DNA from: Parabacteroides massiliensis
GTDB lineage: Bacteria > Bacteroidota > Bacteroidia > Bacteroidales > Tannerellaceae
Length of the DNA stretch: 64,000 bases
Reading direction: 5' to 3'
NCBI RefSeq assembly: GCF_900155425.1
Contig: NZ_LT700189.1
Span: 861,787-925,786 of the forward strand
Under the pieces are notes generated by a model that saw nothing but the letters and a program-made list of their open reading frames with translations, was not told where the DNA came from and made no database searches. Below, piece after piece: positions 1-64,000 of the stretch. How positions within the stretch are numbered: the stretch's first letter is position 1; every line of letters begins with the position of its first letter. A program made the translations under genes and the position numbers.

Positions 1-1527
1 GCCATAGCTGCCGAAGCTGCGCGGATCGCCCGTTTCCAGTCCCACCTTACGTCCGGAAACCGGATCGACACCGTTGTTGAGCGTCACCTCCAAAATCTTC
101 GGCACATTCAGGTAACCGGTCAGCACGTACGCCTCCTTGCCGAACGCCCCGACCTCTATGCAGCCGCTGCAACCGCCTTCACGCGCATCCTGCAAGGATT
201 TTCCCTGGCGCATCAACTCCTGGATATACACATCCGGATTGAAAACAGACGGATAGCCATGCCCCTGGCGGATCACCTTGCAGCCAGCACGCAGGAAACG
301 TTCCGGCGTACGGGCACTGATATGGATGGCACTGCCGGGCTGCAGGATATGCAGTTCTTCGATTGTTTCGAGCATGATATAGGACACTTCGCTCACCCCG
401 TCGCTGCCATCGGCTTTCACACCGCCGATATTCAGGTTCGTAAAGTCGTTGTACGTGCCGCTTTCCTTAGCCGTGATGCCTACTTTGGGAGGAGCCGTGT
501 GGTTATTCACCTTGATGAAGAAGCACGACATCAACTCCTTTGCCTCGTCACGTGTCAACGTGCCGTCGGCAATCCCTTTTTCGTAGAAAGGAGCCAGATG
601 CTGGTCGAAATGGCCGGGATTCATCGCATCCCAACCGTTCAGCTCGGTGATCGTCCCTAAGTGGACGAACCAATACATCTGGATCGCTTCCCAATAGTCG
701 CGGGGAGCATAGGCCGGAACCCGGCGGCAAACTTCGGCGATACGGTGCAGCTCGGCCACCCGTTTCGGGTCTTTCTCCGTCAGCGACATTTCGTCGGCGA
801 GGTCCGCATGCCGTTCGGCAAACAGGATGGCGGCATCGCACGAGATGGACATGGCTGTCAGTTCCTCCTGCTTGTCGGTCGCTTCGGGGTCGTTCATGAA
901 ATCGAGCCCGTCCAGCTCTTTCCGGATACGTTCCTTCAAATCCAGCAACCCGTACTTATAGACCTTCCCGTCCAAAGCAGTATGTCCCGGTGCGCGTTGT
1001 TCCATAAATTCGGTGAACATGCCCACCTCGTAGGCCTCCTTCCACTCCTGAGGCACATGGTTGAAGATGCGTTCTCGCTGCGTGCGTCCTTTCCAATAGG
1101 GGATCACTTCGCGTTCGTAGGTGTCGATGTCTTCCCGGCTGATCGTATAACGCTGCAATTCGCGCGTGTTCAGGACATGCAGGTCCTCCACACTATGGCA
1201 GGTCAGTTCCGGGAAGGTCGGCACACATTTCGGTTTCGGCCCGCGTTCGCCCACGATCAGCTCGTCCTTGCCGATATAGATCGTCTTCTGCTTGCATATC
1301 TCATAAAAATTCATGGCCCGGAGAATCGGGATCGGGTATTTTCCGTAGTTTTCCTTGTAGAAACGAGTTTCTATCAAAGCGCGTTCGATAGACAGGGAGG
1401 GCTCGGCATCAAACGTCTCTTGGCGAAGACGTTTGATCCGATCATTCATTCCATAGGCATTTGCCTCTACTGCGGGGGCAAAATTGGATGCACTGTGCGG
1501 TGCACGTTGAGCTGTGATTGTAGTCAT
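1..1527 (-). CDS. hypD: Glycyl radical enzyme, trans-4-hydroxy-L-proline dehydratase-like (partial)
   Basis: The first 509 residues of a glycyl radical enzyme are present; the C-terminal glycyl loop lies beyond the left edge. The catalytic cysteine motif GCSGCIE (Cys at about residue 455) has the Cys-x-Glu pair expected of a dehydratase. The stretches FTEFMEQRAPGHT, TELNGWDAMNPG and KEAYVLTGYLN match my memory of HypD, which removes water from trans-4-hydroxyproline to give pyrroline-5-carboxylate. HypD usually has Thr where the first Cys of GCSGC stands, so this is a variant. ATG at 1527 is the only start that keeps the conserved N-terminus. It follows the sigma-54 regulator gene by 37 nt on the same strand. 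The radical SAM activase is not in the window. Family is firm; substrate is inferred. Confidence 0.75.
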   Translation of the reverse strand, partial: MTTITAQRAPHSASNFAPAVEANAYGMNDRIKRLRQETFDAEPSLSIERALIETRFYKENYGKYPIPILRAMNFYEICKQKTIYIGKDELIVGERGPKPKCVPTFPELTCHSVEDLHVLNTRELQRYTISREDIDTYEREVIPYWKGRTQRERIFNHVPQEWKEAYEVGMFTEFMEQRAPGHTALDGKVYKYGLLDLKERIRKELDGLDFMNDPEATDKQEELTAMSISCDAAILFAERHADLADEMSLTEKDPKRVAELHRIAEVCRRVPAYAPRDYWEAIQMYWFVHLGTITELNGWDAMNPGHFDQHLAPFYEKGIADGTLTRDEAKELMSCFFIKVNNHTAPPKVGITAKESGTYNDFTNLNIGGVKADGSDGVSEVSYIMLETIEELHILQPGSAIHISARTPERFLRAGCKVIRQGHGYPSVFNPDVYIQELMRQGKSLQDAREGGCSGCIEVGAFGKEAYVLTGYLNVPKILEVTLNNGVDPVSGRKVGLETGDPRSFGSYG

Positions 1528-1564
1528 AATATATTAATATAAAAGGTTATTTCTCTATTCTTCA

Positions 1565-2935
1565 TTAAATCCGGTCAATCCCATACGCCTTCAACTTGTT
1601 GTAAAGCGTTTTGCGGTCGATTCCCAGCAACTGGGCTGCCCTGGTCTTATTGTTGCCGGCTTCTTGCAGGGCGCGTCTGATCATTTCGCATTCGTGCGAT
1701 TCGTTTTTCAGTTGAATATTGACTGGAGCGGAAACCGGGGCGGCAGTCAGTTCTTCCGGAAGCTCGTTGCGGGTAATATAGCGACCGGTCGCCAACAAGG
1801 TGGCATACTTGATCGCGTTCTTCATCTGCCGCAAGTTGCCCGGCCAGGAATAAGACTGGAAAATCCGGATCACTTCATTATCAAAACCGATAATATCTTT
1901 CTGCAATTCCATATTGGCCTGGTCCAGGAAGTTGTTGGCAAACAGCAAAAGATCCTCTTTCCGCTCTTTCAGGTCGGGGATGCGGACCGTGAACTCGTTG
2001 ATACGATGATATAAATCTTCACGAAAATCACCCTTGTCGATCGCAGCACGCAGGTTCTCGTTTGTCGCGGAGACAAGACGGACGTTGATCGCTATCTCCT
2101 GATTGCTGCCGATCGGTTTCACCTTCCGCTCCTGCAAGGCACGAAGTAGCTGCACCTGCACTTCATAAGACAAATTGCCTATCTCGTCCAAAAAGATCGT
2201 ACCGCCTTGGGCAGCGACAAAAGCGCCTTCCTTATTATCGATGGCCCCGGTGAACGACCCCTTCACATGCCCGAAAAATTCGGATGCGGCCAAGTCTTTC
2301 GGGATAGCTCCGCAGTCTACCGCAATAAAAGGAGCTTTCTTGCGGTTGCTCTGTTCGTGAATGCGACGGGCGACATACTCTTTCCCCGTACCGCTCGAAC
2401 CGGTAATCAGAACAGACATATCTGTCGGAGCGACCAGACGCACATGCTCGTAGAGCTGGCGGGCAGCCTGGCTCTGTCCCTCCACATAGCGGCCGGGCGT
2501 TCCTCCCGACGGTTCGGGACGTTTGGCAGGACGTGCAGGGCGTTCCGGCTCGGTTGCAGAAGCTGCCCCGCCTGTTTCCGTCTTTATCACATCCTTGATT
2601 TTACCTAAAAGCTCTTCCGGGTTCAACGGTTTGGCGATATAATCAGACGCCCCCGATTTGATTGCCTGTACGGCGGTTTGTATCTCCGCATAGCTGGTCA
2701 TCATAATCAAGGGAATTGCAAAATTGTTTTCTTTTATCCATTTCAACAGATCGATTCCATCTCCGTCCGGCAAACGCAAATCAGACAGGATCAAATCGAA
2801 AGAGGCATTCTCTATCCGGTTTCGAGCATCCGAAACCGACGATACCGAACTGACCTCGAAACCTTTCTTTCCAAGCCAAGTTTTCAGCATCAAAGAGAAT
2901 GTTATATCATCTTCTAAAATCAGAATAGACGGCAT
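1565..2935 (-). CDS. Sigma-54-dependent response regulator (NtrC/AtoC family)
   Basis: This 456-residue protein has the full NtrC layout. A receiver domain covers about 1-115 (phospho-acceptor D52 in DLILSDLRLPDGDG, conserved K102). A Pro/Ala/Glu-rich linker (about 120-150) follows, then an AAA+ domain with Walker A GSSGTGKE near 179, the sigma-54-contacting loop GSFTGA at 226-231 and Walker B near 246-251. A Fis-type helix-turn-helix with TRAAQLLGIDRKTLYNKL closes the protein. It should activate sigma-54 promoters when phosphorylated. No partner kinase is adjacent. The next gene downstream on this strand is the glycyl radical enzyme, 37 nt away, so the two may be co-transcribed. The target regulon cannot be read from the sequence. 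Confidence 0.93.
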   Translation of the reverse strand: MPSILILEDDITFSLMLKTWLGKKGFEVSSVSSVSDARNRIENASFDLILSDLRLPDGDGIDLLKWIKENNFAIPLIMMTSYAEIQTAVQAIKSGASDYIAKPLNPEELLGKIKDVIKTETGGAASATEPERPARPAKRPEPSGGTPGRYVEGQSQAARQLYEHVRLVAPTDMSVLITGSSGTGKEYVARRIHEQSNRKKAPFIAVDCGAIPKDLAASEFFGHVKGSFTGAIDNKEGAFVAAQGGTIFLDEIGNLSYEVQVQLLRALQERKVKPIGSNQEIAINVRLVSATNENLRAAIDKGDFREDLYHRINEFTVRIPDLKERKEDLLLFANNFLDQANMELQKDIIGFDNEVIRIFQSYSWPGNLRQMKNAIKYATLLATGRYITRNELPEELTAAPVSAPVNIQLKNESHECEMIRRALQEAGNNKTRAAQLLGIDRKTLYNKLKAYGIDRI

Positions 2936-2973
2936 ATCGTTCTTTTTTGTTTCTTATGCAAAGATAAAGAAGA

Positions 2974-3036
2974 ATTGACAATGGACAATTGGCAACGGGC
3001 AATTAAATACAGCTCGTCGCATTTGTCAATTGCAAA
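2974..3036. repeat. Dispersed AATTGACAATTG-type repeat (family B)
   Basis: Several degenerate copies of the unit AATTGACAATTG and its complement CAATTGTCAATT lie between the response regulator start and the 3' end of the DUF418 gene. The repeat runs into the DUF418 coding sequence and supplies its last residues and stop (TTTTGCAATTGA). The same unit recurs near 5560, 23000 and 30370. Confidence 0.6.
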
Positions 3037-4203
3037 AAGCCCACGTCGCCTTGCGCCATGCCCCCTCGAACGGGCCTTGCTTGAATTTCTTCAGCCACCA
3101 ATGGCAGAAGCCCAACTGAAGGACGAACAACAAGACACCGACACCGAAGCTGGCCGTCGTCCCTAAAACATTATAAAGCGACAAACCGTAGCCGAAATAA
3201 ATGAACGAGCCGATAATGGACTGTGTCAAATAGTTTGTCAAACTCATCTTTCCATACGGAACCAAACCGTGCAGCACCTTATGGGCCGCAACCTGTTGCC
3301 ACAGGAAAACGAAGCAGGCCACCAACACGCACATGAAAGAGAAATTGCGGAAAGAGGAGACAACCGTGTTCATCGGAGTCAACATCGCCTTATTGGAGAT
3401 CAGGCTCGGAAGAGAAGCCGCAATGAAATACAAGGGGACAAAACAGACCGCACCTATAATCAGCGTCCGCATCCAGAAAACACGATGTTCGGACAGGTTG
3501 ACAAACAGCCGTCTGCGCCCGATCAGCATGCCCAACAGGAACAAAGAGGCCGTCTGGAAGAAACGTCCGTACCCCCACGCCCACAACAGGCTGAACAACT
3601 GGCCGTCCCAAAGGTTAGACTTGACCATCGCCCAGAAATCCGGCTGCGAAAGGAATGGATACATGCGTTGGCTGTGAATATACCATCCGCTGGTTGCCGG
3701 CACATAGCCGGGATTCATCAGCGCATAGAAAAACTTGCCGAGTTCGAGCGGCTGGAGCATCAGGATAATAGCAGCAATGAGAACTGCCCGGTCACTCCAT
3801 TTGCAGGCCAACACGAGCACCACGCCGATTATGGAGTAAAGCACCAGTATGTCGCCGGGGAAAAACGCCCCGTTGAAACAGCCGATAATGAACAGGAGAA
3901 AAAGCCGCCACAGGAAACGCAGGCGGAAATCTTTACCCTTCTTTGCCTGGTTGTCATATTGGATGAAAAACTGAACCCGAACAGCAGGGAGAAAATCGCG
4001 TATGCTTTCCCGGAAAAAAGGAAGAACAAGGTATCCCATACCCCTTTATCCATCGCCTGCATAAACGCCGAAGAAGCGGCAGGGAAGTCATAAAGGTTGA
4101 AATGTTCGATATTGTGCAGTAAGATTATAGCCATAACGGCAAAACCGCGTAATGCATCCACCACCTCGATACGAGGCGACTTAGCCAAAAGTCCGTGCTC
4201 CAT
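3026..4203 (-). pseudogene. DUF418 family (YeiB-like) membrane protein, split by a frameshift
   Basis: Two overlapping frames together make one DUF418 protein of about 390 residues. The N-terminal part starts at ATG 4203 with RIEVVDALRGFAVMAIILLHN and reads to SLLFGFSF. The C-terminal part continues in another frame from FFIQYDNQAKKGKDF to WAFCN. The break falls at a run of five A on the plus strand (3966-3970); one extra A would restore a continuous frame through FGFSFFIQYDNQ. The family has 8-10 membrane helices, matching the hydrophobic blocks seen, and its function is poorly known. The frameshift may be a true mutation, a slippage (phase-variable) site or a sequencing error in a homopolymer. 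The fact that both halves are well conserved favours a recent event or an error. Confidence 0.8.
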
Positions 4204-4547
4204 TGGTAATGATTTATGATTTATGATTGACCATTTTACGAAGAGCAAAAATAGGGAAAAAGAAGTCATATAAAACAAAAAAGCACCCTTTTCGGTGCTT
4301 TTTTTGTTTGCAGACTTAAAATAGATACTCGAACATAGTAATTTTAAAACGGTTTTTTAATGTAGAAACGTCCACTTCCGCTTCTTGACATAGAAGAAGC
4401 GAATATCGTGCCAAACTCGACCCGGCACATGCTTCATTTTTCGTAAACTCTTCTAATATAACAGATAAGTCATACAGAATGTTTCATAAAGGCTGAATAT
4501 CGTTTCATCACGAATGGGGAATTCGTAGACCACGGTGGGGAATTTTT
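4204..4547. other. Intergenic region with repeat and terminator
   Basis: This 344-base gap holds a copy of the TTTATGATTTATGA repeat (family A) at about 4207-4230, next to the DUF418 start. It also holds the hairpin terminator listed separately. From about 4310 to 4547 I see no gene, RNA or clear promoter. Confidence 0.6.
4277..4304 (-). terminator. Intrinsic terminator (works in both directions)
   Basis: The arms AAAAAAGCACC and GGTGCTTTTTT pair perfectly over 11 bases around a 6-base loop, with further T on the plus side and A on the minus side. It can end the histidine kinase transcript (minus strand), about 245 nt past its stop. Confidence 0.75.
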
Positions 4548-7028
4548 CTACAGATACCGTTCCACAGCCTGCCCCACGATAACACCCGCCTGGCGGATCA
4601 CCTCGGATAAAAGCCGTTTCCAGCCGTCGTCTGTCAACGCTTCGTCGTTCTTCTCAAGGATTCTCAGCTGGGCCACCAGGTCGGAAGCGCCCAACATGGT
4701 GAAAAGGGGGATCAGCTTATGGGAGATTTTGGCAGCCGGACCACGTTCGGTCTTCTCCAAGGCTTGTCGCAACAACGAAATGCTCTTGTTCGTCTCCTCG
4801 GCAAAGGTCCGGATAATGGATGCGGAGGCTTCTTTGTCTTCGCCGGCAAAAGCGGTGAGCGAATCGAAATTGAATTCGGGCGACACCTCGGTTTGTATAT
4901 CGGCCTGCAGCAGGCTATTCAACAAGGTGATCAGCTGCTTAGCCGTGAAAGGTTTGTTCAAGAACCCGGTGAACCCGGCTTCCAGATAGTGGGTATGCTC
5001 GTTTTCCACACTGGCCGAGAGCGCGATGACGGGGACGGCCTGCGTTCCGGGGACACCCGACGAACGAATAGCGTCGAGCAGGCCGTAGCCATCCATGCCC
5101 GGCATCTGTATGTCGGTTATGATCGCATCGAAAGAGCGGTTACGCAGAATATCGACCACGGCAAACGGGTTCGAACAACTGGCGACCTCCACATGGTTCC
5201 GTTTCAGAAACTCTTCCGTCAGCGCCAGTTGAAGCGGATCGTCGTCGACCAGCAAGCAATAGATTTCGCGCCCACCGAAACTGCCGGTCTCCGTTTCGTC
5301 CTCTTCGACAGACGGGGCGGACGGCAATGCCTGCACTTCCGATTCCTGCAACGGCAGGACGATCGTAAAATCGCTGCCTTTTCCCGGAACGCTCTTCAAC
5401 GACAACGTCCCTCCCATCAGCTCGATCAGCTTGCGGGTGATGGAAAGCCCGAGGCCGAAACCTTCTTCCTTTTCGGTTTCCGACAGGCGGGCGAACTCGC
5501 CGAAAATCTTCTCCTGCTCCTCTTCCGGAATTCCGATGCCGGAGTCGGAGACGGTAACGGACAATTGAGAATCGACTATTGACAATTTGACTATCAGGAC
5601 GATGCGGCCTTCGTGCGTAAACTTGATGGCGTTGGACAGGAGATTGCCGACCACCTGGCGGAGGCGTATCGGATCGCCGGAATAGATACGGTCCATCCCC
5701 TCCTCTTTCATGTTCAAGACAAAAGCCAGTCCCTTCGCCTCGGCCATCGGGCGGAAACTCCCGTATATTTCGTTAAAGAGCGTACGCACGCTGAAAGGCA
5801 CGTTCTGTATCTCCATCTGCCCCGACTCCAAGCGGTGAAAATCGAGCAAACCGTTCACCAGCGAAAGGATATGGTCTGCCGATCCGGTCATGTTCTCCAG
5901 ATAATAGCGCTGCCTTTCGTCCGGACGACGGCGCATCAGCAGTTCGATATAGCCGATTATGGACGAAAGCGGCGCCCGGATATCATGGCTGATCGTCAGC
6001 ATCAGCTTCTCCCGCCTGTGGAGCAGGTCTTCGGCATATTGCTTGGCTTTCTCCAATTGCTGCCGGTAATATTGGCTCTTGGAGATATCGCGCGTGATCA
6101 GGATGATAAAGACTACCACGATAATCAGCGACAAGACGGCGACGGCGGCAATAAGATAGGAGGTTTCGCGCAGCACCTCTTGCTTCTTCACGACACGCTC
6201 CATCGACGCGTTCATCTCTTCTTCTTCTATGTCGCGCAACATCTGGTTGATCCGGCTTGTGATGATGCTGTTGTTGTAGCGCAGGTTGGCGGCGCGTTCC
6301 AGAAGCCGGTCGACAAGTTGCTTACGCTGGTCGGCCACACTGTCCTGCAAGTTTTTCAGGACCGTCACGATCGTATCCGCCGGGTTAAAGGTGTTCACCA
6401 GCGTGTCGGTCACGATCTGCCGGGTCGTGTTCACGACAACGACCGAATCTGTTTTGGGCGGAGAAAAGGCATCGGCAAGGCGACGGAAAAAACCGCGCTG
6501 CTTACGTGCCTGGGGTGTCTTTACGGAATCTTGGTGCACGATCACGCGTTCCTGTATCTCGACCTGCCGGACCATCGTATCCTGCCGGGCGATCACCTTC
6601 TCGATGTTTTGCGTGTAGAGCTGCTCGGAATTCGCCTCGCGCCAGGTTTCCAACAGGCGGCGCGTGTTCCGGCGCTTTTGTTCGATCAGCATGTCGATCG
6701 TGTCGATCTTGGGATACAACGCGGGATTCGAGACCAGCGTACGCAGAGAATCCATGTTCTGCAGTGCCTTGTTCAGCGTACGGTTGAAATGGTTGATCTC
6801 TCCTTGCGGACGCCCTATCACTTGCCCGAGCGCTTCGCTTTCGTACAACAGCGACAAGGTATTGGTCACGAGGTAGACCTTCTCGCGCGATTTATGGTCC
6901 GGGTCGTCTTCGACGGCAAACTGTTCGATGATGTTATAGATGTAAACGACCGAACACACAGCCATCAGGATCAGCAACAAGTATCCCACGATGACTTTAC
7001 TTGCGATATGCCCGTTTTGCGTGCTCAT
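4548..7028 (-). CDS. Hybrid sensor histidine kinase / response regulator with Hpt domain
   Basis: This 826-residue kinase is membrane-anchored. TM1 is at about 11-31, followed by a coiled-coil-rich periplasmic region of about 260 residues and TM2 at about 291-311. The HisKA box follows with H348 (LTISHDIRAPLSS), then an HATPase with N-box GNLLSNAIKF and GFGLGLSI. A receiver comes next with D639 (ITDIQMPGMDG) and K692, and a C-terminal Hpt domain with H770 (KISHKLI). It is therefore a complete internal phosphorelay with no DNA-binding output, so a separate response regulator must exist elsewhere. Its start overlaps the stop of the phosphoethanolamine transferase gene by one base (TGATG), so the two are translationally coupled. 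Residues about 481-493 (KLSIVDSQLSVTV) are encoded by a copy of the dispersed family B repeat. Confidence 0.93.
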   Translation of the reverse strand: MSTQNGHIASKVIVGYLLLILMAVCSVVYIYNIIEQFAVEDDPDHKSREKVYLVTNTLSLLYESEALGQVIGRPQGEINHFNRTLNKALQNMDSLRTLVSNPALYPKIDTIDMLIEQKRRNTRRLLETWREANSEQLYTQNIEKVIARQDTMVRQVEIQERVIVHQDSVKTPQARKQRGFFRRLADAFSPPKTDSVVVVNTTRQIVTDTLVNTFNPADTIVTVLKNLQDSVADQRKQLVDRLLERAANLRYNNSIITSRINQMLRDIEEEEMNASMERVVKKQEVLRETSYLIAAVAVLSLIIVVVFIILITRDISKSQYYRQQLEKAKQYAEDLLHRREKLMLTISHDIRAPLSSIIGYIELLMRRRPDERQRYYLENMTGSADHILSLVNGLLDFHRLESGQMEIQNVPFSVRTLFNEIYGSFRPMAEAKGLAFVLNMKEEGMDRIYSGDPIRLRQVVGNLLSNAIKFTHEGRIVLIVKLSIVDSQLSVTVSDSGIGIPEEEQEKIFGEFARLSETEKEEGFGLGLSITRKLIELMGGTLSLKSVPGKGSDFTIVLPLQESEVQALPSAPSVEEDETETGSFGGREIYCLLVDDDPLQLALTEEFLKRNHVEVASCSNPFAVVDILRNRSFDAIITDIQMPGMDGYGLLDAIRSSGVPGTQAVPVIALSASVENEHTHYLEAGFTGFLNKPFTAKQLITLLNSLLQADIQTEVSPEFNFDSLTAFAGEDKEASASIIRTFAEETNKSISLLRQALEKTERGPAAKISHKLIPLFTMLGASDLVAQLRILEKNDEALTDDGWKRLLSEVIRQAGVIVGQAVERYL

Positions 7029-8746
7029 CAGTCTTTCTTATAGGCCATTTTCCATTTGTCCAGCATAATGAAATCGGCTTTCTTCAAGCCTACTTTCCAG
7101 AAAGGGACCGGCTCGTCGTGGTCTCCGAGAAACATACGGTCGCGCACGGCAAAAGCGGGGTTGGTCAGTGCCAGCGTGGAGTCGGACACCGAAGTCCGTA
7201 CACCGGCAATGTCCAATACCGTATGGAACACGCTGTTCGTGCTGACCGGGTAAGCGCCGTGAGACACCGCCGTCCGGTATTTTTCCGGGAAAACCTCCCG
7301 GTAATCGTCCGAAAACCAGATGATGTACGGGATATGGAGCTGATAGTAAGTCGGGATCGGCGAAGCATGCAGGTAACGGGCACGCGCATCATCGAAAATA
7401 TCCTCTCCGTGGTCGCTCAGATAAAGCATCGCCGAGCAGGACTGTTTCTTTTTCAGCATGTCGACGATTTCTCCCAAGACATAATCCGTGTAACGGATCG
7501 AATTGTCATAAGCATTGCGCAGTTCTTTCTTATAAGACTGGCGGATGCCCTCGGCCTTGTCCGGCGTGTAGATCCGGAACTCGGCCGGATAACGCTCGTG
7601 ATAGTTGAAATGCGACCCGTAGGTGTGGAGGACGACAAACATGTCATCGTCCGATTTGTCCAGCTCCTTTTCCAGATAGGGCAAAAGGGCGGCATCGTGC
7701 AACGAGGTCAGATAGGATCCGGTGTTGAACGTGCTCATGTCGATAAACGTATCGGCCTCCCGGTAGAAAGCTCCGATCATCGAAGTGGTCAATTTCTGGT
7801 TGGCGATGACGAGCGTGCGGAAACCGGCTTCCTTGAAAGCGGTGACAATGCTTTTCTCGTCGTAAATCACGCCATAGTTTTCCGCACTGGCGGCAGACAG
7901 GATGATCGGGACGCTCTTGTGCGTGTTGTTGGATTGCGTCACGACATCCGTAAAATGGACCATGCCGTCGAGCTCTTTCATCCGCGGAGTCGTATTGCGT
8001 TCATACCCGTACAGGCTCCATTCCATAGCTCGCGAGGTCTCTCCCACCACAAGCACGTAAATCTCCCGTTTGCCATCCGCTCGTTCCGTCCGGACCGAAT
8101 TGAACTTGAAATCGGCGGATGAAACGGAATAGTTGGCATTCTTGTTCGATTTGGTAATCGCAAAATAGAGGTTATAAAGCGCATTGACCGGATAGACGTC
8201 GTTCTTGAGCGAGAAACTGTGCTTTTGCAAAGAGGGCAGAAAACAGAGCAACACACCCACCACGAAAAGCCCCAAGCTCCTGAACGCCCATTTCTTACGG
8301 AAAACGGCGCTCAACTTGTCTTCCATGCGGACCGAACGCATAGCCAGCCACAAGGTCGGAAGCGTATAAAAGAGAAAGACGCAAATGATGACGAGAAAAA
8401 TGTTTCCTAACAATTCGCTCGCCTCGGAAGCGTTCGAACTTGTCAGGTTCAGGAACATGTCTACCGCTATCACCGACTCGCCAAAAAGGTACAACAAGAC
8501 CAACTGCCCTCCGTCCAATATGATCTTCGGCAACAGGCACCAGACCACCACTCCGGGTTTGCGTGCCAGCAGCAAGATTCCCATCCAAAACGCCAAAGGC
8601 ATGATGATGGAGGCAAGTCCGACCGAAACGGGAAGAGGCTCCGTGAACAGAAAAACACAGTTCGGGATGATGAAAAGCAAGCCGAACAAGAAATATAAGT
8701 GTTCCTGTGAAGATATCCAACGCAAAATATTAGTAAAGTATCTCAT
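7028..8746 (-). CDS. Phosphoethanolamine transferase (EptA/Mcr-like, sulfatase fold)
   Basis: An inner-membrane enzyme of about 572 residues. Five N-terminal membrane segments (roughly 20-175) precede a periplasmic alkaline-phosphatase-like domain. VLVVGETSRAMEWSLYGY carries the metal ligand Glu and the nucleophile Thr (T240 counted from the upstream GTG). YLSDHGED carries the metal-binding Asp-His pair. The family moves phosphoethanolamine from phosphatidylethanolamine onto lipid A or a related glycan, which lowers surface charge and sensitivity to cationic peptides. I chose ATG 8746; a GTG at 8755 would add three residues. It is the first gene of a two-gene unit with the hybrid kinase, which may regulate envelope modification. 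The exact acceptor is not known from sequence. Confidence 0.88.
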   Translation of the reverse strand: MRYFTNILRWISSQEHLYFLFGLLFIIPNCVFLFTEPLPVSVGLASIIMPLAFWMGILLLARKPGVVVWCLLPKIILDGGQLVLLYLFGESVIAVDMFLNLTSSNASEASELLGNIFLVIICVFLFYTLPTLWLAMRSVRMEDKLSAVFRKKWAFRSLGLFVVGVLLCFLPSLQKHSFSLKNDVYPVNALYNLYFAITKSNKNANYSVSSADFKFNSVRTERADGKREIYVLVVGETSRAMEWSLYGYERNTTPRMKELDGMVHFTDVVTQSNNTHKSVPIILSAASAENYGVIYDEKSIVTAFKEAGFRTLVIANQKLTTSMIGAFYREADTFIDMSTFNTGSYLTSLHDAALLPYLEKELDKSDDDMFVVLHTYGSHFNYHERYPAEFRIYTPDKAEGIRQSYKKELRNAYDNSIRYTDYVLGEIVDMLKKKQSCSAMLYLSDHGEDIFDDARARYLHASPIPTYYQLHIPYIIWFSDDYREVFPEKYRTAVSHGAYPVSTNSVFHTVLDIAGVRTSVSDSTLALTNPAFAVRDRMFLGDHDEPVPFWKVGLKKADFIMLDKWKMAYKKD

Positions 8747-8903
8747 CGATTTCACCTAAAGATGCATCCTAACTGCTGCACCTTTTTCGTTACATTTTTG
8801 ATAAAAAACATTATGACTGGCAAAAATAGAAGTAATCTTCCACATGCAGACATATCCGACACACAAAAAAAGTTATCAAAGAGAGAATCTTTGCTATTCT
8901 AAA

Positions 8904-11303
8904 TTATTCGTTTTTTACAACTTTGGCCAGATTTCCGTTAGCAGCTTTTAAAACTTGCCCAAACACAGTAAAAAGCACAATCAAAATAATACCTCCCAAT
9001 ATTGCCGCCAATAGCCACAACGGAATATTTATATGGTAAGCATATCTTTGAAGCCAATGTGCCATGACATAATAAGCCAGTGGCAATGCAATAAAACCTG
9101 CCACAAGGATAAGTATCGTATATTCGCGAAAAAACAAATTGATAATATCTTTAGTCCCGGCTCCGGCAATTTTACGAATAGCGATCTCTTTGCGGCGACG
9201 TTGGGTCGCAGTCGTAGCTACAGCATAAATGCCGAATAGAGATATTAAAAGACTAACAATTGCCAATATGGAAAACAATTTCAAACCAACCTGCTCAGAA
9301 TAATTCAAATGATCATATAGTTCATTGAGCAGCATCAAGCGATTATCTGTCAAACAGACATCTACACTCGGCAAAATTGAATTTATCTGTTGAATAACCT
9401 CTTGCTCTTGACCTGAAACAACACGAATATACCAAATATCCTCCATGCCCGGACGCAAAATACTTGGATAAATAGGGCTTCGGAAAGATAACGAGTGGAA
9501 GTTTCTTACTACGCCGATTACTTCATATTCCTCCATCGGAGCCAATCCATCGCTACTGATAAAAAAAGGGCTTATACGTACAACTGTTCCTATCGGATGC
9601 TCATTAAGTCCCATCACCCGGACTGCTTCTTCATTGAGAACGATCTTCTTATTTTCGTTTTTTCCCCACCATCGGCCTTTCAACAATTCCAAATCAAACG
9701 TTTCTGCAAATTTGTCTCCAACAGGGATCCATTGAAAAACAGACTTGTCCAAATCATCTTTACCAGGCCATTCAACCTCGCTTGTCATTAAATCTGATCG
9801 AACATTTTGTCCAGGTTCAAACGAGGTCGTAGAAATATTCACAACTTGCGGTATTGCTTCGAGTTTTTGTGTCAATGCGGCTTTATTATTCGCAAGTTTA
9901 GCATTTGCACTGTACAACTGGATAATCCCATCAGGATCAAACCCCAAATCTTTTTGGGAAATAAAACGCATTTGCATCATTATCACTGAAACAGCAACAA
10001 TAAACACTATACTTACAGCGAATTGCAACGATATGGCAATTCGCTGCAATTCACTTTTCCGGCTTGTTTTTTTCATTGACAAATTTTTCATTATCAAACG
10101 ATTCAAATTCAATAAAGGAATAAGATTGGCAACAAAAAGACATAATAGCGTAATCAAACTGCACAAAACAGAAAAACGTAACAAAAGCGGTATATCCATC
10201 ACGATACCCAACAGATTGGCTAACAAAGGAGAAACAAGGGAAATGAAACATCCTCCCAACAGTAGTGCGACTAATGCAATACAGGTTTGTTCAAACATCA
10301 TCTGCAAAATAATTTGAAAATTTGTTGCTCCATATACCATACGTTGGCGAAATTCATGAACACGTTGCAAGAATAGCCCAAGATACAAATTCAGAAAATT
10401 AAACAACGCGCTTAACATCAATAAAATTCCAGCCACTACTAATAATTGTATGAAATTAAACGTGAAAGGCAAATTGGTATTTAAATGATGACGAACCTCT
10501 TTTATCGGCAATATATTCAATTCGATATTGGGGTTCACGTTTATTTGCGAAGTAAAGTCACGAAGTTGTATGGCCAATCCGTCTATATCCGTATGTGAAT
10601 GGATTTTTACATACAAATTGTTGTTAAAATAGCTCCATTGTTCCGCTTCCGGCATTATCATCGATGCGTCTTGCAAGGCTGGATAGTTGAGAAGTGCATC
10701 AAATGGCAAATTGGTGTTCAAAGGCGGATCCTTGACTACCGCAGTCACTGTGCAGGATCCAAAAATACGGGAAAGCGAATTTTCCAATTTTTGCCCGATA
10801 GCTTTTTCCACACTGCCGAACAAACGCGTGGCTATAGTTTCCGTCAAAACCATATTTCCGGCAACTTGCAATGCTTGCTGCATATCACCGATAACACACT
10901 CTTGCGGAAAAACTCGAAAAAAAGCCGTATCGGCACAGATTGTATTCAATTGAGTGTAATAGGTCTTTTCGATATTGTTATAATCCAACCGTTCACAGAT
11001 GAAATCTGTGGAGGACTCTATCACCGGAAACTGCTTGAGTAATTTCTTTCCTAAAATACCCGGTACTCGTTCGTTTATTTTTCCGGATTGCTTTTCCACT
11101 GAATAAATGCGGCATATCTGATCTGCATCGGGATAAAAACCATCGTATGTGGTTTCATAATACATCCAATAAAGAGCCGGGACAAAGCATAACAAAGCAA
11201 ATGCGAGTCCAAAAACAGCTGTAAATGACTGTATCTTAAACCTATTAAGGTTCCGAAAGGTAATTTTGAAATATTGTTTGACAATATACATTTGATTATT
11301 CAT
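8904..11303 (-). CDS. FtsX-like ABC transporter permease (MacB type)
   Basis: This 799-residue protein has the duplicated layout of Bacteroidales MacB-type permeases. A TM at about 20-45 is followed by a large extracytoplasmic MacB-PCD region, an FtsX block of TMs (about 285-400), a second TM (about 425-445) with another extracytoplasmic domain, and a final FtsX block (about 680-780) including RRRKEIAIRKIAGA. Such permeases need a separate ATPase; none is in the window. Its start overlaps the end of the pseudo-rSAM gene by 8 nt, so it is co-translated with the peptide-modifying genes. Possible roles are peptide export, immunity or sensing of the modified peptide. The tie to the RiPP genes is inferred from overlap and low GC. 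Confidence 0.85.
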   Translation of the reverse strand: MNNQMYIVKQYFKITFRNLNRFKIQSFTAVFGLAFALLCFVPALYWMYYETTYDGFYPDADQICRIYSVEKQSGKINERVPGILGKKLLKQFPVIESSTDFICERLDYNNIEKTYYTQLNTICADTAFFRVFPQECVIGDMQQALQVAGNMVLTETIATRLFGSVEKAIGQKLENSLSRIFGSCTVTAVVKDPPLNTNLPFDALLNYPALQDASMIMPEAEQWSYFNNNLYVKIHSHTDIDGLAIQLRDFTSQINVNPNIELNILPIKEVRHHLNTNLPFTFNFIQLLVVAGILLMLSALFNFLNLYLGLFLQRVHEFRQRMVYGATNFQIILQMMFEQTCIALVALLLGGCFISLVSPLLANLLGIVMDIPLLLRFSVLCSLITLLCLFVANLIPLLNLNRLIMKNLSMKKTSRKSELQRIAISLQFAVSIVFIVAVSVIMMQMRFISQKDLGFDPDGIIQLYSANAKLANNKAALTQKLEAIPQVVNISTTSFEPGQNVRSDLMTSEVEWPGKDDLDKSVFQWIPVGDKFAETFDLELLKGRWWGKNENKKIVLNEEAVRVMGLNEHPIGTVVRISPFFISSDGLAPMEEYEVIGVVRNFHSLSFRSPIYPSILRPGMEDIWYIRVVSGQEQEVIQQINSILPSVDVCLTDNRLMLLNELYDHLNYSEQVGLKLFSILAIVSLLISLFGIYAVATTATQRRRKEIAIRKIAGAGTKDIINLFFREYTILILVAGFIALPLAYYVMAHWLQRYAYHINIPLWLLAAILGGIILIVLFTVFGQVLKAANGNLAKVVKNE

Positions 11304-12471
11304 ATTTTTTCGAATTAGGTTTCACATGACATAGATTAGAATATCCGATAGCTATTTCATATTTGGATGGAGAAGGACAATACCATTGATATATACATGT
11401 ATCACATGGAGATTGATCACGAATTCGAAACCAAGATAAACCTTCTTCTATTTCTTTTTGTACTAAATCATAAATACTATTCATATATATATTACCCAAC
11501 TTCGGATGATCCATATTCGCATAAACATCACCATTGGACATAATATTGATTTTACCAAAATCATAAGCATTCATCGATTGGCGAATATAAAAATCTTTTA
11601 TTGAAATAGATGCAGACAAAATATCTTCCTTAGAAAGATATATATGTTTTTTAAAAAAGAGAATATTATCTCCTGTATATATTGGATTTAATTGAAATTT
11701 TTCAATTTTATACTTTTCAGTTAACAACTCAACTTTCAAGCAATCTTCTTCAGAAGATACATCAAAAATGTATTCCACATCTAAAGAATGATTATATAAA
11801 ATATCTATCGATTTATTCCATTCATTAATTTCTATTGGTAAATGAACAGATACTTTAAACTTAAAATTGTTCAAATCAATTCGCAAATGAGTTAAATTTT
11901 TATATGAACAAATAATATATTTATTAGAAGAATGATTCACTAAAAAAAACAACAGATCTTCATGATTTAATATGTCATTCCAATCTCCAACCACATTAAA
12001 AACCACTATATTAGGTATTGATCTTAAAATCGGTATTAACAGTCTATCACTAATGTTCGAATCCACATGAATACTTATCTCTGATAAATTCTCTAATACA
12101 TTCTTATTATCTGACAAATAGATATTTTTAGGATTAACACCTTTAGTTATAAAATCATAATAAGGCAATAACTGTATTGGTTTTCCATTCGACAAACCAA
12201 CTTCTATAATATCTCCCATAAATTTTTCTCGAAGTTGAAAAATAAATTGCCTAATATCCAAATGATTATATCTTTCATATGACAAGAATAGCACACCGCA
12301 ATTTTCTTTTTGAAGTGTCTCACGCATTAATTCTACTACTTCCAATTTATTTGATTCCACAATTTGTTTATCTAAAGTGTTATACAATACCACTTCTTTA
12401 TCTGAAAATCCGACAAACACATATGGTTCAATTGCAAACCAGTAGTTATTGATTTTTTCTTCTAATTCCAT
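11296..12471 (-). CDS. Pseudo-radical-SAM protein with SPASM-like C-terminus (GG-Bacteroidales RiPP partner)
   Basis: This 391-residue protein looks like a radical SAM maturase barrel but has no CxxxCxxC cluster motif. It keeps a Cys-rich C-terminal segment (CDTCIYQWYC, then a Cys in SNLCHVKP, about 357-381) that could hold an auxiliary iron-sulfur cluster, as in SPASM domains. From memory this combination matches TIGR04150, the pseudo-rSAM member of the GG-Bacteroidales natural product system. It starts 14 nt after the true maturase and overlaps the permease gene by 8 nt. A likely role is binding or presenting the precursor, or forming a heterodimer with the maturase; that is inference. The gene is strikingly AT-rich compared with flanking core genes. 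Confidence 0.8.
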   Translation of the reverse strand: MELEEKINNYWFAIEPYVFVGFSDKEVVLYNTLDKQIVESNKLEVVELMRETLQKENCGVLFLSYERYNHLDIRQFIFQLREKFMGDIIEVGLSNGKPIQLLPYYDFITKGVNPKNIYLSDNKNVLENLSEISIHVDSNISDRLLIPILRSIPNIVVFNVVGDWNDILNHEDLLFFLVNHSSNKYIICSYKNLTHLRIDLNNFKFKVSVHLPIEINEWNKSIDILYNHSLDVEYIFDVSSEEDCLKVELLTEKYKIEKFQLNPIYTGDNILFFKKHIYLSKEDILSASISIKDFYIRQSMNAYDFGKINIMSNGDVYANMDHPKLGNIYMNSIYDLVQKEIEEGLSWFRIRDQSPCDTCIYQWYCPSPSKYEIAIGYSNLCHVKPNSKKYE

Positions 12472-12485
12472 ATATCAAATTATTA

Positions 12486-13919
12486 TTAATTTAAATTTTC
12501 TATAATAGAAAAAAATTCATTCGGATATTTTTCTAAAAAAGAAAAGTATTCATATAGAGTTTTCTCAAAATTTTCTTGATCTTGAAAATAATCACAATTC
12601 AAATCCTCTGAATCCAATTTATCCATATTGACAAAGTGAAATATGCAGGAACCACAAAATTTATAACAATAACAACGCTCACAAATATCCAATGCATGTT
12701 CAAAATAATAGTTATATCTTTGTGCTATTTCCTGAAAGTCAATTTCAACATTATCGTTTACTTTCCCTAACGAATATCTAAAATTTATCTTTTCACATGG
12801 CAGTAGTTTATTCTTAACAGTTAAAAATATTTTAAGAGAAAACGGCAAACAAGTTCCTGTTGGTAGATATTTTTCTTTCTTATTGTAGAGACTTATTTTA
12901 TTCAATACATAGTAATTTATATTGTAATACTTTACAAAATTCACTAATTCATGAAAAAAAGATGTTTCATACTGTGTTTTTTGTATTTTGTTCAAACATT
13001 CATTTTGATATATTGTTTCACTTTCTCTTTTACTCTGAAACATTCTATCCAAAACGTCTTTTTTATCAGGTTTACAATCAGCCATATTTAATTCTATAAT
13101 AGCAGGTATTTTATTATATCGCGAATAAATAAACTCATAAATATTTTTTACAGAGTTTCTATCATGTAAAACCGATATAAAATTCACGTATTTATCGAAA
13201 TATTTTACACATTTTTCTTGTATTAAATCGATATTCCGAATTACAGTATCAAAAGAATTTTTTTCTCCTTTACCAAAAATTCGATAAGCATGATTGTTTT
13301 TATCCCCATCCAAACTAATTGTTAAATAGATTTTGTTTGCCACTAAAAAATCCAAATGCTTATATATTAATGTAGCATTTGTTGTCATCGAATACTCTAT
13401 ATCTAATATCTTATTTGTATTTAATTGACTTACAACATCTATAATCTGTTGTATAAAATTCATGTTCAGTAAAGGTTCGCCTCCATAGAAACCAATCATC
13501 AGCTTATTTTTACAGCTCTTAGCTTTTAAATTAAATACATACTTAAGAAGTTTTATAGCATTCTCAATATACAAATTATTATATTCCCTTTTATCTGTTA
13601 CCTGAAACATCTTTCCATAACCGCAGTATACACAGTTTAAATTACATGAATCCGTAACTTCAAATACGATTTGCGTAGTTTGTATAATACTATCTAAAAC
13701 GTCTATTTCACTCACTTTCTTAAATTGTGGAACTACGGTTTCTGTAAAAAAACCTTTCTTTTTCAAATAAGCATACTTTTTCAAATAATAAGGATCAACA
13801 TCTCGAAACTGTTCATATACTTTTTTAATTTCAGGGTGTATCAACAATGATAATCTTGATCGATCATCATATATATAATAATTGTTGTTGACTGTCGAAT
13901 GAATAAGCGTTTGTATCAT
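12486..13919 (-). CDS. Radical SAM/SPASM peptide maturase (GG-Bacteroidales family)
   Basis: This 477-residue enzyme has the canonical cluster motif CNLNCVYC (C92, C96, C99), which binds the SAM-cleaving 4Fe-4S cluster. GFYGGEPLLN is the GGE SAM-contact motif. The C-terminus is a SPASM domain with auxiliary-cluster cysteines (CLPFS, CEKINF, CERCYCYKFCGSC and a last Cys in LNCDYF). Residues 1-85 resemble the peptide-recognition region of RiPP maturases (YIYDDRSRLSLLIHP). From memory this is the TIGR04148-type maturase. The substrate should be the 54-residue precursor encoded just upstream on the same strand, most likely at its three core cysteines (thioether crosslinks are common in SPASM enzymes; the chemistry here is inferred). 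The start ATG lies about 200 nt beyond the precursor stop, across a hairpin region. Confidence 0.88.
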   Translation of the reverse strand: MIQTLIHSTVNNNYYIYDDRSRLSLLIHPEIKKVYEQFRDVDPYYLKKYAYLKKKGFFTETVVPQFKKVSEIDVLDSIIQTTQIVFEVTDSCNLNCVYCGYGKMFQVTDKREYNNLYIENAIKLLKYVFNLKAKSCKNKLMIGFYGGEPLLNMNFIQQIIDVVSQLNTNKILDIEYSMTTNATLIYKHLDFLVANKIYLTISLDGDKNNHAYRIFGKGEKNSFDTVIRNIDLIQEKCVKYFDKYVNFISVLHDRNSVKNIYEFIYSRYNKIPAIIELNMADCKPDKKDVLDRMFQSKRESETIYQNECLNKIQKTQYETSFFHELVNFVKYYNINYYVLNKISLYNKKEKYLPTGTCLPFSLKIFLTVKNKLLPCEKINFRYSLGKVNDNVEIDFQEIAQRYNYYFEHALDICERCYCYKFCGSCIFHFVNMDKLDSEDLNCDYFQDQENFEKTLYEYFSFLEKYPNEFFSIIENLN

Positions 13920-13967
13920 AATCGTATCGTTTAGTTACCTTTTAAACTATCATTTGATAATGCATAA

Positions 13968-13985
13968 AAACTCATCTATGAGTTT
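13968..13985 (-). promoter_or_regulatory. Small hairpin in the leader of the maturase gene
   Basis: AAACTCA and TGAGTTT form a perfect 7-bp stem with a 4-base loop, about 50 nt before the maturase start codon. It could affect RNA stability or translation of the enzyme gene. Confidence 0.4.
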
Positions 13986-14001
13986 ATTTGAGATAAAAAA
14001 A

Positions 14002-14074
14002 TATCCGAAAACCCTCTTTACGAGACTCAAAAACTCACGAATAAAAGTCTCAATAAAAAACGAGTTTTCGGATA
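14002..14074 (-). promoter_or_regulatory. Nested stem-loop between precursor and maturase genes
   Basis: The outer arms TATCCGAAAAC (14002-14012) and GTTTTCGGATA (14064-14074) are a perfect 11-bp inverted repeat. Inside it GAGACT (14022-14027) pairs with AGTCTC (14046-14051). The structure sits in the transcript about 45 nt after the precursor stop and 83 nt before the maturase start. A hairpin here fits partial termination or RNA processing that would give more precursor than enzyme mRNA. There is no strong U-run right after it, so it may stabilise the 3' end of a processed transcript. Confidence 0.55.
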
Positions 14075-14117
14075 CCTTAAATTAAGAGTAAACTTTCTGA
14101 ATTCTCTGAATAAAACA

Positions 14118-14282
14118 TTATTTACTCACCGGAACTGCTTTACACCAATATTCACTGGCTCCGCCACCTCCCATGCAGCTACACTTGGAGGCACCACCTT
14201 TTAAGCCATTCATAGCACGCTTTTCTAACTCATTCTCACTAAAACGAGTCAATTTGATTTTGTCCAAAATCTTTTTTTCCAT
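14118..14282 (-). CDS. Double-glycine RiPP precursor peptide (GG-Bacteroidales radical SAM target)
   Basis: A 54-codon gene starts at ATG 14282 and stops at TAA 14118. It has a good ribosome site (GGAGGG) about 9 nt before the start. The leader begins MEKKILDKIKLTRF and includes ENELEKR, then MNGLKGG, a classic double-glycine end at residues 29-30. The core is 24 residues with Cys 34, 36 and 47, a run of four Gly (38-41), and the tail SEYWCKAVPVSK. The pattern LxxFSxNELxxxxMNxLxGG followed by CxC agrees with my memory of TIGR04149 precursors. The gene heads a unit with the maturase and pseudo-rSAM genes. Cleavage after GG would need a C39 peptidase, not seen here. The mature product and its activity are unknown. 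Confidence 0.85.
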   Translation of the reverse strand: MEKKILDKIKLTRFSENELEKRAMNGLKGGASKCSCMGGGGASEYWCKAVPVSK

Positions 14283-14319
14283 AAATACACCCTCCATTGA
14301 TTATGCATTGATACTGGTA

Positions 14320-14351
14320 CAAATATAAGCATATCAAGGAAATAAAACACA
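14320..14351 (-). promoter_or_regulatory. Bacteroidales-type promoter of the RiPP precursor
   Basis: On the minus strand a perfect -7 box TATATTTG (14320-14327) is preceded by 20 bases and then TGTG (14348-14351), one mismatch from the -33 TTTG. It lies about 38 nt upstream of the precursor start. Confidence 0.6.
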
Positions 14352-14727
14352 CAATTTTTGTTTATATTCCACAATAAACACTATATTTTATAGGCTTCTT
14401 ACGCTATATCAAGCCATTCACCGCTTGTCTCCATGTTTTCGCTGACTACACATACTTTCGGTCTAGCATGCCTATGCGTTGATTCTATTCTATCGGAAGC
14501 CCGATTGTTGTATCATAACGACTGACTAGATATGGGGCTTCACCGCAGGAAATTTCCATTCTTATCGTCTAAACGTATGACTTCCAAGTCTTGTTATCTG
14601 GAAAAGAAATTTTGTTTGGACCGGCCATCCATGTATGCCGAGTATCGTCAACAGTGTTGAATACATCTTTTCGTCTGAACCAAGCTTCGTCTACAAGATT
14701 ATTTTAACATGAGCTTAGTAAAATTCA
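14341..14727 (-). pseudogene. Decayed remnant of a DNA methyltransferase (restriction endonuclease subunit M-like)
   Basis: Reading the minus strand from about 14706 gives NLVDEAWFRRKDVFNTVDDT, then RHTWMAGPNKISFPDNKTWK, a TAG stop, then RMEISCGEAPYLVSRYDTTI, a second TAG, RIGMLD, a frameshift, and VVSENMETSGEWLDIA, a TAA, then EAYK. From memory this follows the protein family annotated as restriction endonuclease subunit M, which has CGEAPYLVSRYD and RIGLLDRKLRVVSEN in this order. At least three in-frame stops and a frameshift make it non-functional, and both ends of the gene are missing. Its truncated end meets the promoter of the RiPP cluster and its other end meets the DUF6088 gene, so it marks an accessory-DNA junction. 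The family name rests on recall, not a search. Confidence 0.6.
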
Positions 14728-15315
14728 TAATGCAAGTCTTTGTTTAATCCATTGCGGAGCAATGCTGTAATCGTATTTGATTTCATCGGGACTGCCATAT
14801 TTTTCAATGGCTTGTTTTATGATTGCGACCTGTTCATCTGTCACGTTATCTTTCCCTAATTCTTTCATGGCAGCGGCTATAAGTGGAAACAAGTCCGTCT
14901 TATAAGCAAAATTGCGGGGTACACTACGCTTGAAGATGATTTTACGATTCCCGATAGTAAGTTCCCTTGCTGCGGCATCTGTTAAATAGACCGCATTCAT
15001 CGTAACCTGTGTAGAAAGTCCTAATTTGTTCAACGCAGTCAATCCACTGGGTATAATACGAGCCTTATCCTTTTCTGCTATAGCGTATGCTATATCTTCA
15101 ATAGACGGGCGAAGCACACCATACTTATTTCGTAAAGGATATAAATAAAGGCCTTGCGAAAGGCGTATGAGCATACCTTCCTTTTCTAGTCGGGAAAGGG
15201 CACGGGTAACCAACCCGTCATTATTGAGATGGGCAAAATCACTTACCATATAAAGCCTGTTCGGCCCGTTTCGGTCTATGATATTTCGTATCTCCTTTGT
15301 TAGTATTGTCTTCAT
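14725..15315 (-). CDS. DUF6088 family protein, AbiEi-like antitoxin/transcriptional regulator
   Basis: This 196-residue protein begins with a winged-helix-like segment (about 20-60: LYMVSDFAHLNNDGLVTRALSRLEKEG split across helices). It continues with the AbiEi-type middle (RIIPSGLTALNKLGLSTQV, about 85-105) and ends in a short acidic-basic tail. DUF6088 proteins resemble AbiEi antitoxins of type IV toxin-antitoxin systems, which normally precede an AbiEii nucleotidyltransferase toxin. Here the position downstream is taken by the methyltransferase remnant and no toxin is visible, so this looks like an orphan. It may still repress its own promoter. It sits at the edge of the accessory segment. 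Confidence 0.75.
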   Translation of the reverse strand: MKTILTKEIRNIIDRNGPNRLYMVSDFAHLNNDGLVTRALSRLEKEGMLIRLSQGLYLYPLRNKYGVLRPSIEDIAYAIAEKDKARIIPSGLTALNKLGLSTQVTMNAVYLTDAAARELTIGNRKIIFKRSVPRNFAYKTDLFPLIAAAMKELGKDNVTDEQVAIIKQAIEKYGSPDEIKYDYSIAPQWIKQRLAL

Positions 15316-15760
15316 ATCCGCAATGATTCCATTTGCAAAGATACCATATTACTCTCTTGAAGTGGTAATAAAATGTCCGAAATTCTTAAAGAAAATCAGA
15401 CATTACAAAGAATTCTTCGTGGTTTGATATCTCAATCCTAACTATATTATGTTGTGATAGTTTGTGATTTCTTTTGGAACCGGATGTCATTTCGTCGGCA
15501 AAACAGCCATTATTGTGTGCATATAGATATGTTAAAAAATATTACCCTATAGTGTAATTCCCAATATACGGGGTACTAATCCGATTTAGACGGGGTGGCG
15601 TGACATTTTGATATTTCAATAATCTTGCAAATGTTTTCAAAAATCTTGCAATATGCCGCCGGAAAGGCCTTGCGGTTTCGGACTGTCGTTTTTTCTCTTT
15701 AACTTCGGGCAACCGAAAGGAGAGATTATTCAGATTCATAACAATAATAACAAAGACAAA
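15316..15760. other. Intergenic region upstream of the glutaminase gene
   Basis: This 445-base gap lies between the divergent DUF6088 and glutaminase genes. It is AT-rich and holds a pair of direct repeats (listed separately). A continuous open frame extends upstream of the glutaminase start to 15653, but it lacks a signal sequence and is not used. No RNA gene is seen. Confidence 0.6.
15621..15651 (+). promoter_or_regulatory. Direct repeat AATCTTGCAA, possible operator
   Basis: The decamer AATCTTGCAA occurs at 15621-15630 and again at 15642-15651, 21 bp apart start to start, which is two helical turns. Paired sites on one DNA face are typical of dimeric activators. It lies about 110-140 bp upstream of the glutaminase start. 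Confidence 0.4.
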
Positions 15761-18292
15761 ATGAAAAGACAAATCATGCTGCTATCGGCTTGTACGGCCG
15801 CACTGCTGAGCGCTTGTTCGTCAAACACGCGCATCGCAAGCGAAGTATATGCCCCTGCTGCCAAAAACGAATTGCGGGCGCCTGCCACACCGTTGGTGAC
15901 GATCGACCCGTACACCAGTGCCTGGTCGTTTGCCGACCGCCTGAACGAAGAAAGCGTGCGCCACTGGACCGGGCGTAACTTCCCGCTGCTGGGAAGCCTG
16001 CGCGTAGACGGCGTTTCATACCGGTTCATGGGGACGGACAAAGTCGAAGTGACGCCGGTCGTCGGCACGGCGGCTTCCGGACTGTGGGAGGCGGCTTACA
16101 CATTCGGAGAGCCGGAAGGAGAATGGACCGCCGTCGACTATGAAGCAAAAGGCTGGAAAACGGGCAAGGCCGCATTCGGGACAGACGACAACCCGTATCG
16201 CTCCACGCCCTGGCAGGACGGCGACATCTGGGTACGCCGCTCGTTCGACTGGCCCGAAGGGACGGACAAGGAAGACCTGATCCTGCAATATTCGCACGAC
16301 GACAACATCGAATTGTACATCAACGGCAAACAGGTTGCCGTAACCGGCAACGGGCTGGATTACGACCTGCTGAAGGAAATCCCGCAGGAAGTGGCAAACA
16401 CGCTCAAACCGACCGGAAATATCCTGGCCGCCCATTGCCGCAACAATGGCGGGGGCGCCTATGTGGACATGGGTATCATGAAAAAGGTGAAACGGGGAGA
16501 CACGTTTGACGACAAAGCAATCCAGACGTCGGCCACCGTCATGCCGACGCAAACGTACTATACGTTCGAATGCGGCCCCGTCGAACTGGAGCTGATCTTC
16601 ACGGCTCCGATGCTGATGGACGATCTGGAGGCCATGACTGCCCCGTACAATTATATTACGTACCAGGCTCGTTCGCTGGACGGCCGGGCACATGATGTCC
16701 GGTTATACCTGGAGGCGACCCCGCAATGGGCCGTCAACACGACGGACCAGCTCGTCTCTTTCGAGAAGATAGAAAAAGACGGATATGTCTATCTGAAGAC
16801 CGGCTCCGTCGACCAGGATGTCTTGGGCAAGAAGGGAGACGACGTGCGGATCGACTGGGGCTATTTCTATCTCTCGGCCGCGCAATCGGCGGATGTGACG
16901 GTTGCCATAGATGAATATTATGCGGCAAAGAAAGCATTCATGACCGACGGCAAATTGTCGGGCAAGGCGGACAATGTGTCTCCGGATATGGAAAAACAGA
17001 TGACGGTCCTCGCCTATTCGGACAACTTGGGCAATGTCGGCGAAAAGACCGTGGCCGGACATTTGCTGATCGGATATGACGATTTGTATGCCATCCAGTA
17101 TTTCAACGACAACAGGATGGCATATTGGAAACACGACGGGCAGACGGATATTTTCGACGCCTTCGTCAAAGGGCAGAAAGAGTATGCCGGAATGATGAAA
17201 CGGTGTGCGGATTTCGACGGACGGCTGATGCAGGAAACGGCGGCTGCCGGCGGACAAAAATATGCCGAACTGTGCGCCTTAGCTTACCGCCAGGCTGTTT
17301 CCGCCCATAAGCTGGTGACGGACAAGGAGGGCAACCTACTGTTCTTTTCGAAAGAGAATTTCAGCAACGGCTCGATCGGGACCGTCGACATCACCTACCC
17401 GTCGGCGCCGCTGTTCTTATGCTACAATCCCGAACTCCTGAAGGGGATGATGAACCCGATCTTCTACTACAACGAAAGCGGCAAATGGAACAAGCCGTTC
17501 CCCTCGCACGATGTCGGCACTTATCCGCTGGCCAACGGGCAGACCTACGGCGGCGATATGCCGGTCGAAGAATCAGGCAACATGCTGATCCTCGCGACAG
17601 CCATCGCGACAATCGAAGGTAATGCAGGCTATGCGGCCAAACATTGGGACGTATTGACAATCTGGGCCGATTATCTGAAGAAAGAGGGCCTTGACCCGGA
17701 CAACCAGTTATGCACCGACGATTTTGCCGGCCATTTCGCCCACAACACCAACCTCTCCATCAAGGCGATCATGGGTGTGGCTGGCTACGGCAAGATGGCC
17801 GGAATGTTGGGTAAGAAGGAGATAGCGGATTCTTATCTGGCGGCAGCTCGCGAAATGGCCGGCAAATGGATCGCGATGGCAAAAGACGGAGACCACTACA
17901 AACTGACCTTCGACAAGCCCGGCACGTGGAGCCAGAAATACAACCTCGTCTGGGACCGCCTGTTAGGACTGGACATCTTCCCTTCGGAAATAGCCGGAAC
18001 GGAAACAGCCTACTACAAGACCAAACAAAACAAATATGGCTTGCCGTTGGACAACCGCGAAGACTATACCAAATCCGACTGGATCCTGTGGAGCGCCTGC
18101 CTGACCGGTGATGCGGCCGATTTCGAAGCGCTGATGCTCCCGGTCTGGAAATACGCCAACGAAACGACCTCGCGCGTCCCGCTGAGCGACTGGCACTACA
18201 CTTCCGACGGAACACAACGCGGATTCCAAGCCCGTTCGGTCGTCGGCGGCTACTATATGCGGCTGCTGGAAAACCGGCTGAAAAAACAATGA
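15761..18292 (+). CDS. DUF4965-family glutaminase lipoprotein
   Basis: An exported lipoprotein of 843 residues. The N-terminus MKRQIMLLSA leads into a lipobox LLSAC with Cys at residue 19, so the mature protein is anchored to a membrane facing the periplasm or cell surface. The order fits a DUF4964 N-terminal segment (TPLVTIDPYTSAWSFADRL), a DUF5127 beta domain, then the DUF4965/DUF1793 alpha-toroid with NGQTYGGDMPVEESGNMLIL and AKHWDVLTIWADYLKK. Relatives include fungal GtaA glutaminases, which release ammonia from glutamine; the substrate in this organism is inferred. ATG 15761 is chosen because it gives the signal sequence. It stands alone, upstream of a long palindrome that separates it from a convergent small gene. 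Confidence 0.85.
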   Translation: MKRQIMLLSACTAALLSACSSNTRIASEVYAPAAKNELRAPATPLVTIDPYTSAWSFADRLNEESVRHWTGRNFPLLGSLRVDGVSYRFMGTDKVEVTPVVGTAASGLWEAAYTFGEPEGEWTAVDYEAKGWKTGKAAFGTDDNPYRSTPWQDGDIWVRRSFDWPEGTDKEDLILQYSHDDNIELYINGKQVAVTGNGLDYDLLKEIPQEVANTLKPTGNILAAHCRNNGGGAYVDMGIMKKVKRGDTFDDKAIQTSATVMPTQTYYTFECGPVELELIFTAPMLMDDLEAMTAPYNYITYQARSLDGRAHDVRLYLEATPQWAVNTTDQLVSFEKIEKDGYVYLKTGSVDQDVLGKKGDDVRIDWGYFYLSAAQSADVTVAIDEYYAAKKAFMTDGKLSGKADNVSPDMEKQMTVLAYSDNLGNVGEKTVAGHLLIGYDDLYAIQYFNDNRMAYWKHDGQTDIFDAFVKGQKEYAGMMKRCADFDGRLMQETAAAGGQKYAELCALAYRQAVSAHKLVTDKEGNLLFFSKENFSNGSIGTVDITYPSAPLFLCYNPELLKGMMNPIFYYNESGKWNKPFPSHDVGTYPLANGQTYGGDMPVEESGNMLILATAIATIEGNAGYAAKHWDVLTIWADYLKKEGLDPDNQLCTDDFAGHFAHNTNLSIKAIMGVAGYGKMAGMLGKKEIADSYLAAAREMAGKWIAMAKDGDHYKLTFDKPGTWSQKYNLVWDRLLGLDIFPSEIAGTETAYYKTKQNKYGLPLDNREDYTKSDWILWSACLTGDAADFEALMLPVWKYANETTSRVPLSDWHYTSDGTQRGFQARSVVGGYYMRLLENRLKKQ

Positions 18293-18299
18293 CAATGAA

Positions 18300-18360
18300 G
18301 GTGTGTCAAAATATATTTGTTCCCGCGCTTGACGCGGGAACAAATATATTTTGACACACC
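18300..18360. repeat. Perfect 28-bp palindrome between convergent genes
   Basis: Bases 18300-18327 and 18333-18360 are exact reverse complements around the loop CTTGA. The arm begins GGTGTGTCAAAATATATTTG and ends TTCCCGCG. It starts 8 nt after the glutaminase stop and ends 9 nt before the stop of the convergent gene. It probably ends transcription from both sides, but the length and perfection also fit a small mobile palindrome. Confidence 0.8.
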
Positions 18361-18369
18361 TCTATCTTC

Positions 18370-18717
18370 TCACTGTGCGATCTTTTGGATAATACCGACA
18401 AACTCTTCGTTCGTCATCCGTATGTCCGGCTCCTTGTAATTCACGTAATCCTCAAAATAATCGCTGGCGATATCCGCCACGATCTCTGAACCGTCCAGCC
18501 CGAAAGAACTCACCAGTTTCTCCACCTTGCCGCGAATCCGGCGGATCACCTGCAGGCGGTCCTCATAACGGTCCGGTTTTTCCTGCTCCGTCACATGCTC
18601 GTTGCGGGCAATCAGATAAACGACCGTATAAAACTTGTCCACATCTCCGAATACCGGGACGAACAATGCTTTCTTTTCTTCTGGCAATGCAGCCAATGTC
18701 TTCTGGATTTCTGTCAT
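18370..18717 (-). CDS. Conserved hypothetical protein, 115 aa
   Basis: I do not recognise a named family. The predicted protein is small, soluble, acidic and mostly helical, with no signal peptide or membrane segment. It begins MTEIQKTLAALPEEKKALF and contains RLQVIRRIRGKVEKLVSSFG. The ATG at 18717 is preferred; a longer frame to 18765 reads through AT-rich, poorly coding sequence. It is convergent with the glutaminase gene. Confidence 0.65.
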   Translation of the reverse strand: MTEIQKTLAALPEEKKALFVPVFGDVDKFYTVVYLIARNEHVTEQEKPDRYEDRLQVIRRIRGKVEKLVSSFGLDGSEIVADIASDYFEDYVNYKEPDIRMTNEEFVGIIQKIAQ

Positions 18718-18942
18718 TATTATGCTTATTTTTATTGGTTGGCGAAGATAATATATTCCGTTCATAGACTAAGTCTATCCTACGATAAATAATATGTATT
18801 TCATTCTATGAACAAATCTCAAACAGGGAATGTTTGAATAATAGAAACAACATAAAACAGATTGGTCATGCTTACACTATGCCTCAGTTTATTATTGTTG
18901 ATCACAAATAATAGTCAGATAACAGATAAAAAAGAAAAAGTT

Positions 18943-19518
18943 ATGAAATTTGAATTAATCCAGTTACCCTATGCAGCCGACGCGCTGGAACCGGTCATAA
19001 GCAAAGAAACGATAGAGTTTCATCATGGCAAGCATTTGCAGGCTTATGTCAATAACCTGAACAACCTGATTCAGGGAACCAAGTTCGAAAACGCGACCCT
19101 GGAACAGATCGTGGCAGAATCCGACGGCGCTATTTTCAACAATGCCGGACAGACGCTCAACCACAATCTGTACTTCACTCAGTTCTCCCCCTATGGCGGA
19201 GGCAGGCCGACCGGCGCTCTCTCCAAAGCGATCGACGCGACTTGGGGCTCGTTCGAAAACTTCCAGAAAGAATTCGTGGCTGCCGGGACCGCTCTATTCG
19301 GCTCCGGATGGGTATGGCTGGCCAAAGATAAAGACGGAAAACTCTCAATTACCAAAGAAGCCAACGGTAGCAATCCGATTGCTCACGGATTGAAACCGAT
19401 CCTGGGATTCGACGTATGGGAACATGCCTACTACCTCGATTACCGGAATCGCCGTCCCGATCATTTGAATGCTTTGTGGAAAATCATCGATTGGGACACC
19501 GTTGGCAGAAGATATTAA
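18943..19518 (+). CDS. sodB: Superoxide dismutase, Fe/Mn family
   Basis: A cytoplasmic enzyme of 191 residues that turns superoxide into oxygen and hydrogen peroxide. The four metal ligands are visible: His in EFHHGKH, His in TLNHNLYF, and Asp and His in GFDVWEHAYYLDY. The second-sphere Gln is in NNAGQTLNHN, the position typical of iron enzymes, and FGSGWVWL is Gly-rich as in the Fe/cambialistic group. Bacteroides relatives accept either Fe or Mn. I chose ATG 18943 (MKFELIQLPY), which gives the normal family length; an upstream in-frame ATG at 18862 would add a spurious hydrophobic leader. It stands alone with its own terminator. Confidence 0.95.
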   Translation: MKFELIQLPYAADALEPVISKETIEFHHGKHLQAYVNNLNNLIQGTKFENATLEQIVAESDGAIFNNAGQTLNHNLYFTQFSPYGGGRPTGALSKAIDATWGSFENFQKEFVAAGTALFGSGWVWLAKDKDGKLSITKEANGSNPIAHGLKPILGFDVWEHAYYLDYRNRRPDHLNALWKIIDWDTVGRRY

Positions 19519-19557
19519 TATCAAGATATTCCAAGTTCTTCCCTTACCGGCATAAAC

Positions 19558-19603
19558 AAAAAGTCCTCTCCGAGCTCCCAACAGAACTCTGAGAGGACTT
19601 TTT
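19558..19603 (+). terminator. Intrinsic terminator of sodB
   Basis: AAAAAGTCCTCTC pairs perfectly with GAGAGGACTTTTT around a 20-base loop, about 40 nt after the sodB stop. Confidence 0.85.
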
Positions 19604-19635
19604 GGGAAAAATGTCACATATTATTCCGTTAAACT

Positions 19636-19688
19636 ATTGCATAATTAAAAATAATGCGTACCTTTGCACCCGCAATCGAGAGAGATTG
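19636..19688 (+). promoter_or_regulatory. tRNA promoter plus leader hairpin
   Basis: A -33 element ATTG (19636-19639), a 19-base spacer and a perfect -7 box TACCTTTG (19659-19666) are followed by a short leader. In it CAATC-GAGAGA-GATTG (19673-19688) folds into a hairpin. The same leader sequence follows the promoter of tRNA-Asp at 20259-20274 on the other strand. Confidence 0.75.
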
Positions 19689-19708
19689 ACATCATTAACA
19701 AAATGAAT

Positions 19709-19782
19709 GCCTCTTTAGCTCAGTTGGCCAGAGCACGTGATTTGTAATCTCGGGGTCGTTGGTTCGAATCCGACAAGAGGCT
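19709..19782 (+). tRNA. tRNA-Thr (anticodon TGT)
   Basis: A full cloverleaf is visible: acceptor GCCTCTT with AAGAGGC, D-arm AGCTCAGTTGGCCAGAGC, anticodon loop TTTGTAA and T-arm GTTGGTTCGAATCCGAC. CCA is not encoded. It is followed 16 nt later by tRNA-Tyr. Confidence 0.96.
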
Positions 19783-19798
19783 CAAAACAATTGAACAA

Positions 19799-19881
19799 GG
19801 GCAGTTACCAGAGTGGCCAAATGGGGCTGACTGTAACTCAGCTGGCTTTCGCCTTCGGTGGTTCGAATCCATCACTGCCCA
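19799..19881 (+). tRNA. tRNA-Tyr (anticodon GTA)
   Basis: A class II tRNA with acceptor GGGCAGT/ACTGCCC, anticodon loop CTGTAAC, a long variable arm (TGGCTTTCGCCT) and T-loop GGTTCGAATCC. It is co-transcribed with tRNA-Thr and ends at a strong terminator. Confidence 0.96.
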
Positions 19882-19882
19882 C

Positions 19883-19919
19883 AAAAAGACCTGAAAGATT
19901 TTTTCTTTCAGGTCTTTTT
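19883..19919 (+). terminator. Intrinsic terminator of the Thr-Tyr tRNA unit
   Basis: AAAAAGACCTGAAAG and CTTTCAGGTCTTTTT form a perfect 15-bp stem starting 2 nt after tRNA-Tyr. Confidence 0.92.
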
Positions 19920-20124
19920 GCATTATACCCGTTCCACCGCCCTCATAATCTTTGTTCCCAAACCCGCCTATCCGAAGTTTCGGATTGACCCGAAGCTTCT
20001 CCCGCTAATCCTCCGATTGTCTATAAAAAGGTGACAGGTTATTATAAGCAAACTTCGTCTGCAACAACGGAAATATATATGATTATCTCAACTCAAGAAC
20101 CCGGCCCCAAAATGGCAAAAAAAA

Positions 20125-20159
20125 GAAAAGCCCTGTAATATTGAATTACAGAGCTTTTC
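20125..20159 (-). terminator. Intrinsic terminator of tRNA-Asp
   Basis: GAAAAGCCCTGTAAT and ATTACAGAGCTTTTC pair over 15 bases with one wobble, followed on the minus strand by a T-rich run. It lies 11 nt past the tRNA-Asp 3' end. Confidence 0.85.
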
Positions 20160-20169
20160 CTTTTTCTAG

Positions 20170-20243
20170 CGGTCCGGACGGGACTCGAACCCGCGACCCC
20201 ATGCGTGACAGGCATGTATTCTAACCAGCTGAACTACCGAACC
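20170..20243 (-). tRNA. tRNA-Asp (anticodon GTC)
   Basis: On the minus strand the acceptor GGTTCGG pairs with CCGGACC (one G-T). The D-arm AGTTCAGCTGGTTAGAA, anticodon loop CTGTCAC and T-arm GCGGGTTCGAGTCCCGT are all present. CCA is not encoded. Confidence 0.96.
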
Positions 20244-20258
20244 TGAACTTTCATCTTA

Positions 20259-20309
20259 CAATCTCTCTCGATTGCGGTGCAAAGATAAATACTATTTTTA
20301 ATCTCGCAA
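20259..20309 (-). promoter_or_regulatory. tRNA-Asp promoter plus leader hairpin
   Basis: On the minus strand TTG (20307-20309), a 19-base spacer and a perfect -7 box TATCTTTG (20280-20287) precede the leader CAATCGAGAGAGATTG (20259-20274). That leader is identical to the one before the Thr-Tyr tRNA unit. Confidence 0.75.
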
Positions 20310-20326
20310 CAGTTTCGTGAAAAAAA

Positions 20327-20358
20327 TTTACATCGGATGGATTATTTTTTTACTTTTG
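20327..20358 (+). promoter_or_regulatory. Promoter of the aminotransferase gene
   Basis: TTTA (20327-20330), a 20-base spacer and a perfect -7 box TACTTTTG (20351-20358) lie about 35 nt before the start codon. Confidence 0.6.
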
Positions 20359-20392
20359 CCTTTCATAATAAACAATAGCAACAATAGCAATC

Positions 20393-21706
20393 ATGAAGAA
20401 TACTCCGGTAGATTATCAGACGGCCAGAAAAATTATAGATGGCTACGGACTTCCCGATTTCGGGAAAGCGACGATCCGCGAGGTCGTTGCCATATCCACA
20501 CAACTCGAACAAGAGACTAAAACGGAATTTATCCACATGGAAATGGGCGTTCCCGGACTGAAAGCAGCTCAGGTCGGCGTCGATGCCGAGATCAAGGCCC
20601 TTCAGAATGGCGTTGCCTCCATCTATCCGAATATCAACGGCACACCCGATGTAAAAACGGAAGCGTCCCGTTTTATCAAGGCGTTTATCGATGTCGACGT
20701 GGCGCCGGAAGGCTGCGTCCCCGTAACCGGTTCCATGCAGGGGACATTCGCATCGTTCCTCGTCTGCGGACAATGCACGCCGGGAAAGGACACGATTCTC
20801 TTTATCGATCCGGGATTTCCGGTCCAGAAACAGCAGATCACGGTCATGGGCTATAAATACGAATCGTTCGACGTGTACGAATACCGGGGCGAAAAACTCC
20901 GGGACATACTGGAACAATATCTCTCCAAAGGAAACATCGCAGCCATGATCTACTCCAACCCCAACAATCCGGCCTGGTTCTGCCTGACGGAAGAAGAGTT
21001 GAAAATCATCGGAGAGATGGCAGACAAATACGACACGATCGTGATCGAAGACCTGGCCTATTTCGCCATGGACTTCCGCAAACCGTTGGGCAAACCGTTT
21101 GAAGCACCTTTCCAGGCCACCGTTGCCCGCTATACGGATAATTACATCTTGCAGATTTCCGGCTCAAAAGCATTCAGCTACGCCGGCCAGCGTATCGGCA
21201 TCACGGCAATCTCCGACAAACTGTATCACCGGGCCTATCCCGGACTGACACAGCGCTACGGGGGCGGAACGTTCGGAACCGTGTACATCCACCGCGTTCT
21301 GTATGCCCTGTCGTCCGGCACAAGCCATTCGGCACAATTCGCATTGGCTGCCATGTTCAAAGCAGCGGCAGACGGGACGTTCGATTTCATTTCGGAAGTA
21401 AAAGAATACGGACGCCGGGCGGAAAAGCTGAAAAAGATATTTACCGATCATGGTTTCCGGATTGTCTACGACCATGACCTGGACGAACCGATTGCGGACG
21501 GCTTCTATTTCACCATTACCTATCCGGGAATGACAGGCGGAGAACTGATGGAAGAGCTTATTTATTACGGCGTAAGCGCCATCTCTTTGAGCACGACAGG
21601 CAGCAACCAAGAAGGGCTGCGTGCTTGTACTTCTTTTATCAAACCGCATCAATATGCCCTTCTCGAAGAGCGTCTGAAGCTGTTCGAAGAGAATCACACT
21701 GTATAA
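20393..21706 (+). CDS. PLP-dependent aminotransferase, class I/II
   Basis: This 437-residue protein is a fold-type I aminotransferase. SNPNNPAWFCLTEEEL carries the conserved Asn-Pro, IEDLAYF the cofactor-contacting Asp, and ISGSKAFSYAGQRIG the PLP-binding Lys followed by the phosphate-binding Arg. The C-terminal LRACTSF holds a likely substrate carboxylate-binding Arg. It would transfer an amino group between an amino acid and a 2-oxo acid in the cytoplasm; the substrate cannot be told. It has its own promoter and terminator and stands alone next to yqgE. Confidence 0.88.
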   Translation: MKNTPVDYQTARKIIDGYGLPDFGKATIREVVAISTQLEQETKTEFIHMEMGVPGLKAAQVGVDAEIKALQNGVASIYPNINGTPDVKTEASRFIKAFIDVDVAPEGCVPVTGSMQGTFASFLVCGQCTPGKDTILFIDPGFPVQKQQITVMGYKYESFDVYEYRGEKLRDILEQYLSKGNIAAMIYSNPNNPAWFCLTEEELKIIGEMADKYDTIVIEDLAYFAMDFRKPLGKPFEAPFQATVARYTDNYILQISGSKAFSYAGQRIGITAISDKLYHRAYPGLTQRYGGGTFGTVYIHRVLYALSSGTSHSAQFALAAMFKAAADGTFDFISEVKEYGRRAEKLKKIFTDHGFRIVYDHDLDEPIADGFYFTITYPGMTGGELMEELIYYGVSAISLSTTGSNQEGLRACTSFIKPHQYALLEERLKLFEENHTV

Positions 21707-21713
21707 TTAACGT

Positions 21714-21758
21714 AAGCCGGGCTTTTATTTATAGTTCATTAACATGAAAGTCCGGCTT
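21714..21758 (+). terminator. Intrinsic terminator of the aminotransferase gene
   Basis: AAGCCGGGCTTT and AAAGTCCGGCTT pair over 12 bases with one G-U wobble, followed by TTCG. It begins 8 nt after the stop codon. Confidence 0.7.
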
Positions 21759-21829
21759 TTCGTTTGTTTCTTTTATTCAAAAGCTATATATTGTCGCTGT
21801 TTTTATTAACCAGCAAGCATCACTCTGTC

Positions 21830-22426
21830 ATGGCAATGTATAACAACATATTCAAAATAACTCATAATGACGTGCTTCCGGCTCAGGGAAGTATCCTAAT
21901 ATCAGAACCTTTCTTACAAGATGCCTACTTCCAACGTTCCGTCGTACTATTGGTCGAACACACGCAAGAGGGGTCGACGGGCTTTGTATTAAACAAGAAA
22001 ACAGAGTTGTCGGTCAACACTTTTTTTGCCGATTTGCAAGGATTTCCGGATATGCCGATCTATATAGGCGGTCCGGTCAGCTCGAACCGCCTGTTTTTCA
22101 TCCATTCCTTGGGAGACCTGATTATCCCGAACTCCCTCAAGATAAACGATCATCTCTATTTCGATGGTGATTTCAACGCATTGATACGTTACATTAAGAA
22201 CGGACACCCTGTCGAGGGGAAAATAAAATTCTTCTTAGGATACTCCGGATGGCAAAAAGGACAACTGCATAATGAAATAGATCAAAACTCATGGGTTGTA
22301 AGCCGTTCCTCCAACCGGAACGTGCTGCTGGCCGAAGGTGAAGACTTCTGGAAAAAATCGCTCGAATCGCTCGGCAGCCAATATGAGACATGGACCAAAT
22401 ATCCGAAAGAACCGTCTTTGAACTAA
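21830..22426 (+). CDS. YqgE/AlgH family protein
   Basis: This 198-residue cytoplasmic protein has the YqgE (DUF179) hallmarks. GSILISEPFLQDAYFQRSVV opens the fold, GSTGFVLNKKT and IYIGGPVSSNRLFFIHSL form the conserved centre, and FFLGYSGWQKGQL is the Gly-Trp signature. The molecular role is unknown; it was linked to alginate regulation in pseudomonads. ATG 21830 gives the normal length; an in-frame start at 21764 adds a hydrophobic stretch not found in the family. Confidence 0.9.
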   Translation: MAMYNNIFKITHNDVLPAQGSILISEPFLQDAYFQRSVVLLVEHTQEGSTGFVLNKKTELSVNTFFADLQGFPDMPIYIGGPVSSNRLFFIHSLGDLIIPNSLKINDHLYFDGDFNALIRYIKNGHPVEGKIKFFLGYSGWQKGQLHNEIDQNSWVVSRSSNRNVLLAEGEDFWKKSLESLGSQYETWTKYPKEPSLN

Positions 22427-22430
22427 AGAC

Positions 22431-22471
22431 TTATGATTTATATGTTGATAATAATTCATAAATCATAAATT
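22431..22471. repeat. Family A repeat (ATGATTTAT / ATAAATCAT inverted pair)
   Basis: TTATGATTTAT and ATAAATCATAAAT face each other between the convergent yqgE and GNAT genes. The right part enters the last codons of the GNAT gene. Other copies are at 4207, 24212 and 28535. Confidence 0.6.
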
Positions 22472-22995
22472 CTCTCCCTGATTCTCTGCATAATCAAAAC
22501 ATCCGAATAACCGTCTTTGGTTGCTATCCAGTCTGCCAGTCTGCCCGTCACGGTAAAACCGCAACGGGTGAAGAGTGCTTTGCTGGCTTCATTTCCTATC
22601 GGGATATGCACGAAAAGCTGGTGTAACTTCAAATAAGAAAAAGCATATCCGACCAACAGTTCCAACGCTTCTGTCGCCAGTCCGTTCTTCTGGTAAAGCG
22701 GATCGACCAGTATGCCTACTCCCGCCCTGCGGTGATGCGGATCGAAATCGTACAAATCCAACATGCCGACCGTCGCACCCGTGGCACAAAGGTCGATCAT
22801 CAGGCGCAACTGCTTCAAATCGAATATATCCCGATGGGATTCAGCTATATATTCTTTCAACAGATAGCGTGAATAAGGCGCTAACGTATTCCCAAGCTCC
22901 CACCATTCGGGATTGTTTTCCCAGGCATAGAGCAGTTCCAAATCTTCCGGCTCCAAGGCACGAAGGCGGAGGGTATTGTTTTGAAGTAGGTTCAT
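22456..22995 (-). CDS. GNAT family N-acetyltransferase (RimJ/RimL type)
   Basis: This 179-residue enzyme uses acetyl-CoA. LRALEPEDLELLYAWENNPEWW is the typical RimJ/RimL opening, RRAGVGILVDPLYQKNGLATEAL is the acetyl-CoA pyrophosphate loop region, and FVHIPIGNEASKALFTRCGF is the C-terminal motif B. The acceptor could be a protein N-terminus, a sugar or a small amine; nothing nearby decides it. The gene is followed by the yqgE convergent repeat and preceded by a large family B repeat. Confidence 0.85.
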   Translation of the reverse strand: MNLLQNNTLRLRALEPEDLELLYAWENNPEWWELGNTLAPYSRYLLKEYIAESHRDIFDLKQLRLMIDLCATGATVGMLDLYDFDPHHRRAGVGILVDPLYQKNGLATEALELLVGYAFSYLKLHQLFVHIPIGNEASKALFTRCGFTVTGRLADWIATKDGYSDVLIMQRIRERIYDL

Positions 22996-22997
22996 TT

Positions 22998-23083
22998 TTT
23001 ATTGACAATTGACAGTTGACAGTTGACAATGAGAAATCGCCCGGTGCAATTTTCAATTGTCAATTTTCAATTCTCCATTAATA
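22998..23083. repeat. Family B repeat array (ATTGACAATTGAC / CAATTGTCAATTTTC)
   Basis: Several direct and inverted copies of ATTGACAGTTGACA and CAATTTTCAATTGTCAAT lie between the GNAT gene and the glycosyltransferase. The array runs into the glycosyltransferase reading frame and encodes its last residues (NGELKIDN). Confidence 0.65.
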
Positions 23084-24210
23084 ACTATATGATAGTTGAT
23101 CTTTTTATCGACCATCTTGTCCATCAACAAAAGCATCTGCTCGAAACGGGTGTCCGGATAGCAGAATGCCAAATCGGTAAAGCGTTTCATCTGGTTGCGG
23201 CGGCAGATGGCATCCATCACGCGTTCTTCGTCCAGATTCCAGAGATTGACATATTCCAGATCGGGCATCCGTTTCACACAAGCAGCCTTCACCTTCTCAA
23301 ATTCCTCTTCACGGCACAGCACCAACAGGCGGCGATGTTTTGTCCGGGGCTTCCGTTTCAACCCCAACATGCCGGCGATGGCGGAAAGGGATGCTTTCAG
23401 CAAAACAGCCAAACGGATGAACGTGCCCATCAGCCAACCTGAATGCGGATAATATTTCCGGTAGAATATCAGCATAGCTCCGTAAAAGGCTTTTACATAT
23501 TTCATATCGTCCTGCTTCGTGCTTTCTCCTTTATAATGGAGGATACGCTCAGGGATATAATAATTCGTATAGCCTCCTTGCACAATCCTGTATGACAGGT
23601 CGATGTCTTCGCCATACATAAAGAAAGACTCGTCCAACAGCCCCACTTTATCCAGTGCTTCGCGACGAAGGAACATGAAAGCGCCTGCCAAGACCTCGAC
23701 CTCATGTTGCTTCTCCTTATTCAAATACGGCAGGCTGTAACGGGCGAACAGCCGGGAAGAAGGGAACAGTTTCGACAACCCGAATATCTTACAGAAAGAC
23801 ACCCAGGGAGAAGGAAAACTCCGCTTGCTCTCTGCCAGGAAAGCACCGTGCCCGTCCAACATTTTCACCCCGATGCCGCCCGCCTCAGGGTGTTCGTCCA
23901 TAAAGAAACAAAGGGAGCGCACACTCTCCTCGCCTATCACGGTGTCGGGGTTCAGCAGGAGGACATATTCTCCGCTACTGATCCGGATCGCCTGGTTATT
24001 GGCCTTGGCAAATCCCGGATTATCTTGATTCTCGATAAAAGTGACTTCCGGGAAACGCGGGCGAAGGTATTCGACAGAACCGTCGGTCGAATGATTATCG
24101 ACCACCAGCACTTCCGCCTCCATCCCCTGGATGGCAGCACGGACGGAACAGAGGCACTGTTCGAGAAAATACTTTACGTTGTAGTTGACTATTATGATTG
24201 AGAGTTTCAT
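23053..24210 (-). CDS. Glycosyltransferase family 2
   Basis: This 385-residue cytoplasmic or membrane-associated enzyme has a GT-A fold. LSIIIVNYNVKYFLEQCL starts the nucleotide-sugar domain, VVDNHSTDGS gives the first acidic site, VLLLNPDTVI stands in place of the DxD motif, and MYGEDIDLSYRIVQGGY is the catalytic ED/DxS region. The layout resembles rhamnosyl- or related transferases (WbbL type) of polysaccharide synthesis. The C-terminal end (YHIVINGELKIDN) is encoded by the adjacent dispersed repeat and may be a recent replacement of the original tail. Confidence 0.88.
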   Translation of the reverse strand: MKLSIIIVNYNVKYFLEQCLCSVRAAIQGMEAEVLVVDNHSTDGSVEYLRPRFPEVTFIENQDNPGFAKANNQAIRISSGEYVLLLNPDTVIGEESVRSLCFFMDEHPEAGGIGVKMLDGHGAFLAESKRSFPSPWVSFCKIFGLSKLFPSSRLFARYSLPYLNKEKQHEVEVLAGAFMFLRREALDKVGLLDESFFMYGEDIDLSYRIVQGGYTNYYIPERILHYKGESTKQDDMKYVKAFYGAMLIFYRKYYPHSGWLMGTFIRLAVLLKASLSAIAGMLGLKRKPRTKHRRLLVLCREEEFEKVKAACVKRMPDLEYVNLWNLDEERVMDAICRRNQMKRFTDLAFCYPDTRFEQMLLLMDKMVDKKINYHIVINGELKIDN

Positions 24211-24211
24211 G

Positions 24212-24262
24212 GGGGTTTATGATTTATGATTTATGATTTATCAATGCTGCGTAAATCATAAA
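24212..24262. repeat. Family A repeat
   Basis: Three copies of TTTATGA in a row (24215-24240) face an inverted part CGTAAATCATAAATC (about 24248-24262), between the glycosyltransferase start and the recR stop. Confidence 0.6.
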
Positions 24263-24266
24263 TCTG

Positions 24267-24890
24267 TTACAGTTTGATGGAGTCGTTGAAGCTGGTACGG
24301 TTCACGATGGAACGCCCCAGCGTTATTTCATCGGCATATTCGATTTCGTCGCCGATGGAGACACCACGGGCGATGACGGATATCTTCACATCATAGGTGG
24401 AGAGTTTGCGGTAGATGAAAAAGTTCGTCGTGTCGCCCTCCATTGTCGTACTGAGCGCCAGGACGACTTCCTTCACGTCGCCTCCGGCAACCCGCTGTAC
24501 CAGGCTGTCGATCTGCAAATCGCCCGGACCTATCCCGTCCATCGGCGAAATGATGCCGCCCAGGACATGATAAACGCCGCGAAACTGCCCCGTGTTTTCG
24601 ATCGCCATCACTTCTTTGATATTCTCGACCACACAGACCGTCGAATGGTCACGCTGCGGGTCGGCGCAGATAGAGCACACGTCATCGTCACATATATTAT
24701 GGCAAACCTTGCAATATTTCACATCCCGGCGGAGTGCCAACAGGGCGGACGCAAACCCTTCCGTGTAGCCGACATCCCGGCGGAGCATATAGAGCGCCAG
24801 CCTGAGCGCCGTCTTCCGCCCCACTCCCGGCAATGACGACAATGCGTTCACCGCATTTTCCAATAAGGCTGATGGATATTTTTGATTCAT
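24267..24890 (-). CDS. recR: Recombination protein RecR
   Basis: This 207-residue protein works with RecO and RecF to load RecA on gapped DNA. It has the helix-hairpin-helix [18 protein letters not shown] near the N-terminus, the zinc finger [16 protein letters not shown] (about 57-72) and a Toprim domain with [12 protein letters not shown] and [19 protein letters not shown] 24890 ([11 protein letters not shown]) gives the family length; a longer in-frame start adds an unrelated stretch. The C-terminal [18 protein letters not shown] is the conserved Walker-like end. Confidence 0.97.
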
Positions 24891-25065
24891 TCGTTTCTTT
24901 ATCTTCCTCCACCGCAAAGATAAACAAAATCTCCCGCCTGCAAAACATTCCCCCAGGCTGCAAAAAAACATCCTCATACCTCACATAAAACCAGTGCCCT
25001 GCTTCACAGCGATGATTATATAATTACCGCCATCGATTGCTGAAGATATACGCTCCAAGGCCATA

Positions 25066-25097
25066 CTTGTTTCTTAGCAAGAAATAATGTAGCTTTG
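25066..25097 (+). promoter_or_regulatory. Promoter of the OPT transporter gene
   Basis: CTTG (25066-25069), a 20-base spacer and a perfect -7 box TAGCTTTG (25090-25097) lie about 45 nt before the GTG start. Confidence 0.65.
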
Positions 25098-25142
25098 CGA
25101 CATGTATATATACGATAATTTCTAACTAAAATAATAAACACC

Positions 25143-27137
25143 GTGAAAAAGGAAGATGAAGAAAAGGTGAGCGGGCTACCGGAAAACGCCTACAGAGAAC
25201 TGAAAGAAGGTGAGGAATATAAACCCATCCTGTCGCCCGACAAACAGTATCGGGAAGTAACCCCCTGGTCCGTATTCTGGGGACTTGTCATGGCCGTCCT
25301 GTTCAGCGCAGCGGCAGCTTTCCTCGGACTGAAAGTCGGACAGGTATTCGAGGCCGCCATCCCGATTGCGATCATAGCAGTCGGATTGTCCAGCGGGTTC
25401 AAACGTAAAAACGCGCTGGGTGAAAACGTCATTATCCAGTCCATCGGTGCGAACAGCGGCGTGATCGTGGCAGGAGCCATCTTTACGCTTCCCGCCCTTT
25501 ACATCTTGCAGGACAAATATCCGGAGATCACGATCAATTTCTTCGAAGTATTCATGAGTTCGCTTTTGGGCGGTATCCTCGGCATCCTGCTCCTGATCCC
25601 GTTCCGGAAGTATTTCGTATCGACCATGCACGGTAAATACCCGTTTCCGGAAGCAACAGCCACCACGCAGGTATTGGTGTCCGGCGAGAAGGGTGGCAAC
25701 CAGGCGAAACCGCTTATCTATGCGGGCTTGATCGGTGGTCTGTACGACTTCATCATCGCGACCTTCGGTTGGTGGAGCGAGACCGTCAGTACGCGCATCA
25801 TCGGTGCCGGCGAGATGCTGGCCGACAAGGCGAAAGTCGTATTCAAAGTAAATACCGGCGCCGCCGTGTTGGGTTTGGGTTATATCATCGGATTGAAATA
25901 TTCGGCCATCATCTGTGCCGGCTCATTCTTGGTATGGTTGGTAATCATCCCGTTGATGTCTGCCGTTTTCGGCGCCGATGTCCTGACATTCGGCAATGAC
26001 GCCATCACGCAAACGGTAGGAAGCATGAGCGCGGAACAGATTTTCACCACCTACGCCCGCCATATCGGTATCGGAGGCATTGCGACAGCCGGCGTGATCG
26101 GCATCATCAAATCATGGGGCATCATCAAGGGAGCCGTAGGACTGGCATCCAAAGAACTGAAAGGAAAAACGGGAGCCGTGCAGACGGAAGAGATCCGCAC
26201 ACAGAAAGACCTTTCGATGAAAGTGATCGCCATCGGGATCTTTGCAACGTTGATCATGACATATCTGTTCTTCCATTTCGGCGTGCTGGAAAACTGGTAT
26301 TATGCGTTGATCGGACTGTTGATCGTCGGGATAATCGCTTTCCTTTTCACGACCGTTGCCGCCAATGCGATCGCCATCGTCGGGACCAACCCCGTATCCG
26401 GCATGACGTTGATGACCTTGATCCTGGCATCCATCATTCTGGTTGCCGCCGGGCTGAAAGGGACGGCCGGCATGGTATCGGCACTGATCATCGGCGGCGT
26501 GGTGTGTACGGCGCTTTCGATGGCAGGTGGTTTTATCACAGACTTGAAGATCGGATATTGGATCGGCAGCACGCCCGCCAAGCAGGAAAGCTGGAAGTTC
26601 CTCGGAACCTTGGTATCGGCAGCAACCGTAGGCGGTGTAATCCTGATCCTGAATCAGACATACGGTTTCACGAGCGGGCAACTGGCCGCTCCGCAAGCCA
26701 ATGCGATGGCTGCAGTCATCGAACCGTTGATGAGCGGCTCGGGCGCTCCATGGGCGTTGTATGCTATCGGAGCCGTACTGGCCATCATTCTGAACTTCTG
26801 CAAGATTCCGGCACTGGCATTCGCCTTGGGCATGTTCATCCCGCTGGAGCTGAACACGCCGTTGCTGATCGGTGGCGCCATAAGTTGGTATGTAGGCAGC
26901 CGCAGCAAAGACCAGGCACTGAACAATGCACGTCTGGAAAAAGGGACTTTGCTGGCATCCGGTTTCATCGCAGGCGGAGCCTTGATGGGAGTCGTCAGCG
27001 CAGCCATGCGTTTTGCCGGCATCAACCTGATCGATACCGAATGGATGGAAAGCAACATGGCCGGAGCACTGGCCATCGTGATGTACATCCTGCTAATCGT
27101 TTACTTGGCGGTAAGTTCGTTAAAAGCGAAGGAATAA
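25143..27137 (+). CDS. OPT family oligopeptide transporter
   Basis: This 664-residue inner-membrane protein has about 14-16 hydrophobic segments. After a short charged N-terminus (about 40 residues), SVFWGLVMAVLFSAAAAFLGLKVG begins the membrane part, split here by families into two helices. GTNPVSGMTLMTL and KYPFPEATATTQVLVSGE are OPT signatures. The family imports small peptides or metal chelates with protons. The start is GTG at 25143; the nearest ATG is out of frame. A clear promoter lies upstream and a palindromic repeat follows the stop. Confidence 0.92.
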   Translation: MKKEDEEKVSGLPENAYRELKEGEEYKPILSPDKQYREVTPWSVFWGLVMAVLFSAAAAFLGLKVGQVFEAAIPIAIIAVGLSSGFKRKNALGENVIIQSIGANSGVIVAGAIFTLPALYILQDKYPEITINFFEVFMSSLLGGILGILLLIPFRKYFVSTMHGKYPFPEATATTQVLVSGEKGGNQAKPLIYAGLIGGLYDFIIATFGWWSETVSTRIIGAGEMLADKAKVVFKVNTGAAVLGLGYIIGLKYSAIICAGSFLVWLVIIPLMSAVFGADVLTFGNDAITQTVGSMSAEQIFTTYARHIGIGGIATAGVIGIIKSWGIIKGAVGLASKELKGKTGAVQTEEIRTQKDLSMKVIAIGIFATLIMTYLFFHFGVLENWYYALIGLLIVGIIAFLFTTVAANAIAIVGTNPVSGMTLMTLILASIILVAAGLKGTAGMVSALIIGGVVCTALSMAGGFITDLKIGYWIGSTPAKQESWKFLGTLVSAATVGGVILILNQTYGFTSGQLAAPQANAMAAVIEPLMSGSGAPWALYAIGAVLAIILNFCKIPALAFALGMFIPLELNTPLLIGGAISWYVGSRSKDQALNNARLEKGTLLASGFIAGGALMGVVSAAMRFAGINLIDTEWMESNMAGALAIVMYILLIVYLAVSSLKAKE

Positions 27138-27144
27138 TGTAAAA

Positions 27145-27202
27145 AATATGCCAATGTGCCAATTATAGCCGCGTTCTTATCATTGGGGCATATTGGCACA
27201 TT
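27145..27202. repeat. Palindromic ATGTGCCAAT repeat
   Basis: AATATGCCAATGTGCCAAT (27145-27163) and ATTGGGGCATATTGGCACAT (27182-27201) are imperfect reverse complements between the OPT and SpoIID-like genes. This is a third repeat type in the window. Confidence 0.55.
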
Positions 27203-27217
27203 AAATAATTATTAATA

Positions 27218-28531
27218 ATGGAAGCACCAGTAGTCAACGTCGGCATTATGACGGAAAAAGCCGTTTCGTTTGTATTTCATGGAGAATATGTACATACGGA
27301 AACCGGGAAATTCCTGACGGGGGAACAACGCGCGTTATTCGTAAACGACAATATCGTTTTTAACGGGAAACTGTTCAAAGAGATATTCTTTGAACCGGCC
27401 TCCCCATCCTCGTCTTTCGAATTGAAGGCTGTCACCATAGGTCGCAACTTCCACTGGCAACGACAGGAAGATCAATGCTTCAAAGGAGCGTTCAACCTGG
27501 TGGCCGGTGAAAACGGGATTGTGGTCATCAACCAAGTAGATGTAGAAGAATACCTGACCAGCGTCATTTCCTCTGAAATGAACGCACAGGCTTCGAAAGA
27601 GCTGCTGAAGGCACATGCCGTCATCTCCCGCAGCTGGCTGCTCGCACAGGTCGAAAAGAACTTCCGCCAGGGAGGAAAAGAGGAGAAATGGCAAAGCTGC
27701 TACCGGGACAACGAACAACTGGTGCGCTGGTACGACCGCGAAGACCATCACATCTTCGACGTCTGTGCCGACGACCATTGCCAGCGCTACCAAGGAATTA
27801 CCCGTGCTTCCAACCCGGTCGTCCAAAAGGTGATCCTCGAAACAAGGGGCGAAATACTGACGGATGGCGAAACGATCTGCGACGCCCGCTTCTCCAAATG
27901 CTGCGGAGGCGTAACGGAACAGTTCGAACACTGCTGGGAACCGGTCTCCCATTCCTACCTGACTGCATTGAGAGACAGCCGGGAGACAACCTTCCCGGAC
28001 CTCACTCAGGAAGAAGAGGCGCAGAAATGGATTCGCTCCGCTCCCGAAGCCTTTTGCAACACATCCGACAAAAAGATCCTCAGCCAGGTGCTGAACAACT
28101 ACGATCTGGAGACGACAGACTTTTATCGCTGGAAAGTGTCCTACAGGCAGGAAGAATTAGCCGAACTGATCCATCGCAAAAGCGGTATCGACTTCGGCCA
28201 GATCCTGGACCTGGTTCCGGTCAGCCGCGGCACTTCCGGCCGCATCGAGATGCTGAAGATCATCGGGACGCGCCGGACCTTTACCATCGGCAAGGAATTG
28301 GAGATACGCCGGACCTTGTCCGAAACACATCTGTACAGCTCAGCTTTTGTCGTGGACAAAGAAGAGGTTCAATTCGACATTCCCGGACGGTTCGTCCTGA
28401 CCGGCGCCGGCTGGGGGCACGGCGTGGGGCTGTGCCAGATCGGAGCTGCCATGATGGCGGACGAGGGATATGATTACCGGCAGATTCTCTCCCACTACTT
28501 TCCCGGTGCTTCTGTTGAGAAACGGTACTGA
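27218..28531 (+). CDS. SpoIID/LytB domain protein
   Basis: This 437-residue protein carries the SpoIID/LytB domain at about 105-260 (VDVEEYLTSVISSEMNAQAS, LKAHAVISRSWLLAQ, FSKCCGGVTEQFE) and a Gly-rich C-terminal motif GAGWGHGVGLCQIGAAMMA. The family includes peptidoglycan lytic transglycosylases active on denuded glycan and amidase enhancers. No signal peptide is visible, which is odd for a wall enzyme; it may be exported in another way or have another role. It ends at a family A repeat and a terminator. Confidence 0.85.
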   Translation: MEAPVVNVGIMTEKAVSFVFHGEYVHTETGKFLTGEQRALFVNDNIVFNGKLFKEIFFEPASPSSSFELKAVTIGRNFHWQRQEDQCFKGAFNLVAGENGIVVINQVDVEEYLTSVISSEMNAQASKELLKAHAVISRSWLLAQVEKNFRQGGKEEKWQSCYRDNEQLVRWYDREDHHIFDVCADDHCQRYQGITRASNPVVQKVILETRGEILTDGETICDARFSKCCGGVTEQFEHCWEPVSHSYLTALRDSRETTFPDLTQEEEAQKWIRSAPEAFCNTSDKKILSQVLNNYDLETTDFYRWKVSYRQEELAELIHRKSGIDFGQILDLVPVSRGTSGRIEMLKIIGTRRTFTIGKELEIRRTLSETHLYSSAFVVDKEEVQFDIPGRFVLTGAGWGHGVGLCQIGAAMMADEGYDYRQILSHYFPGASVEKRY

Positions 28532-28534
28532 AGA

Positions 28535-28592
28535 GATTTATGATTTATGATTTATGATTTATCATCGACACATAAATCATAAATCATAAATC
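28535..28592. repeat. Family A repeat, large inverted copy
   Basis: Four ATTTATG-type units (28535-28563) face three ATAAATC units (28571-28592), giving an almost perfect long hairpin just after the SpoIID-like gene. Confidence 0.65.
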
Positions 28593-28627
28593 AAAAAGGC
28601 TGCGTATCCGAAGATCGCAGCCTTTTC
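28593..28627 (+). terminator. Intrinsic terminator of the SpoIID-like gene
   Basis: AAAAAGGCTGCG and CGCAGCCTTTTC form a stem with an 11-base loop and a T-rich tail. Confidence 0.8.
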
Positions 28628-28853
28628 TTTATTGTGTTTACCTATTTGTCTCCGGTCTTGTAAAACCGGTTGCCTTGACTCTCACGAGCTCCAGCTGATA
28701 CAAAGGAACAAGAAATTAATAACATAAGCAAAACAAAATAGACAAAAAGCTCAAATTCTCCTGCGAAAACAGCTATTTCACCGACGAATCGAAAAATAAT
28801 TACAGATAGTTTTCATTTTTATCTGCATCTTTGCGGCAAATTAACAACAAATC
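28628..28853. other. Intergenic region before the SSS symporter
   Basis: Together with the repeat and terminator above, the gap after 28531 spans 322 bases. It holds a small hairpin CCGGTCTTGTAAAACCGG at about 28655-28672. Near 28826 a degenerate -7 box CATCTTTG precedes the symporter start, with no matching -33 box. No gene is seen. Confidence 0.5.
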
Positions 28854-30338
28854 ATGAACAGCTATATCATCCTCTTTATCATAGCCGCCTATTTCAGCAT
28901 CCTTCTGCTGATAGCCTGGATCACGGGGCGGAAAAGTTCAAGCAACGAAGCGTTTTTCCTCGGCAACCGCAAATCTCCTTGGTATATCGTATCGATCGGA
29001 ATGGTCGGGACATCGCTTTCGGGTGTCACATTCGTCTCCGTTCCGGGTATGGTGCGCAGCATAGACATGACCTATATGCAGACCGTCTTAGGGTTCTTTT
29101 TCGGATATATCCTGATCGCCAAAGTATTGTTGCCGCTTTATTACAAGTTGCAGCTAACTTCCATCTATTCGTATTTGGACGACCGGATCGGGCGGCATAG
29201 TTATAAAACGGGGGCTTCCTTTTTCCTTCTCTCCAAGATCGTGGGGGCGGCGGCGCGGCTCTACCTGGTCGTGCTGATCCTGCAACATTATGTATTCAAT
29301 GCCTGGAACATACCGTTCGCCGTTACGGTCGTCATCAGCATCTTTCTGGTCTGGCTCTACACCTACCGGAGCGGCATCAAAACAATCATCTGGACAGACA
29401 CGCTGCAAGCCCTATGCCTGGTCGCCATGCTGATCGTGATCATCTGGCAAGTGAAAGACAAGATGCAACTGGATTTTGCAGGCATGGCACAGACCTTACA
29501 GGCCAGCCCGCACTTCCGCATCTTCGAGTTTGGCGACTGGAACAGCACACAGCATTTCGTGAAACAGTTTTTCAGCGGAATCTTTATCACCATCGTAATG
29601 ACCGGCCTCGATCAGGACATGATGCAGAAAAACCTTTCCTGCAAGAGTTTGAAAGACGCGCAAAAGAACATGTACATCTATGGTTTTGCCTTTACTCCGG
29701 TCAATTTCCTGTTCCTTTCACTTGGCGTCCTGCTGCTGACGCTCGCATCGCAGCAGCATATCGAGCTGCCGGCACTGAACGACGATATTCTCCCGATGTT
29801 CTGTACCTCCGGCATATTGGGACATTCGATCCTGATCTTCTTCACGATCGGAATCATCGCGGCGGCCTTCAGCAGCGCCGATTCAGCCTTGACTGCCCTT
29901 ACGACCTCTTTCTGCATCGACATTTTAGGGGTTGAAAAGGAGAAGGCGCAATCCGCCAAACGCACCCGCCTGGCGGTCCATCTGATGATCTCCGTCCTGT
30001 TTGCCATCATCATACTCGCGTTCAAGGCGATCAACAGCCGGAGCGTGATCGATGCCATTTACATGATCGCGTCCTATACGTACGGTCCGCTGCTCGGCCT
30101 TTTTGTGTTCGGGTTATTTACGAAAAAACATCCTCGTGACAAATTTGTTCCTTATATTTGCATTGCCTCTCCTCTGATCTGTTTCCTGACGGATTATTTA
30201 GTGACACGGCATACGGGATATGTTTTCGGCTACGAGATGTTGATGCTGAACGGGGCTATCACTTTCTGGGGACTGTGGCTTTGTTCAACGGACAATAAAC
30301 AACGGACAACGGGCAATTTGGAGAAAAAAGAATATTAA
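28854..30338 (+). CDS. Sodium:solute symporter (SSS family)
   Basis: This 494-residue inner-membrane protein has about 13 helices. GTSLSGVTFVSVPGMV (about 52-67) and the IWTDTLQALCLVAMLIVI segment match the sodium-site and core helices of SSS carriers. AAAFSSADSALTALTTSF is the conserved sodium-binding stretch of TM8. Solutes of the family range from sugars to proline; the substrate here is open. The last 15 residues (TDNKQRTTGNLEKKEY) come from a dispersed repeat (ACGGACAATAAACAACGGAC), which suggests the original C-terminus was replaced. Confidence 0.9.
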   Translation: MNSYIILFIIAAYFSILLLIAWITGRKSSSNEAFFLGNRKSPWYIVSIGMVGTSLSGVTFVSVPGMVRSIDMTYMQTVLGFFFGYILIAKVLLPLYYKLQLTSIYSYLDDRIGRHSYKTGASFFLLSKIVGAAARLYLVVLILQHYVFNAWNIPFAVTVVISIFLVWLYTYRSGIKTIIWTDTLQALCLVAMLIVIIWQVKDKMQLDFAGMAQTLQASPHFRIFEFGDWNSTQHFVKQFFSGIFITIVMTGLDQDMMQKNLSCKSLKDAQKNMYIYGFAFTPVNFLFLSLGVLLLTLASQQHIELPALNDDILPMFCTSGILGHSILIFFTIGIIAAAFSSADSALTALTTSFCIDILGVEKEKAQSAKRTRLAVHLMISVLFAIIILAFKAINSRSVIDAIYMIASYTYGPLLGLFVFGLFTKKHPRDKFVPYICIASPLICFLTDYLVTRHTGYVFGYEMLMLNGAITFWGLWLCSTDNKQRTTGNLEKKEY

Positions 30339-30368
30339 CACATGACGAGCGGCGATGACAAGAGACAA

Positions 30369-30397
30369 TCCAATTGTCAATTGCCAATTGTCAATAA
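30369..30397. repeat. Family B repeat copy
   Basis: CAATTGTCAATTGCCAATTG followed by TCAATAAA lies 16 bases before engB. Confidence 0.55.
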
Positions 30398-30412
30398 AAA
30401 AACACCGTTTCA

Positions 30413-31009
30413 ATGGAAATCAAAAGTGCAGAATTTGTTATCAGTAACACAAACGTAAAGAAATGTCCCGCAGGAGACCTGCCGGAATACGCTTTTATCG
30501 GGCGTAGCAATGTTGGCAAATCTTCCCTCATCAATATGCTGACCGGTAAAAAAGGACTCGCCATGACCTCTCAGAAACCGGGGAAGACTATGCTTATCAA
30601 TCATTTCCTTATCAACGGGCAATGGTATCTGGTCGATCTTCCCGGCTATGGTTTTGCCCAACGGGGAAAAGAAGGACGCGAAAACATCCAGCGGATCATC
30701 GAAGATTATATTCTGGAACGCGAACAGCTTACGTGCCTGTTTGTCCTGATCGACTGCCGCCACGATCCGCAAAAGATCGACTTGGAATTTATGGAATGGC
30801 TTGGAGAAAACGGCATTCCCTTTTCTCTCATCTTCACAAAGATCGACAAAATCAGCAAAGGCCGCCTGCAGGAAAACCTGAAAGCTTACCAGACGAAGCT
30901 GTTGGAATCATGGGAAGAACTTCCTCCCATCCTCCTCTCCTCTTCCGAAAAGAAAGAAGGAAGGGATGAAATTCTTGATTACATCGACGAGATCAATAAA
31001 AGCCTGTAA
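30413..31009 (+). CDS. engB: Ribosome biogenesis GTP-binding protein EngB (YihA/YsxC)
   Basis: This 198-residue GTPase helps assemble the large ribosomal subunit. The GTPase motifs are G1 GRSNVGKSS (about 32-40), G2 around [12 protein letters not shown]3 DLPGYGFA and G4 TKIDK, with a G5-like [11 protein letters not shown]. Size and motif order are typical. It follows the symporter by about 75 nt with a repeat between them. Confidence 0.96.
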
Positions 31010-31075
31010 AATCCGTCTTTCTTGCTGAAAAAGAACTACATTTGCGAATATTACAAAACCCAAACAAGTAAAAGT

Positions 31076-31381
31076 ATGAATACATTGAATTTGCAAGGAG
31101 AACGCCTCGAACTGTTCAACCAGATTGCCAACCTTGACAACGAAAGTTTTGCTAAGGTAAAGAGGTATGTCAAAAGGGTTGTCCATAAACATCATCAAAT
31201 CAAACCGGATGAAACCTTTCTTGATGATATAGATATCATCACAGATGAAGAAATCGAGAATGCGATGAAACCATTAACCGATGAAGAGAAGTTCAATCGG
31301 CTTACCGAATCGGAAAACGATCCATTTTATTACACACAAGATGATGTAAGAAAAGCCGTAGCTTCATGGAGACTCCATTAG
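31076..31381 (+). CDS. Putative type II antitoxin partnering a ParE-like toxin
   Basis: This 101-residue acidic protein begins MNTLNLQGERLELFNQIANL and has a basic helix KVKRYVKRVV followed by an acidic C-terminal half. It lies just before and overlaps a RelE/ParE toxin gene by 16 nt, the usual antitoxin-first order. No standard DNA-binding motif is obvious. ATG 31076 is chosen because it gives the Bacteroidales antitoxin start; an in-frame upstream start at 31022 reads through a -7 box (TACATTTG at 31037-31044) that probably drives the pair. Confidence 0.75.
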   Translation: MNTLNLQGERLELFNQIANLDNESFAKVKRYVKRVVHKHHQIKPDETFLDDIDIITDEEIENAMKPLTDEEKFNRLTESENDPFYYTQDDVRKAVASWRLH

Positions 31382-31689
31382 AAATCAGATGGAGTAAAAC
31401 AGCACGAAAAGAAGCACGGACAATCTATGCTTGGTACAAGAAAAAAATGGGGATATCCACGGCTGACAAATTTATTGATGGGATTCTCCATACCATTGAT
31501 TTATTGGCTTTAAATCCCAATATGGGGCAGCCTGTTCCTAATAATATTTTATATAAGAAAGAATACCGGATCTTTGTCGAACACAAAAATCATAGTATTA
31601 TTTATTATGTCAAAAAGAATACCTTAAACATTCATGGCATCTGGCCCAACAGCCAAAACCCCGAAGGCATTGACAAACGATTAAAATAA
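31366..31689 (+). CDS. RelE/ParE superfamily toxin
   Basis: This 107-residue protein has the ParE-type fold signature. EIRWSKTARKEARTIYAWY forms the first helix, TADKFIDGILHTIDLLALNP the helix hairpin, MGQPVPNNILYKKEYRIFV the central strands, and HSIIYYVKKNTLNIHGIWP the final strand set. The middle Arg and the closing strand are as in ParE/RelE toxins, which poison gyrase or cut mRNA; which one applies here is not clear. It overlaps the antitoxin gene and ends at a strong terminator. Confidence 0.85.
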   Translation: METPLEIRWSKTARKEARTIYAWYKKKMGISTADKFIDGILHTIDLLALNPNMGQPVPNNILYKKEYRIFVEHKNHSIIYYVKKNTLNIHGIWPNSQNPEGIDKRLK

Positions 31690-31690
31690 A

Positions 31691-31730
31691 AAAAGTCCGG
31701 TAAAGAACTCCAAAACCTTACCGGACTTTT
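31691..31730. terminator. Bidirectional intrinsic terminator
   Basis: AAAAGTCCGGTAA and TTACCGGACTTTT form a perfect 13-bp stem between the convergent toxin and TonB receptor genes, serving both. Confidence 0.88.
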
Positions 31731-31743
31731 CTTTTCCCACTGC

Positions 31744-34047
31744 TTAATAGCTGATTTTACACCCCACAAAATAACTGCGCGGCATTCCGGGACCGTAGAT
31801 ATATTTGGAGTCACGGTCCTTGCCTTGATCGAAATCGTTCTGATAGGCCTCGAATATGTTCTGAACGCCGGCATTCACCTGCAAAGTCACCGACTTATAC
31901 AAAGGGAAATCGTAAGCGACCTTCATATTCAGATCAAAGAAATCAGGCGTTTTCTCTTCCCGGTCATCCGAAACGTAACCGGCCAGATGTTGCACCAGCA
32001 TGGTTCCCGTATAGGTCCCGGTCAGCGAAACGGACAGACGTTTGACCGGCGTAAAGGTGGAAGTGAAATAGCCGTACACATCCGGCGTACGGAACATTTT
32101 TTTCTGTGCCGGCAGGTCCGGGTTCGTCTCGCTCCAAGTCACGGCCTCCTTGTAACGGCTGCGCTGGATGGTGGCGCCCGCCTGAAGTTGCAGCCAGGCA
32201 TATGCCATCTTTCCTTCCAAATTGACTCCCATCACGCGGGCTCCGTCCTTGTTGCGGCGTTCCATGATCAGGTTGCCCTGCTCGTCATGTCCTTTCTCCT
32301 GCAAGAAGAACACATCGCTCAGGTCCGTATAGAAGCCTTCCACCAGCAGGTTCAACTGGACAGGGCCGAAACGATGGTAGAAGTCTGCCGAAGCACTGAC
32401 GCTCTTGGACTTCTCCTCTTTCAGGTCTTCGCCAAGCTGGATAATCGCCACTTCGCCACCGACGGCCGCCACATGCAGATCCTCGTCAAACGCCTGCGGG
32501 GCGCGAAAACCGCTCGAATAGGACAAACGAAGATTGATGTCTTCGGTCGGATTGAAACGGACGTTCGCACGCGGGCTGAAGATCAGATGATCGATCAGAT
32601 TATGTTTGTCGAAACGGCCGCCGACCAGGAAACTCCATTTCTCATTCTTCCACTCGTTCTGCAGGAACAGACTACCGATATGGACCGTCTGGTCCACGAT
32701 GCGGTTATACCCCAACATCTCGTCCTTCAGTTCGTCGAAGTTATATTCCAGGCCGCCGGTAAACTCCGCCGGCATAAACAAGCACTTGTCGGCCGAATAG
32801 GAATACTGCGAGCCGGCGACAACCGTCATGTCCGTCGTGTGCCCGTAGGCATCCGGATTGCGGTTGGTCCCGTAATAACTCTTCCGGTTCGTATGCTGCG
32901 CGGAAGTATAGACGTTCAGCCGATGTTTATAATCTTTGGAGAAAAGGTCGAACTTCAGGCCGCCGCCATTGATGCTGTGGTCCGTCTGTTCCGCCACCCA
33001 CGCTTCGTGAGGCGGCCGGCCGATCTGGTCGCCACCGCGCCGGTATTCGCTTATATTATGGTATTCGAAACTTAGCTTGGAATAGGTGCTCGTCTTCACA
33101 TAAGACCTGAACCCGACCGTCCGGGCTTCCAACTGGCCGAGTTCGGTGAAACCGTCTCCGTCATGGTCGTAAGCCGAACGGTGGCGGCTCTGTCCGAAGA
33201 GATAGATGCCGGCTTTGTGGTCGTCCGTCACCAAAGAAGCATTCAAGGTCGTATTATTGTCCGGCCGGCTTCCTCCGACCATCGTCAGCGAGTGGGCGAT
33301 CTGGGCCGAGTTGCGCAAGGGCTCTTTCGTAATGATATTGATCGTGCCCGCAATGGCCGAAGAACCGAAAAGGGCGGAACCGCCGCCGCGCATGATCTCG
33401 ACGCGCTCGATCATATTGGCCGGAATCTGCTCGAGACCGTACACGCCCGTCAGCGCACTGAATATGGGACGGCTGTCCACCAGTATCTGCGTGTAGGGAC
33501 CTTCCAGTCCATTGATGCGCACCTGCTGGAAACCGCAGTTCTGGCAATTGTTTTCCACCCGTACGCCCGGCTGGAAGTTCAGCCCGTCGGCAAGCGAAGT
33601 GGAATGCGTCGTCTCGAACATTTTCGAATCCAACACGTTCACAAGCGACGGAGCCATACGGCGGGTCGTCTCGTTCCGGTTTGCCGAAACCACGACTCCA
33701 TCCAGAGACAGGGCTTCTTCTTCCGCCTCGAAATTGATTTCCAACGTCTTTCCCTTTTTCAACGTCACGGGTGTCTCGACCGTTTTATAGCCCATCGTCT
33801 TCATCACGACCGTGAACGTCCCTTCGGGCAGGTTCTTCAGATAATAATGTCCCGTGGCGTCGGTCGCAGTCCCGATAGTCGTCCCTTTCAGAAAGATCGT
33901 AATAAAGGACAAGTGTTCGCCGGTTTTCCGGTCCACTACATGCCCGACAATGTTCGCGTCCGATGGATTCAAGGCAGGACCATCCTCCGCCCGCGCAACC
34001 GTAAAGGCACAGCACAGGCATAGTATAATTATGACAATCTTATTCAT
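31744..34047 (-). CDS. TonB-dependent outer membrane receptor
   Basis: This receptor has 767 residues from ATG 34047. A signal peptide (MNKIVIIILCLCCAFTVARA) is followed by a CarboxypepD_reg-like domain (about 30-105, GHVVDRKTGEHLSF), a plug domain (VVSANRNETTRRMAPSLVNV to about 235, with MRGGGSALFGSSAIAG) and a 22-strand barrel ending in a terminal aromatic-containing strand (YFVGCKISY). It would import a large or scarce ligand with energy from TonB. The small His-rich protein encoded upstream on the same strand suggests a metal or metal complex; that is inference. Its upstream region carries a tandem array of short palindromes. An in-frame start at 34125 is less likely because it would hide the signal peptide. 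Confidence 0.92.
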   Translation of the reverse strand: MNKIVIIILCLCCAFTVARAEDGPALNPSDANIVGHVVDRKTGEHLSFITIFLKGTTIGTATDATGHYYLKNLPEGTFTVVMKTMGYKTVETPVTLKKGKTLEINFEAEEEALSLDGVVVSANRNETTRRMAPSLVNVLDSKMFETTHSTSLADGLNFQPGVRVENNCQNCGFQQVRINGLEGPYTQILVDSRPIFSALTGVYGLEQIPANMIERVEIMRGGGSALFGSSAIAGTINIITKEPLRNSAQIAHSLTMVGGSRPDNNTTLNASLVTDDHKAGIYLFGQSRHRSAYDHDGDGFTELGQLEARTVGFRSYVKTSTYSKLSFEYHNISEYRRGGDQIGRPPHEAWVAEQTDHSINGGGLKFDLFSKDYKHRLNVYTSAQHTNRKSYYGTNRNPDAYGHTTDMTVVAGSQYSYSADKCLFMPAEFTGGLEYNFDELKDEMLGYNRIVDQTVHIGSLFLQNEWKNEKWSFLVGGRFDKHNLIDHLIFSPRANVRFNPTEDINLRLSYSSGFRAPQAFDEDLHVAAVGGEVAIIQLGEDLKEEKSKSVSASADFYHRFGPVQLNLLVEGFYTDLSDVFFLQEKGHDEQGNLIMERRNKDGARVMGVNLEGKMAYAWLQLQAGATIQRSRYKEAVTWSETNPDLPAQKKMFRTPDVYGYFTSTFTPVKRLSVSLTGTYTGTMLVQHLAGYVSDDREEKTPDFFDLNMKVAYDFPLYKSVTLQVNAGVQNIFEAYQNDFDQGKDRDSKYIYGPGMPRSYFVGCKISY

Positions 34048-34120
34048 TTCGTTTGTTCTGATAAAATAAATAATGATAAAAAAATAACTGGAAAACTTTA
34101 CACGCAACAGCAGCTTCCTT

Positions 34121-34254
34121 TGCATGAAAATTTTGTTTCATGCAGGAGAAAATAAAGTTTCCCGCCGGAGAAAATAAATTTTCACCTATATGAAAGAGAC
34201 TGAAAATTTATTTCCACCATTTCTCAAAAGGTGAAAACTTTTTGAAATTCCACC
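34121..34254. repeat. Tandem array of short palindromes upstream of the TonB receptor
   Basis: Five adjacent units share the pattern GGxGxAAA...TTTCxCC: 34121-34144 (arms TGCATGAAA / TTTCATGCA), 34145-34166, 34167-34186, 34201-34218 and 34230-34254 (arms GGTG / CACC). Neighbouring units also pair with one another (AAATAAATTTTCA with TGAAAATTTATTT). They fill most of the gap between the His-rich gene and the receptor. They may be operators, RNA hairpins or copies of a dispersed repeat. Confidence 0.65.
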
Positions 34255-34274
34255 AACGGATAGACGCTATTTTA

Positions 34275-34616
34275 TCAGGCAAAAGGAGGAGCGCGAAGAG
34301 ACAGTTTCCCCAGGACGGGGATCAGGTGATTCGGATAGACCGGATTTTCAATTACTTTATAATTCGATGCGGCATAAATCTGCAGGAGTAACGAATGAAC
34401 CACGCCATCCTGCACCTGCACGATCGTCAGCAAATGAAACAGCTGGACTTCCGAAAGAGACGAGTGATGATGGCAAGTGCCGTCTGCCGTCTTCTTGAAC
34501 GGGTGCGAATGGACAATCGTCGTGCCACTCTCGACATGGACGTGCATAAACAAAGAAATACTGCTGTAGTACACTATAAAAAGTGCAGGCAGCAACCATT
34601 TCATATATTTAGCCAT
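34275..34616 (-). CDS. Small His-rich exported protein next to TonB receptor
   Basis: This protein has 113 residues from ATG 34616 (a GTG at 34628 and an ATG at 34604 are alternatives). A hydrophobic N-terminus (WLLPALFIVYYSSISLFMHV) acts as signal or anchor. It is followed by histidine clusters: HVHVESGTTIVHSHPF, then CHHHSS, then QLFHLL. The C-terminus ends LRAPPFA, recalling the RxPP end of small DUF2946-type proteins found beside metal-uptake genes. A role in metal binding in the periplasm is inferred from the histidines and from the receptor gene downstream on the same strand. I do not recognise a named family with certainty. Confidence 0.7.
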   Translation of the reverse strand: MAKYMKWLLPALFIVYYSSISLFMHVHVESGTTIVHSHPFKKTADGTCHHHSSLSEVQLFHLLTIVQVQDGVVHSLLLQIYAASNYKVIENPVYPNHLIPVLGKLSLRAPPFA

Positions 34617-34654
34617 TGTCTGTTTCACATTCTGCTCCTGTTAAATTAAGAACG

Positions 34655-34686
34655 CGAAGATAAAACAAATAGCCGAGACCAGCAAA
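34655..34686 (-). promoter_or_regulatory. Promoter of the His-rich / TonB receptor unit
   Basis: On the minus strand a perfect -33 TTTG (34683-34686), a 20-base spacer and TATCTTCG (34655-34662, one mismatch from TAnnTTTG) precede the small His-rich gene. Confidence 0.55.
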
Positions 34687-34797
34687 TACACAAAAATCGA
34701 GCAACTAAATGTAAGCGACCGATGCCATATTCATAATAAATTGTTACTTTTGTGCGCAATTTTCGAAAGACAAACAATAAATAAACATATAAAGTCT

Positions 34798-37083
34798 ATG
34801 GCTAAGATCACTAAAGAAGATGCACTCCGCTATCATGCGGAAGGCAAACCGGGAAAGATAGAAGTCATTCCCACCAAGCCCTATAGTACCCAGACGGATT
34901 TGTCGCTGGCTTATTCGCCGGGCGTCGCCGAACCTTGTCTGGAAATCGAGAAGAATCCGTTGGATGCTTACAAATATACTTCTAAAGGAAACCTGGTAGC
35001 CGTCATTTCAAATGGTACTGCCGTGTTGGGATTAGGAGATATAGGCCCGTTGGCGGGCAAGCCGGTGATGGAAGGAAAAGGATTGTTGTTCAAGATATTT
35101 GCCGGTATCGACGTCTTCGACATCGAAGTGAACGAGAAAGACCCTGACAAATTTATCGAGACGGTCAAGGCCATCGCCCCCACTTTCGGCGGCATCAACC
35201 TCGAAGATATCAAAGCTCCCGAATGTTTCAAGATCGAAACACGCCTGAAAGAAGAACTGGACATTCCGGTCATGCATGACGACCAACACGGGACGGCCAT
35301 TATCTCCGGAGCAGGTCTGATCAACGCACTGGAGGTTGCCGGAAAGAAGATCGAAGATGTGAAGATCGTCGTGAACGGTGCCGGAGCCGCTTCCATTTCT
35401 TGCACGAAACTATACATAATGTTAGGGGCAAAGAAGGAAAACATCATCATGTGCGACAGCAAAGGGGTTATCTCCACGCATCGTACGGACCTGAACGAAT
35501 CCAAGAAATTCTTCGCCACCGACCGCGACATCAAGACATTGGCGGAAGCCGTCGTCGGAGCGGACGTGTTCTTGGGATTATCGGTTGCCAACGTGTTGAC
35601 GCAGGATATGGTCCGCTCCATGAATGCGAACCCGATCGTGTTCGCTTTGGCCAACCCGAATCCGGAAATCTCGTATGCCGACGCAATGGCTTCACGCGAT
35701 GATATTATTTTTGCCACAGGCCGTTCCGACTATCCGAACCAGATCAACAATGTGTTGGGATTCCCTTATATCTTCCGCGGAGCATTGGATACGCACGCCA
35801 AAGCGATCAACGAAGAGATGAAATTAGCAGCCGTCTATGCCATTGCCGAACTGGCCAAAGAACCGGTTCCCGACGTCGTAAACGCTGCCTACAAGCTGAA
35901 ACGCACCACTTTCGGACGCGATTATATCCTGCCGAAAGCGCTCGATCCGCGACTCCTCACCCGTGTTTCCTGTGCCGTTGCCAAGGCAGCCATCGAATCC
36001 GGCGTATCCCGTAAGACGATCACCGACTGGGAAGGATATGCAAACCACCTGCGCGAAATGATGGGATATGACAACAAGCTGCTCCGTTCGTTCACCGACA
36101 TGGCAAAAGCCAATCCGAAACGGGTAGTCTTTGCAGAAGCCAACCATGTCAACATGCTGAAAGCCGCTGCCGAGGCAAAAGCCGAAGGTATCTGCATCCC
36201 CATCCTGCTGGGCAACGAAGAACGTTTGGCTAAGATCGCGGCTGAAGAAAACATCAGCCTCGAAGGTATCGAGATCGTCAACCTTCGCCACGACCGCGAA
36301 ACGGAACGCCGCCATCGTTACGCCAAGATACTGTCCGAGAAGAAAGCCCGCGAAGGCGTGACGTATGCAGAGGCTTGCGAAAAGATGGTCGACCGCAACG
36401 CATTCGGTATGATGATGGTCGAGACAGGCGACGCCGATGCTTTCGTGACGGGCGTTTACAGCCGCTACTCCGAAGTGACCAAGATGGCAGAGCAGATCAT
36501 CGGCATCCGTCCGTCTTACACGCATTTCGGAGCTCTGAACATCCTGACTTGCAAGAAAGGGACGTTCTTCATCGCCGATACGCTGATCAACCGCCACCCG
36601 TCGACGGAAGTGCTGATCGACATCGCCCGCCTGACCCAGGACGCCGTGAAGTTCTTCGCGCACGAACCGGTCATGGCAATGTTGTCATACTCCAACTTCG
36701 GTTCCGACAAGCAGGGCAGCCCGCTAAAAGTACACGATGCGATCGACTACTTGCACAAAAACTATCCGGATATGATGGTAGACGGCGAAATGCAGGTCAA
36801 CTTCGCTCTGGACAAGAAACTGCGTGACGATATGTATCCGTTCAACAAACTGAAAGGCAAAGACGTCAACACGCTGATCTTCCCGAACCTGAGTTCGGCC
36901 AACAGCGCTTACAAGTTGCTCGACACGCTCGGTATCAGCGAAACGATCGGCCCGATCCAGATGGGCTTGAACAAGCCGATCCACTTCACCGACGTAGAAA
37001 GTTCTACGCGCGATATCTTGAACCTGACGACTGTCGCTGTCGTGGATGCGATTGTACAAGAACAGATCGAAAAAGGAGAATAA
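34798..37083 (+). CDS. maeB: NADP-dependent malic enzyme (MaeB type, malic/phosphotransacetylase fusion)
   Basis: This 761-residue enzyme makes pyruvate and CO2 from malate with NADP. The N-terminal malic enzyme part (about 1-430) has YSPGVAEPCLEIEKNP, HDDQHGTAIISGAGL (metal ligands and substrate site) and NGAGAASISCTKLYIMLGA (nucleotide-binding GxGxxx). The C-terminal third (about 430-760: YTHFGALNILTC, LIFPNLSSANSAYKLL, GPIQMGLNKPIHF) is a phosphotransacetylase-like regulatory domain that in E. coli MaeB responds to acetyl-CoA. ATG 34798 is chosen; the frame is open upstream but crosses the promoter (TACTTTTG at 34745-34752). Confidence 0.96.
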   Translation: MAKITKEDALRYHAEGKPGKIEVIPTKPYSTQTDLSLAYSPGVAEPCLEIEKNPLDAYKYTSKGNLVAVISNGTAVLGLGDIGPLAGKPVMEGKGLLFKIFAGIDVFDIEVNEKDPDKFIETVKAIAPTFGGINLEDIKAPECFKIETRLKEELDIPVMHDDQHGTAIISGAGLINALEVAGKKIEDVKIVVNGAGAASISCTKLYIMLGAKKENIIMCDSKGVISTHRTDLNESKKFFATDRDIKTLAEAVVGADVFLGLSVANVLTQDMVRSMNANPIVFALANPNPEISYADAMASRDDIIFATGRSDYPNQINNVLGFPYIFRGALDTHAKAINEEMKLAAVYAIAELAKEPVPDVVNAAYKLKRTTFGRDYILPKALDPRLLTRVSCAVAKAAIESGVSRKTITDWEGYANHLREMMGYDNKLLRSFTDMAKANPKRVVFAEANHVNMLKAAAEAKAEGICIPILLGNEERLAKIAAEENISLEGIEIVNLRHDRETERRHRYAKILSEKKAREGVTYAEACEKMVDRNAFGMMMVETGDADAFVTGVYSRYSEVTKMAEQIIGIRPSYTHFGALNILTCKKGTFFIADTLINRHPSTEVLIDIARLTQDAVKFFAHEPVMAMLSYSNFGSDKQGSPLKVHDAIDYLHKNYPDMMVDGEMQVNFALDKKLRDDMYPFNKLKGKDVNTLIFPNLSSANSAYKLLDTLGISETIGPIQMGLNKPIHFTDVESSTRDILNLTTVAVVDAIVQEQIEKGE

Positions 37084-37096
37084 TCAAACTTCTCAT

Positions 37097-37137
37097 AAAA
37101 AACAGCGATGAGACTTTTCGTTTCATCGCTGTTTTTT
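37097..37137 (+). terminator. Intrinsic terminator of maeB
   Basis: AAAAAACAGCGATGA and TCATCGCTGTTTTTT pair perfectly over 15 bases, 14 nt after the stop. Confidence 0.92.
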
Positions 37138-37217
37138 ATTATCCGTATACACATATCAGAACAACTTCCCATCCTTTTCTCTATCTTTGTCCCCCAAATT
37201 GTTTAGGTTTCATATTT

Positions 37218-38591
37218 ATGGCTACTACTACCAAAGAAATGACGGAGGGGGCTCCCCTGCCGCTTATTCTCAATTTTACTTTTCCGCTGTTGCTGGGAAA
37301 CATATTGCAACAGACCTATTCGCTTGTGGATGCCGCTATCGTCGGGAAATTCTTGGGGATCAATGATCTGGCGGCGATCGGGGCAAGCACTTCAGTTGTG
37401 TTTCTGATTTTAGGATTTTGCAACGGGTGCTGTTGCGGGTTCGGAATCCCCGTGGCACAGAAATTCGGGGCAAAGGACTACAAGACAATGCGACGATACG
37501 TGACGGTCAGTTTGCAGCTGGCAGCCCTGATGTCGATCGTTATTGCAGTCTTGACAAGCATATACTGCGCCGATATCCTGCGAAGCATGCGGACACCGGA
37601 GAATATTTTTCAGGGAGCATACTATTATCTGCTCGTGACGTTTATCGGAGTGCCTTGCACGTTCTTCTACAACCTGCTGTCCAGCATCATACGTGCACTC
37701 GGTGACAGTAAAACGCCATTCTGGTTTCTGCTGTTCTCTACCGTATTGAACATCGTGCTCGACTTGTTCTGCATCCTCGTGCTGGGATGGGGCGTGTTGG
37801 GGGCCGGTATCGCAACGGTCGTCTCGCAAGGCGTGTCGGCAGTTCTCTGTTATTTTTATATGTACAAGCATTTCCCGATCCTGGGAGGGACAGCCGACGA
37901 TCGGAAATTCCGCTTTCCTCTGGCCAAAAACCTTTTGTATATCGGTGTGCCGATGGGACTTCAATTCTCCATTACGGCAATCGGCAGCATCATGCTTCAA
38001 AGCGCCAACAATGCATTGGGAACAGCTTGCGTAGCCGCTTTCACGGCTGCCATGCGAATCAAGATGTTCTTCATCTGCGCCTTTGAAAGCCTCGGCATAG
38101 CAATGGCAACCTATACGGGACAAAACTACGGAGCCGGAAAACCCGAACGCATCTGGCTGGGGATCAAGGCCAGCTCGTTGATGATGATGATCTACGCCGT
38201 CTTCACTTTTACAATCCTGATATTGACCTCCGACAAGATATCGCTGTTGTTCGTAGACGCTTCGGAAACGGAAATACTGAAGGACACGGTACTTTTCCTC
38301 CATGTCTCCTGCTATTTCTTCCCGATCCTGGGACTGCTCTGCATCTTGCGCTACACCATACAAGGCGCAGGATACACCAACCTGGCGATGCTTTCCGGAG
38401 TTTCCGAAATGATCGCCCGTACGCTGGTCAGTATCTACGCCGTGCCGGTATTCGGATTCCTGGCCGTCTGCTATGGCGACCCGACCGCTTGGATAGCAGC
38501 AGACCTGTTCCTCGTCCCGGCTTTCATATATGTCTACCGGAAACTGAAAGCTTCACTTTCCGGCGTAAAGAAACAAACGGCCTACATGTAA
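37218..38591 (+). CDS. MATE family efflux transporter
   Basis: This 457-residue inner-membrane protein has 12 helices in two halves. PLILNFTFPLLLGNILQQTYSLVDAAIV, split across the first two helices, is the family opening, and NLLSSIIRALGDSKTPFWF follows TM4. The second half repeats the pattern (GVPMGLQFSITAIGSIMLQ). MATE pumps export drugs and cationic metabolites using sodium or protons. A perfect -7 box TATCTTTG lies at 37182-37189, but no clear -33. The next gene begins an RND efflux operon; the link is only by position. Confidence 0.93.
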   Translation: MATTTKEMTEGAPLPLILNFTFPLLLGNILQQTYSLVDAAIVGKFLGINDLAAIGASTSVVFLILGFCNGCCCGFGIPVAQKFGAKDYKTMRRYVTVSLQLAALMSIVIAVLTSIYCADILRSMRTPENIFQGAYYYLLVTFIGVPCTFFYNLLSSIIRALGDSKTPFWFLLFSTVLNIVLDLFCILVLGWGVLGAGIATVVSQGVSAVLCYFYMYKHFPILGGTADDRKFRFPLAKNLLYIGVPMGLQFSITAIGSIMLQSANNALGTACVAAFTAAMRIKMFFICAFESLGIAMATYTGQNYGAGKPERIWLGIKASSLMMMIYAVFTFTILILTSDKISLLFVDASETEILKDTVLFLHVSCYFFPILGLLCILRYTIQGAGYTNLAMLSGVSEMIARTLVSIYAVPVFGFLAVCYGDPTAWIAADLFLVPAFIYVYRKLKASLSGVKKQTAYM

Positions 38592-38672
38592 AATAAACAG
38601 AAAGAAATAAAAAGAGGCAAACATTTATACGGCAGGTCTGTTTTTTAAGGGCTAAATCTAAACAAAAAAGTT

Positions 38673-40076
38673 ATGCACATACGTACATGGTGTTATGTTG
38701 TGCTCTGCCTGTCCCTGCCGATAACGTTGCCTGCACAGAAAGAGCACAAATACCTGGATCACGCGTTACCGGAAGCGTGGCAGGAAGACGACAGTGATTT
38801 TCAACAGACATTGCCGGTAGACGACCGGTGGTGGAAAAACTTCAACGATCCTACGCTGGATTCGCTGATTGAAGTGGCCGTCAAGCAGAACTACTCCGTC
38901 CTGATGGCGGCAGACCGCATCGCTATGGCAAAAGCCAATCTGCGCATACAACAAGGCAGCTATTCGCCGACCTTGGGGCTCGCTGCCGGTTGGACCCGCC
39001 AACAAAGCAGCGGCCATACAAGCAGCCTGCCGCAGACGACAACCCAATACAGCGATGCCGCCTTGTCCATGAACTGGGAGCTCGATGTGTTCGGAAGCAT
39101 CCGCAACCGCGTAAAGGCCCAAAAAGAGAACTTTGCAGCCTCCAAAGAGGACTATAACGCCGTGATGGTCTCCCTTTGCGCACAGGTGGCCTCTGCCTAC
39201 ATCAACCTGCGGGAACTGCAACAGGAAGTGGAAGTCGTCAAAAAGAACTGCCTGTCGCAACAGGCGGTCGTCATGATCACGGAAAAAAGATACGAGACAG
39301 GACTTGTCTCGAAATTGGATGTCGCACAGGCCTTATCCGTCTACTACGACACAAAGTCTTCCCTGCCCATGCTGGAAGCCGGGATCATCCGGTACACAAA
39401 CGCATTGGGCGTACTGATGGGGCTCTATCCCTGGGACGTACGGAAAATCATGGAGACGCGGAAACCTCTGCCGGAATATATCGAGACGGTCGGCATCGGC
39501 ATCCCCGCCAACCTGCTGCTGCGCCGGCCGGACATCCGCGCGGCCGAACGCCTGGTGAATGCACAGGCGGCATCGCTCGGCGCTTCCAAATCGGACTGGT
39601 GGCCGAAGGTTTTCGTCAAGGGGTCGGTAGGCTTCGCTTCCCACGATCTGGACAAACTGGTCAACCATAACAGTTTCACCTACGAGATCGCCCCTGCCAT
39701 CTCCTGGAATTTCTTCCAGGGGACGAAATTGGCGCAGACGACACGACTGGCAAAAGCACAGCTCGACGAGTCGATCCGGCAATTCAACCAGGATGTGCTG
39801 ACAGCCGTCCAGGAAGTGGACAATGCCATGAATTCCTATAAGAACTCGATCAAGCAGATCGTCGCGCTCCGGGAAGTCGTCAACCAGGGGAGACAGACGT
39901 TGGAACTTTCGCTCGACCTCTACAAACAGGGGCTTACTCCTTTCCAGAATGTCCTGGACGCACAACGCTCCCTCCTCTCCTACGAAAACGAACTGACACA
40001 AGCCAAAGGCTCGTCCCTGTTGAGCCTGATACAACTTTACCAGGCGTTAGGCGGCGGTTGGGAAAATGAGAATTAA
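38673..40076 (+). CDS. Outer membrane efflux protein (TolC/OprM family)
   Basis: This 467-residue protein is the outer membrane channel of the tripartite pump encoded here. A signal peptide (about 1-22, CYVVLCLSLPITLPAQ) has no lipobox. Two OEP repeats follow, with DDRWWKNFNDPTLDSLIEVA, TNALGVLMGLYP, PANLLLRRPDIRAAERLVNAQ and LYKQGLTPFQNVLDAQRSLL as the typical marks. It is the first gene of the operon, 26 nt before the adaptor gene; the short gap is AT-rich repeat-like sequence. Confidence 0.93.
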   Translation: MHIRTWCYVVLCLSLPITLPAQKEHKYLDHALPEAWQEDDSDFQQTLPVDDRWWKNFNDPTLDSLIEVAVKQNYSVLMAADRIAMAKANLRIQQGSYSPTLGLAAGWTRQQSSGHTSSLPQTTTQYSDAALSMNWELDVFGSIRNRVKAQKENFAASKEDYNAVMVSLCAQVASAYINLRELQQEVEVVKKNCLSQQAVVMITEKRYETGLVSKLDVAQALSVYYDTKSSLPMLEAGIIRYTNALGVLMGLYPWDVRKIMETRKPLPEYIETVGIGIPANLLLRRPDIRAAERLVNAQAASLGASKSDWWPKVFVKGSVGFASHDLDKLVNHNSFTYEIAPAISWNFFQGTKLAQTTRLAKAQLDESIRQFNQDVLTAVQEVDNAMNSYKNSIKQIVALREVVNQGRQTLELSLDLYKQGLTPFQNVLDAQRSLLSYENELTQAKGSSLLSLIQLYQALGGGWENEN

Positions 40077-40102
40077 AAATTAAGAATAAAAAAATAAGAG
40101 AG

Positions 40103-41218
40103 ATGAAGACTGCTATTAAAATAGGGATTATGGGATTGTCCATCATCCTGCTTGCCGGATGCAAAGAGAAAAGTCACCAGACGGAGACGCCGGCCCCTTC
40201 CATCAGTGTCGCGACACCGGTCGTGCAAGACATCACGCTGACAAAAGACTATCCGGGCTATTTGAGCTCCGACCGCATGGTCAACCTGGTAGCACGCGTG
40301 AACGGATACCTGCAATCCTCGCAACTCGTGCCGGGTGCGAAAGTAAAGAAAGGCGATCTGATATTCGTGATCGAACCGGAAGTCTACCAAAACAATGTCA
40401 GCCAGGCGGAAGCTGCGCTGAACACGGCCAAAGCCCAGGTCGAATATGCCCGCAGCAATTACGAACGCATGAAAGAAGCCGCCAAAAGCGGAGCCGTCAG
40501 CCAGATACAGGTCTTGCAAGCCGAATCGACCGCAGCGGAAATGGAAGCATCCGTACACAATGCCGAAGCTGCTTTGAAAACCGCCCGGACCAACCTGAGC
40601 TATTGCTACATTCGGGCTCCCTACGACGGACGTGTCACCCGTGCCAGCTATGACGTAGGCAATTATATCAACGGTGCCGGCCAGCCCGTCACTTTGGCTA
40701 CCTTATATAAAGACGACCTCATGTACGTCAATTTCAATATAGAAGACAACCAGTTCATGCGGATGAAAATGATTGCCGCCCAGAACGATCCGAACGTCAA
40801 GATGCCAACCCACATTTCCGTACGCCTCGGGCAGGACGGGCGGAAAAGGTACACCGGGACATTGGACTATCTCTCGCCCAACGTCGACCTGTCGACCGGT
40901 ACGCTGAACGTCCGCGCCAATCTCGAAAACAAAGACGGCGAACTGAAAAGCGGGCTGTACGTAACGATCACACTGCCCTACAGCGAACAGAAAAACGCAG
41001 TCCTCGTGCGCGACGCCTCCATCGGAACCGACCAGTTGGGGAAATTCCTGTATGTCGTAAACGACTCGAATGTCGTACGATACCGCCATATCGAACCCGG
41101 ACAGTTGGTGAACGATACGCTCCGGCAGGTCATCAGCGGCATACGCCCCGACGAACGATATGTGACAACCGCCCTGCTGAAAGTCAGAGACGGCATGAGT
41201 ATTAAGCCTATAAAATAA
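40103..41218 (+). CDS. RND efflux periplasmic adaptor (AcrA family lipoprotein)
   Basis: A lipoprotein of 371 residues with lipobox LLAGC (Cys at about 19). The order is beta-barrel and lipoyl half (ARVNGYLQSSQLVPGAKVKKGD), a coiled-coil hairpin (about 95-150, AEAALNTAKAQVEYARSNYE and AEALKTARTNLSY-type heptads), the second lipoyl half (IRAPYDGRVTRASYDVGNYI) and membrane-proximal beta domains. It bridges the inner membrane pump and the outer membrane channel. It sits between the channel gene and the pump gene, 6 nt before the pump. Confidence 0.95.
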   Translation: MKTAIKIGIMGLSIILLAGCKEKSHQTETPAPSISVATPVVQDITLTKDYPGYLSSDRMVNLVARVNGYLQSSQLVPGAKVKKGDLIFVIEPEVYQNNVSQAEAALNTAKAQVEYARSNYERMKEAAKSGAVSQIQVLQAESTAAEMEASVHNAEAALKTARTNLSYCYIRAPYDGRVTRASYDVGNYINGAGQPVTLATLYKDDLMYVNFNIEDNQFMRMKMIAAQNDPNVKMPTHISVRLGQDGRKRYTGTLDYLSPNVDLSTGTLNVRANLENKDGELKSGLYVTITLPYSEQKNAVLVRDASIGTDQLGKFLYVVNDSNVVRYRHIEPGQLVNDTLRQVISGIRPDERYVTTALLKVRDGMSIKPIK

Positions 41219-41224
41219 AAAGCT

Positions 41225-44200
41225 ATGGTAAAATTCTTCATAAACAGACCGATATTCGCTACCGTCCTCGCCCTGATCCTGGTGGTAGCCGGATTGGTCA
41301 CGCTACATATACTTCCTATCGCGCAATATCCGGAAATCACGCCGCCGACCGTACAGGTTTCGGCTTTCTACCCGGGTGCGGATGCGGAAACAGTGGCGCA
41401 GACCGTAGGATTGCCCATCGAACAACAGGTGAACGGTGTGGACGGAATGCTCTATATGAGCTCCAACTCTTCCAGCTCGGGAGCCTACTCGCTGACCATC
41501 ACGTTCGCAGTCGGAACCGATATCGACATGGCGACCGTCATGGTGCAGAACCGTGTCAGCATTGCACAAAGCAGCCTGCCGGAAGCCGTGATCGTACAAG
41601 GCATCACCACCAAGAAGCAATCGTCCAACATCGTCATGATGCTGACGCTGAGCGCCCGCGACTCCACATACAGCGGGCTATACCTGAGCAACTACGCCAG
41701 CCTCAACATGACGGACGAGTTGACACGTCTGCCGGGAGTCGGCTCCGTCAGTGTCATGGGAGCCGGAAGCTACAGCATGCGTATATGGCTCGACCCGAAC
41801 GCCATGCGTATCCGTAACCTAACACCGGACATGATCTTCCAGGCAATCTCGACACAGAACACACAGGTTTCGGCCGGTTACGTCGGGCAGCCGATAGCCC
41901 AAGCGGACAATCCGTTCCAGTACACGTTGACGGTTAAAGGTCGCTTGACGACTCCTGAAGAATTCGGAGACATCATCCTCCGTACGGAAGAGGGCGGAAA
42001 AATCCTCCGACTGAAGGATGTCGCCCGTATCGAACTGGGCAGTTCTTCCTATAATGTCACCTCCAAACTGAAAGGCCGGCCGAGTGCCGCCATAGCCATT
42101 TACCAGCTCCCCGGCTCCAATTCGCTGGAAGTGGCCAAAGGGGTACGGGAGAAAATGGAACAGTTGGCGGCGAACCTGCCGGAAGGAGTCGTTTATGACG
42201 TGACACTGGACACGACGCAGGTGATCAATGCCTCCATCGACGAAGTGCTCGTCACTTTCCTGGAGACGACAGCCCTCGTCATACTGGTTATCTTCCTGTT
42301 CCTCCAGAACTTCCGTGCCGTCATCATTCCCTGTATCACCATCCCCGTCTCTCTGATAGGGACACTGGCGGTCATGTCGGCCTTGGGATTCTCGATCAAC
42401 ACGCTGACTTTGTTCGGGTTGATCCTGGCCATCGCGATCGTGGTGGACGACGCGATCGTGGTGGTGGAAAACTCGTCGCGGCTCATGGATACGGGGAAAT
42501 ATACCGCCCGTGAAGCCGTGACAGAAGCGATGGAAGAAATTGTCGGCCCGATCGTAGGCGTCGTGCTGGTGTTGCTGGCCGTCTTTATCCCGACGACCTT
42601 CATCAGCGGTATCTCCGGGCAATTATACAAACAATTCGCCCTGACAATCGCTGCCGCCACCGTCTTAAGCGGTTTCAACTCGCTGACGCTTACGCCCGCC
42701 CTGTGCGCCCTGTTCCTGCAGGCGAACAAAGAGCCGAAATTCTTTGTATTCAAAGCCTTCAACAAGGGGTTCGGCAAAACCCAGAAAATATATGACGCCA
42801 TTGTCGGCCGCATGCTGAAAAGCCCGTTTGCCACGATGGTGGTATTCGGGGTCATAACGGTCATTGCCGTCGTCATGTTCATGCGCTGGCCGACCACATT
42901 CATCCCGGAAGAGGATGACGGTTATTTCCTGGTATCCTCCCAGCTCCCGCCGGCAGCCAGCCTGAGCCGTACGGAAGCCGTCGGGAAGCAGATCGACAAG
43001 ATCCTCGACAGCTATCCAGAAGTCAAGACCTATATCGGGGTAAACGGTTTCTCCATCATGGGTGGCGGCGAACTCTCGAACGCCGGGACCTATTTCGTGA
43101 TCCTGAAAAACTGGAACGAGCGAAAAGGCAAAGAGCATACCGCCTCGGCCGTCGTAAACCGTTTCAACCGCGAAGCCTACGGCATCCAGGAAGCACAGAT
43201 ATTCGCAATGGTCCCTCCTGCCATCCCCGGATTGGGAGCTTCGGGAGGCCTGCAACTCCAATTGGAGGACCGTAAGAATCTGGGACCGACGGAGATGCAG
43301 CATGCCATCGAAACACTGCAAGCCACGTACCGGAGCAAACCGCAACTGCTCAGCCTTTCCAGCATGTATCAAGCCAACGTTCCGCAATACAAACTGGAGA
43401 TCGACCGCGACAAGGTGCAATTGCTCGGCCTGCAGCTCAACCAGGTTTTCGCGACTCTAAGCTACTACATGGGGGCTGCCTATGTAAACGATTTCGTCGA
43501 ATTCGGGCGTATCTACCAGGTCAAGATCGAGGCCAACGACCAGGCTCAAAAACTTATAGACGACGTGTTGCACCTGAGCCTCGAAAACAAGTCAGGCAAA
43601 ATGGTCCCTTTCTCCGCCTTTACGGAGGTGAAGGAGCAGTTGGGATTGGACCAGATCAACCTGTATAATATGTATAAGTCGGCATCCATCACCTGCATAG
43701 CCAATCCGAAATATAGTTCCGGCGAAGCGATCCAGGCCATGGAAGAGCTCGTACAGGAACAGTTAGGCAACAATTTCGGATACGAATGGACCTCCGTCGC
43801 TTATCAGGAAACGAAAGCGGGTTCCACCACCATGCTCGTCTTTGCAATGGCCCTTTTGGTCGCCTTCCTGGTCCTTTCGGCCCAGTATGAAAGCTGGACA
43901 AGCCCGATCGCTGCCATTATGGGACTTCCGATCGCCTTGTTAGGAGCCATTTTGGGATGTTTCGTCATGGGCGTGCCGGTCAGCATTTATACGCAAATCG
44001 GTATCATCCTGCTGATCGCCCTCTCGGCGAAGAACGGTATCCTGATTGTCGAATTTGCCCGCGACTACCACAAAGCCGGTAACCCGATACGCGAAGCCGC
44101 GCTCGAAGCCGGTCATGTCCGCCTGCGTCCGATCCTGATGACTTCGTTCGCATTCGTCTTAGGAGTCATGCCTTTGCTGTTTGCAACGGGAGCCGGAGCG

Positions 44201-44347
44201 GGAAGCCGCCTGTCCTTAGGCGCGGCAGTCGTATTCGGCATGGCGGTAAACACCATTTTTGCCACGATGTTTATCCCCAGCTTCTACGAGTTGATGCAAT
44301 TATTCCAGGAAAAGGTATTGGACAAATTCAACCGGAAACAGAAATAA
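41225..44347 (+). CDS. RND multidrug efflux permease (AcrB/HAE-1 family)
   Basis: This 1040-residue inner-membrane pump has 12 helices. The proton-relay TM4 carries [11 protein letters not shown] (Asp-Asp pair), and TM10 [19 protein letters not shown] carries the relay Lys. [21 protein letters not shown] opens TM1 and [20 protein letters not shown] starts the first porter loop. The two large periplasmic loops are complete, so it should be active. Substrates may be drugs or bile salts, as usual in gut Bacteroidales; that is inference. It closes the three-gene operon, and no adjacent regulator gene is seen. Confidence 0.96.
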
Positions 44348-44402
44348 GCCGGGATACGGGTGGTAACGCCACCGGACACACATAGACATAATCCAAACAT
44401 CA

Positions 44403-44514
44403 GGGGTTGTCTAAAAAGTCACTCATTCATCCTTGAGAACACTTTTCAGACAACCCCTTTATTGTGGCAAAGGCTGTTTTGACACTGCCGAAAAGGGACT
44501 TTTTAGACAGCCCC
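44403..44514. repeat. MITE-like inverted repeat element
   Basis: GGGGTTGTCTAAAAAGTCAC (44403-44422) and GGGACTTTTTAGACAGCCCC (44495-44514) are near-perfect terminal inverted repeats of a 112-base element with no gene. An inner copy ACTTTTCAGACAACCCC (44441-44457) pairs with the left end as a hairpin. It lies between the RND operon and the convergent fmt gene and may also act as terminator. The GGGGCTGTCTAAAAAGT end resembles IS ends. Confidence 0.6.
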
Positions 44515-44523
44515 TTTTCTTTA

Positions 44524-45498
44524 TCAATCGACTTTATATTCTCCTATCTGCTTGAACCCGTTCAGGAAATCCGCAACCGGCAGACGTTTCTTACCGGCCA
44601 GTTGCACGGACAGCAGACGCAGATATCCGTCTTCCACTGCGATATCGATATAACTCTTACGATCGGTCCGGATGGTTCCGACGGGAAGTTCATGCGCGGC
44701 AGGGTGTTTCTCTGCCTGATAGATTTTCAAAGAGGTGCGCACGCCTTCCGGAGAAACGATTTCGGTCCAGGCCGCCGGATAGGGAGACAGACCGCGGACG
44801 AAGTCATAGATCTTTTTCACCGGCTGATGCCAGTCGATACGGCAAGTCTCCTTGAAAATCTTCGGAGCGGGACGAAGTTCGGAAGGATCTTTGTAAAATT
44901 CTTCCTGAGGGACAGCATCCGTTTTTCCTTCCAACAGCAAATCGACGGTCTCCAACACCAAGCCGGCTCCCATTGTCATCAGTGAATCATGAACAATGCC
45001 CACATCATCCGTATCGGCAACAGGCAGATGCTTCTGGCGGATGATCTTGCCCGTGTCGATCTCGTGGGTCAGGAAAAAGGTAGTCACACCGGTTTCCGTA
45101 TCTCCGTTGATCACCGCCCAGTTGATAGGCGCAGCTCCTCTGTATTGGGGGAGCAAAGAGGCATGGAGGTTGAACGTCCCCAGACGAGGCATATTCCAGA
45201 CAACCTCCGGCAGCATACGGAAAGCGACAACGATCTGCAAGTCCGCCTTCAAAGCCCGCAGCTCGGAAAGGAAAGCTTCATCTTTCAGTTTTTCGGGCTG
45301 GAGCACCGGCAATCCCTTCGACAGGGCATATTGCTTCACCGGACTTGCCTGCAGGACACTGCCATGACGGCCGACCGGCTTGTCCGGCATCGTTATCACC
45401 CCGACTATATTATATCCGCCCTCAACCAAGGCACGCAGGCTCTCCACCGCAAAATCGGGAGTGCCCATATAAACGATTCGTAAATCTTCTTTCTTCAT
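44524..45498 (-). CDS. fmt: Methionyl-tRNA formyltransferase
   Basis: This 324-residue enzyme formylates initiator Met-tRNA. RIVYMGTPDFAVESLRALVE is the N-terminal Rossmann start, GTFNLHASLLPQYRGAAPIN carries the formyl-tetrahydrofolate site and catalytic Asn/His, and THEIDTGKIIRQ the catalytic Asp. The C-terminal OB-fold part (about 210-324) binds tRNA. It is the last gene of a minus-strand run with tsaC, a sugar transferase and ClC, 5 nt after the ClC stop. Confidence 0.97.
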   Translation of the reverse strand: MKKEDLRIVYMGTPDFAVESLRALVEGGYNIVGVITMPDKPVGRHGSVLQASPVKQYALSKGLPVLQPEKLKDEAFLSELRALKADLQIVVAFRMLPEVVWNMPRLGTFNLHASLLPQYRGAAPINWAVINGDTETGVTTFFLTHEIDTGKIIRQKHLPVADTDDVGIVHDSLMTMGAGLVLETVDLLLEGKTDAVPQEEFYKDPSELRPAPKIFKETCRIDWHQPVKKIYDFVRGLSPYPAAWTEIVSPEGVRTSLKIYQAEKHPAAHELPVGTIRTDRKSYIDIAVEDGYLRLLSVQLAGKKRLPVADFLNGFKQIGEYKVD

Positions 45499-45503
45499 TT
45501 TTT

Positions 45504-47291
45504 TTAATCTCCTGAAAAGTTTTCAACCAACACTTCGCGGTATGAATTAAATATCTTCGATTTGGACATAAAGCCGATGTATCGTCCCTCCTCGTCCACG
45601 ACCGGCAGGTTCCAGGCTTTCGTATCGTCAAAGACACGCATGATCTGCTCCATGGGCGTCCCTACCTGGATCTTGGCAGGCGCCGAGACCATGAACTTGG
45701 AGACGTGGAAACGGTTGTATAGCTCCGGCCGGAACATGATGTTACGGATGTTATCCAACAGGACGAGCCCCAGCAGGATTCCTCGCTCGTCGATGACCGG
45801 AAACGTGTTTCGCCCGCTTTTGGCAATCACCTTCACCATATCTCCCAATGACATTTCGGGAGAGACGGTCAGGAAGTCGCGCTCGATCACACTGTCGGTA
45901 TTCAGCAACGTCAGCACGGCACGGTCTTTATGATGGGTGAGCAACTCTCCTTTTTGGGCCAGACGCATCGAATAGATACTGTGCGGAAGGAACATCTTGA
46001 TCGTGATATAGGAACTCACGGATACGATCATCAGCGGAAGGAAAAGAGCATATCCGCCGGTCAGCTCGGCAATCAGGAAAACACCGGTCAGCGGCGCATG
46101 CATGACGCCGGACATGATTCCCGCCATTCCCAACAAGGCGAAATTCTTCTCCGACAGATACATCGTAAAAGGAAAATAGTTGGACGCATGCGCAAACACG
46201 AACCCGGCTATACATCCCAGGTACAAACTGGGAGCGAATATACCACCGCAACCACCGCCTGCATTCGTCGCACTCGAAGCAAAGACCTTGAACAACAAGA
46301 TCAGCGTAAGGAATATCTGCAATCCCCAATAGGTATCGTTCAGGCTGTAGAACATACTCTTATCCATGATATGGGAGAACTGTCCGTTCAACAAAGACGA
46401 GATCGTGTCGTAACCTTCACCGTAGAGCGGCGGGAATATGAAGATCAGCACACTCAGCATGATCCCCCCGACGACGAATTTCTTCCAGTAATTATTCAAG
46501 CTCCGGTACATCCCCTCGACCCGGTTCATGACTTTGGTGAAATAGAGAGACACCAGGCCGCAGAAGACACCAAGCAGCAGCACATAAGGGATGCGCTCGA
46601 TCACAAACGCTTCGGTCTGCGAAAAGGGGAACATCGCTTCCGTACCCGTAAAGATATAGGAGACCGTCGCAGCCGTCACCGAAGTGATGAGCAGGGGCAA
46701 CACCGACGTCATCGTCAGGTCCAGCAACAGAACTTCCACCACAAACACCACCCCGGCTATCGGCGCCTTGAAGATGCCGGCTATCGCACCGGCAGCACCG
46801 CAGCCGACCAACAGCATCAGCGTCTTTTGCTCCATGCGGAACAGGCGGCCCAGGTTGGAACCGATCGCCGCTCCCGTCAACACGATAGGCGCTTCCGCTC
46901 CGACCGACCCACCGAAACCGATGGTGACGGAACTGGCGACAATGGATGTCCATATGTTATGGGGTTTGATGCGGCTCTTTCGTTGGGATATGGCATAGAG
47001 TATCTTCGTCACCCCGTGGCTGATATCATCCCGTACGATATACTTCACAAACAAGCCGGCAAGCAGGATGCCGATCACCGGATAAAGCAGGTACAGGTAG
47101 TTCGCTCCATCCAGATTGAAATTGCCGGTCAGAAGATGCTGTATGAAGTGGATGATCGACTTCAGGATAATAGCCGCCGCCGCCGTGCAGATACCGACCA
47201 GGAAACTCACGACCAGTATGAAATGCTTCTCTTTTATATGCTTGTCCCGCCACAGCAGGAAGCGATAGAAAAATTGAAAATTATCCTTCAT
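45504..47291 (-). CDS. ClC chloride channel/antiporter with CBS domains
   Basis: This 595-residue inner-membrane protein has the ClC core (about 20-440). GFGGSVGAEAPIVLTGAAIGSNLG holds the gating Glu in the GxExP-type motif (GAEAP here). GGGCGGIFAPSLYLG is the second selectivity motif and ends helix N. Two CBS domains (about 470-590: LTVSPEMSLGDMVKVIAKS and VGTPMEQIMRVFDDTKAW) may bind nucleotides. It probably exchanges chloride for protons. ATG 47291 is chosen over GTG 47297. The tsaC-sugar transferase genes precede it and fmt follows. Confidence 0.94.
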   Translation of the reverse strand: MKDNFQFFYRFLLWRDKHIKEKHFILVVSFLVGICTAAAAIILKSIIHFIQHLLTGNFNLDGANYLYLLYPVIGILLAGLFVKYIVRDDISHGVTKILYAISQRKSRIKPHNIWTSIVASSVTIGFGGSVGAEAPIVLTGAAIGSNLGRLFRMEQKTLMLLVGCGAAGAIAGIFKAPIAGVVFVVEVLLLDLTMTSVLPLLITSVTAATVSYIFTGTEAMFPFSQTEAFVIERIPYVLLLGVFCGLVSLYFTKVMNRVEGMYRSLNNYWKKFVVGGIMLSVLIFIFPPLYGEGYDTISSLLNGQFSHIMDKSMFYSLNDTYWGLQIFLTLILLFKVFASSATNAGGGCGGIFAPSLYLGCIAGFVFAHASNYFPFTMYLSEKNFALLGMAGIMSGVMHAPLTGVFLIAELTGGYALFLPLMIVSVSSYITIKMFLPHSIYSMRLAQKGELLTHHKDRAVLTLLNTDSVIERDFLTVSPEMSLGDMVKVIAKSGRNTFPVIDERGILLGLVLLDNIRNIMFRPELYNRFHVSKFMVSAPAKIQVGTPMEQIMRVFDDTKAWNLPVVDEEGRYIGFMSKSKIFNSYREVLVENFSGD

Positions 47292-47334
47292 AATCACACA
47301 ACCTCTAATTTTTTTATTTTTAATTCCTAATTCG

Positions 47335-48738
47335 TCAAATCCCCTTACCGGTGATTACTGTTTTAACCGTATAGATCAGAATTGTCAGATCCAATGTCAG
47401 CGACATATTTTCGTAATACAATATATCATATTCCATACGCTCCACCATCTTGTCCACATTCGCCGCATAACCGTATTTCACCATCCCCAACGAGGTAATG
47501 CCCGGACGGACGTTGTGCAGCAGATAGTAGTAAGGAGCCGTCTTGACAATCTCGTCGATAAAATATTTCCGTTCGGGGCGCGGTCCGACCATCGACATAT
47601 CCCCTTTCAGCACGTTCCAGAACTGCGGCAATTCGTCCAGCCGGTATTTCCGCATGATACGTCCGAAAGGCGTTACACGCGGATCATCTTCCGATGAAAG
47701 CGCCGGGCCGTTCTCTTCGGCATCGACATACATGGAGCGGAACTTGTACATCAAAAACGGCTGTCCGAGATAACCGATCCGCTCCTGGCGGAAGAACACG
47801 GGCCCCGGAGAGTCTTTCTTCACCCGCCACGCGATATAGACGAATAAGGGAGAGAGCAACAGCAAGGCCACTGCGGAACAGGCCTTGTCCAGAAAAAGCT
47901 TTATGTTTTGTTCGGCCGGCGAGAAGTTGTTATCCGTCACGTCGACCAACGGGATTCCCCGTATCGTCCGAAGCCGGATTTTCGACAGCATGTCGAACCG
48001 GTCCGCCAGCACTTTTATCGGGCGTTTATACCGGTAGAGCGAATAGAGGATGCCCATGAGCGCCTTGTTATTCTTCGACTCGACAGCCAGAACGATTTCG
48101 TCCACATTCACTTTTCCCATCAGAAGCGGAATGTCTGCCACCGTCCCCACGACCTGTTTCCGGTCGGCCTTGACCGGCGTCTTCTCGTCTTCGGCGACAA
48201 AGCCGCAAATATCATAGCCCAGGCGATACAGATCGCGGGCGATGCGGACCGCTTTCTCTCCCGCTCCGACAATCAGCACGTTCATCGCCCACTCCCGGTT
48301 CTTTATTTTCCGTACTCCGTTCTGCGTAATCAGCAAACGCGGGATATAGGTCAGGAAGAACTGCAATCCGAACATTCCGAAGAACAGCTTGTAATAGATG
48401 TCGATCGACCGGGGAATATCGTCGAGCAGCAAAGTAAAGAAGACGAAAATCGTCCCGATCAACACGGTGATGAATGTCGAGAAAAGTTCGGTGAGGCGAG
48501 ATTTCCCGAACGGCTTGTTGTAATAGCCAGAAAAATAGTAAAGCACCAGCCAGAAAAAGGGAATGACAATCTGGCCGGAAAGAACGCCCGGATATAGCAA
48601 ATAATCAAGCAGACTATCTGTCCCTTCATTAATGACATACAAGACTTCATAACGGAGGGTATTGAATAACAACCACGCAACCGAAGCCGATATGAAATCC
48701 GACAATATGTATTTTTCCGCCTGCTTGTTCTTCTTCAT
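47335..48738 (-). CDS. Polyprenyl-phosphate sugar phosphotransferase (initiating exopolysaccharide transferase)
   Basis: This 467-residue protein has four to five N-terminal helices (about 10-135), a Rossmann CoA-binding-like part (about 145-255, NVLIVGAGEKAVRIARDLYR), one more helix (about 275-295) and the catalytic bacterial sugar transferase domain. GPVFFRQERIGYLGQPF, KFRSMYVDAEE, RKYRLDELPQFWNVLKGDMS and VGPRPER are the motifs that hold phosphate and Mg. It starts surface polysaccharide units by placing a sugar phosphate on undecaprenyl phosphate. It starts 2 nt after the tsaC stop, so both are co-translated. Confidence 0.94.
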   Translation of the reverse strand: MKKNKQAEKYILSDFISASVAWLLFNTLRYEVLYVINEGTDSLLDYLLYPGVLSGQIVIPFFWLVLYYFSGYYNKPFGKSRLTELFSTFITVLIGTIFVFFTLLLDDIPRSIDIYYKLFFGMFGLQFFLTYIPRLLITQNGVRKIKNREWAMNVLIVGAGEKAVRIARDLYRLGYDICGFVAEDEKTPVKADRKQVVGTVADIPLLMGKVNVDEIVLAVESKNNKALMGILYSLYRYKRPIKVLADRFDMLSKIRLRTIRGIPLVDVTDNNFSPAEQNIKLFLDKACSAVALLLLSPLFVYIAWRVKKDSPGPVFFRQERIGYLGQPFLMYKFRSMYVDAEENGPALSSEDDPRVTPFGRIMRKYRLDELPQFWNVLKGDMSMVGPRPERKYFIDEIVKTAPYYYLLHNVRPGITSLGMVKYGYAANVDKMVERMEYDILYYENMSLTLDLTILIYTVKTVITGKGI

Positions 48739-48740
48739 TT

Positions 48741-49301
48741 TTATCTGATTACCTGAATAACGCCACCGTCTCCTAATTTGATGATATTGGAAGGTTTGGC
48801 CTTGCTCGTATCATCCTGGCGATATTTCACAACATAATCGACCCCGTTCTTAATAATGTCCGACACCTCGCTGAAATTGCCCGGCGAAGGTTCGCCGCTC
48901 ACGTTGGCCGAAGTAGAGACCAACGGCTTGCGGAAACGTTCGCACAGTTTATGGGAGAACTCTTCACCGGTCACCCGTATGCCGACGCTTGCGTCTTCAC
49001 CCAAAAGATTCTTCGCCAGATTCTTCGCATGAGGATAGATAATCGTAAGCGGTTTATCCGCCACCTCGATCAGGTCCCAGGCTATGTCGGGCATATCCGA
49101 CACGTACATGCTCAGTCTTGCCGGGCTGTCGACCAATACCAACATGGCCTTATTGTCCGTTCTTTTCTTCAGCTCGTACACTTTCTGTACGGCTTTCTCA
49201 TTGGTCGCATCGCAACCGATCCCCCAGATCGTATCTGTAGGATAGAGTATTATGCCTCCCGCCCGCATGATTTCGCAGGCTTTTTGAATGTCTTCCGTCA
49301 T
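48741..49301 (-). CDS. tsaC: L-threonylcarbamoyladenylate synthase
   Basis: This 186-residue YrdC-domain enzyme makes threonylcarbamoyl-AMP for the t6A modification of tRNA. GGIILYPTDTIWGIGCDATNEKAV and VYELKKRTDNKAMLVLVDS are the ATP/threonine-binding signature. GIRVTGEEFSHKLCERFRKP and STSANVSGEPSP complete the fold. It is the short TsaC form, not the longer Sua5. ATG 49301 gives MTEDIQKACEI; upstream frame to 49355 is not coding-like. It starts the four-gene unit ending in fmt. Confidence 0.95.
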   Translation of the reverse strand: MTEDIQKACEIMRAGGIILYPTDTIWGIGCDATNEKAVQKVYELKKRTDNKAMLVLVDSPARLSMYVSDMPDIAWDLIEVADKPLTIIYPHAKNLAKNLLGEDASVGIRVTGEEFSHKLCERFRKPLVSTSANVSGEPSPGNFSEVSDIIKNGVDYVVKYRQDDTSKAKPSNIIKLGDGGVIQVIR

Positions 49302-49704
49302 CGTTGTTTTCAATAATGTCACAAATGTACAAATCATTCGCGGACTTGGAAACAAATGAAATAAAAATTAGATGCCTATGTAATCTATATTCCGCATTGC
49401 CGAAAATATTTTCGACAATGCGGAACATCTTCTTGACAACGTCATTTATATACACGACATTGGCAAAAACAAATTACACTTGCATCCGATTGCGGATTCA
49501 CTAAAAGGGACATCAATTCCCATGCAGAAGAAATGAATGCAAATTTCCCGGAAATTATAATTTAATAAAAAAGCAAGCCGCCAAACAAAAATATCCATTT
49601 ATATTATCTAACTTTACGGATTCAAATATATTGGGGGCTTTATCACCATAAGCCCGCATACCCGATATGTTTCTGAGACGAAAAAAAAGAAAAAACAATA
49701 TATA
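49302..49704. other. Divergent intergenic region between tsaC and recJ
   Basis: This gap has 403 bases. A candidate tsaC -7 box TACATTTG sits at 49322-49329 (minus strand), without a well-spaced -33. The palindrome at 49390-49425 lies in the middle. A weak recJ -7 box TAACTTTA is at 49609-49616. No gene or RNA is seen. Confidence 0.55.
49390..49425. repeat. 36-bp palindrome between tsaC and recJ
   Basis: TTCCGCATTGCCGAAAAT (49390-49407) and ATTTTCGACAATGCGGAA (49408-49425) are reverse complements with one mismatch and no loop. It could be an operator or a cruciform site between the divergent units. Confidence 0.65.
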
Positions 49705-51429
49705 ATGATTACAAAATGGAACTTTCGAACCCCAACAGAAGAAGAGTTACATAAGAGAGACAAGCTGGCAGGCGAACTGGGACTCAGTCCGGTCGTATGT
49801 CTTTTGCTCGTTCAACGAGGACTCACCACTGTTGAAGAGGTGAAGAAATTCTTTAAACCCAGCTTGAACGACCTGCATGATCCATTCCTCATGCCGGATA
49901 TGGAAAAGGCCGTCAAGCGCTTGAACAAAGCATTGGGTAATAAAGAAAAGATTTTGATTTACGGAGACTACGACGTAGACGGCACAACCGCCGTTTCGTT
50001 GGTCTACAAGTATTTGCGTCCTTATTCGTCGGCTTTGGATTTTTATATTCCGGACCGCTATGACGAAGGATACGGGATTTCGTATAAAGGGATCGACTAC
50101 GCCCGGGATAACGGGATCACGCTGGTCATCTCGCTCGACTGCGGCATCAAAGCCATCGAAAAGATCGAATATGCCAACCGATTGGGCATCGACTTCATCA
50201 TCTGCGACCACCATATGCCGGACGACACGCTGCCGGATGCGGTCGCCGTGCTGGATGCCAAGCGGGTGGACTCCGTCTATCCGTACGAACACCTGTCGGG
50301 ATGCGGCGTCGGTTTCAAGTTCATGCAGGCATTCGCCAAAAGCAACAACTTCCCGTTTGCCGACCTGGAGAAACTGCTGGAGCTGACCGCCGTCAGCATC
50401 GCTTCGGACATCGTCCCCATCACCGGCGAAAACCGCATACTGGCCTATTACGGCCTGAAACAGCTCAACAGCAATCCGAGCCTCGGCCTGAAAGGGATCA
50501 TCGACATCTGCGGCTTATCGGGCAAAGAGATCACGATCAGCGACATCGTCTTTAAGATCGGGCCGCGCATCAACGCTTCCGGCCGCATGATGAACGGCAA
50601 GGAGGCGGTCGAACTGCTCCTGGCGAAGGATGTGGACGTGGCACGCGAAAAGAGCGAAAGCATCAACCAATATAACGAAGAACGCCGCGAACTGGACAAG
50701 AAGATCACGGACGAGGCGAACGCCATCATCGACGAATTCCAGAATATGGAAGACCGCAAGGCGATCATCGTCTACAATCCGGGGTGGCACAAAGGGGTGA
50801 TCGGGATCGTCGCTTCACGCCTGACGGAAAAATATTACCGCCCGGCAGTCGTCCTGACGAAATCGTCCGAACTGATAACCGGTTCCGCACGTTCGGTTAC
50901 GGGATTCGACATATACAAAGCAATCGAAAACTGCCGCGACCTGTTGGAAAACTTCGGGGGCCACACCTATGCCGCCGGGCTCTCCCTGAAAGAAGAGAAT
51001 CTGGAAGCCTTTACCCAGCGGTTCCTCAAACTGGCTGCCGACGAGATCATCCCCGAACAGATGATACCGCAGATCGACATAGATGCCGTACTGGACCTGC
51101 AAGATATCAACGCCAAGTTCATGAGCGAACTGAAAAAGATGAACCCGTTCGGCCCGGACAACCAGAAGCCCGTATTCTGCTCGCTCGGAGTCAAGGATTA
51201 CGGAACCAGCAAACTGGTCGGGAAAGACTTGGAACATATCAAGCTGGAACTGATCGACGACAAGTCGAACACGCCGATACACGGCATCGCTTTCGGCATG
51301 CACCAGCACAATGCGTATATCAAGGAGATGAAACCTTTCAATATCTGCTACACCATCGAGGAGAACACCTACAACGGCAACACGTCGTTGCAACTGATGG
51401 TGAAGGACATCAAGGAGAACGATATATGA
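49705..51429 (+). CDS. recJ: Single-stranded-DNA-specific exonuclease RecJ
   Basis: This 574-residue nuclease degrades single-stranded DNA from the 5' end. The DHH motifs are clear: GDYDVDGTTAVSL, VISLDCGIKA, ICDHHMPDDTLPDAVAVLD, and FKIGPRINASGRM near 275. GWHKGVIGIVASRLTEKYYRP and GGHTYAAGLSL form the DHHA1 domain, and the C-terminal OB-fold has PFGPDNQKPVF. It works with RecQ, whose gene starts 9 nt later, in RecF-pathway recombination. Confidence 0.97.
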   Translation: MITKWNFRTPTEEELHKRDKLAGELGLSPVVCLLLVQRGLTTVEEVKKFFKPSLNDLHDPFLMPDMEKAVKRLNKALGNKEKILIYGDYDVDGTTAVSLVYKYLRPYSSALDFYIPDRYDEGYGISYKGIDYARDNGITLVISLDCGIKAIEKIEYANRLGIDFIICDHHMPDDTLPDAVAVLDAKRVDSVYPYEHLSGCGVGFKFMQAFAKSNNFPFADLEKLLELTAVSIASDIVPITGENRILAYYGLKQLNSNPSLGLKGIIDICGLSGKEITISDIVFKIGPRINASGRMMNGKEAVELLLAKDVDVAREKSESINQYNEERRELDKKITDEANAIIDEFQNMEDRKAIIVYNPGWHKGVIGIVASRLTEKYYRPAVVLTKSSELITGSARSVTGFDIYKAIENCRDLLENFGGHTYAAGLSLKEENLEAFTQRFLKLAADEIIPEQMIPQIDIDAVLDLQDINAKFMSELKKMNPFGPDNQKPVFCSLGVKDYGTSKLVGKDLEHIKLELIDDKSNTPIHGIAFGMHQHNAYIKEMKPFNICYTIEENTYNGNTSLQLMVKDIKENDI

Positions 51430-51438
51430 AGGGATGCG

Positions 51439-53133
51439 GTGGATGTCTACCATAAGATTTTAGGAAAGTATTGGGGATACCCGGCTTTCCGCCCTTTACA
51501 GGAGGATATCATCCGTTCCGTCTGTGCCGGGAAAGACACGCTCGGGCTCATGCCGACGGGAGGTGGAAAATCGATCACCTTCCAGGTTCCGGCACTGGCG
51601 ATGGAGGGAATTTGCCTGGTCGTCACGCCGCTTATCGCTCTGATGCGCGACCAGGTCGACAATCTGCGCCGGGTCGGGATCAAAGCTACGGCTGTCTATT
51701 CGGGCATGGAGTACCAGGAGATTGCGGCCGAATTGGAGTCTTGCGTTTCCGGACAATACAAGTTTCTGTATGTCTCGCCCGAACGCCTTGCCACCGGCTT
51801 CTTCAAAGAAAAGCTGCGAGCCATGAACGTCTGCATCTTGGTGGTAGACGAAAGCCATTGCATCTCGCAATGGGGCTATGACTTCCGCCCTTCCTATCTC
51901 CATATTGCCGACATACGGGAGCAACTGCCCGGCGTACCGGTACTGGCGCTGACGGCGACAGCCACGCCCGAAGTAGTGGACGAGATACAGGAACGGCTGC
52001 TTTTCAAGGAGAAAAACGTTTTCCTGAAAAGTTTCGCCCGCCCGAATCTTGCCTATATCGTACGTCACACGGACAACAAGCAGTACACGTTGTCCTACAT
52101 ACTCGGAAAAGTGCCGGGTACGGCCATCGTCTATACCCGAAACCGGAAACAGACAAAAGACACGGCCCTTTTCCTTCGACAAGTCGGGATATCAGCCGAT
52201 TTCTTCCATGCCGGGTTGAGCCGCAAAGAAAAAGAGATACGGCAGCAACGCTGGAAAAACAACGAATGCCGGGTTATAGTCACGACAAACGCTTTCGGGA
52301 TGGGAATCGACAAACCGGACGTGCGGTTGGTGGTCCATCTGGACATGCCGGGATCATTGGAGGAATATTTCCAGGAGGCAGGCCGTGCCGGACGGGACAG
52401 CCGGAAAGCCTTTGCAGTGGTTCTCTATACGGACATAGACAACTTCCTGCTAAAAAAACGGATCGAGAACGAATTTCCGGAAAAAAGCCTGATCAGGCAA
52501 GTGTACGGATCATTGGAAAAGTATTACCCTATACAGGAAGAACACGGGAAGGAGGTCATACACGAATTTTCCATGGTCGATTTCAGTTCCACTTGCGGTT
52601 TTTTCCCGCTGCAGGTGTATCATGCGCTGAACTTGTTGGAACTGTCCGGTTACATCGAATATACCGAAGAAGAGGACGAATCGACTTTTCCCGCTACCGC
52701 CCGGATCACCTATACGCATCCACGTCTGAAAAAAAAGGATCTCGTTATCCCTCCCTCCGTTTACGAAGAGCGCCGCGAAAGGGCGAAAAAGCGTATCGAG
52801 AAAGTGAAGGAATACATGGGCAGGGAAGATATCTGCCGCAGCCGCCTGTTGCTCGCCTATTTCGGAGAAATGGATACGAAAGATTGCGGATGCTGCGATA
52901 TCTGCCTTTCCAAAAACGATTCCGGGCTGACCAACCGGGATTTCAACGCCATACGCGACCGGCTGCTCGAACTGCTTTCAGACCGGCAATCCCTGCCGGC
53001 CTCCGCCTTGAACGAATCTCTGCCTTTCACCGAAGATAAAATCGTCGCCACCGTCCGTTTCCTGGCCGAGCATGACGAACGGTTTTATTTCAAAGATGGG
53101 GAGATCGGAATGCGTGGCAGGCTTTCATTTTAA
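51439..53133 (+). CDS. recQ: ATP-dependent DNA helicase RecQ family
   Basis: This 564-residue superfamily 2 helicase has Walker A LMPTGGGKSITFQVPAL, the DESH box VVDESHCISQWGYDFRP, ALTATATPEVV and the motif VI region QEAGRAGRDS. The zinc-binding part has CRSRLLLAYFGE and CGCCDIC. It is shorter than E. coli RecQ (609), and I see no clear HRDC domain at the end. The start is GTG 51439, 9 nt after the recJ stop, so the two are co-translated. It unwinds DNA in the 3' to 5' direction to feed RecJ. Confidence 0.94.
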   Translation: MDVYHKILGKYWGYPAFRPLQEDIIRSVCAGKDTLGLMPTGGGKSITFQVPALAMEGICLVVTPLIALMRDQVDNLRRVGIKATAVYSGMEYQEIAAELESCVSGQYKFLYVSPERLATGFFKEKLRAMNVCILVVDESHCISQWGYDFRPSYLHIADIREQLPGVPVLALTATATPEVVDEIQERLLFKEKNVFLKSFARPNLAYIVRHTDNKQYTLSYILGKVPGTAIVYTRNRKQTKDTALFLRQVGISADFFHAGLSRKEKEIRQQRWKNNECRVIVTTNAFGMGIDKPDVRLVVHLDMPGSLEEYFQEAGRAGRDSRKAFAVVLYTDIDNFLLKKRIENEFPEKSLIRQVYGSLEKYYPIQEEHGKEVIHEFSMVDFSSTCGFFPLQVYHALNLLELSGYIEYTEEEDESTFPATARITYTHPRLKKKDLVIPPSVYEERRERAKKRIEKVKEYMGREDICRSRLLLAYFGEMDTKDCGCCDICLSKNDSGLTNRDFNAIRDRLLELLSDRQSLPASALNESLPFTEDKIVATVRFLAEHDERFYFKDGEIGMRGRLSF

Positions 53134-53191
53134 AACATATATGTTTTGGCTTCAAAACATATATGTTTCGCTTTCGAAACACCGGTGTTTC
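53132..53191. repeat. Three tandem short palindromes between recQ and an oxidoreductase
   Basis: AAAACATATATGTTTT (53132-53147), AAACATATATGTTT (53155-53168) and GAAACACCGGTGTTTC (53176-53191) follow one another at 21-23 bp steps. The last one overlaps the stop codon of the convergent oxidoreductase gene. They may end transcription of both genes. Confidence 0.7.
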
Positions 53192-54776
53192 AAATAAGGG
53201 ACAAATATCCGGCAATTCCTTCCGCACACCGTTCTCCGTCGATGGCGGCGGAAACGATCCCGCCTGCATAGCCGGCGCCTTCGCCACAAGGGAAAAGGCC
53301 TTTCAGGGTTACGTGCTGGTAGCTTTCCTTGTCGCGCAGGATGCGGACGGGCGAGGAGGTTCGGGTTTCGACCCCGATCATTACCGCTTCGTTGGTCAGG
53401 AAGCCTTTGGAGACTTTGCCGAAATGGCGGAAGCCTTCACGCAGGCGGCCGGTGACGAACTCCGGCATCCAGAAATGCAACGGAGAAGCCAGCAGGCCGG
53501 GCGTATAAGAGGATTCGGGGAGATCGAAAGAGTTTTTCTTGTTCACGAAGTCGGCCATCCGTTGCGCCGGGGCGGTTTGTTTCATCCCGCCGTTCAACCA
53601 GCAGACTTCTTCCAAACGTTCCTGGAAGGCCATCAACGCGAGTGGCGAATCCTGGCTGACCGTCATTTCTTCGTGCTTCATCAATTCGGGATAGTCTTCC
53701 GGGCGTATCTCCACCACCATGCCGGAGTTCGACCAGCGGGAACCACGATTGGAAGGAGACATTCCGTTGACCACCACCTGCCGGGGACCGCTTGCCGCCG
53801 GAACGACGAAGCCGCCGGGACACATGCAGAAAGAATAGACTCCGCGGCCGCCGGATTGCGCCACAAAACTATATTCGGCTGCCGGCAGATATTTGCCCCG
53901 CCCCTCCTTGCGATGATATTGTATCTGGTCGATCAGCATCTGCGGATGCTCCAACCGGACACCGACGGCAATGCCTTTGGCCTCGATCGGGATTTGCCGG
54001 TCGTGAAGGTAGCGATACACGTCGCGGGCGGAATGGCCTGTTGCCAGGATGACCGGGCCCGAAAAGCTTTCGCCTGTATTCGTCTCGACTCCTATCACTT
54101 CCCCGTTCCGGATGACCAAGGCATCCATTCGGGTCTCGAAATGGACTTCCCCGCCACAGCGGATGATCTGTTCGCGGATATTCTCGATCACGCGCGGCAA
54201 TTTGTCCGTCCCGATATGCGGATGGGCATCGGCCAGGATCGAAGTGCTTGCTCCGAACTGGCAGAAGACATTCAGAATCTTATCGACCGAACCCCGTTTC
54301 TTGCTGCGGGTGTAGAGCTTGCCGTCGGAATAGGCGCCGGCTCCCCCTTCGCCGAAGCTGTAGTTGGACTCTTCGTTCACCTTATGCTCGCGGCTGATCA
54401 GGGCGATATCCTTTTTACGTTCGCGCACGTTCTTTCCTCGTTCGATCACGACCGGACGCAACCCCAACTCTATCAGGCGGAGGGCGGCAAACAAACCGCC
54501 CGGCCCCGCTCCTACGACCACGACAGGTTTCCCGCCCGACACGTCTTTATATTCCACCGACCGGAATTCCGGTTCGTCCGGTTCCTCGTCGATAAAAGCA
54601 CGCAGCTTGACATTCACATAGATGGTCCGCTGACGCGCATCGATGGAACGCTTCAACACCCGGACGGTATGAATATGCGGAACAGATGTTCCCGTCTCAC
54701 GAGCGACCACCTGCTTCAACGACTGTTCGTTGGCTGCCTCTTCGGGCAATATACGGAGTTGTAATTCTTGTATCAT
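53190..54776 (-). CDS. FAD-dependent oxidoreductase (NAD(P)/FAD family)
   Basis: This 528-residue flavoprotein has an N-terminal domain of about 85 residues (IQELQLRILPEEAANEQSL) and then the FAD-binding VVVVGAGPGGLFAALRLIEL at about 84-103. ATGHSARDVYRYL is the second nucleotide-contact motif and the C-terminal LFPCGEGAGYAGGIVSAAIDG closes over FAD. The family is widespread but of unknown substrate. It is last in a close minus-strand run after radA, a lipoprotein and an OM barrel gene, 6 nt after the barrel gene stop. Confidence 0.88.
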   Translation of the reverse strand: MIQELQLRILPEEAANEQSLKQVVARETGTSVPHIHTVRVLKRSIDARQRTIYVNVKLRAFIDEEPDEPEFRSVEYKDVSGGKPVVVVGAGPGGLFAALRLIELGLRPVVIERGKNVRERKKDIALISREHKVNEESNYSFGEGGAGAYSDGKLYTRSKKRGSVDKILNVFCQFGASTSILADAHPHIGTDKLPRVIENIREQIIRCGGEVHFETRMDALVIRNGEVIGVETNTGESFSGPVILATGHSARDVYRYLHDRQIPIEAKGIAVGVRLEHPQMLIDQIQYHRKEGRGKYLPAAEYSFVAQSGGRGVYSFCMCPGGFVVPAASGPRQVVVNGMSPSNRGSRWSNSGMVVEIRPEDYPELMKHEEMTVSQDSPLALMAFQERLEEVCWLNGGMKQTAPAQRMADFVNKKNSFDLPESSYTPGLLASPLHFWMPEFVTGRLREGFRHFGKVSKGFLTNEAVMIGVETRTSSPVRILRDKESYQHVTLKGLFPCGEGAGYAGGIVSAAIDGERCAEGIAGYLSLI

Positions 54777-54782
54777 CGTTTA

Positions 54783-55493
54783 TTACTTTTTTAGATTCAA
54801 ATAAAAAATCAAACCGGCCTGCGCCCTGTACCCGCTCCAGTCCACCTTAAAATCCGACGGGAACTCTGTATGCCCGGACGAATGCTTCTGCTTCACGGCA
54901 TCCCATTCATAAGCGATGTTCACGTTCAGCGCGACATGGCGGCACAGGCCGAACTTGATGCCGAAAGCCGGCTCCACAAAGAAATTCTTGCCGGAAAAAC
55001 GATCTTCCTCCTCGTATCCTGCTGCGGGATCAGACTCGACAAACAAACGATTCGACTCGTGCACCCTGTTCAGCACAACGCCCGTCGAAAGCTGCACGTA
55101 CGGTTCGAACGTAAAAATACTGATTTCTTCCTTAACCAAACGGAAACGGTAAAAAGCGCCGAGCTTATACCCTTTGTTGCGCAGCTCGTAGTTGCAGGAA
55201 CCGGAATAATCCGTTACCCCCTTCTTGCCGGCCGTATTCATATAGTTGAAAAGAGCTCCCGCGTGATGACGCCGCCATTCGATCCCCACACGGGTGTCTT
55301 GTGTCACATAACCGGGAAACTCATCCGTAACCAGCGCATTGGTCACGGGAAGCATCTGGTTCTTCAGGATATCTTTCATATCGGACATCTGATATGTGCC
55401 GTGACCGATATTGTATTCGATTGTCAGCGACTGAGCCTGCCCCGTCCGGACAAATGCAAGCATAAGGCATATAAACAAGATGGTTCGCTTCAT
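54783..55493 (-). CDS. Outer membrane beta-barrel protein, unknown function
   Basis: This 236-residue protein has a signal peptide (MKRTILFICLMLAFVRTGQA) and alternating strands rich in aromatic ends (YKLGAFYRFRLV, FEPYVQLSTGVVLNRV, VALNVNIAYEWDAV). The final strand is YRAQAGLIFYLNLKK, which fits a small 8-10 strand barrel. It overlaps the lipoprotein gene before it by 4 nt, so the two are coupled and may act together. No named family is recognised. Confidence 0.7.
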   Translation of the reverse strand: MKRTILFICLMLAFVRTGQAQSLTIEYNIGHGTYQMSDMKDILKNQMLPVTNALVTDEFPGYVTQDTRVGIEWRRHHAGALFNYMNTAGKKGVTDYSGSCNYELRNKGYKLGAFYRFRLVKEEISIFTFEPYVQLSTGVVLNRVHESNRLFVESDPAAGYEEEDRFSGKNFFVEPAFGIKFGLCRHVALNVNIAYEWDAVKQKHSSGHTEFPSDFKVDWSGYRAQAGLIFYLNLKK

Positions 55494-56245
55494 TTCTTCG
55501 GATTGTTTTCAGGGTTAGACGTATTATCGGAAACATCCAAGACAGCCTTACCGAGAGAGTAAGGACGGATGGTTTCATCTTTGAAATAAATATAGACTTC
55601 GTAAGTTCCACCGGCGCCAGCATAGGTTTCGTCGACAAAAGAGCGCTGGTCGAAACGGTTGCTTCTCCGGATATAAACCACATTGTCATAGCTGTATTCA
55701 ATCGTAAAATGATCAAATCCGTCACGAAGAGATTCGTCCACGTCCCAAAAGATTTCGGGATGCCCGTTTTCGTCCATCCGATACCGGAGGTTTTTGTCAC
55801 TTCCCGTACGCGCATTGATCTTGAGAGGCCAACTGCGCTTTTCCACATACTGCTCGGCTCCGACCTGTCCGGCAACCGTCCCGTTATTCATCCGGGCGAA
55901 AACCTCGCACGACAACTCATAAGAGCCATTCGGAATCCGATCCATATCCAGCATGAAATCACATCGCTTCCCCGTGCTTTCCCATTCCATCTCGCCTAAA
56001 CGGACGATCATCCTTTCCACTTCGAACCCGGCCGAAATAAAAAGTTCGCAACTGGCAGCTCCGCTATTTTCGGCTACATAGGCCTTTTCATCCTGATGAT
56101 AGGCAAAACCATAAAACTGCACATCCGTCAAAACCGAATCGACCTGCAGTCTCCCTAAATCCACAAAATTCTCCCCCAACCGGTACTCGCAGCTTGTAAA
56201 CAGGAAGAGAACACTCACAAATAGATAAACAACACTTTTATTCAT
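55490..56245 (-). CDS. Lipoprotein of unknown function
   Basis: The predicted protein has 251 residues. A signal sequence with lipobox FTSC (MNKSVVYLFVSVLFLFTSC) marks it as a lipoprotein. Mature part: beta-rich, possibly two Ig-like halves (about 40-110 and 145-235), ending in a low-complexity tail SDNTSNPENNPKK. ATG 56245 is chosen over the ATG at 56251. It starts 12 nt after radA and overlaps the barrel gene by 4 nt. I do not recognise a family. Confidence 0.7.
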   Translation of the reverse strand: MNKSVVYLFVSVLFLFTSCEYRLGENFVDLGRLQVDSVLTDVQFYGFAYHQDEKAYVAENSGAASCELFISAGFEVERMIVRLGEMEWESTGKRCDFMLDMDRIPNGSYELSCEVFARMNNGTVAGQVGAEQYVEKRSWPLKINARTGSDKNLRYRMDENGHPEIFWDVDESLRDGFDHFTIEYSYDNVVYIRRSNRFDQRSFVDETYAGAGGTYEVYIYFKDETIRPYSLGKAVLDVSDNTSNPENNPKK

Positions 56246-56257
56246 ATACATATAAAC

Positions 56258-57637
56258 TTATCCGAACAATTGCCGGAAAGCCTCCTCCACCTTGCGCACT
56301 TGCACGATCTGCATCTTGCACTTGGACGTGTCGAAGCCTTTCAGGTTATTGTGCGGGATGATAATACGCGAGAAACCCAATTTTTCCGCTTCCAGGATAC
56401 GCTGCTCGATACGGTTCACCGGGCGGATCTCGCCCGAAAGCCCCACCTCGCCACACATACAGATACCCGGCTCGATCGAAATATCGAGGCTCGAAGAAAG
56501 GACCGCACTGATCACCGCCAGGTCGATCGCCGGATCGTTCACCTTCAACCCGCCGGCAATATTCAGAAAGACGTCTTTCTGAACCAGCTTGAACCCGGCA
56601 CGCTTTTCGAGCACCGCGAGCAGCATGTTCATTCGCCTCAGGTCGAATCCCGTCGCACTGCGCTGGGGAGTCCCGTAAACTGCCGAACTAACCAACGCCT
56701 GCGTCTCGATCAGGAAAGGACGGATGCCTTCGATCGCCGCTGCAATGGCCACGCCGCTCAACCCCTCGTGATTCTGCGTCAACAGCAGTTCGGATGGGTT
56801 GCTGACTTCGCGAAGACCGTCCTGGCGCATCTCGTAGATACCCAATTCGGCCGTACTTCCGAAACGGTTTTTGATACCCCTGAGGATGCGGTACATATAA
56901 TGCTGGTCGCCCTCGAACTGCAGGACGGTGTCGACGATATGCTCGAGCACCTTCGGCCCGGCAATGCTTCCTTCCTTGTTGATGTGCCCGATCAGGAGGA
57001 CAGGCGTACCGCTCTCCTTTGCATATTTCAGGATGGCCGCGCTACACTCACGCACCTGCGAAACGCTTCCGGGGGAAGACTCGACCAGCTCGGTATAAAT
57101 GGTCTGTATCGAGTCGATGATCAGGAGGTCGGGCTGTACGTTGCGGGCCTGGACAAATATCTGTTCGAGATTGGTTTCGCAGAGGATGAAGCAATCCGGG
57201 TTCTCATGTGCGATACGGTCGGCACGAAGTTTCAACTGGCGGCTGCTCTCCTCGCCTGAAACGTAAAGCGTACGGAGTCCCTTCAATCCTAAAACGGTTT
57301 GCAGGACGAGAGTAGACTTCCCGATGCCCGGTTCGCCGCCGATCAGGACCAACGATCCTTTCACCAGACCGCCACCGAGGACACGGTTCAACTCCTGATC
57401 GCCGAGGTCGATGCGCGTTTCCTCTTCGGAAGTAATGTCGCGAAGCAGTACAGGGCGCACAGGGCCTGCCCCTTCAGGGCGGATAAATCCCGCCCCGGCC
57501 CGTTTCCCGGCCGGTTCCTTTGCCACGATCTCCTCGACATACGTGTTCCATTCCCCGCAGGAAGGACATTTTCCGATCCATTTCGGAGAATCAGCCCCGC
57601 AGTTGGAGCAGACATATACGGTTTTTGCTTTTGCCAT
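56258..57637 (-). CDS. radA: DNA repair protein RadA
   Basis: This 459-residue protein processes recombination intermediates and moves branches. It opens with a zinc finger (VCSNCGADSPKWIGKCPSCG) and follows with the RecA-like ATPase (Walker A GGEPGIGKSTLVLQ, Walker B LLIIDSIQTI). The RadA-specific KNRFGS motif is present (GIKNRFGSTAELG). The C-terminal Lon-protease-like part (about 285-455) has ICMCGEVGLSGEIRPV. It heads a short run with the lipoprotein, OM barrel and oxidoreductase genes. Confidence 0.97.
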   Translation of the reverse strand: MAKAKTVYVCSNCGADSPKWIGKCPSCGEWNTYVEEIVAKEPAGKRAGAGFIRPEGAGPVRPVLLRDITSEEETRIDLGDQELNRVLGGGLVKGSLVLIGGEPGIGKSTLVLQTVLGLKGLRTLYVSGEESSRQLKLRADRIAHENPDCFILCETNLEQIFVQARNVQPDLLIIDSIQTIYTELVESSPGSVSQVRECSAAILKYAKESGTPVLLIGHINKEGSIAGPKVLEHIVDTVLQFEGDQHYMYRILRGIKNRFGSTAELGIYEMRQDGLREVSNPSELLLTQNHEGLSGVAIAAAIEGIRPFLIETQALVSSAVYGTPQRSATGFDLRRMNMLLAVLEKRAGFKLVQKDVFLNIAGGLKVNDPAIDLAVISAVLSSSLDISIEPGICMCGEVGLSGEIRPVNRIEQRILEAEKLGFSRIIIPHNNLKGFDTSKCKMQIVQVRKVEEAFRQLFG

Positions 57638-57732
57638 AACCTCTTTTATTTATTTCGATGCACAATGGGAGGCCCGCGAAACTCTCAAAAGAGTCATTCC
57701 GGTCCGTTGTGCGTTGACAGCGATGCGTTGTA

Positions 57733-58689
57733 TCAGCCGAAAAGATCGAGCGTCAACTGTTTTTTCTCCGCCTCTAACTTACGCAAATGGCGTTTTCCTT
57801 GCGGCGTAATGATTTCCATCTTATCGAAGCGGGTACGGATCACGGTTTCGACCGTGTAGCTGATATTGACCACTTCACCCAGTTCGCTTATCTTCCGTTG
57901 TATCTCCAGCACGCAATCGATACACATGCCACTCTTGAAGACGATCTTTTCATCGAACATATCTTTCTTGAAGTCTTCGTCGCACATGTAGAAGTCGATT
58001 GTCTCGCCGCCTTTGTTGTAGATGCCTTTCCAGCGGTAACGGGCGTCTTTCAGCACAGGCGAGATGATTTCTATCGTCGCTTTGTTATCTTTGACCGGAG
58101 GCAACTCATCGGAACGGAGGATATAATAGTCAAACTGTTCGCGTTTAACCTCCAACGACCCCGAGCGGCTGCGGTTGTTTTCGTTCAGTTCGCGCAGGGT
58201 GAACTTCGTCACTTTCGGATAGCCGCGCACAGCTTCGTAAAAATTCGATTTGCACTTGCAGACGCGAGGCGATGCGCTTAGCAGTTCCACCAATTCGCGC
58301 GTGACTGTCACGCCGGGAGATTTCTTCCTGAGATTCGTGCGCAACAAGGCAACTTCGCGCTGCATCTTTTCTTCGTCGGCCGCCGAACGGTCCTGGGCCG
58401 GCTGCCCGCCGACCAAAAGGGACGGACGTGTCCACACTTGCATAAACAAATTGAGAAGAATGGAGATCAGACGGCTGTTCTCTCCAGCCACCGACCAGAT
58501 TTCGCGAAACCCTTCCTGCTGGGCTAAAGACTCACAATAAATAGTCATTTTGATATCCAACATGTCTGCCAGCGTCCGGACAAGCGAGAGCACCTCCTTT
58601 TCCGAACGGTGTTTGATCATGGCATCCATGTAGTTGGATTTATCGTTGAAGTAGTATCGCAGTTCGAGTTTGTTATCAAACTTTATCAT
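57733..58689 (-). CDS. Conserved Bacteroidales protein of unknown function with C-terminal clamp-binding motif
   Basis: This 318-residue soluble protein is not from a family I can name. The N-terminal third is helical and begins MIKFDNKLELRYYFNDKSNY. A Cys pair with a Lys-rich context appears at CKCKSNFYEAV, and VFKSGMCIDCVLEIQRKISE adds a Cys-x-x-Cys. The last residues QLTLDLFG fit QxxLxLF exactly, a motif by which proteins bind the DNA polymerase sliding clamp. It lies 3 nt after the DUF2148 gene and 95 nt before radA, in a neighbourhood rich in DNA repair genes. A role in DNA metabolism is inferred only from motif and position. Confidence 0.65.
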   Translation of the reverse strand: MIKFDNKLELRYYFNDKSNYMDAMIKHRSEKEVLSLVRTLADMLDIKMTIYCESLAQQEGFREIWSVAGENSRLISILLNLFMQVWTRPSLLVGGQPAQDRSAADEEKMQREVALLRTNLRKKSPGVTVTRELVELLSASPRVCKCKSNFYEAVRGYPKVTKFTLRELNENNRSRSGSLEVKREQFDYYILRSDELPPVKDNKATIEIISPVLKDARYRWKGIYNKGGETIDFYMCDEDFKKDMFDEKIVFKSGMCIDCVLEIQRKISELGEVVNISYTVETVIRTRFDKMEIITPQGKRHLRKLEAEKKQLTLDLFG

Positions 58690-58692
58690 GAC

Positions 58693-59226
58693 TTACTCTG
58701 TTTTGGGTTTTCGATCGAAGAACGGGTTTTTCGAGGATGCGCTCACGGGGATCGCCATCACGCATTTACAATCGTCCAACATCCCCAAACGTTGTGCAGC
58801 CAGTCCGGCACTGAACATCACACGTGTGTCCAGGCGCAAATCCGATGCCGTGGCACAAGCCGAACCGATCGCAATGCCCAAGTCCACCGAATTGATCGCA
58901 CAAGGAACGGCTTCCGGCTTCTCCGCACAGGTCGGGAATCCGCAGTGCGCACAATTCAAGCCCTGTACCTGCTGGCGCGTACCGACAATCATGATGGCTT
59001 CGGCTTGAAGGATATTGTCGGCATCACGCAAAAAGAATTTCAAACCGGTTTCGCCCGACATGATGACAAGTTCTTCGGAAAGGTGCTTGATGTCCTCGTC
59101 CGTCACCATTGCCACTTCGATAATGTCGATACCTTTCCCCTTCGGAGCTGTCCGGGCAGCTGTCATCATCTGACGAACAGCCTGTAACACATGCTCGTGT
59201 CGTATTTCTCTTTCGTTCTGTATCAT
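58693..59226 (-). CDS. DUF2148 ferredoxin-domain-containing protein
   Basis: This 177-residue protein fits DUF2148. The cysteine motif LNCAHCGFPTCAEKP (about 101-115) and later AINSVDLGIAIGSACATAS suit an iron-sulfur site. It opens with helices (EIRHEHVLQAVRQMMTAART). The function is unknown; iron-sulfur or redox work is likely. It follows the KamA-like gene by 43 nt and precedes the unknown 318-residue gene by 3 nt, suggesting co-transcription. Confidence 0.85.
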   Translation of the reverse strand: MIQNEREIRHEHVLQAVRQMMTAARTAPKGKGIDIIEVAMVTDEDIKHLSEELVIMSGETGLKFFLRDADNILQAEAIMIVGTRQQVQGLNCAHCGFPTCAEKPEAVPCAINSVDLGIAIGSACATASDLRLDTRVMFSAGLAAQRLGMLDDCKCVMAIPVSASSKNPFFDRKPKTE

Positions 59227-59269
59227 TTTAATATTGGTTTAGCACGAACAAAGATAATAAATACTCGTT

Positions 59270-61381
59270 TTATAGTTCAAGATTTGTCATCTTTTCTGTA
59301 ACATCAAAAGGATAACCGGGATATTCGTAAATACCGAAACGGGGTTCGGTCACTCCTTCGGAATAGTTCCAGATGCTGACATATTCCCGTACCTCCTCGC
59401 CCATATCCTGCAACTGGCGCAGGTAGGCGGCGACAGACTTGTTCTCGGCGATGTAGACCTCTCCCATCCGGTCGATAATCGGGCTGTGGCGACGTCCGGC
59501 GTCATGGTCGAATTTCAGGATGCGTTTACCTTCGGACGTCAAGCCGACTGTCCGGAAGGTCATGCTTTTGCCAATGGCAGGAAGATTCAGCACACTGCGG
59601 TCTGTAGCGGCAAAAAGAAGATGGTTCTCTTTCAGGAAACCGGACAGTTTCTTTCCCAAGGGCCGTTCATAGCGGATCAGCCGGTACAGCTCCTTCTGTT
59701 TCTCTTTCGGGACAAGTCCGAAAACCTTCTCCTCCTGTTGCTCCTGCAAGGAACGGCTGTTTGGGGTAAACACGGCATAGTTTTCGTGGAAGCCCTTGAC
59801 CGAGAAAGTATAATAGCACACCACCCCCATCGCATTCAACGTCTGGCGAAGTTTTGCCGTATGCCCTCGCCGGGAAGCGGCAACGGTGTAGACCAACTGG
59901 TTGGTGATGATCCAGCCGGCGGAGAGGATAGCCTCGATCGCCTTCTTTGCTTCCGGCGTGACCTCTAATGGAGACTGGAAATGTGTCTGTACGATAAACT
60001 GTGTGACACCGACACGCGAGGCCTTATCTCTGAAATCCCTCAAGAGGCCAACCAGTTCGTCCGTAATCCTAAGAGGCAGATAGGCAAGCAGACGCGAACC
60101 CAGACGAACCCGTTGCAGTTCGGCGTATTTCTCCCCATCAGGCCGGCTCTCGTTGTTTTTCCGTTTCCGGACCGCCATCTTGTAGACGGCATCGAGTATG
60201 TTGCGAAGCGTCGCGTTCTGGCTCATCAACGCGTCGCCTCCGGTGATCAGTATATCCCTGAGCTGTGCGTCATCTTCAAAATAGCGCATCAGGCGGCGTA
60301 GTTTCCGATCCCAGGCCTCCTTCGGCTTCAGGGATTCAAAATCAAAATTCAACCGTTCGCTCTGAAAATCGTACATCCGCTGGCAGGAGGCGCACAAGCC
60401 GCCGCAGGCACGTCCCATCGAATCGGGAATGAGAATCGCCACCTCCGGGTAGCGGCGGTGTATGTTGTGTCCTTCCGGCAACAACCATCCGGCGGCATTC
60501 GGCTGCCCCGCCACGACGACGTCTTCTTTTTCCCACGCCTTGATCTGCCCGTATGTCTCGACCAGTTCCTTCGAATAGAGGATATACGAACGGATGGCCT
60601 CATCGTCATACCCGCTTGTATTCGTGTTCAGCAAAGAAAGGTAGTAAGGAGTCACAAAGAACGGCATGCCTTTCTTGCGGGCACGCGCCAACAGGTCCAG
60701 CGTCTCCACCGAAAGGGAACCGCCGAGGAAATAGTTCAATTCCGTCGGGCTTTTGAAAGCCATTGCAAGATGGAAACGGCTGGTATCCCACCATTCCTGC
60801 ACCTTGATGTATTTCTCGGCATAGCCCATTCCTTCCGCAAACTGAAACCGGGAAGCCGGGGCATGGCGCCGTTCGATCTTGCGTATCAGTCCGGCTATGA
60901 TCCGCTCTTTGTTGGAACGGCGGATCTCCATCACCTCTTCGTCCAACCCAGTCGGCCAGCGGTTCATCTGCCGTTTGACAAGCGAGCGGTCCGGCACGAT
61001 CTTCTCCGGGTTTTCCAACAATTCGAATTGCCGGAAGAGGTCGATAAAGAAGTCCGGCGAAACGACCTCCTCCAGTTTTCCGGTCAGAAATTGCCACAGG
61101 CGGGTTATCGTCCGTATCGGAATTTCTTCGCCTGTCGATAGTTCGAAGACTGTCGTATCGTCATGTTCGATCAACAGAAGAATACGCTTCGCCACGGCAT
61201 TTCCCTCCTTGTTTCCACCGGCCGTCCCGCCGATGCGGGAAGAAACAAAAGAGCGCAGGGCTTCTTTGAAAAGCGCTGCGCTCTCATTTTCTTCCGCCAT
61301 CGTCACCAGCTGGGGAAAATCTTTTCTAAATACTTTTGTCAATTGCGAAATGTCGTACGACAGTAATCTTCTTTTTATCAT
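59270..61381 (-). CDS. KamA-like radical SAM protein with long N-terminal extension
   Basis: This 703-residue protein resembles lysine 2,3-aminomutase in its middle. ACGGLCASCQRMYDF gives the CxxxCxxC cluster (about C326, C330, C333), and ILITGGDALMSQNATLRNIL is the SAM-binding GGD region. The N-terminal 300 residues and the C-terminal part (about 570-703) extend well past the usual 400-residue KamA, and I cannot assign a PLP site with confidence. The ATG at 61381 is chosen over an upstream TTG. Whether it is an aminomutase is uncertain. Confidence 0.82.
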   Translation of the reverse strand: MIKRRLLSYDISQLTKVFRKDFPQLVTMAEENESAALFKEALRSFVSSRIGGTAGGNKEGNAVAKRILLLIEHDDTTVFELSTGEEIPIRTITRLWQFLTGKLEEVVSPDFFIDLFRQFELLENPEKIVPDRSLVKRQMNRWPTGLDEEVMEIRRSNKERIIAGLIRKIERRHAPASRFQFAEGMGYAEKYIKVQEWWDTSRFHLAMAFKSPTELNYFLGGSLSVETLDLLARARKKGMPFFVTPYYLSLLNTNTSGYDDEAIRSYILYSKELVETYGQIKAWEKEDVVVAGQPNAAGWLLPEGHNIHRRYPEVAILIPDSMGRACGGLCASCQRMYDFQSERLNFDFESLKPKEAWDRKLRRLMRYFEDDAQLRDILITGGDALMSQNATLRNILDAVYKMAVRKRKNNESRPDGEKYAELQRVRLGSRLLAYLPLRITDELVGLLRDFRDKASRVGVTQFIVQTHFQSPLEVTPEAKKAIEAILSAGWIITNQLVYTVAASRRGHTAKLRQTLNAMGVVCYYTFSVKGFHENYAVFTPNSRSLQEQQEEKVFGLVPKEKQKELYRLIRYERPLGKKLSGFLKENHLLFAATDRSVLNLPAIGKSMTFRTVGLTSEGKRILKFDHDAGRRHSPIIDRMGEVYIAENKSVAAYLRQLQDMGEEVREYVSIWNYSEGVTEPRFGIYEYPGYPFDVTEKMTNLEL

Positions 61382-61548
61382 AAGCAAATACTTTTAGGTG
61401 GGATCATAGCATGTTATTTTGAAAACATCCATCTACAAATGTAACCTTTTTCTGCTACCACCAAAAGCACGTCACTTATAAAACATCTTAAAACTCCTTA
61501 CAAATCACAGCAAAATGACAATACACGTACATATATGTTACCTTTTCA

Positions 61549-63081
61549 TCACTTCCGCTTCATCTTCACCTCATACAGGTCGTGCCGGCGGTCTTTCAAG
61601 TTGCGGACACTTCCGTAGGTATGCAATTCGTTCAGCAAATCGAGGTCTACGTCCGACACTAAGATCATTTCCGTATTCGGGGTCGCCTCCGCCCTTTTCC
61701 CGTCTGTCGGGAAAGCAAAGTCGCACGGGGTGAAGACGCCGGACTGCGCATACTGGATATCCATGTTATGTACGCGAGGCAGGTTGCCGACGCTGCCGGC
61801 TATGACAACAAAGCATTCGTTTTCGATCGCACGTGCCTGCGCACAGACACGGACACGCGAATAGGCGTTCTGCGTATCGGTCAGGAAGGGCACAAAGAGT
61901 ATCTGCATTCCCTGGTCCGCCATGATACGCGAGAGTTCCGGGAATTCGACATCGTAGCAGATCAGGACACCAATCTTGGCACAGTCCGTTTCGAAAGTCC
62001 GGACCATCTTGCCGCCGGAAAGCCCCCAGCTCTTCGCCTCATCGGGCGTGATATGCACTTTCTCGTATGTCTCATAACTTCCGTCGCGACGGCAGAGGAA
62101 ACCGACGTTATACAATCCGTCGTCTTTGATCAACGGCATGCTTCCGGTGATGATATTGATGTTGTAGCTGATCGCCAGGTTGATGAAGCGGTTCAGCATC
62201 TCGTCCGTATATTTCGCCAGCTCGCGGATAGCCTCCGACTCGCTCATGTGGTTGAACTTAGCCATCAGAGGGGCATTGAAATATTCGGGGAAAAGGATAA
62301 AGTCGCTCTTATAATCGGACACGGCATCCACAAAAAACTCCACCTGCTCGAACACGTCGTCGAGGCCCTTGTAAGGTCGCATCTGCCACTGGACAAGGCC
62401 GACACGGACGGTCGTCTTGGTCGAAACGATTTCCGGGGTCGGCTGGTAATAGATATTGTCCCATTGCAGCAGGGTTGCATAATGCTTGGATTCCTCGTCG
62501 TTCGGCAAGTAGTTCGTCATCACTTTGCGAACGTGGAAATCGTTCGATATCTGGAAAGTCAGCACCGGGTCGTAAATTTCTCTTTTACGGACCTTGTCGA
62601 TATATTCCTTCGGGCGCATCGTATCTGCATATTTATGATAATTCGGGATACGTCCGCCGAACATAATCGCTTTCAAATTCAGGCTTTCGCACAGTTCCTT
62701 CCGGTAATCATACATACGCCGTGCCAGGCGCAAGCCCCGGTAATCGGGATGGATAAAGACTTCGATACCATAGAGAATATTACCTTTCGGGTTATGCGTG
62801 TTAAAGGTTTCGTTGCCGGTAACAAAGGCGTAGGTATGGTCGTTCTTCACCTTGTCGTAATCGACGATGATAGACAAGGCGCAACCCACGATCTTATCGT
62901 CCACGACCGTAACCACCTGCCCTTCCGGGAAAATAGTGATCAACTTCTTGATTTGCTCACGTGTCCAAAACACATCCGAGCCATCTGAATAAACTCTTGT
63001 GAAAGATTGAGATAATTGTTGGTAGTCCGCCATCTGTAGGGTACGGACCTCTACTTTGTTAATCTTAGGAGCGTGTTCCAT
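61549..63081 (-). CDS. GNAT acetyltransferase fused to carbon-nitrogen hydrolase
   Basis: This 510-residue fusion has a GNAT half (about 1-200; VFIHPDYRGLRLARRMYDYRKEL is the acetyl-CoA loop) and a nitrilase half (about 225-500). The nitrilase triad is visible as Glu in FILFPEYFNAP, Lys in YEKVHITPDE and Cys in IGVLICYDVEFPE. This GNAT-nitrilase pairing is a recognised family in Bacteroidota and others. It may acetylate and hydrolyse related amide substrates, which remain unknown. A -7 box TATTTTTG lies at 63110-63117 (minus strand). Confidence 0.92.
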   Translation of the reverse strand: MEHAPKINKVEVRTLQMADYQQLSQSFTRVYSDGSDVFWTREQIKKLITIFPEGQVVTVVDDKIVGCALSIIVDYDKVKNDHTYAFVTGNETFNTHNPKGNILYGIEVFIHPDYRGLRLARRMYDYRKELCESLNLKAIMFGGRIPNYHKYADTMRPKEYIDKVRKREIYDPVLTFQISNDFHVRKVMTNYLPNDEESKHYATLLQWDNIYYQPTPEIVSTKTTVRVGLVQWQMRPYKGLDDVFEQVEFFVDAVSDYKSDFILFPEYFNAPLMAKFNHMSESEAIRELAKYTDEMLNRFINLAISYNINIITGSMPLIKDDGLYNVGFLCRRDGSYETYEKVHITPDEAKSWGLSGGKMVRTFETDCAKIGVLICYDVEFPELSRIMADQGMQILFVPFLTDTQNAYSRVRVCAQARAIENECFVVIAGSVGNLPRVHNMDIQYAQSGVFTPCDFAFPTDGKRAEATPNTEMILVSDVDLDLLNELHTYGSVRNLKDRRHDLYEVKMKRK

Positions 63082-63197
63082 TTCTCATTTCATTTTTGTA
63101 AGATCGCCGCAAAAATATAAAAAGTTTCATCCGGATAAAACAAAAAACGCCACGACAGCCCAAAAAACATGGGGTCGAAGCGAAACGAACACAAAAA

Positions 63198-63222
63198 AAG
63201 GCCACTGACAACCAGTGACCTT
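63198..63222 (-). terminator. Intrinsic terminator of the tRNA-Ser unit
   Basis: AAGGCCACTG and CAGTGACCTT pair with one wobble; on the minus strand a run of T follows. It lies 3 nt beyond tRNA-Ser(GGA). Confidence 0.85.
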
Positions 63223-63225
63223 CAG

Positions 63226-63313
63226 CGGAGAAAGCGGGATTCGAACCCGCGAAACCCTTTAGGGGTTTACACGCTTTCCAGGCGTGCCTCTTCAACCACT
63301 CGAGCATCTCTCC
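63226..63313 (-). tRNA. tRNA-Ser (anticodon GGA)
   Basis: A class II tRNA on the minus strand: acceptor GGAGAGA with TTTCTCC, anticodon loop CTGGAAA between CACGC and GCGTG, long variable arm (AACCCCTAAAGGGTTT) and T-loop GGGTTCGAATCCC. Confidence 0.96.
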
Positions 63314-63365
63314 TTTTCGGTTGAAAACCATGTAAATCCGGAAGCAGCCAGCCTCCATAAAACGT

Positions 63366-63387
63366 AAAAAGCAGCTTTTGCTGCTTT
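63366..63387 (-). terminator. Hairpin between the two tRNA-Ser genes
   Basis: AAAGCAGC and GCTGCTTT form an 8-bp stem with a TTTT loop directly after tRNA-Ser(TGA); it may end or process the transcript. Confidence 0.6.
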
Positions 63388-63390
63388 CAG

Positions 63391-63475
63391 CGGAGAAAGA
63401 GGGATTCGAACCCCCGGAACCTCTCGGTTCAACGGTTTTCAAGACCGCCGCAATCGACCACTCTGCCATCTCTCC
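63391..63475 (-). tRNA. tRNA-Ser (anticodon TGA)
   Basis: A class II tRNA on the minus strand: acceptor GGAGAGA/TTTCTCC, anticodon loop CTTGAAA, variable arm GAACCGAGAGGTTC and T-arm GGGGGTTCGAATCCCTC. Confidence 0.95.
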
Positions 63476-63493
63476 TCGTCTCTAAGACGGGTG

Positions 63494-63524
63494 CAAAAAT
63501 AGAGGGTTCATTTGAATTATGCAA
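63494..63524 (-). promoter_or_regulatory. Promoter of the tRNA-Ser unit
   Basis: On the minus strand TTG (63522-63524), a 20-base spacer and a perfect -7 box TATTTTTG (63494-63501) lie 18 nt before tRNA-Ser(TGA). Confidence 0.75.
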
Positions 63525-63628
63525 GCTTTTCGTTTCATTTCTTCTCTTTTTTTCTGATTTTCATTCCTCTTTTTCTGATTTTCAAACACATAATAGAATG
63601 TCGAATACATAAAAAAACGACCTAAATA

Positions 63629-64000
63629 TTATGTAGTAACATGCACATGCTTCTTCTTTGAAAGAAAATTGTGCGCCATCATCGGGAAAAGTTCCAGGAG
63701 CAGGATTTCTTTTTCGTTTTCGGCCAACCGGGTCTCCATTTCTTCCACAAGGGGATTCTCCTGCATTTCATAATCGGACGGATCATAGGGAACTTCATCT
63801 CGCGATCCGGTGATCTTCAATCGAAACTCAGGATCGACCGGGACCGGTGTCTTTCCATACTCGCCTTTTACCAGGGCGATGAACTGGTTGGAGGGATTGC
63901 TGTACATCGGACGTCCCTTCAGCTGATCCAACGCGCACGAGACTGCCTGAGCCCCGATGATCTGGCTCGTCGGCGTAACCAAAGGCGGCAATCCGGCATC
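63629..64000 (-). CDS. Pyruvate/oxaloacetate carboxyltransferase subunit, C-terminal part (partial)
   Basis: The last 123 residues of a biotin-dependent carboxyltransferase-like protein are present; the catalytic barrel lies beyond the right edge. PLVTPTSQIIGAQAVSCALD, NQFIALVKGEYGKTPVP and DPEFRLKITG are typical of the region after the barrel in oxaloacetate decarboxylase alpha or PycB-type subunits. The end (KKKHVHVTT) has no biotin-binding MKM motif, so biotin is likely carried on a separate protein. Confidence 0.82.
   Translation of the reverse strand, partial: DAGLPPLVTPTSQIIGAQAVSCALDQLKGRPMYSNPSNQFIALVKGEYGKTPVPVDPEFRLKITGSRDEVPYDPSDYEMQENPLVEEMETRLAENEKEILLLELFPMMAHNFLSKKKHVHVTT

Follow-up and report, generated by a model that had tools for sequence, protein, structure and literature searches.

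Cassettes of the so-called GG-Bacteroidales type, combining proteins of the families TIGR04149, TIGR04148 and TIGR04150, have been known from Bacteroides since a 2015 report (PMC4573289), and clusters containing a pseudo-rSAM protein were reported in 2023 as Bacteroidales BGC3-5, with rSAM, LanC-like and pseudo-rSAM genes (PMC10352776); no mention was found in the accessible portion of the latter paper that many such partner proteins keep a CxxxCxxC motif. In thuricin CD, two rSAM-fold proteins, TrnC and TrnD, have been proposed to act jointly on one precursor, with only one radical activity being strictly needed (PMC12093266), while in the darobactin cluster (DarA-DarBCD-DarE) the DarBCD genes are not essential for production (PMC9055067). 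A preliminary description of the DNA considered here had held the modification and role of such peptides to be undescribed; this stands to the extent that no characterised member of the TIGR04148/TIGR04149/TIGR04150 family was found in open-access papers, but the system itself, as just noted, has been reported (PMC4573289, PMC10352776).

The window, meaning the whole 64,000-nucleotide stretch of DNA from the gut bacterium Parabacteroides massiliensis that was analysed, contains a locus of this kind, with the following features:

8753..15479, no strand: inserted segment, absent between the same flanking genes in two relatives (L263 and L264)
8904..11303, minus strand: MacB/FtsX-type (ADOP-like) ABC permease, 799 aa (Pfam MacB_PCD and FtsX)
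11296..12471, minus strand: partner protein (pseudo-rSAM), 391 aa (TIGR04150, 373 bits)
12486..13919, minus strand: radical SAM/SPASM peptide maturase, 477 aa (TIGR04148, 420 bits; Pfam Radical_SAM)
13998..14078, minus strand: long hairpin, then a T run, between precursor and maturase (from its fold, a possible partial terminator)
14118..14282, minus strand: precursor peptide, 54 aa (TIGR04149, 39.2 bits, cut-off 25; YWCKAVPVSK in P0121-P0126)
14725..15315, minus strand: DUF6088/AbiEi-like antitoxin gene (PF19570, 167 bits; PADLOC AbiEi, 193.6 bits)

We regard it as reasonably probable that this is a horizontally acquired RiPP cassette, in which a two-subunit maturase, one half of it catalytically retired, crosslinks a CxC peptide that is then cleaved at GG and exported. 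The search with the three family models that had been proposed as a check placed all three proteins above curated cut-offs: the precursor, with its LKGG leader and adjacent rSAM maturase, at 39.2 bits (cut-off 25), the maturase at 420.4 (cut-off 300) and the partner at 373.4 (cut-off 250).

The division of the 54-codon precursor into a double-glycine leader and a Cys-rich core is as had been proposed: residues 24-30 are MNGLKGG, the leader runs to LKGG, and the core comprises 24 residues, ASKCSCMGGGGASEYWCKAVPVSK, with Cys 34, 36 and 47 and four consecutive Gly. An in-frame ATG at 14297 provides an alternative start, giving 59 aa, and the database protein P0121, nearly identical to the window precursor, is also 59 aa long. 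Comparison across relatives, likewise suggested beforehand, showed that the five further relatives present in the protein collection retain the core CSC...YW(C)K, conservation being higher in the core (86%) than in the leader (75%) and reaching 98% in the last 11 residues.

On a wider scale, 2211 maturase-like proteins were found at E <= 1e-40 among 7997 scored candidates. An alignment query of the named genome collection (in which a plain protein query found no relative) yielded 134 loci, 80 of which were kept, and in 57 of these a precursor matching the leader profile lies on the same strand within 6 kb of the maturase; 13 of the 23 loci lacking such a match have less than 3 kb upstream of the maturase. 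Eighteen leaders served to train the profile (4 from the window's own genome, 14 from relatives); because several of L071-L150 coincide with training loci, precursor detection is only partly independent. Judged from the sequences, the cassette is more than chance, because there are five precursor relatives beyond P0121 and because a precursor lies near the maturase in those 57 of 80 loci. CxC occurs in 79 of 87 distinct cores (in 500 shuffles the mean was 27.5 and the highest value 45), and 43 of the 87 are of a commoner type, CxC...GGSS..N..AN; each core was taken to start behind the first GG, GA or GS at or beyond residue 19, and a few are perhaps misplaced. When 393 genomes of the order were searched with the precursor alignment, 14 had matches, while a maturase search of 393 genomes found only the window's own at E <= 1e-90, a cut-off that excludes many known relatives. 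The pattern GG..C[ST]C..YW(C)K, in a six-frame scan of 274 sequences, was found only in the window gene, G028, G045/P. goldsteinii and G061.

The maturase gene begins 198 bp downstream of the precursor, and is indeed, as first supposed, that of a true radical SAM/SPASM protein: its CxxxCxxC motif is intact at residues 92-99, and Cys 92, 96 and 99 together with seven C-terminal cysteines (357, 375, 413, 416, 422, 425 and 442) are invariant in an alignment of 25. Its sequence profile matches the solved structures of TigE, CteB, ChlB and anSME, and its next-best NCBIfam models are CcpM, lachnocin, RumMC (sactipeptide) and PapB (ranthipeptide), all below their own cut-offs. As to the hairpin upstream, the fold of 13985-14120 has an energy of -35.1 kcal/mol (z -4.37), equalled by none of 200 shuffles; the hairpin is absent from the list produced by a simple terminator scan (5 sites on both strands, 3.7 expected).

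The partner comprises a predicted leader-binding-type N-terminal domain, a barrel without the cluster loop and a four-Cys SPASM-like end, and CxxxCxxC was found nowhere along it, just as the preliminary description had said. Structural comparison with CteB, PqqE and TigE (PDB 5wgg, 6c8v and 8vpo) gave identities of 8-16%, the two long alignments having an rmsd >7, and Foldseek alone, without VIA-align, gave no partner match at E <= 0.001; the partner is predicted to share the radical SAM/SPASM enzyme fold, minus the radical-cluster motif. The earlier label “inactive” holds for the window partner and its clade but not family-wide, since CxxxCxxC is kept in 40 of 85 partner proteins found by similarity (distinct frames >300 aa, shorter ones having been dropped; near-copies such as L091-L093 remain, and the weakest, L135 and L145, may fall outside TIGR04150). 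Two of the 40 are encoded elsewhere in the window's genome, which has a second cluster with a motif-bearing partner at C3:319206-320432, and also score above the TIGR04150 cut-off (387 and 350 bits), as do all five motif-bearing relatives that were scanned (293-512 bits). The idea of a CxxxCxxC-less family, which was taken from the name of TIGR04150 rather than from NCBI's own text, thus does not describe the family as a whole, and because 40 of 85 partners keep the motif “pseudo-rSAM” is, as far as these sequences go, partly a misnomer. Presence or absence of the motif requires 8 changes on the partner tree (83 rows, 370 aa, built by a quick method and carrying a long-branch warning), probably best read as repeated loss. 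A link between this loss and the maturase N-terminal domain was considered and dropped: the raw counts are 28 and 24 with and 14 and 13 against (n=79; L080, truncated by the end of its contig, and partners lying more than 400 bp from any maturase were excluded), but the tree gives only 3 independent pairs and no signal. The view that pairing an active with an inactive maturase is unusual has had to be abandoned; since 74 of the 80 named loci have a TIGR04150-like partner no more than 400 bp from the maturase, pairing with a partner of that family is the rule for these maturases.

All three of these genes lie on the minus strand where they had been placed, and the description of them as AT-rich is borne out for the maturase and partner genes by a GC content of 0.26-0.27, compared with 0.51 for the window outside the inserted segment. 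The cluster extent originally given (11296..14282) places them correctly but is too narrow, missing both the permease and the insertion. The latter amounts to 6.6-6.7 kb in Parabacteroides, the insert proper being about 8877-15479, as weak flank similarity extends to about 8876; the same site is empty in three relatives, with 139 bp (L263) and 182 bp (L264) between the flanking genes, which are also adjacent in L266. One insertion carries all the cassette genes, the permease included, and horizontal acquisition is the best explanation; the antitoxin gene inside it is a passenger or remnant. The empty sites rule out a permease ancestral at this site, an idea raised by EptA- and kinase-like genes near a permease in L214, and a phage origin was set aside because a search of phage records gave no match. 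Within the island we recognised no gene for an ATPase, an adaptor or a leader peptidase, and the sole match in the genome to a C39 peptidase (PF03412), at C1:292468-292830, is about 570 kb from the window.

The permease gene overlaps that of the partner by 8 bp, and its product scores 186.8 bits against the NCBIfam ADOP model and 102.4 against that of the darobactin exporter DarB (NF038008, cut-off 700), both below cut-off. Close relatives adjoin precursors in L051 and L054. Of the 87 distinct precursors, three have a CSC...YW(C)K core, and these same three have the permease clade in their locus; the other 84 have neither (the core pattern was set after three loci had been seen, so that L215 is the sole independent case). 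A fourth precursor with this core, in G061, was found via the permease and has no maturase gene nearby, none being listed at E <= 1e-40 in a genome that is 89% complete. The association thus covers four precursor loci and two gene orders, with a weaker case in G082, which consists of a 17-residue match (76%, E 0.001) at the edge of a contig, the letters preceding it being unlike the partner. Of 123 genomes of the family, at least 31 carry the clade (at least 579 bits), a lower bound with up to 8 candidates scored per genome. Scanning all of L188-L216 showed no precursor, maturase or partner in 26 of the 29 fetched loci (the L216 partner match belongs to the G028 cluster, already counted as L051, and the set leaves out the additional copies of the permease that six genomes have on further contigs). 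On the permease tree the five RiPP-linked copies are scattered (5 changes, all 500 shuffles needing no more), and the idea of a lineage specialised for the peptide was therefore rejected.

Starting from these gene identities, the conservation, insertion, co-occurrence and predicted folds, we infer a complex, a type of crosslink, a cleavage and a transport step, as follows. The hairpin would end some transcripts upstream of the enzyme genes, so that the precursor is probably made in excess. The TIGR04148 maturase would reductively cleave SAM and join at least one Cys of CxC to another core residue, the crosslinks most likely being thioethers, to judge from the CxC motif and from the characterised enzymes nearest to the maturase. 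The partner is most likely a non-catalytic subunit of a two-protein maturase, binding both leader and maturase, as has been reported for TrnD, which does not strictly need its own radical chemistry. A protease encoded outside the island, where the genome's one C39 match lies, would cut the leader after GG, and the permease may move or sense the product with ATPase and periplasmic subunits from elsewhere. A more far-reaching version, offered only tentatively, is that TIGR04150 proteins, rather than being a family of pseudoenzymes, form the second half of a two-radical-SAM maturase and have repeatedly lost their own radical chemistry in evolution, so that a scaffold for leader binding remains, and that in one subtype the CSC...YW(C)K peptide serves a single clade of MacB-type permeases as dedicated cargo or ligand, precursor and permease being the selected unit and the rSAM genes dispensable, as G061 would suggest.

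Whether the partner goes beyond leader binding, donating an auxiliary Fe-S cluster from its four-Cys C-terminal site or shaping the active site, turns on the cysteines of that site: C356, C359, C365 and C381 are invariant in one alignment (A3, n=35), and the four columns are each 98% Cys in the 85 partners regardless of CxxxCxxC, but such a site could also hold a purely structural Fe-S cluster, and we think a still enzyme-like partner rather unlikely. Somewhat less probable again is a Trp/Tyr-to-Lys carbon crosslink of streptide, darobactin or cyclophane type at the aromatic/Lys end of the core, with the Cys unmodified or disulphide-bonded. All nine aligned precursors of the CSC...YW(C)K type, including three that lack the third Cys, keep Y45, W46 and K48, and the permease is distantly similar to DarB; on the other hand, it falls far below the DarB cut-off, CxC is common to 79 of 87 family cores where YW(C)K marks only the window subtype, and the RumMC and PapB models outrank the cyclophane model YhhB for the maturase.

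Against export by the permease it may be argued that it is an immunity or sensing protein, or an unrelated neighbour from the same insertion, and this deserves to be taken as a real, if not the favoured, possibility: in many genomes members of the clade occur away from RiPP genes, at least some of them sharing an operon with regulators and with genes resembling those for TolC, an adaptor and an ATPase (L188, L193, L202), and the one C39 domain is elsewhere in the genome, but the recurrence of one core type beside it in four loci and two gene orders, with G082 in addition, speaks for a connection. That the cassette is decaying and has no product appears very improbable. Such decay would account for a partner without CxxxCxxC, the missing export genes (no C39 gene in the island), the partnerless antitoxin gene, and the lack of any match to LanC-like or propeller-like references in the scanned window segment, when one or both occur in 41 of the 80 named loci. 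However, all four frames and the maturase catalytic motif are intact, relatives retain the precursor core, and the loss of CxxxCxxC, being common to the whole partner clade, is not recent damage.

The TIGR04148 maturase family is large and found in many Bacteroidales, yet no characterised product was found in the open-access literature. As one genome can encode both partners with CxxxCxxC and partners lacking it, it can be tested directly why a maturase keeps a cluster-less radical SAM partner, and the short conserved core and permease gene make for a small, tractable system; the name pseudo-rSAM, meanwhile, may misdirect annotation of motif-keeping members (40 of 85 in this sample).

Compared with known systems, the locus shares with the cassettes of B. 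fragilis 3_1_12 and B. uniformis ATCC 8492 a TIGR04149-class precursor and a radical SAM pair, one of them TIGR04150, but has a MacB-type permease where B. uniformis has an ABC bacteriocin exporter and a haemolysin-secretion-type protein (PMC4573289). Like Bacteroidales BGC3-5 it combines rSAM, pseudo-rSAM and precursor, while its island, unlike theirs, has no LanC-like or glycosyltransferase match (PMC10352776). TrnD is an active rSAM enzyme (PMC12093266), whereas the window partner has lost the motif; CteB, PqqE and TigE, too, are radical SAM enzymes with the cluster that this partner lacks. With the darobactin cluster (PMC9055067) it has in common a (here predicted) rSAM-modified peptide and ABC transporter genes, the permease differing from DarB at 102 bits against a cut-off of 700. 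The gene families are thus already known, and it is the CSC...YW(C)K peptide type, as against the commoner CxC...GGSS..N..AN type of TIGR04149 cassettes, that looks new. The core also departs from the W-x-W-x-K pattern of darobactin, and the link between permease and peptide likewise looks new.

The preliminary description had proposed three genes of a RiPP (double-glycine peptide) cassette, and these do lie on the minus strand at the coordinates it assigned, each scoring above the cut-off of its family profile (TIGR04149, 39.2 against 25 bits; TIGR04148, 420 against 300; TIGR04150, 373 against 250). To them a fourth gene can be added, whose start overlaps the last 8 bp of the partner gene:

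14118-14282, minus strand: precursor, 54 codons (TIGR04149)
12486-13919, minus strand: radical SAM/SPASM maturase (TIGR04148)
11296-12471, minus strand: pseudo-radical-SAM partner (TIGR04150)
8904-11303, minus strand: MacB/FtsX-type permease, 799 aa

The maturase has CxxxCxxC and seven C-terminal Cys residues, all of them invariant in an alignment of 25, and CxxxCxxC is indeed absent from the window's partner. The precursor-maturase gap contains a long hairpin with a T run behind it (-35.1 kcal/mol, z -4.37), which does not appear in the list from a simple terminator scan; when ten other such gaps were folded, with energies taken without a shuffle control, most gave strong hairpins and that of locus L054 gave none. 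Elsewhere in the same genome there are six further TIGR04149 precursors above cut-off, three further TIGR04148 maturases, and three further TIGR04150 partners together with one fragment below cut-off. Cassettes of this type are reported in passages of papers from 2015 (PMC4573289) and 2023 (PMC10352776), while in the open-access literature no paper was found on the product of such cassettes, on motif-bearing TIGR04150 proteins, or on a link between precursor and permease.

The segment of about 6.6-6.7 kb running from the permease to a DUF6088 gene is an insertion in this 5.0 Mb genome, since its two sides are separated by 139 and 182 bp respectively in the related genomes G044 and G046 (whose counterparts of seven flanking proteins are 90-97% and 89-97% identical to those of the window) and the flanking genes are likewise adjacent in a third, G033. 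GC content is 26-27% in the two enzyme genes, 38% in the permease and 51% in the window outside the segment. Within 14300-15315, the DUF6088/AbiEi-like antitoxin gene (14725-15315) is without an intact partner gene, and a short frame past its stop (near 14725) may be what remains of the beginning of an AbiEii-like toxin gene since lost. On the left flank (4548-8755) are a histidine kinase/response regulator hybrid and an EptA-like phosphoethanolamine transferase, both kept in several Parabacteroides.

Six proteins were retrieved in a search with the precursor. Of these, P0121 is almost the same as the window's peptide, while the remaining five share with it 75% identity over the leader, 86% over the core and 98% over the last 11 residues. 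When nine precursors were aligned, including those of loci L051, L054 and L215 from related genomes, C34, C36, Y45, W46 and K48 proved invariant. A GGSS..N..AN-like stretch follows CxC in 43 of the 87 distinct cores of the family and is absent from the window's; cores of this type, conserved across Bacteroidales, look from their sequences as though they may share one common modified scaffold.

The pattern C[ST]C..YW(C)K, which was defined only once the three permease-linked loci were known, occurs in 3 of 87 distinct precursors near maturases, and these same three have a member of the window's permease clade (> 400 bits in precursor loci) on the same strand in the locus, as against 0/84 of the others. 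The permease-precursor distance is 128 bp in L051 and L054, and 2.8 kb, spanning both enzyme genes, in the window. Searching with the permease yielded one more precursor, in genome G061, lying 54 bp past the permease and having the core CSC..YWK. This orphan TIGR04149 precursor (L215, 10439-10594; 38.4 bits) adjoins ATPase and permease genes; neither maturase nor partner was found within 18 kb, nor any maturase in G061 (89% complete) among those listed at E <= 1e-40. At a contig start in genome G082, 17 residues resembling, in a weak match, the end of the partner stand directly before the permease, which is the window's gene order. Three observations speak against the permease being exclusive to RiPP loci: its clade is present at >= 579 bits in no fewer than 31 of the family's 123 genomes, no RiPP gene was found in 26 of 29 fetched permease-clade loci, and the five RiPP-linked copies are scattered in the permease tree. 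Among the seven further permeases of this sort in the genome that holds the window, none scores above 159 bits.

Also in this genome (contig C1), locus L019 (7440-19195) holds a cluster with four precursors of CC.CGC...GAN..GG type; behind every one of them comes a protein of about 420-450 aa, which in some cases begins like a lipoprotein. A passage of PMC10352776 describes one cluster in which each precursor is trailed by a putative signalling protein. At the end of this genome's second cluster lie two frames that overlap and are similar to a single propeller-like protein (L018, 17163-18388), as well as a C-terminal TIGR04150 fragment (C1:262017-262169; 84.8 bits), which together point to earlier duplication and decay.

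As to mechanism, the likeliest modification would be the installation of Cys thioethers in the core by the maturase, because CxC is a family-wide substrate feature, shared by 79 of the 87 distinct cores (mean 27.5 and maximum 45 in 500 shuffles). The profile models nearest to the maturase, all below cut-off, are those of Cys-rich-peptide, lachnocin, sactipeptide (RumMC) and ranthipeptide (PapB) maturases, and the nearest solved structures by sequence are TigE and CteB. The window's partner is taken to be a catalytically retired subunit. The leader would then be cut after GG by a protease encoded elsewhere (a single C39 match was found in the genome, some 570 kb from the window), and the product would presumably be exported through the MacB-type permease, of which the nearest analogue is the darobactin transporter DarBCD, described in an excerpt of PMC9055067 as not essential for darobactin production.
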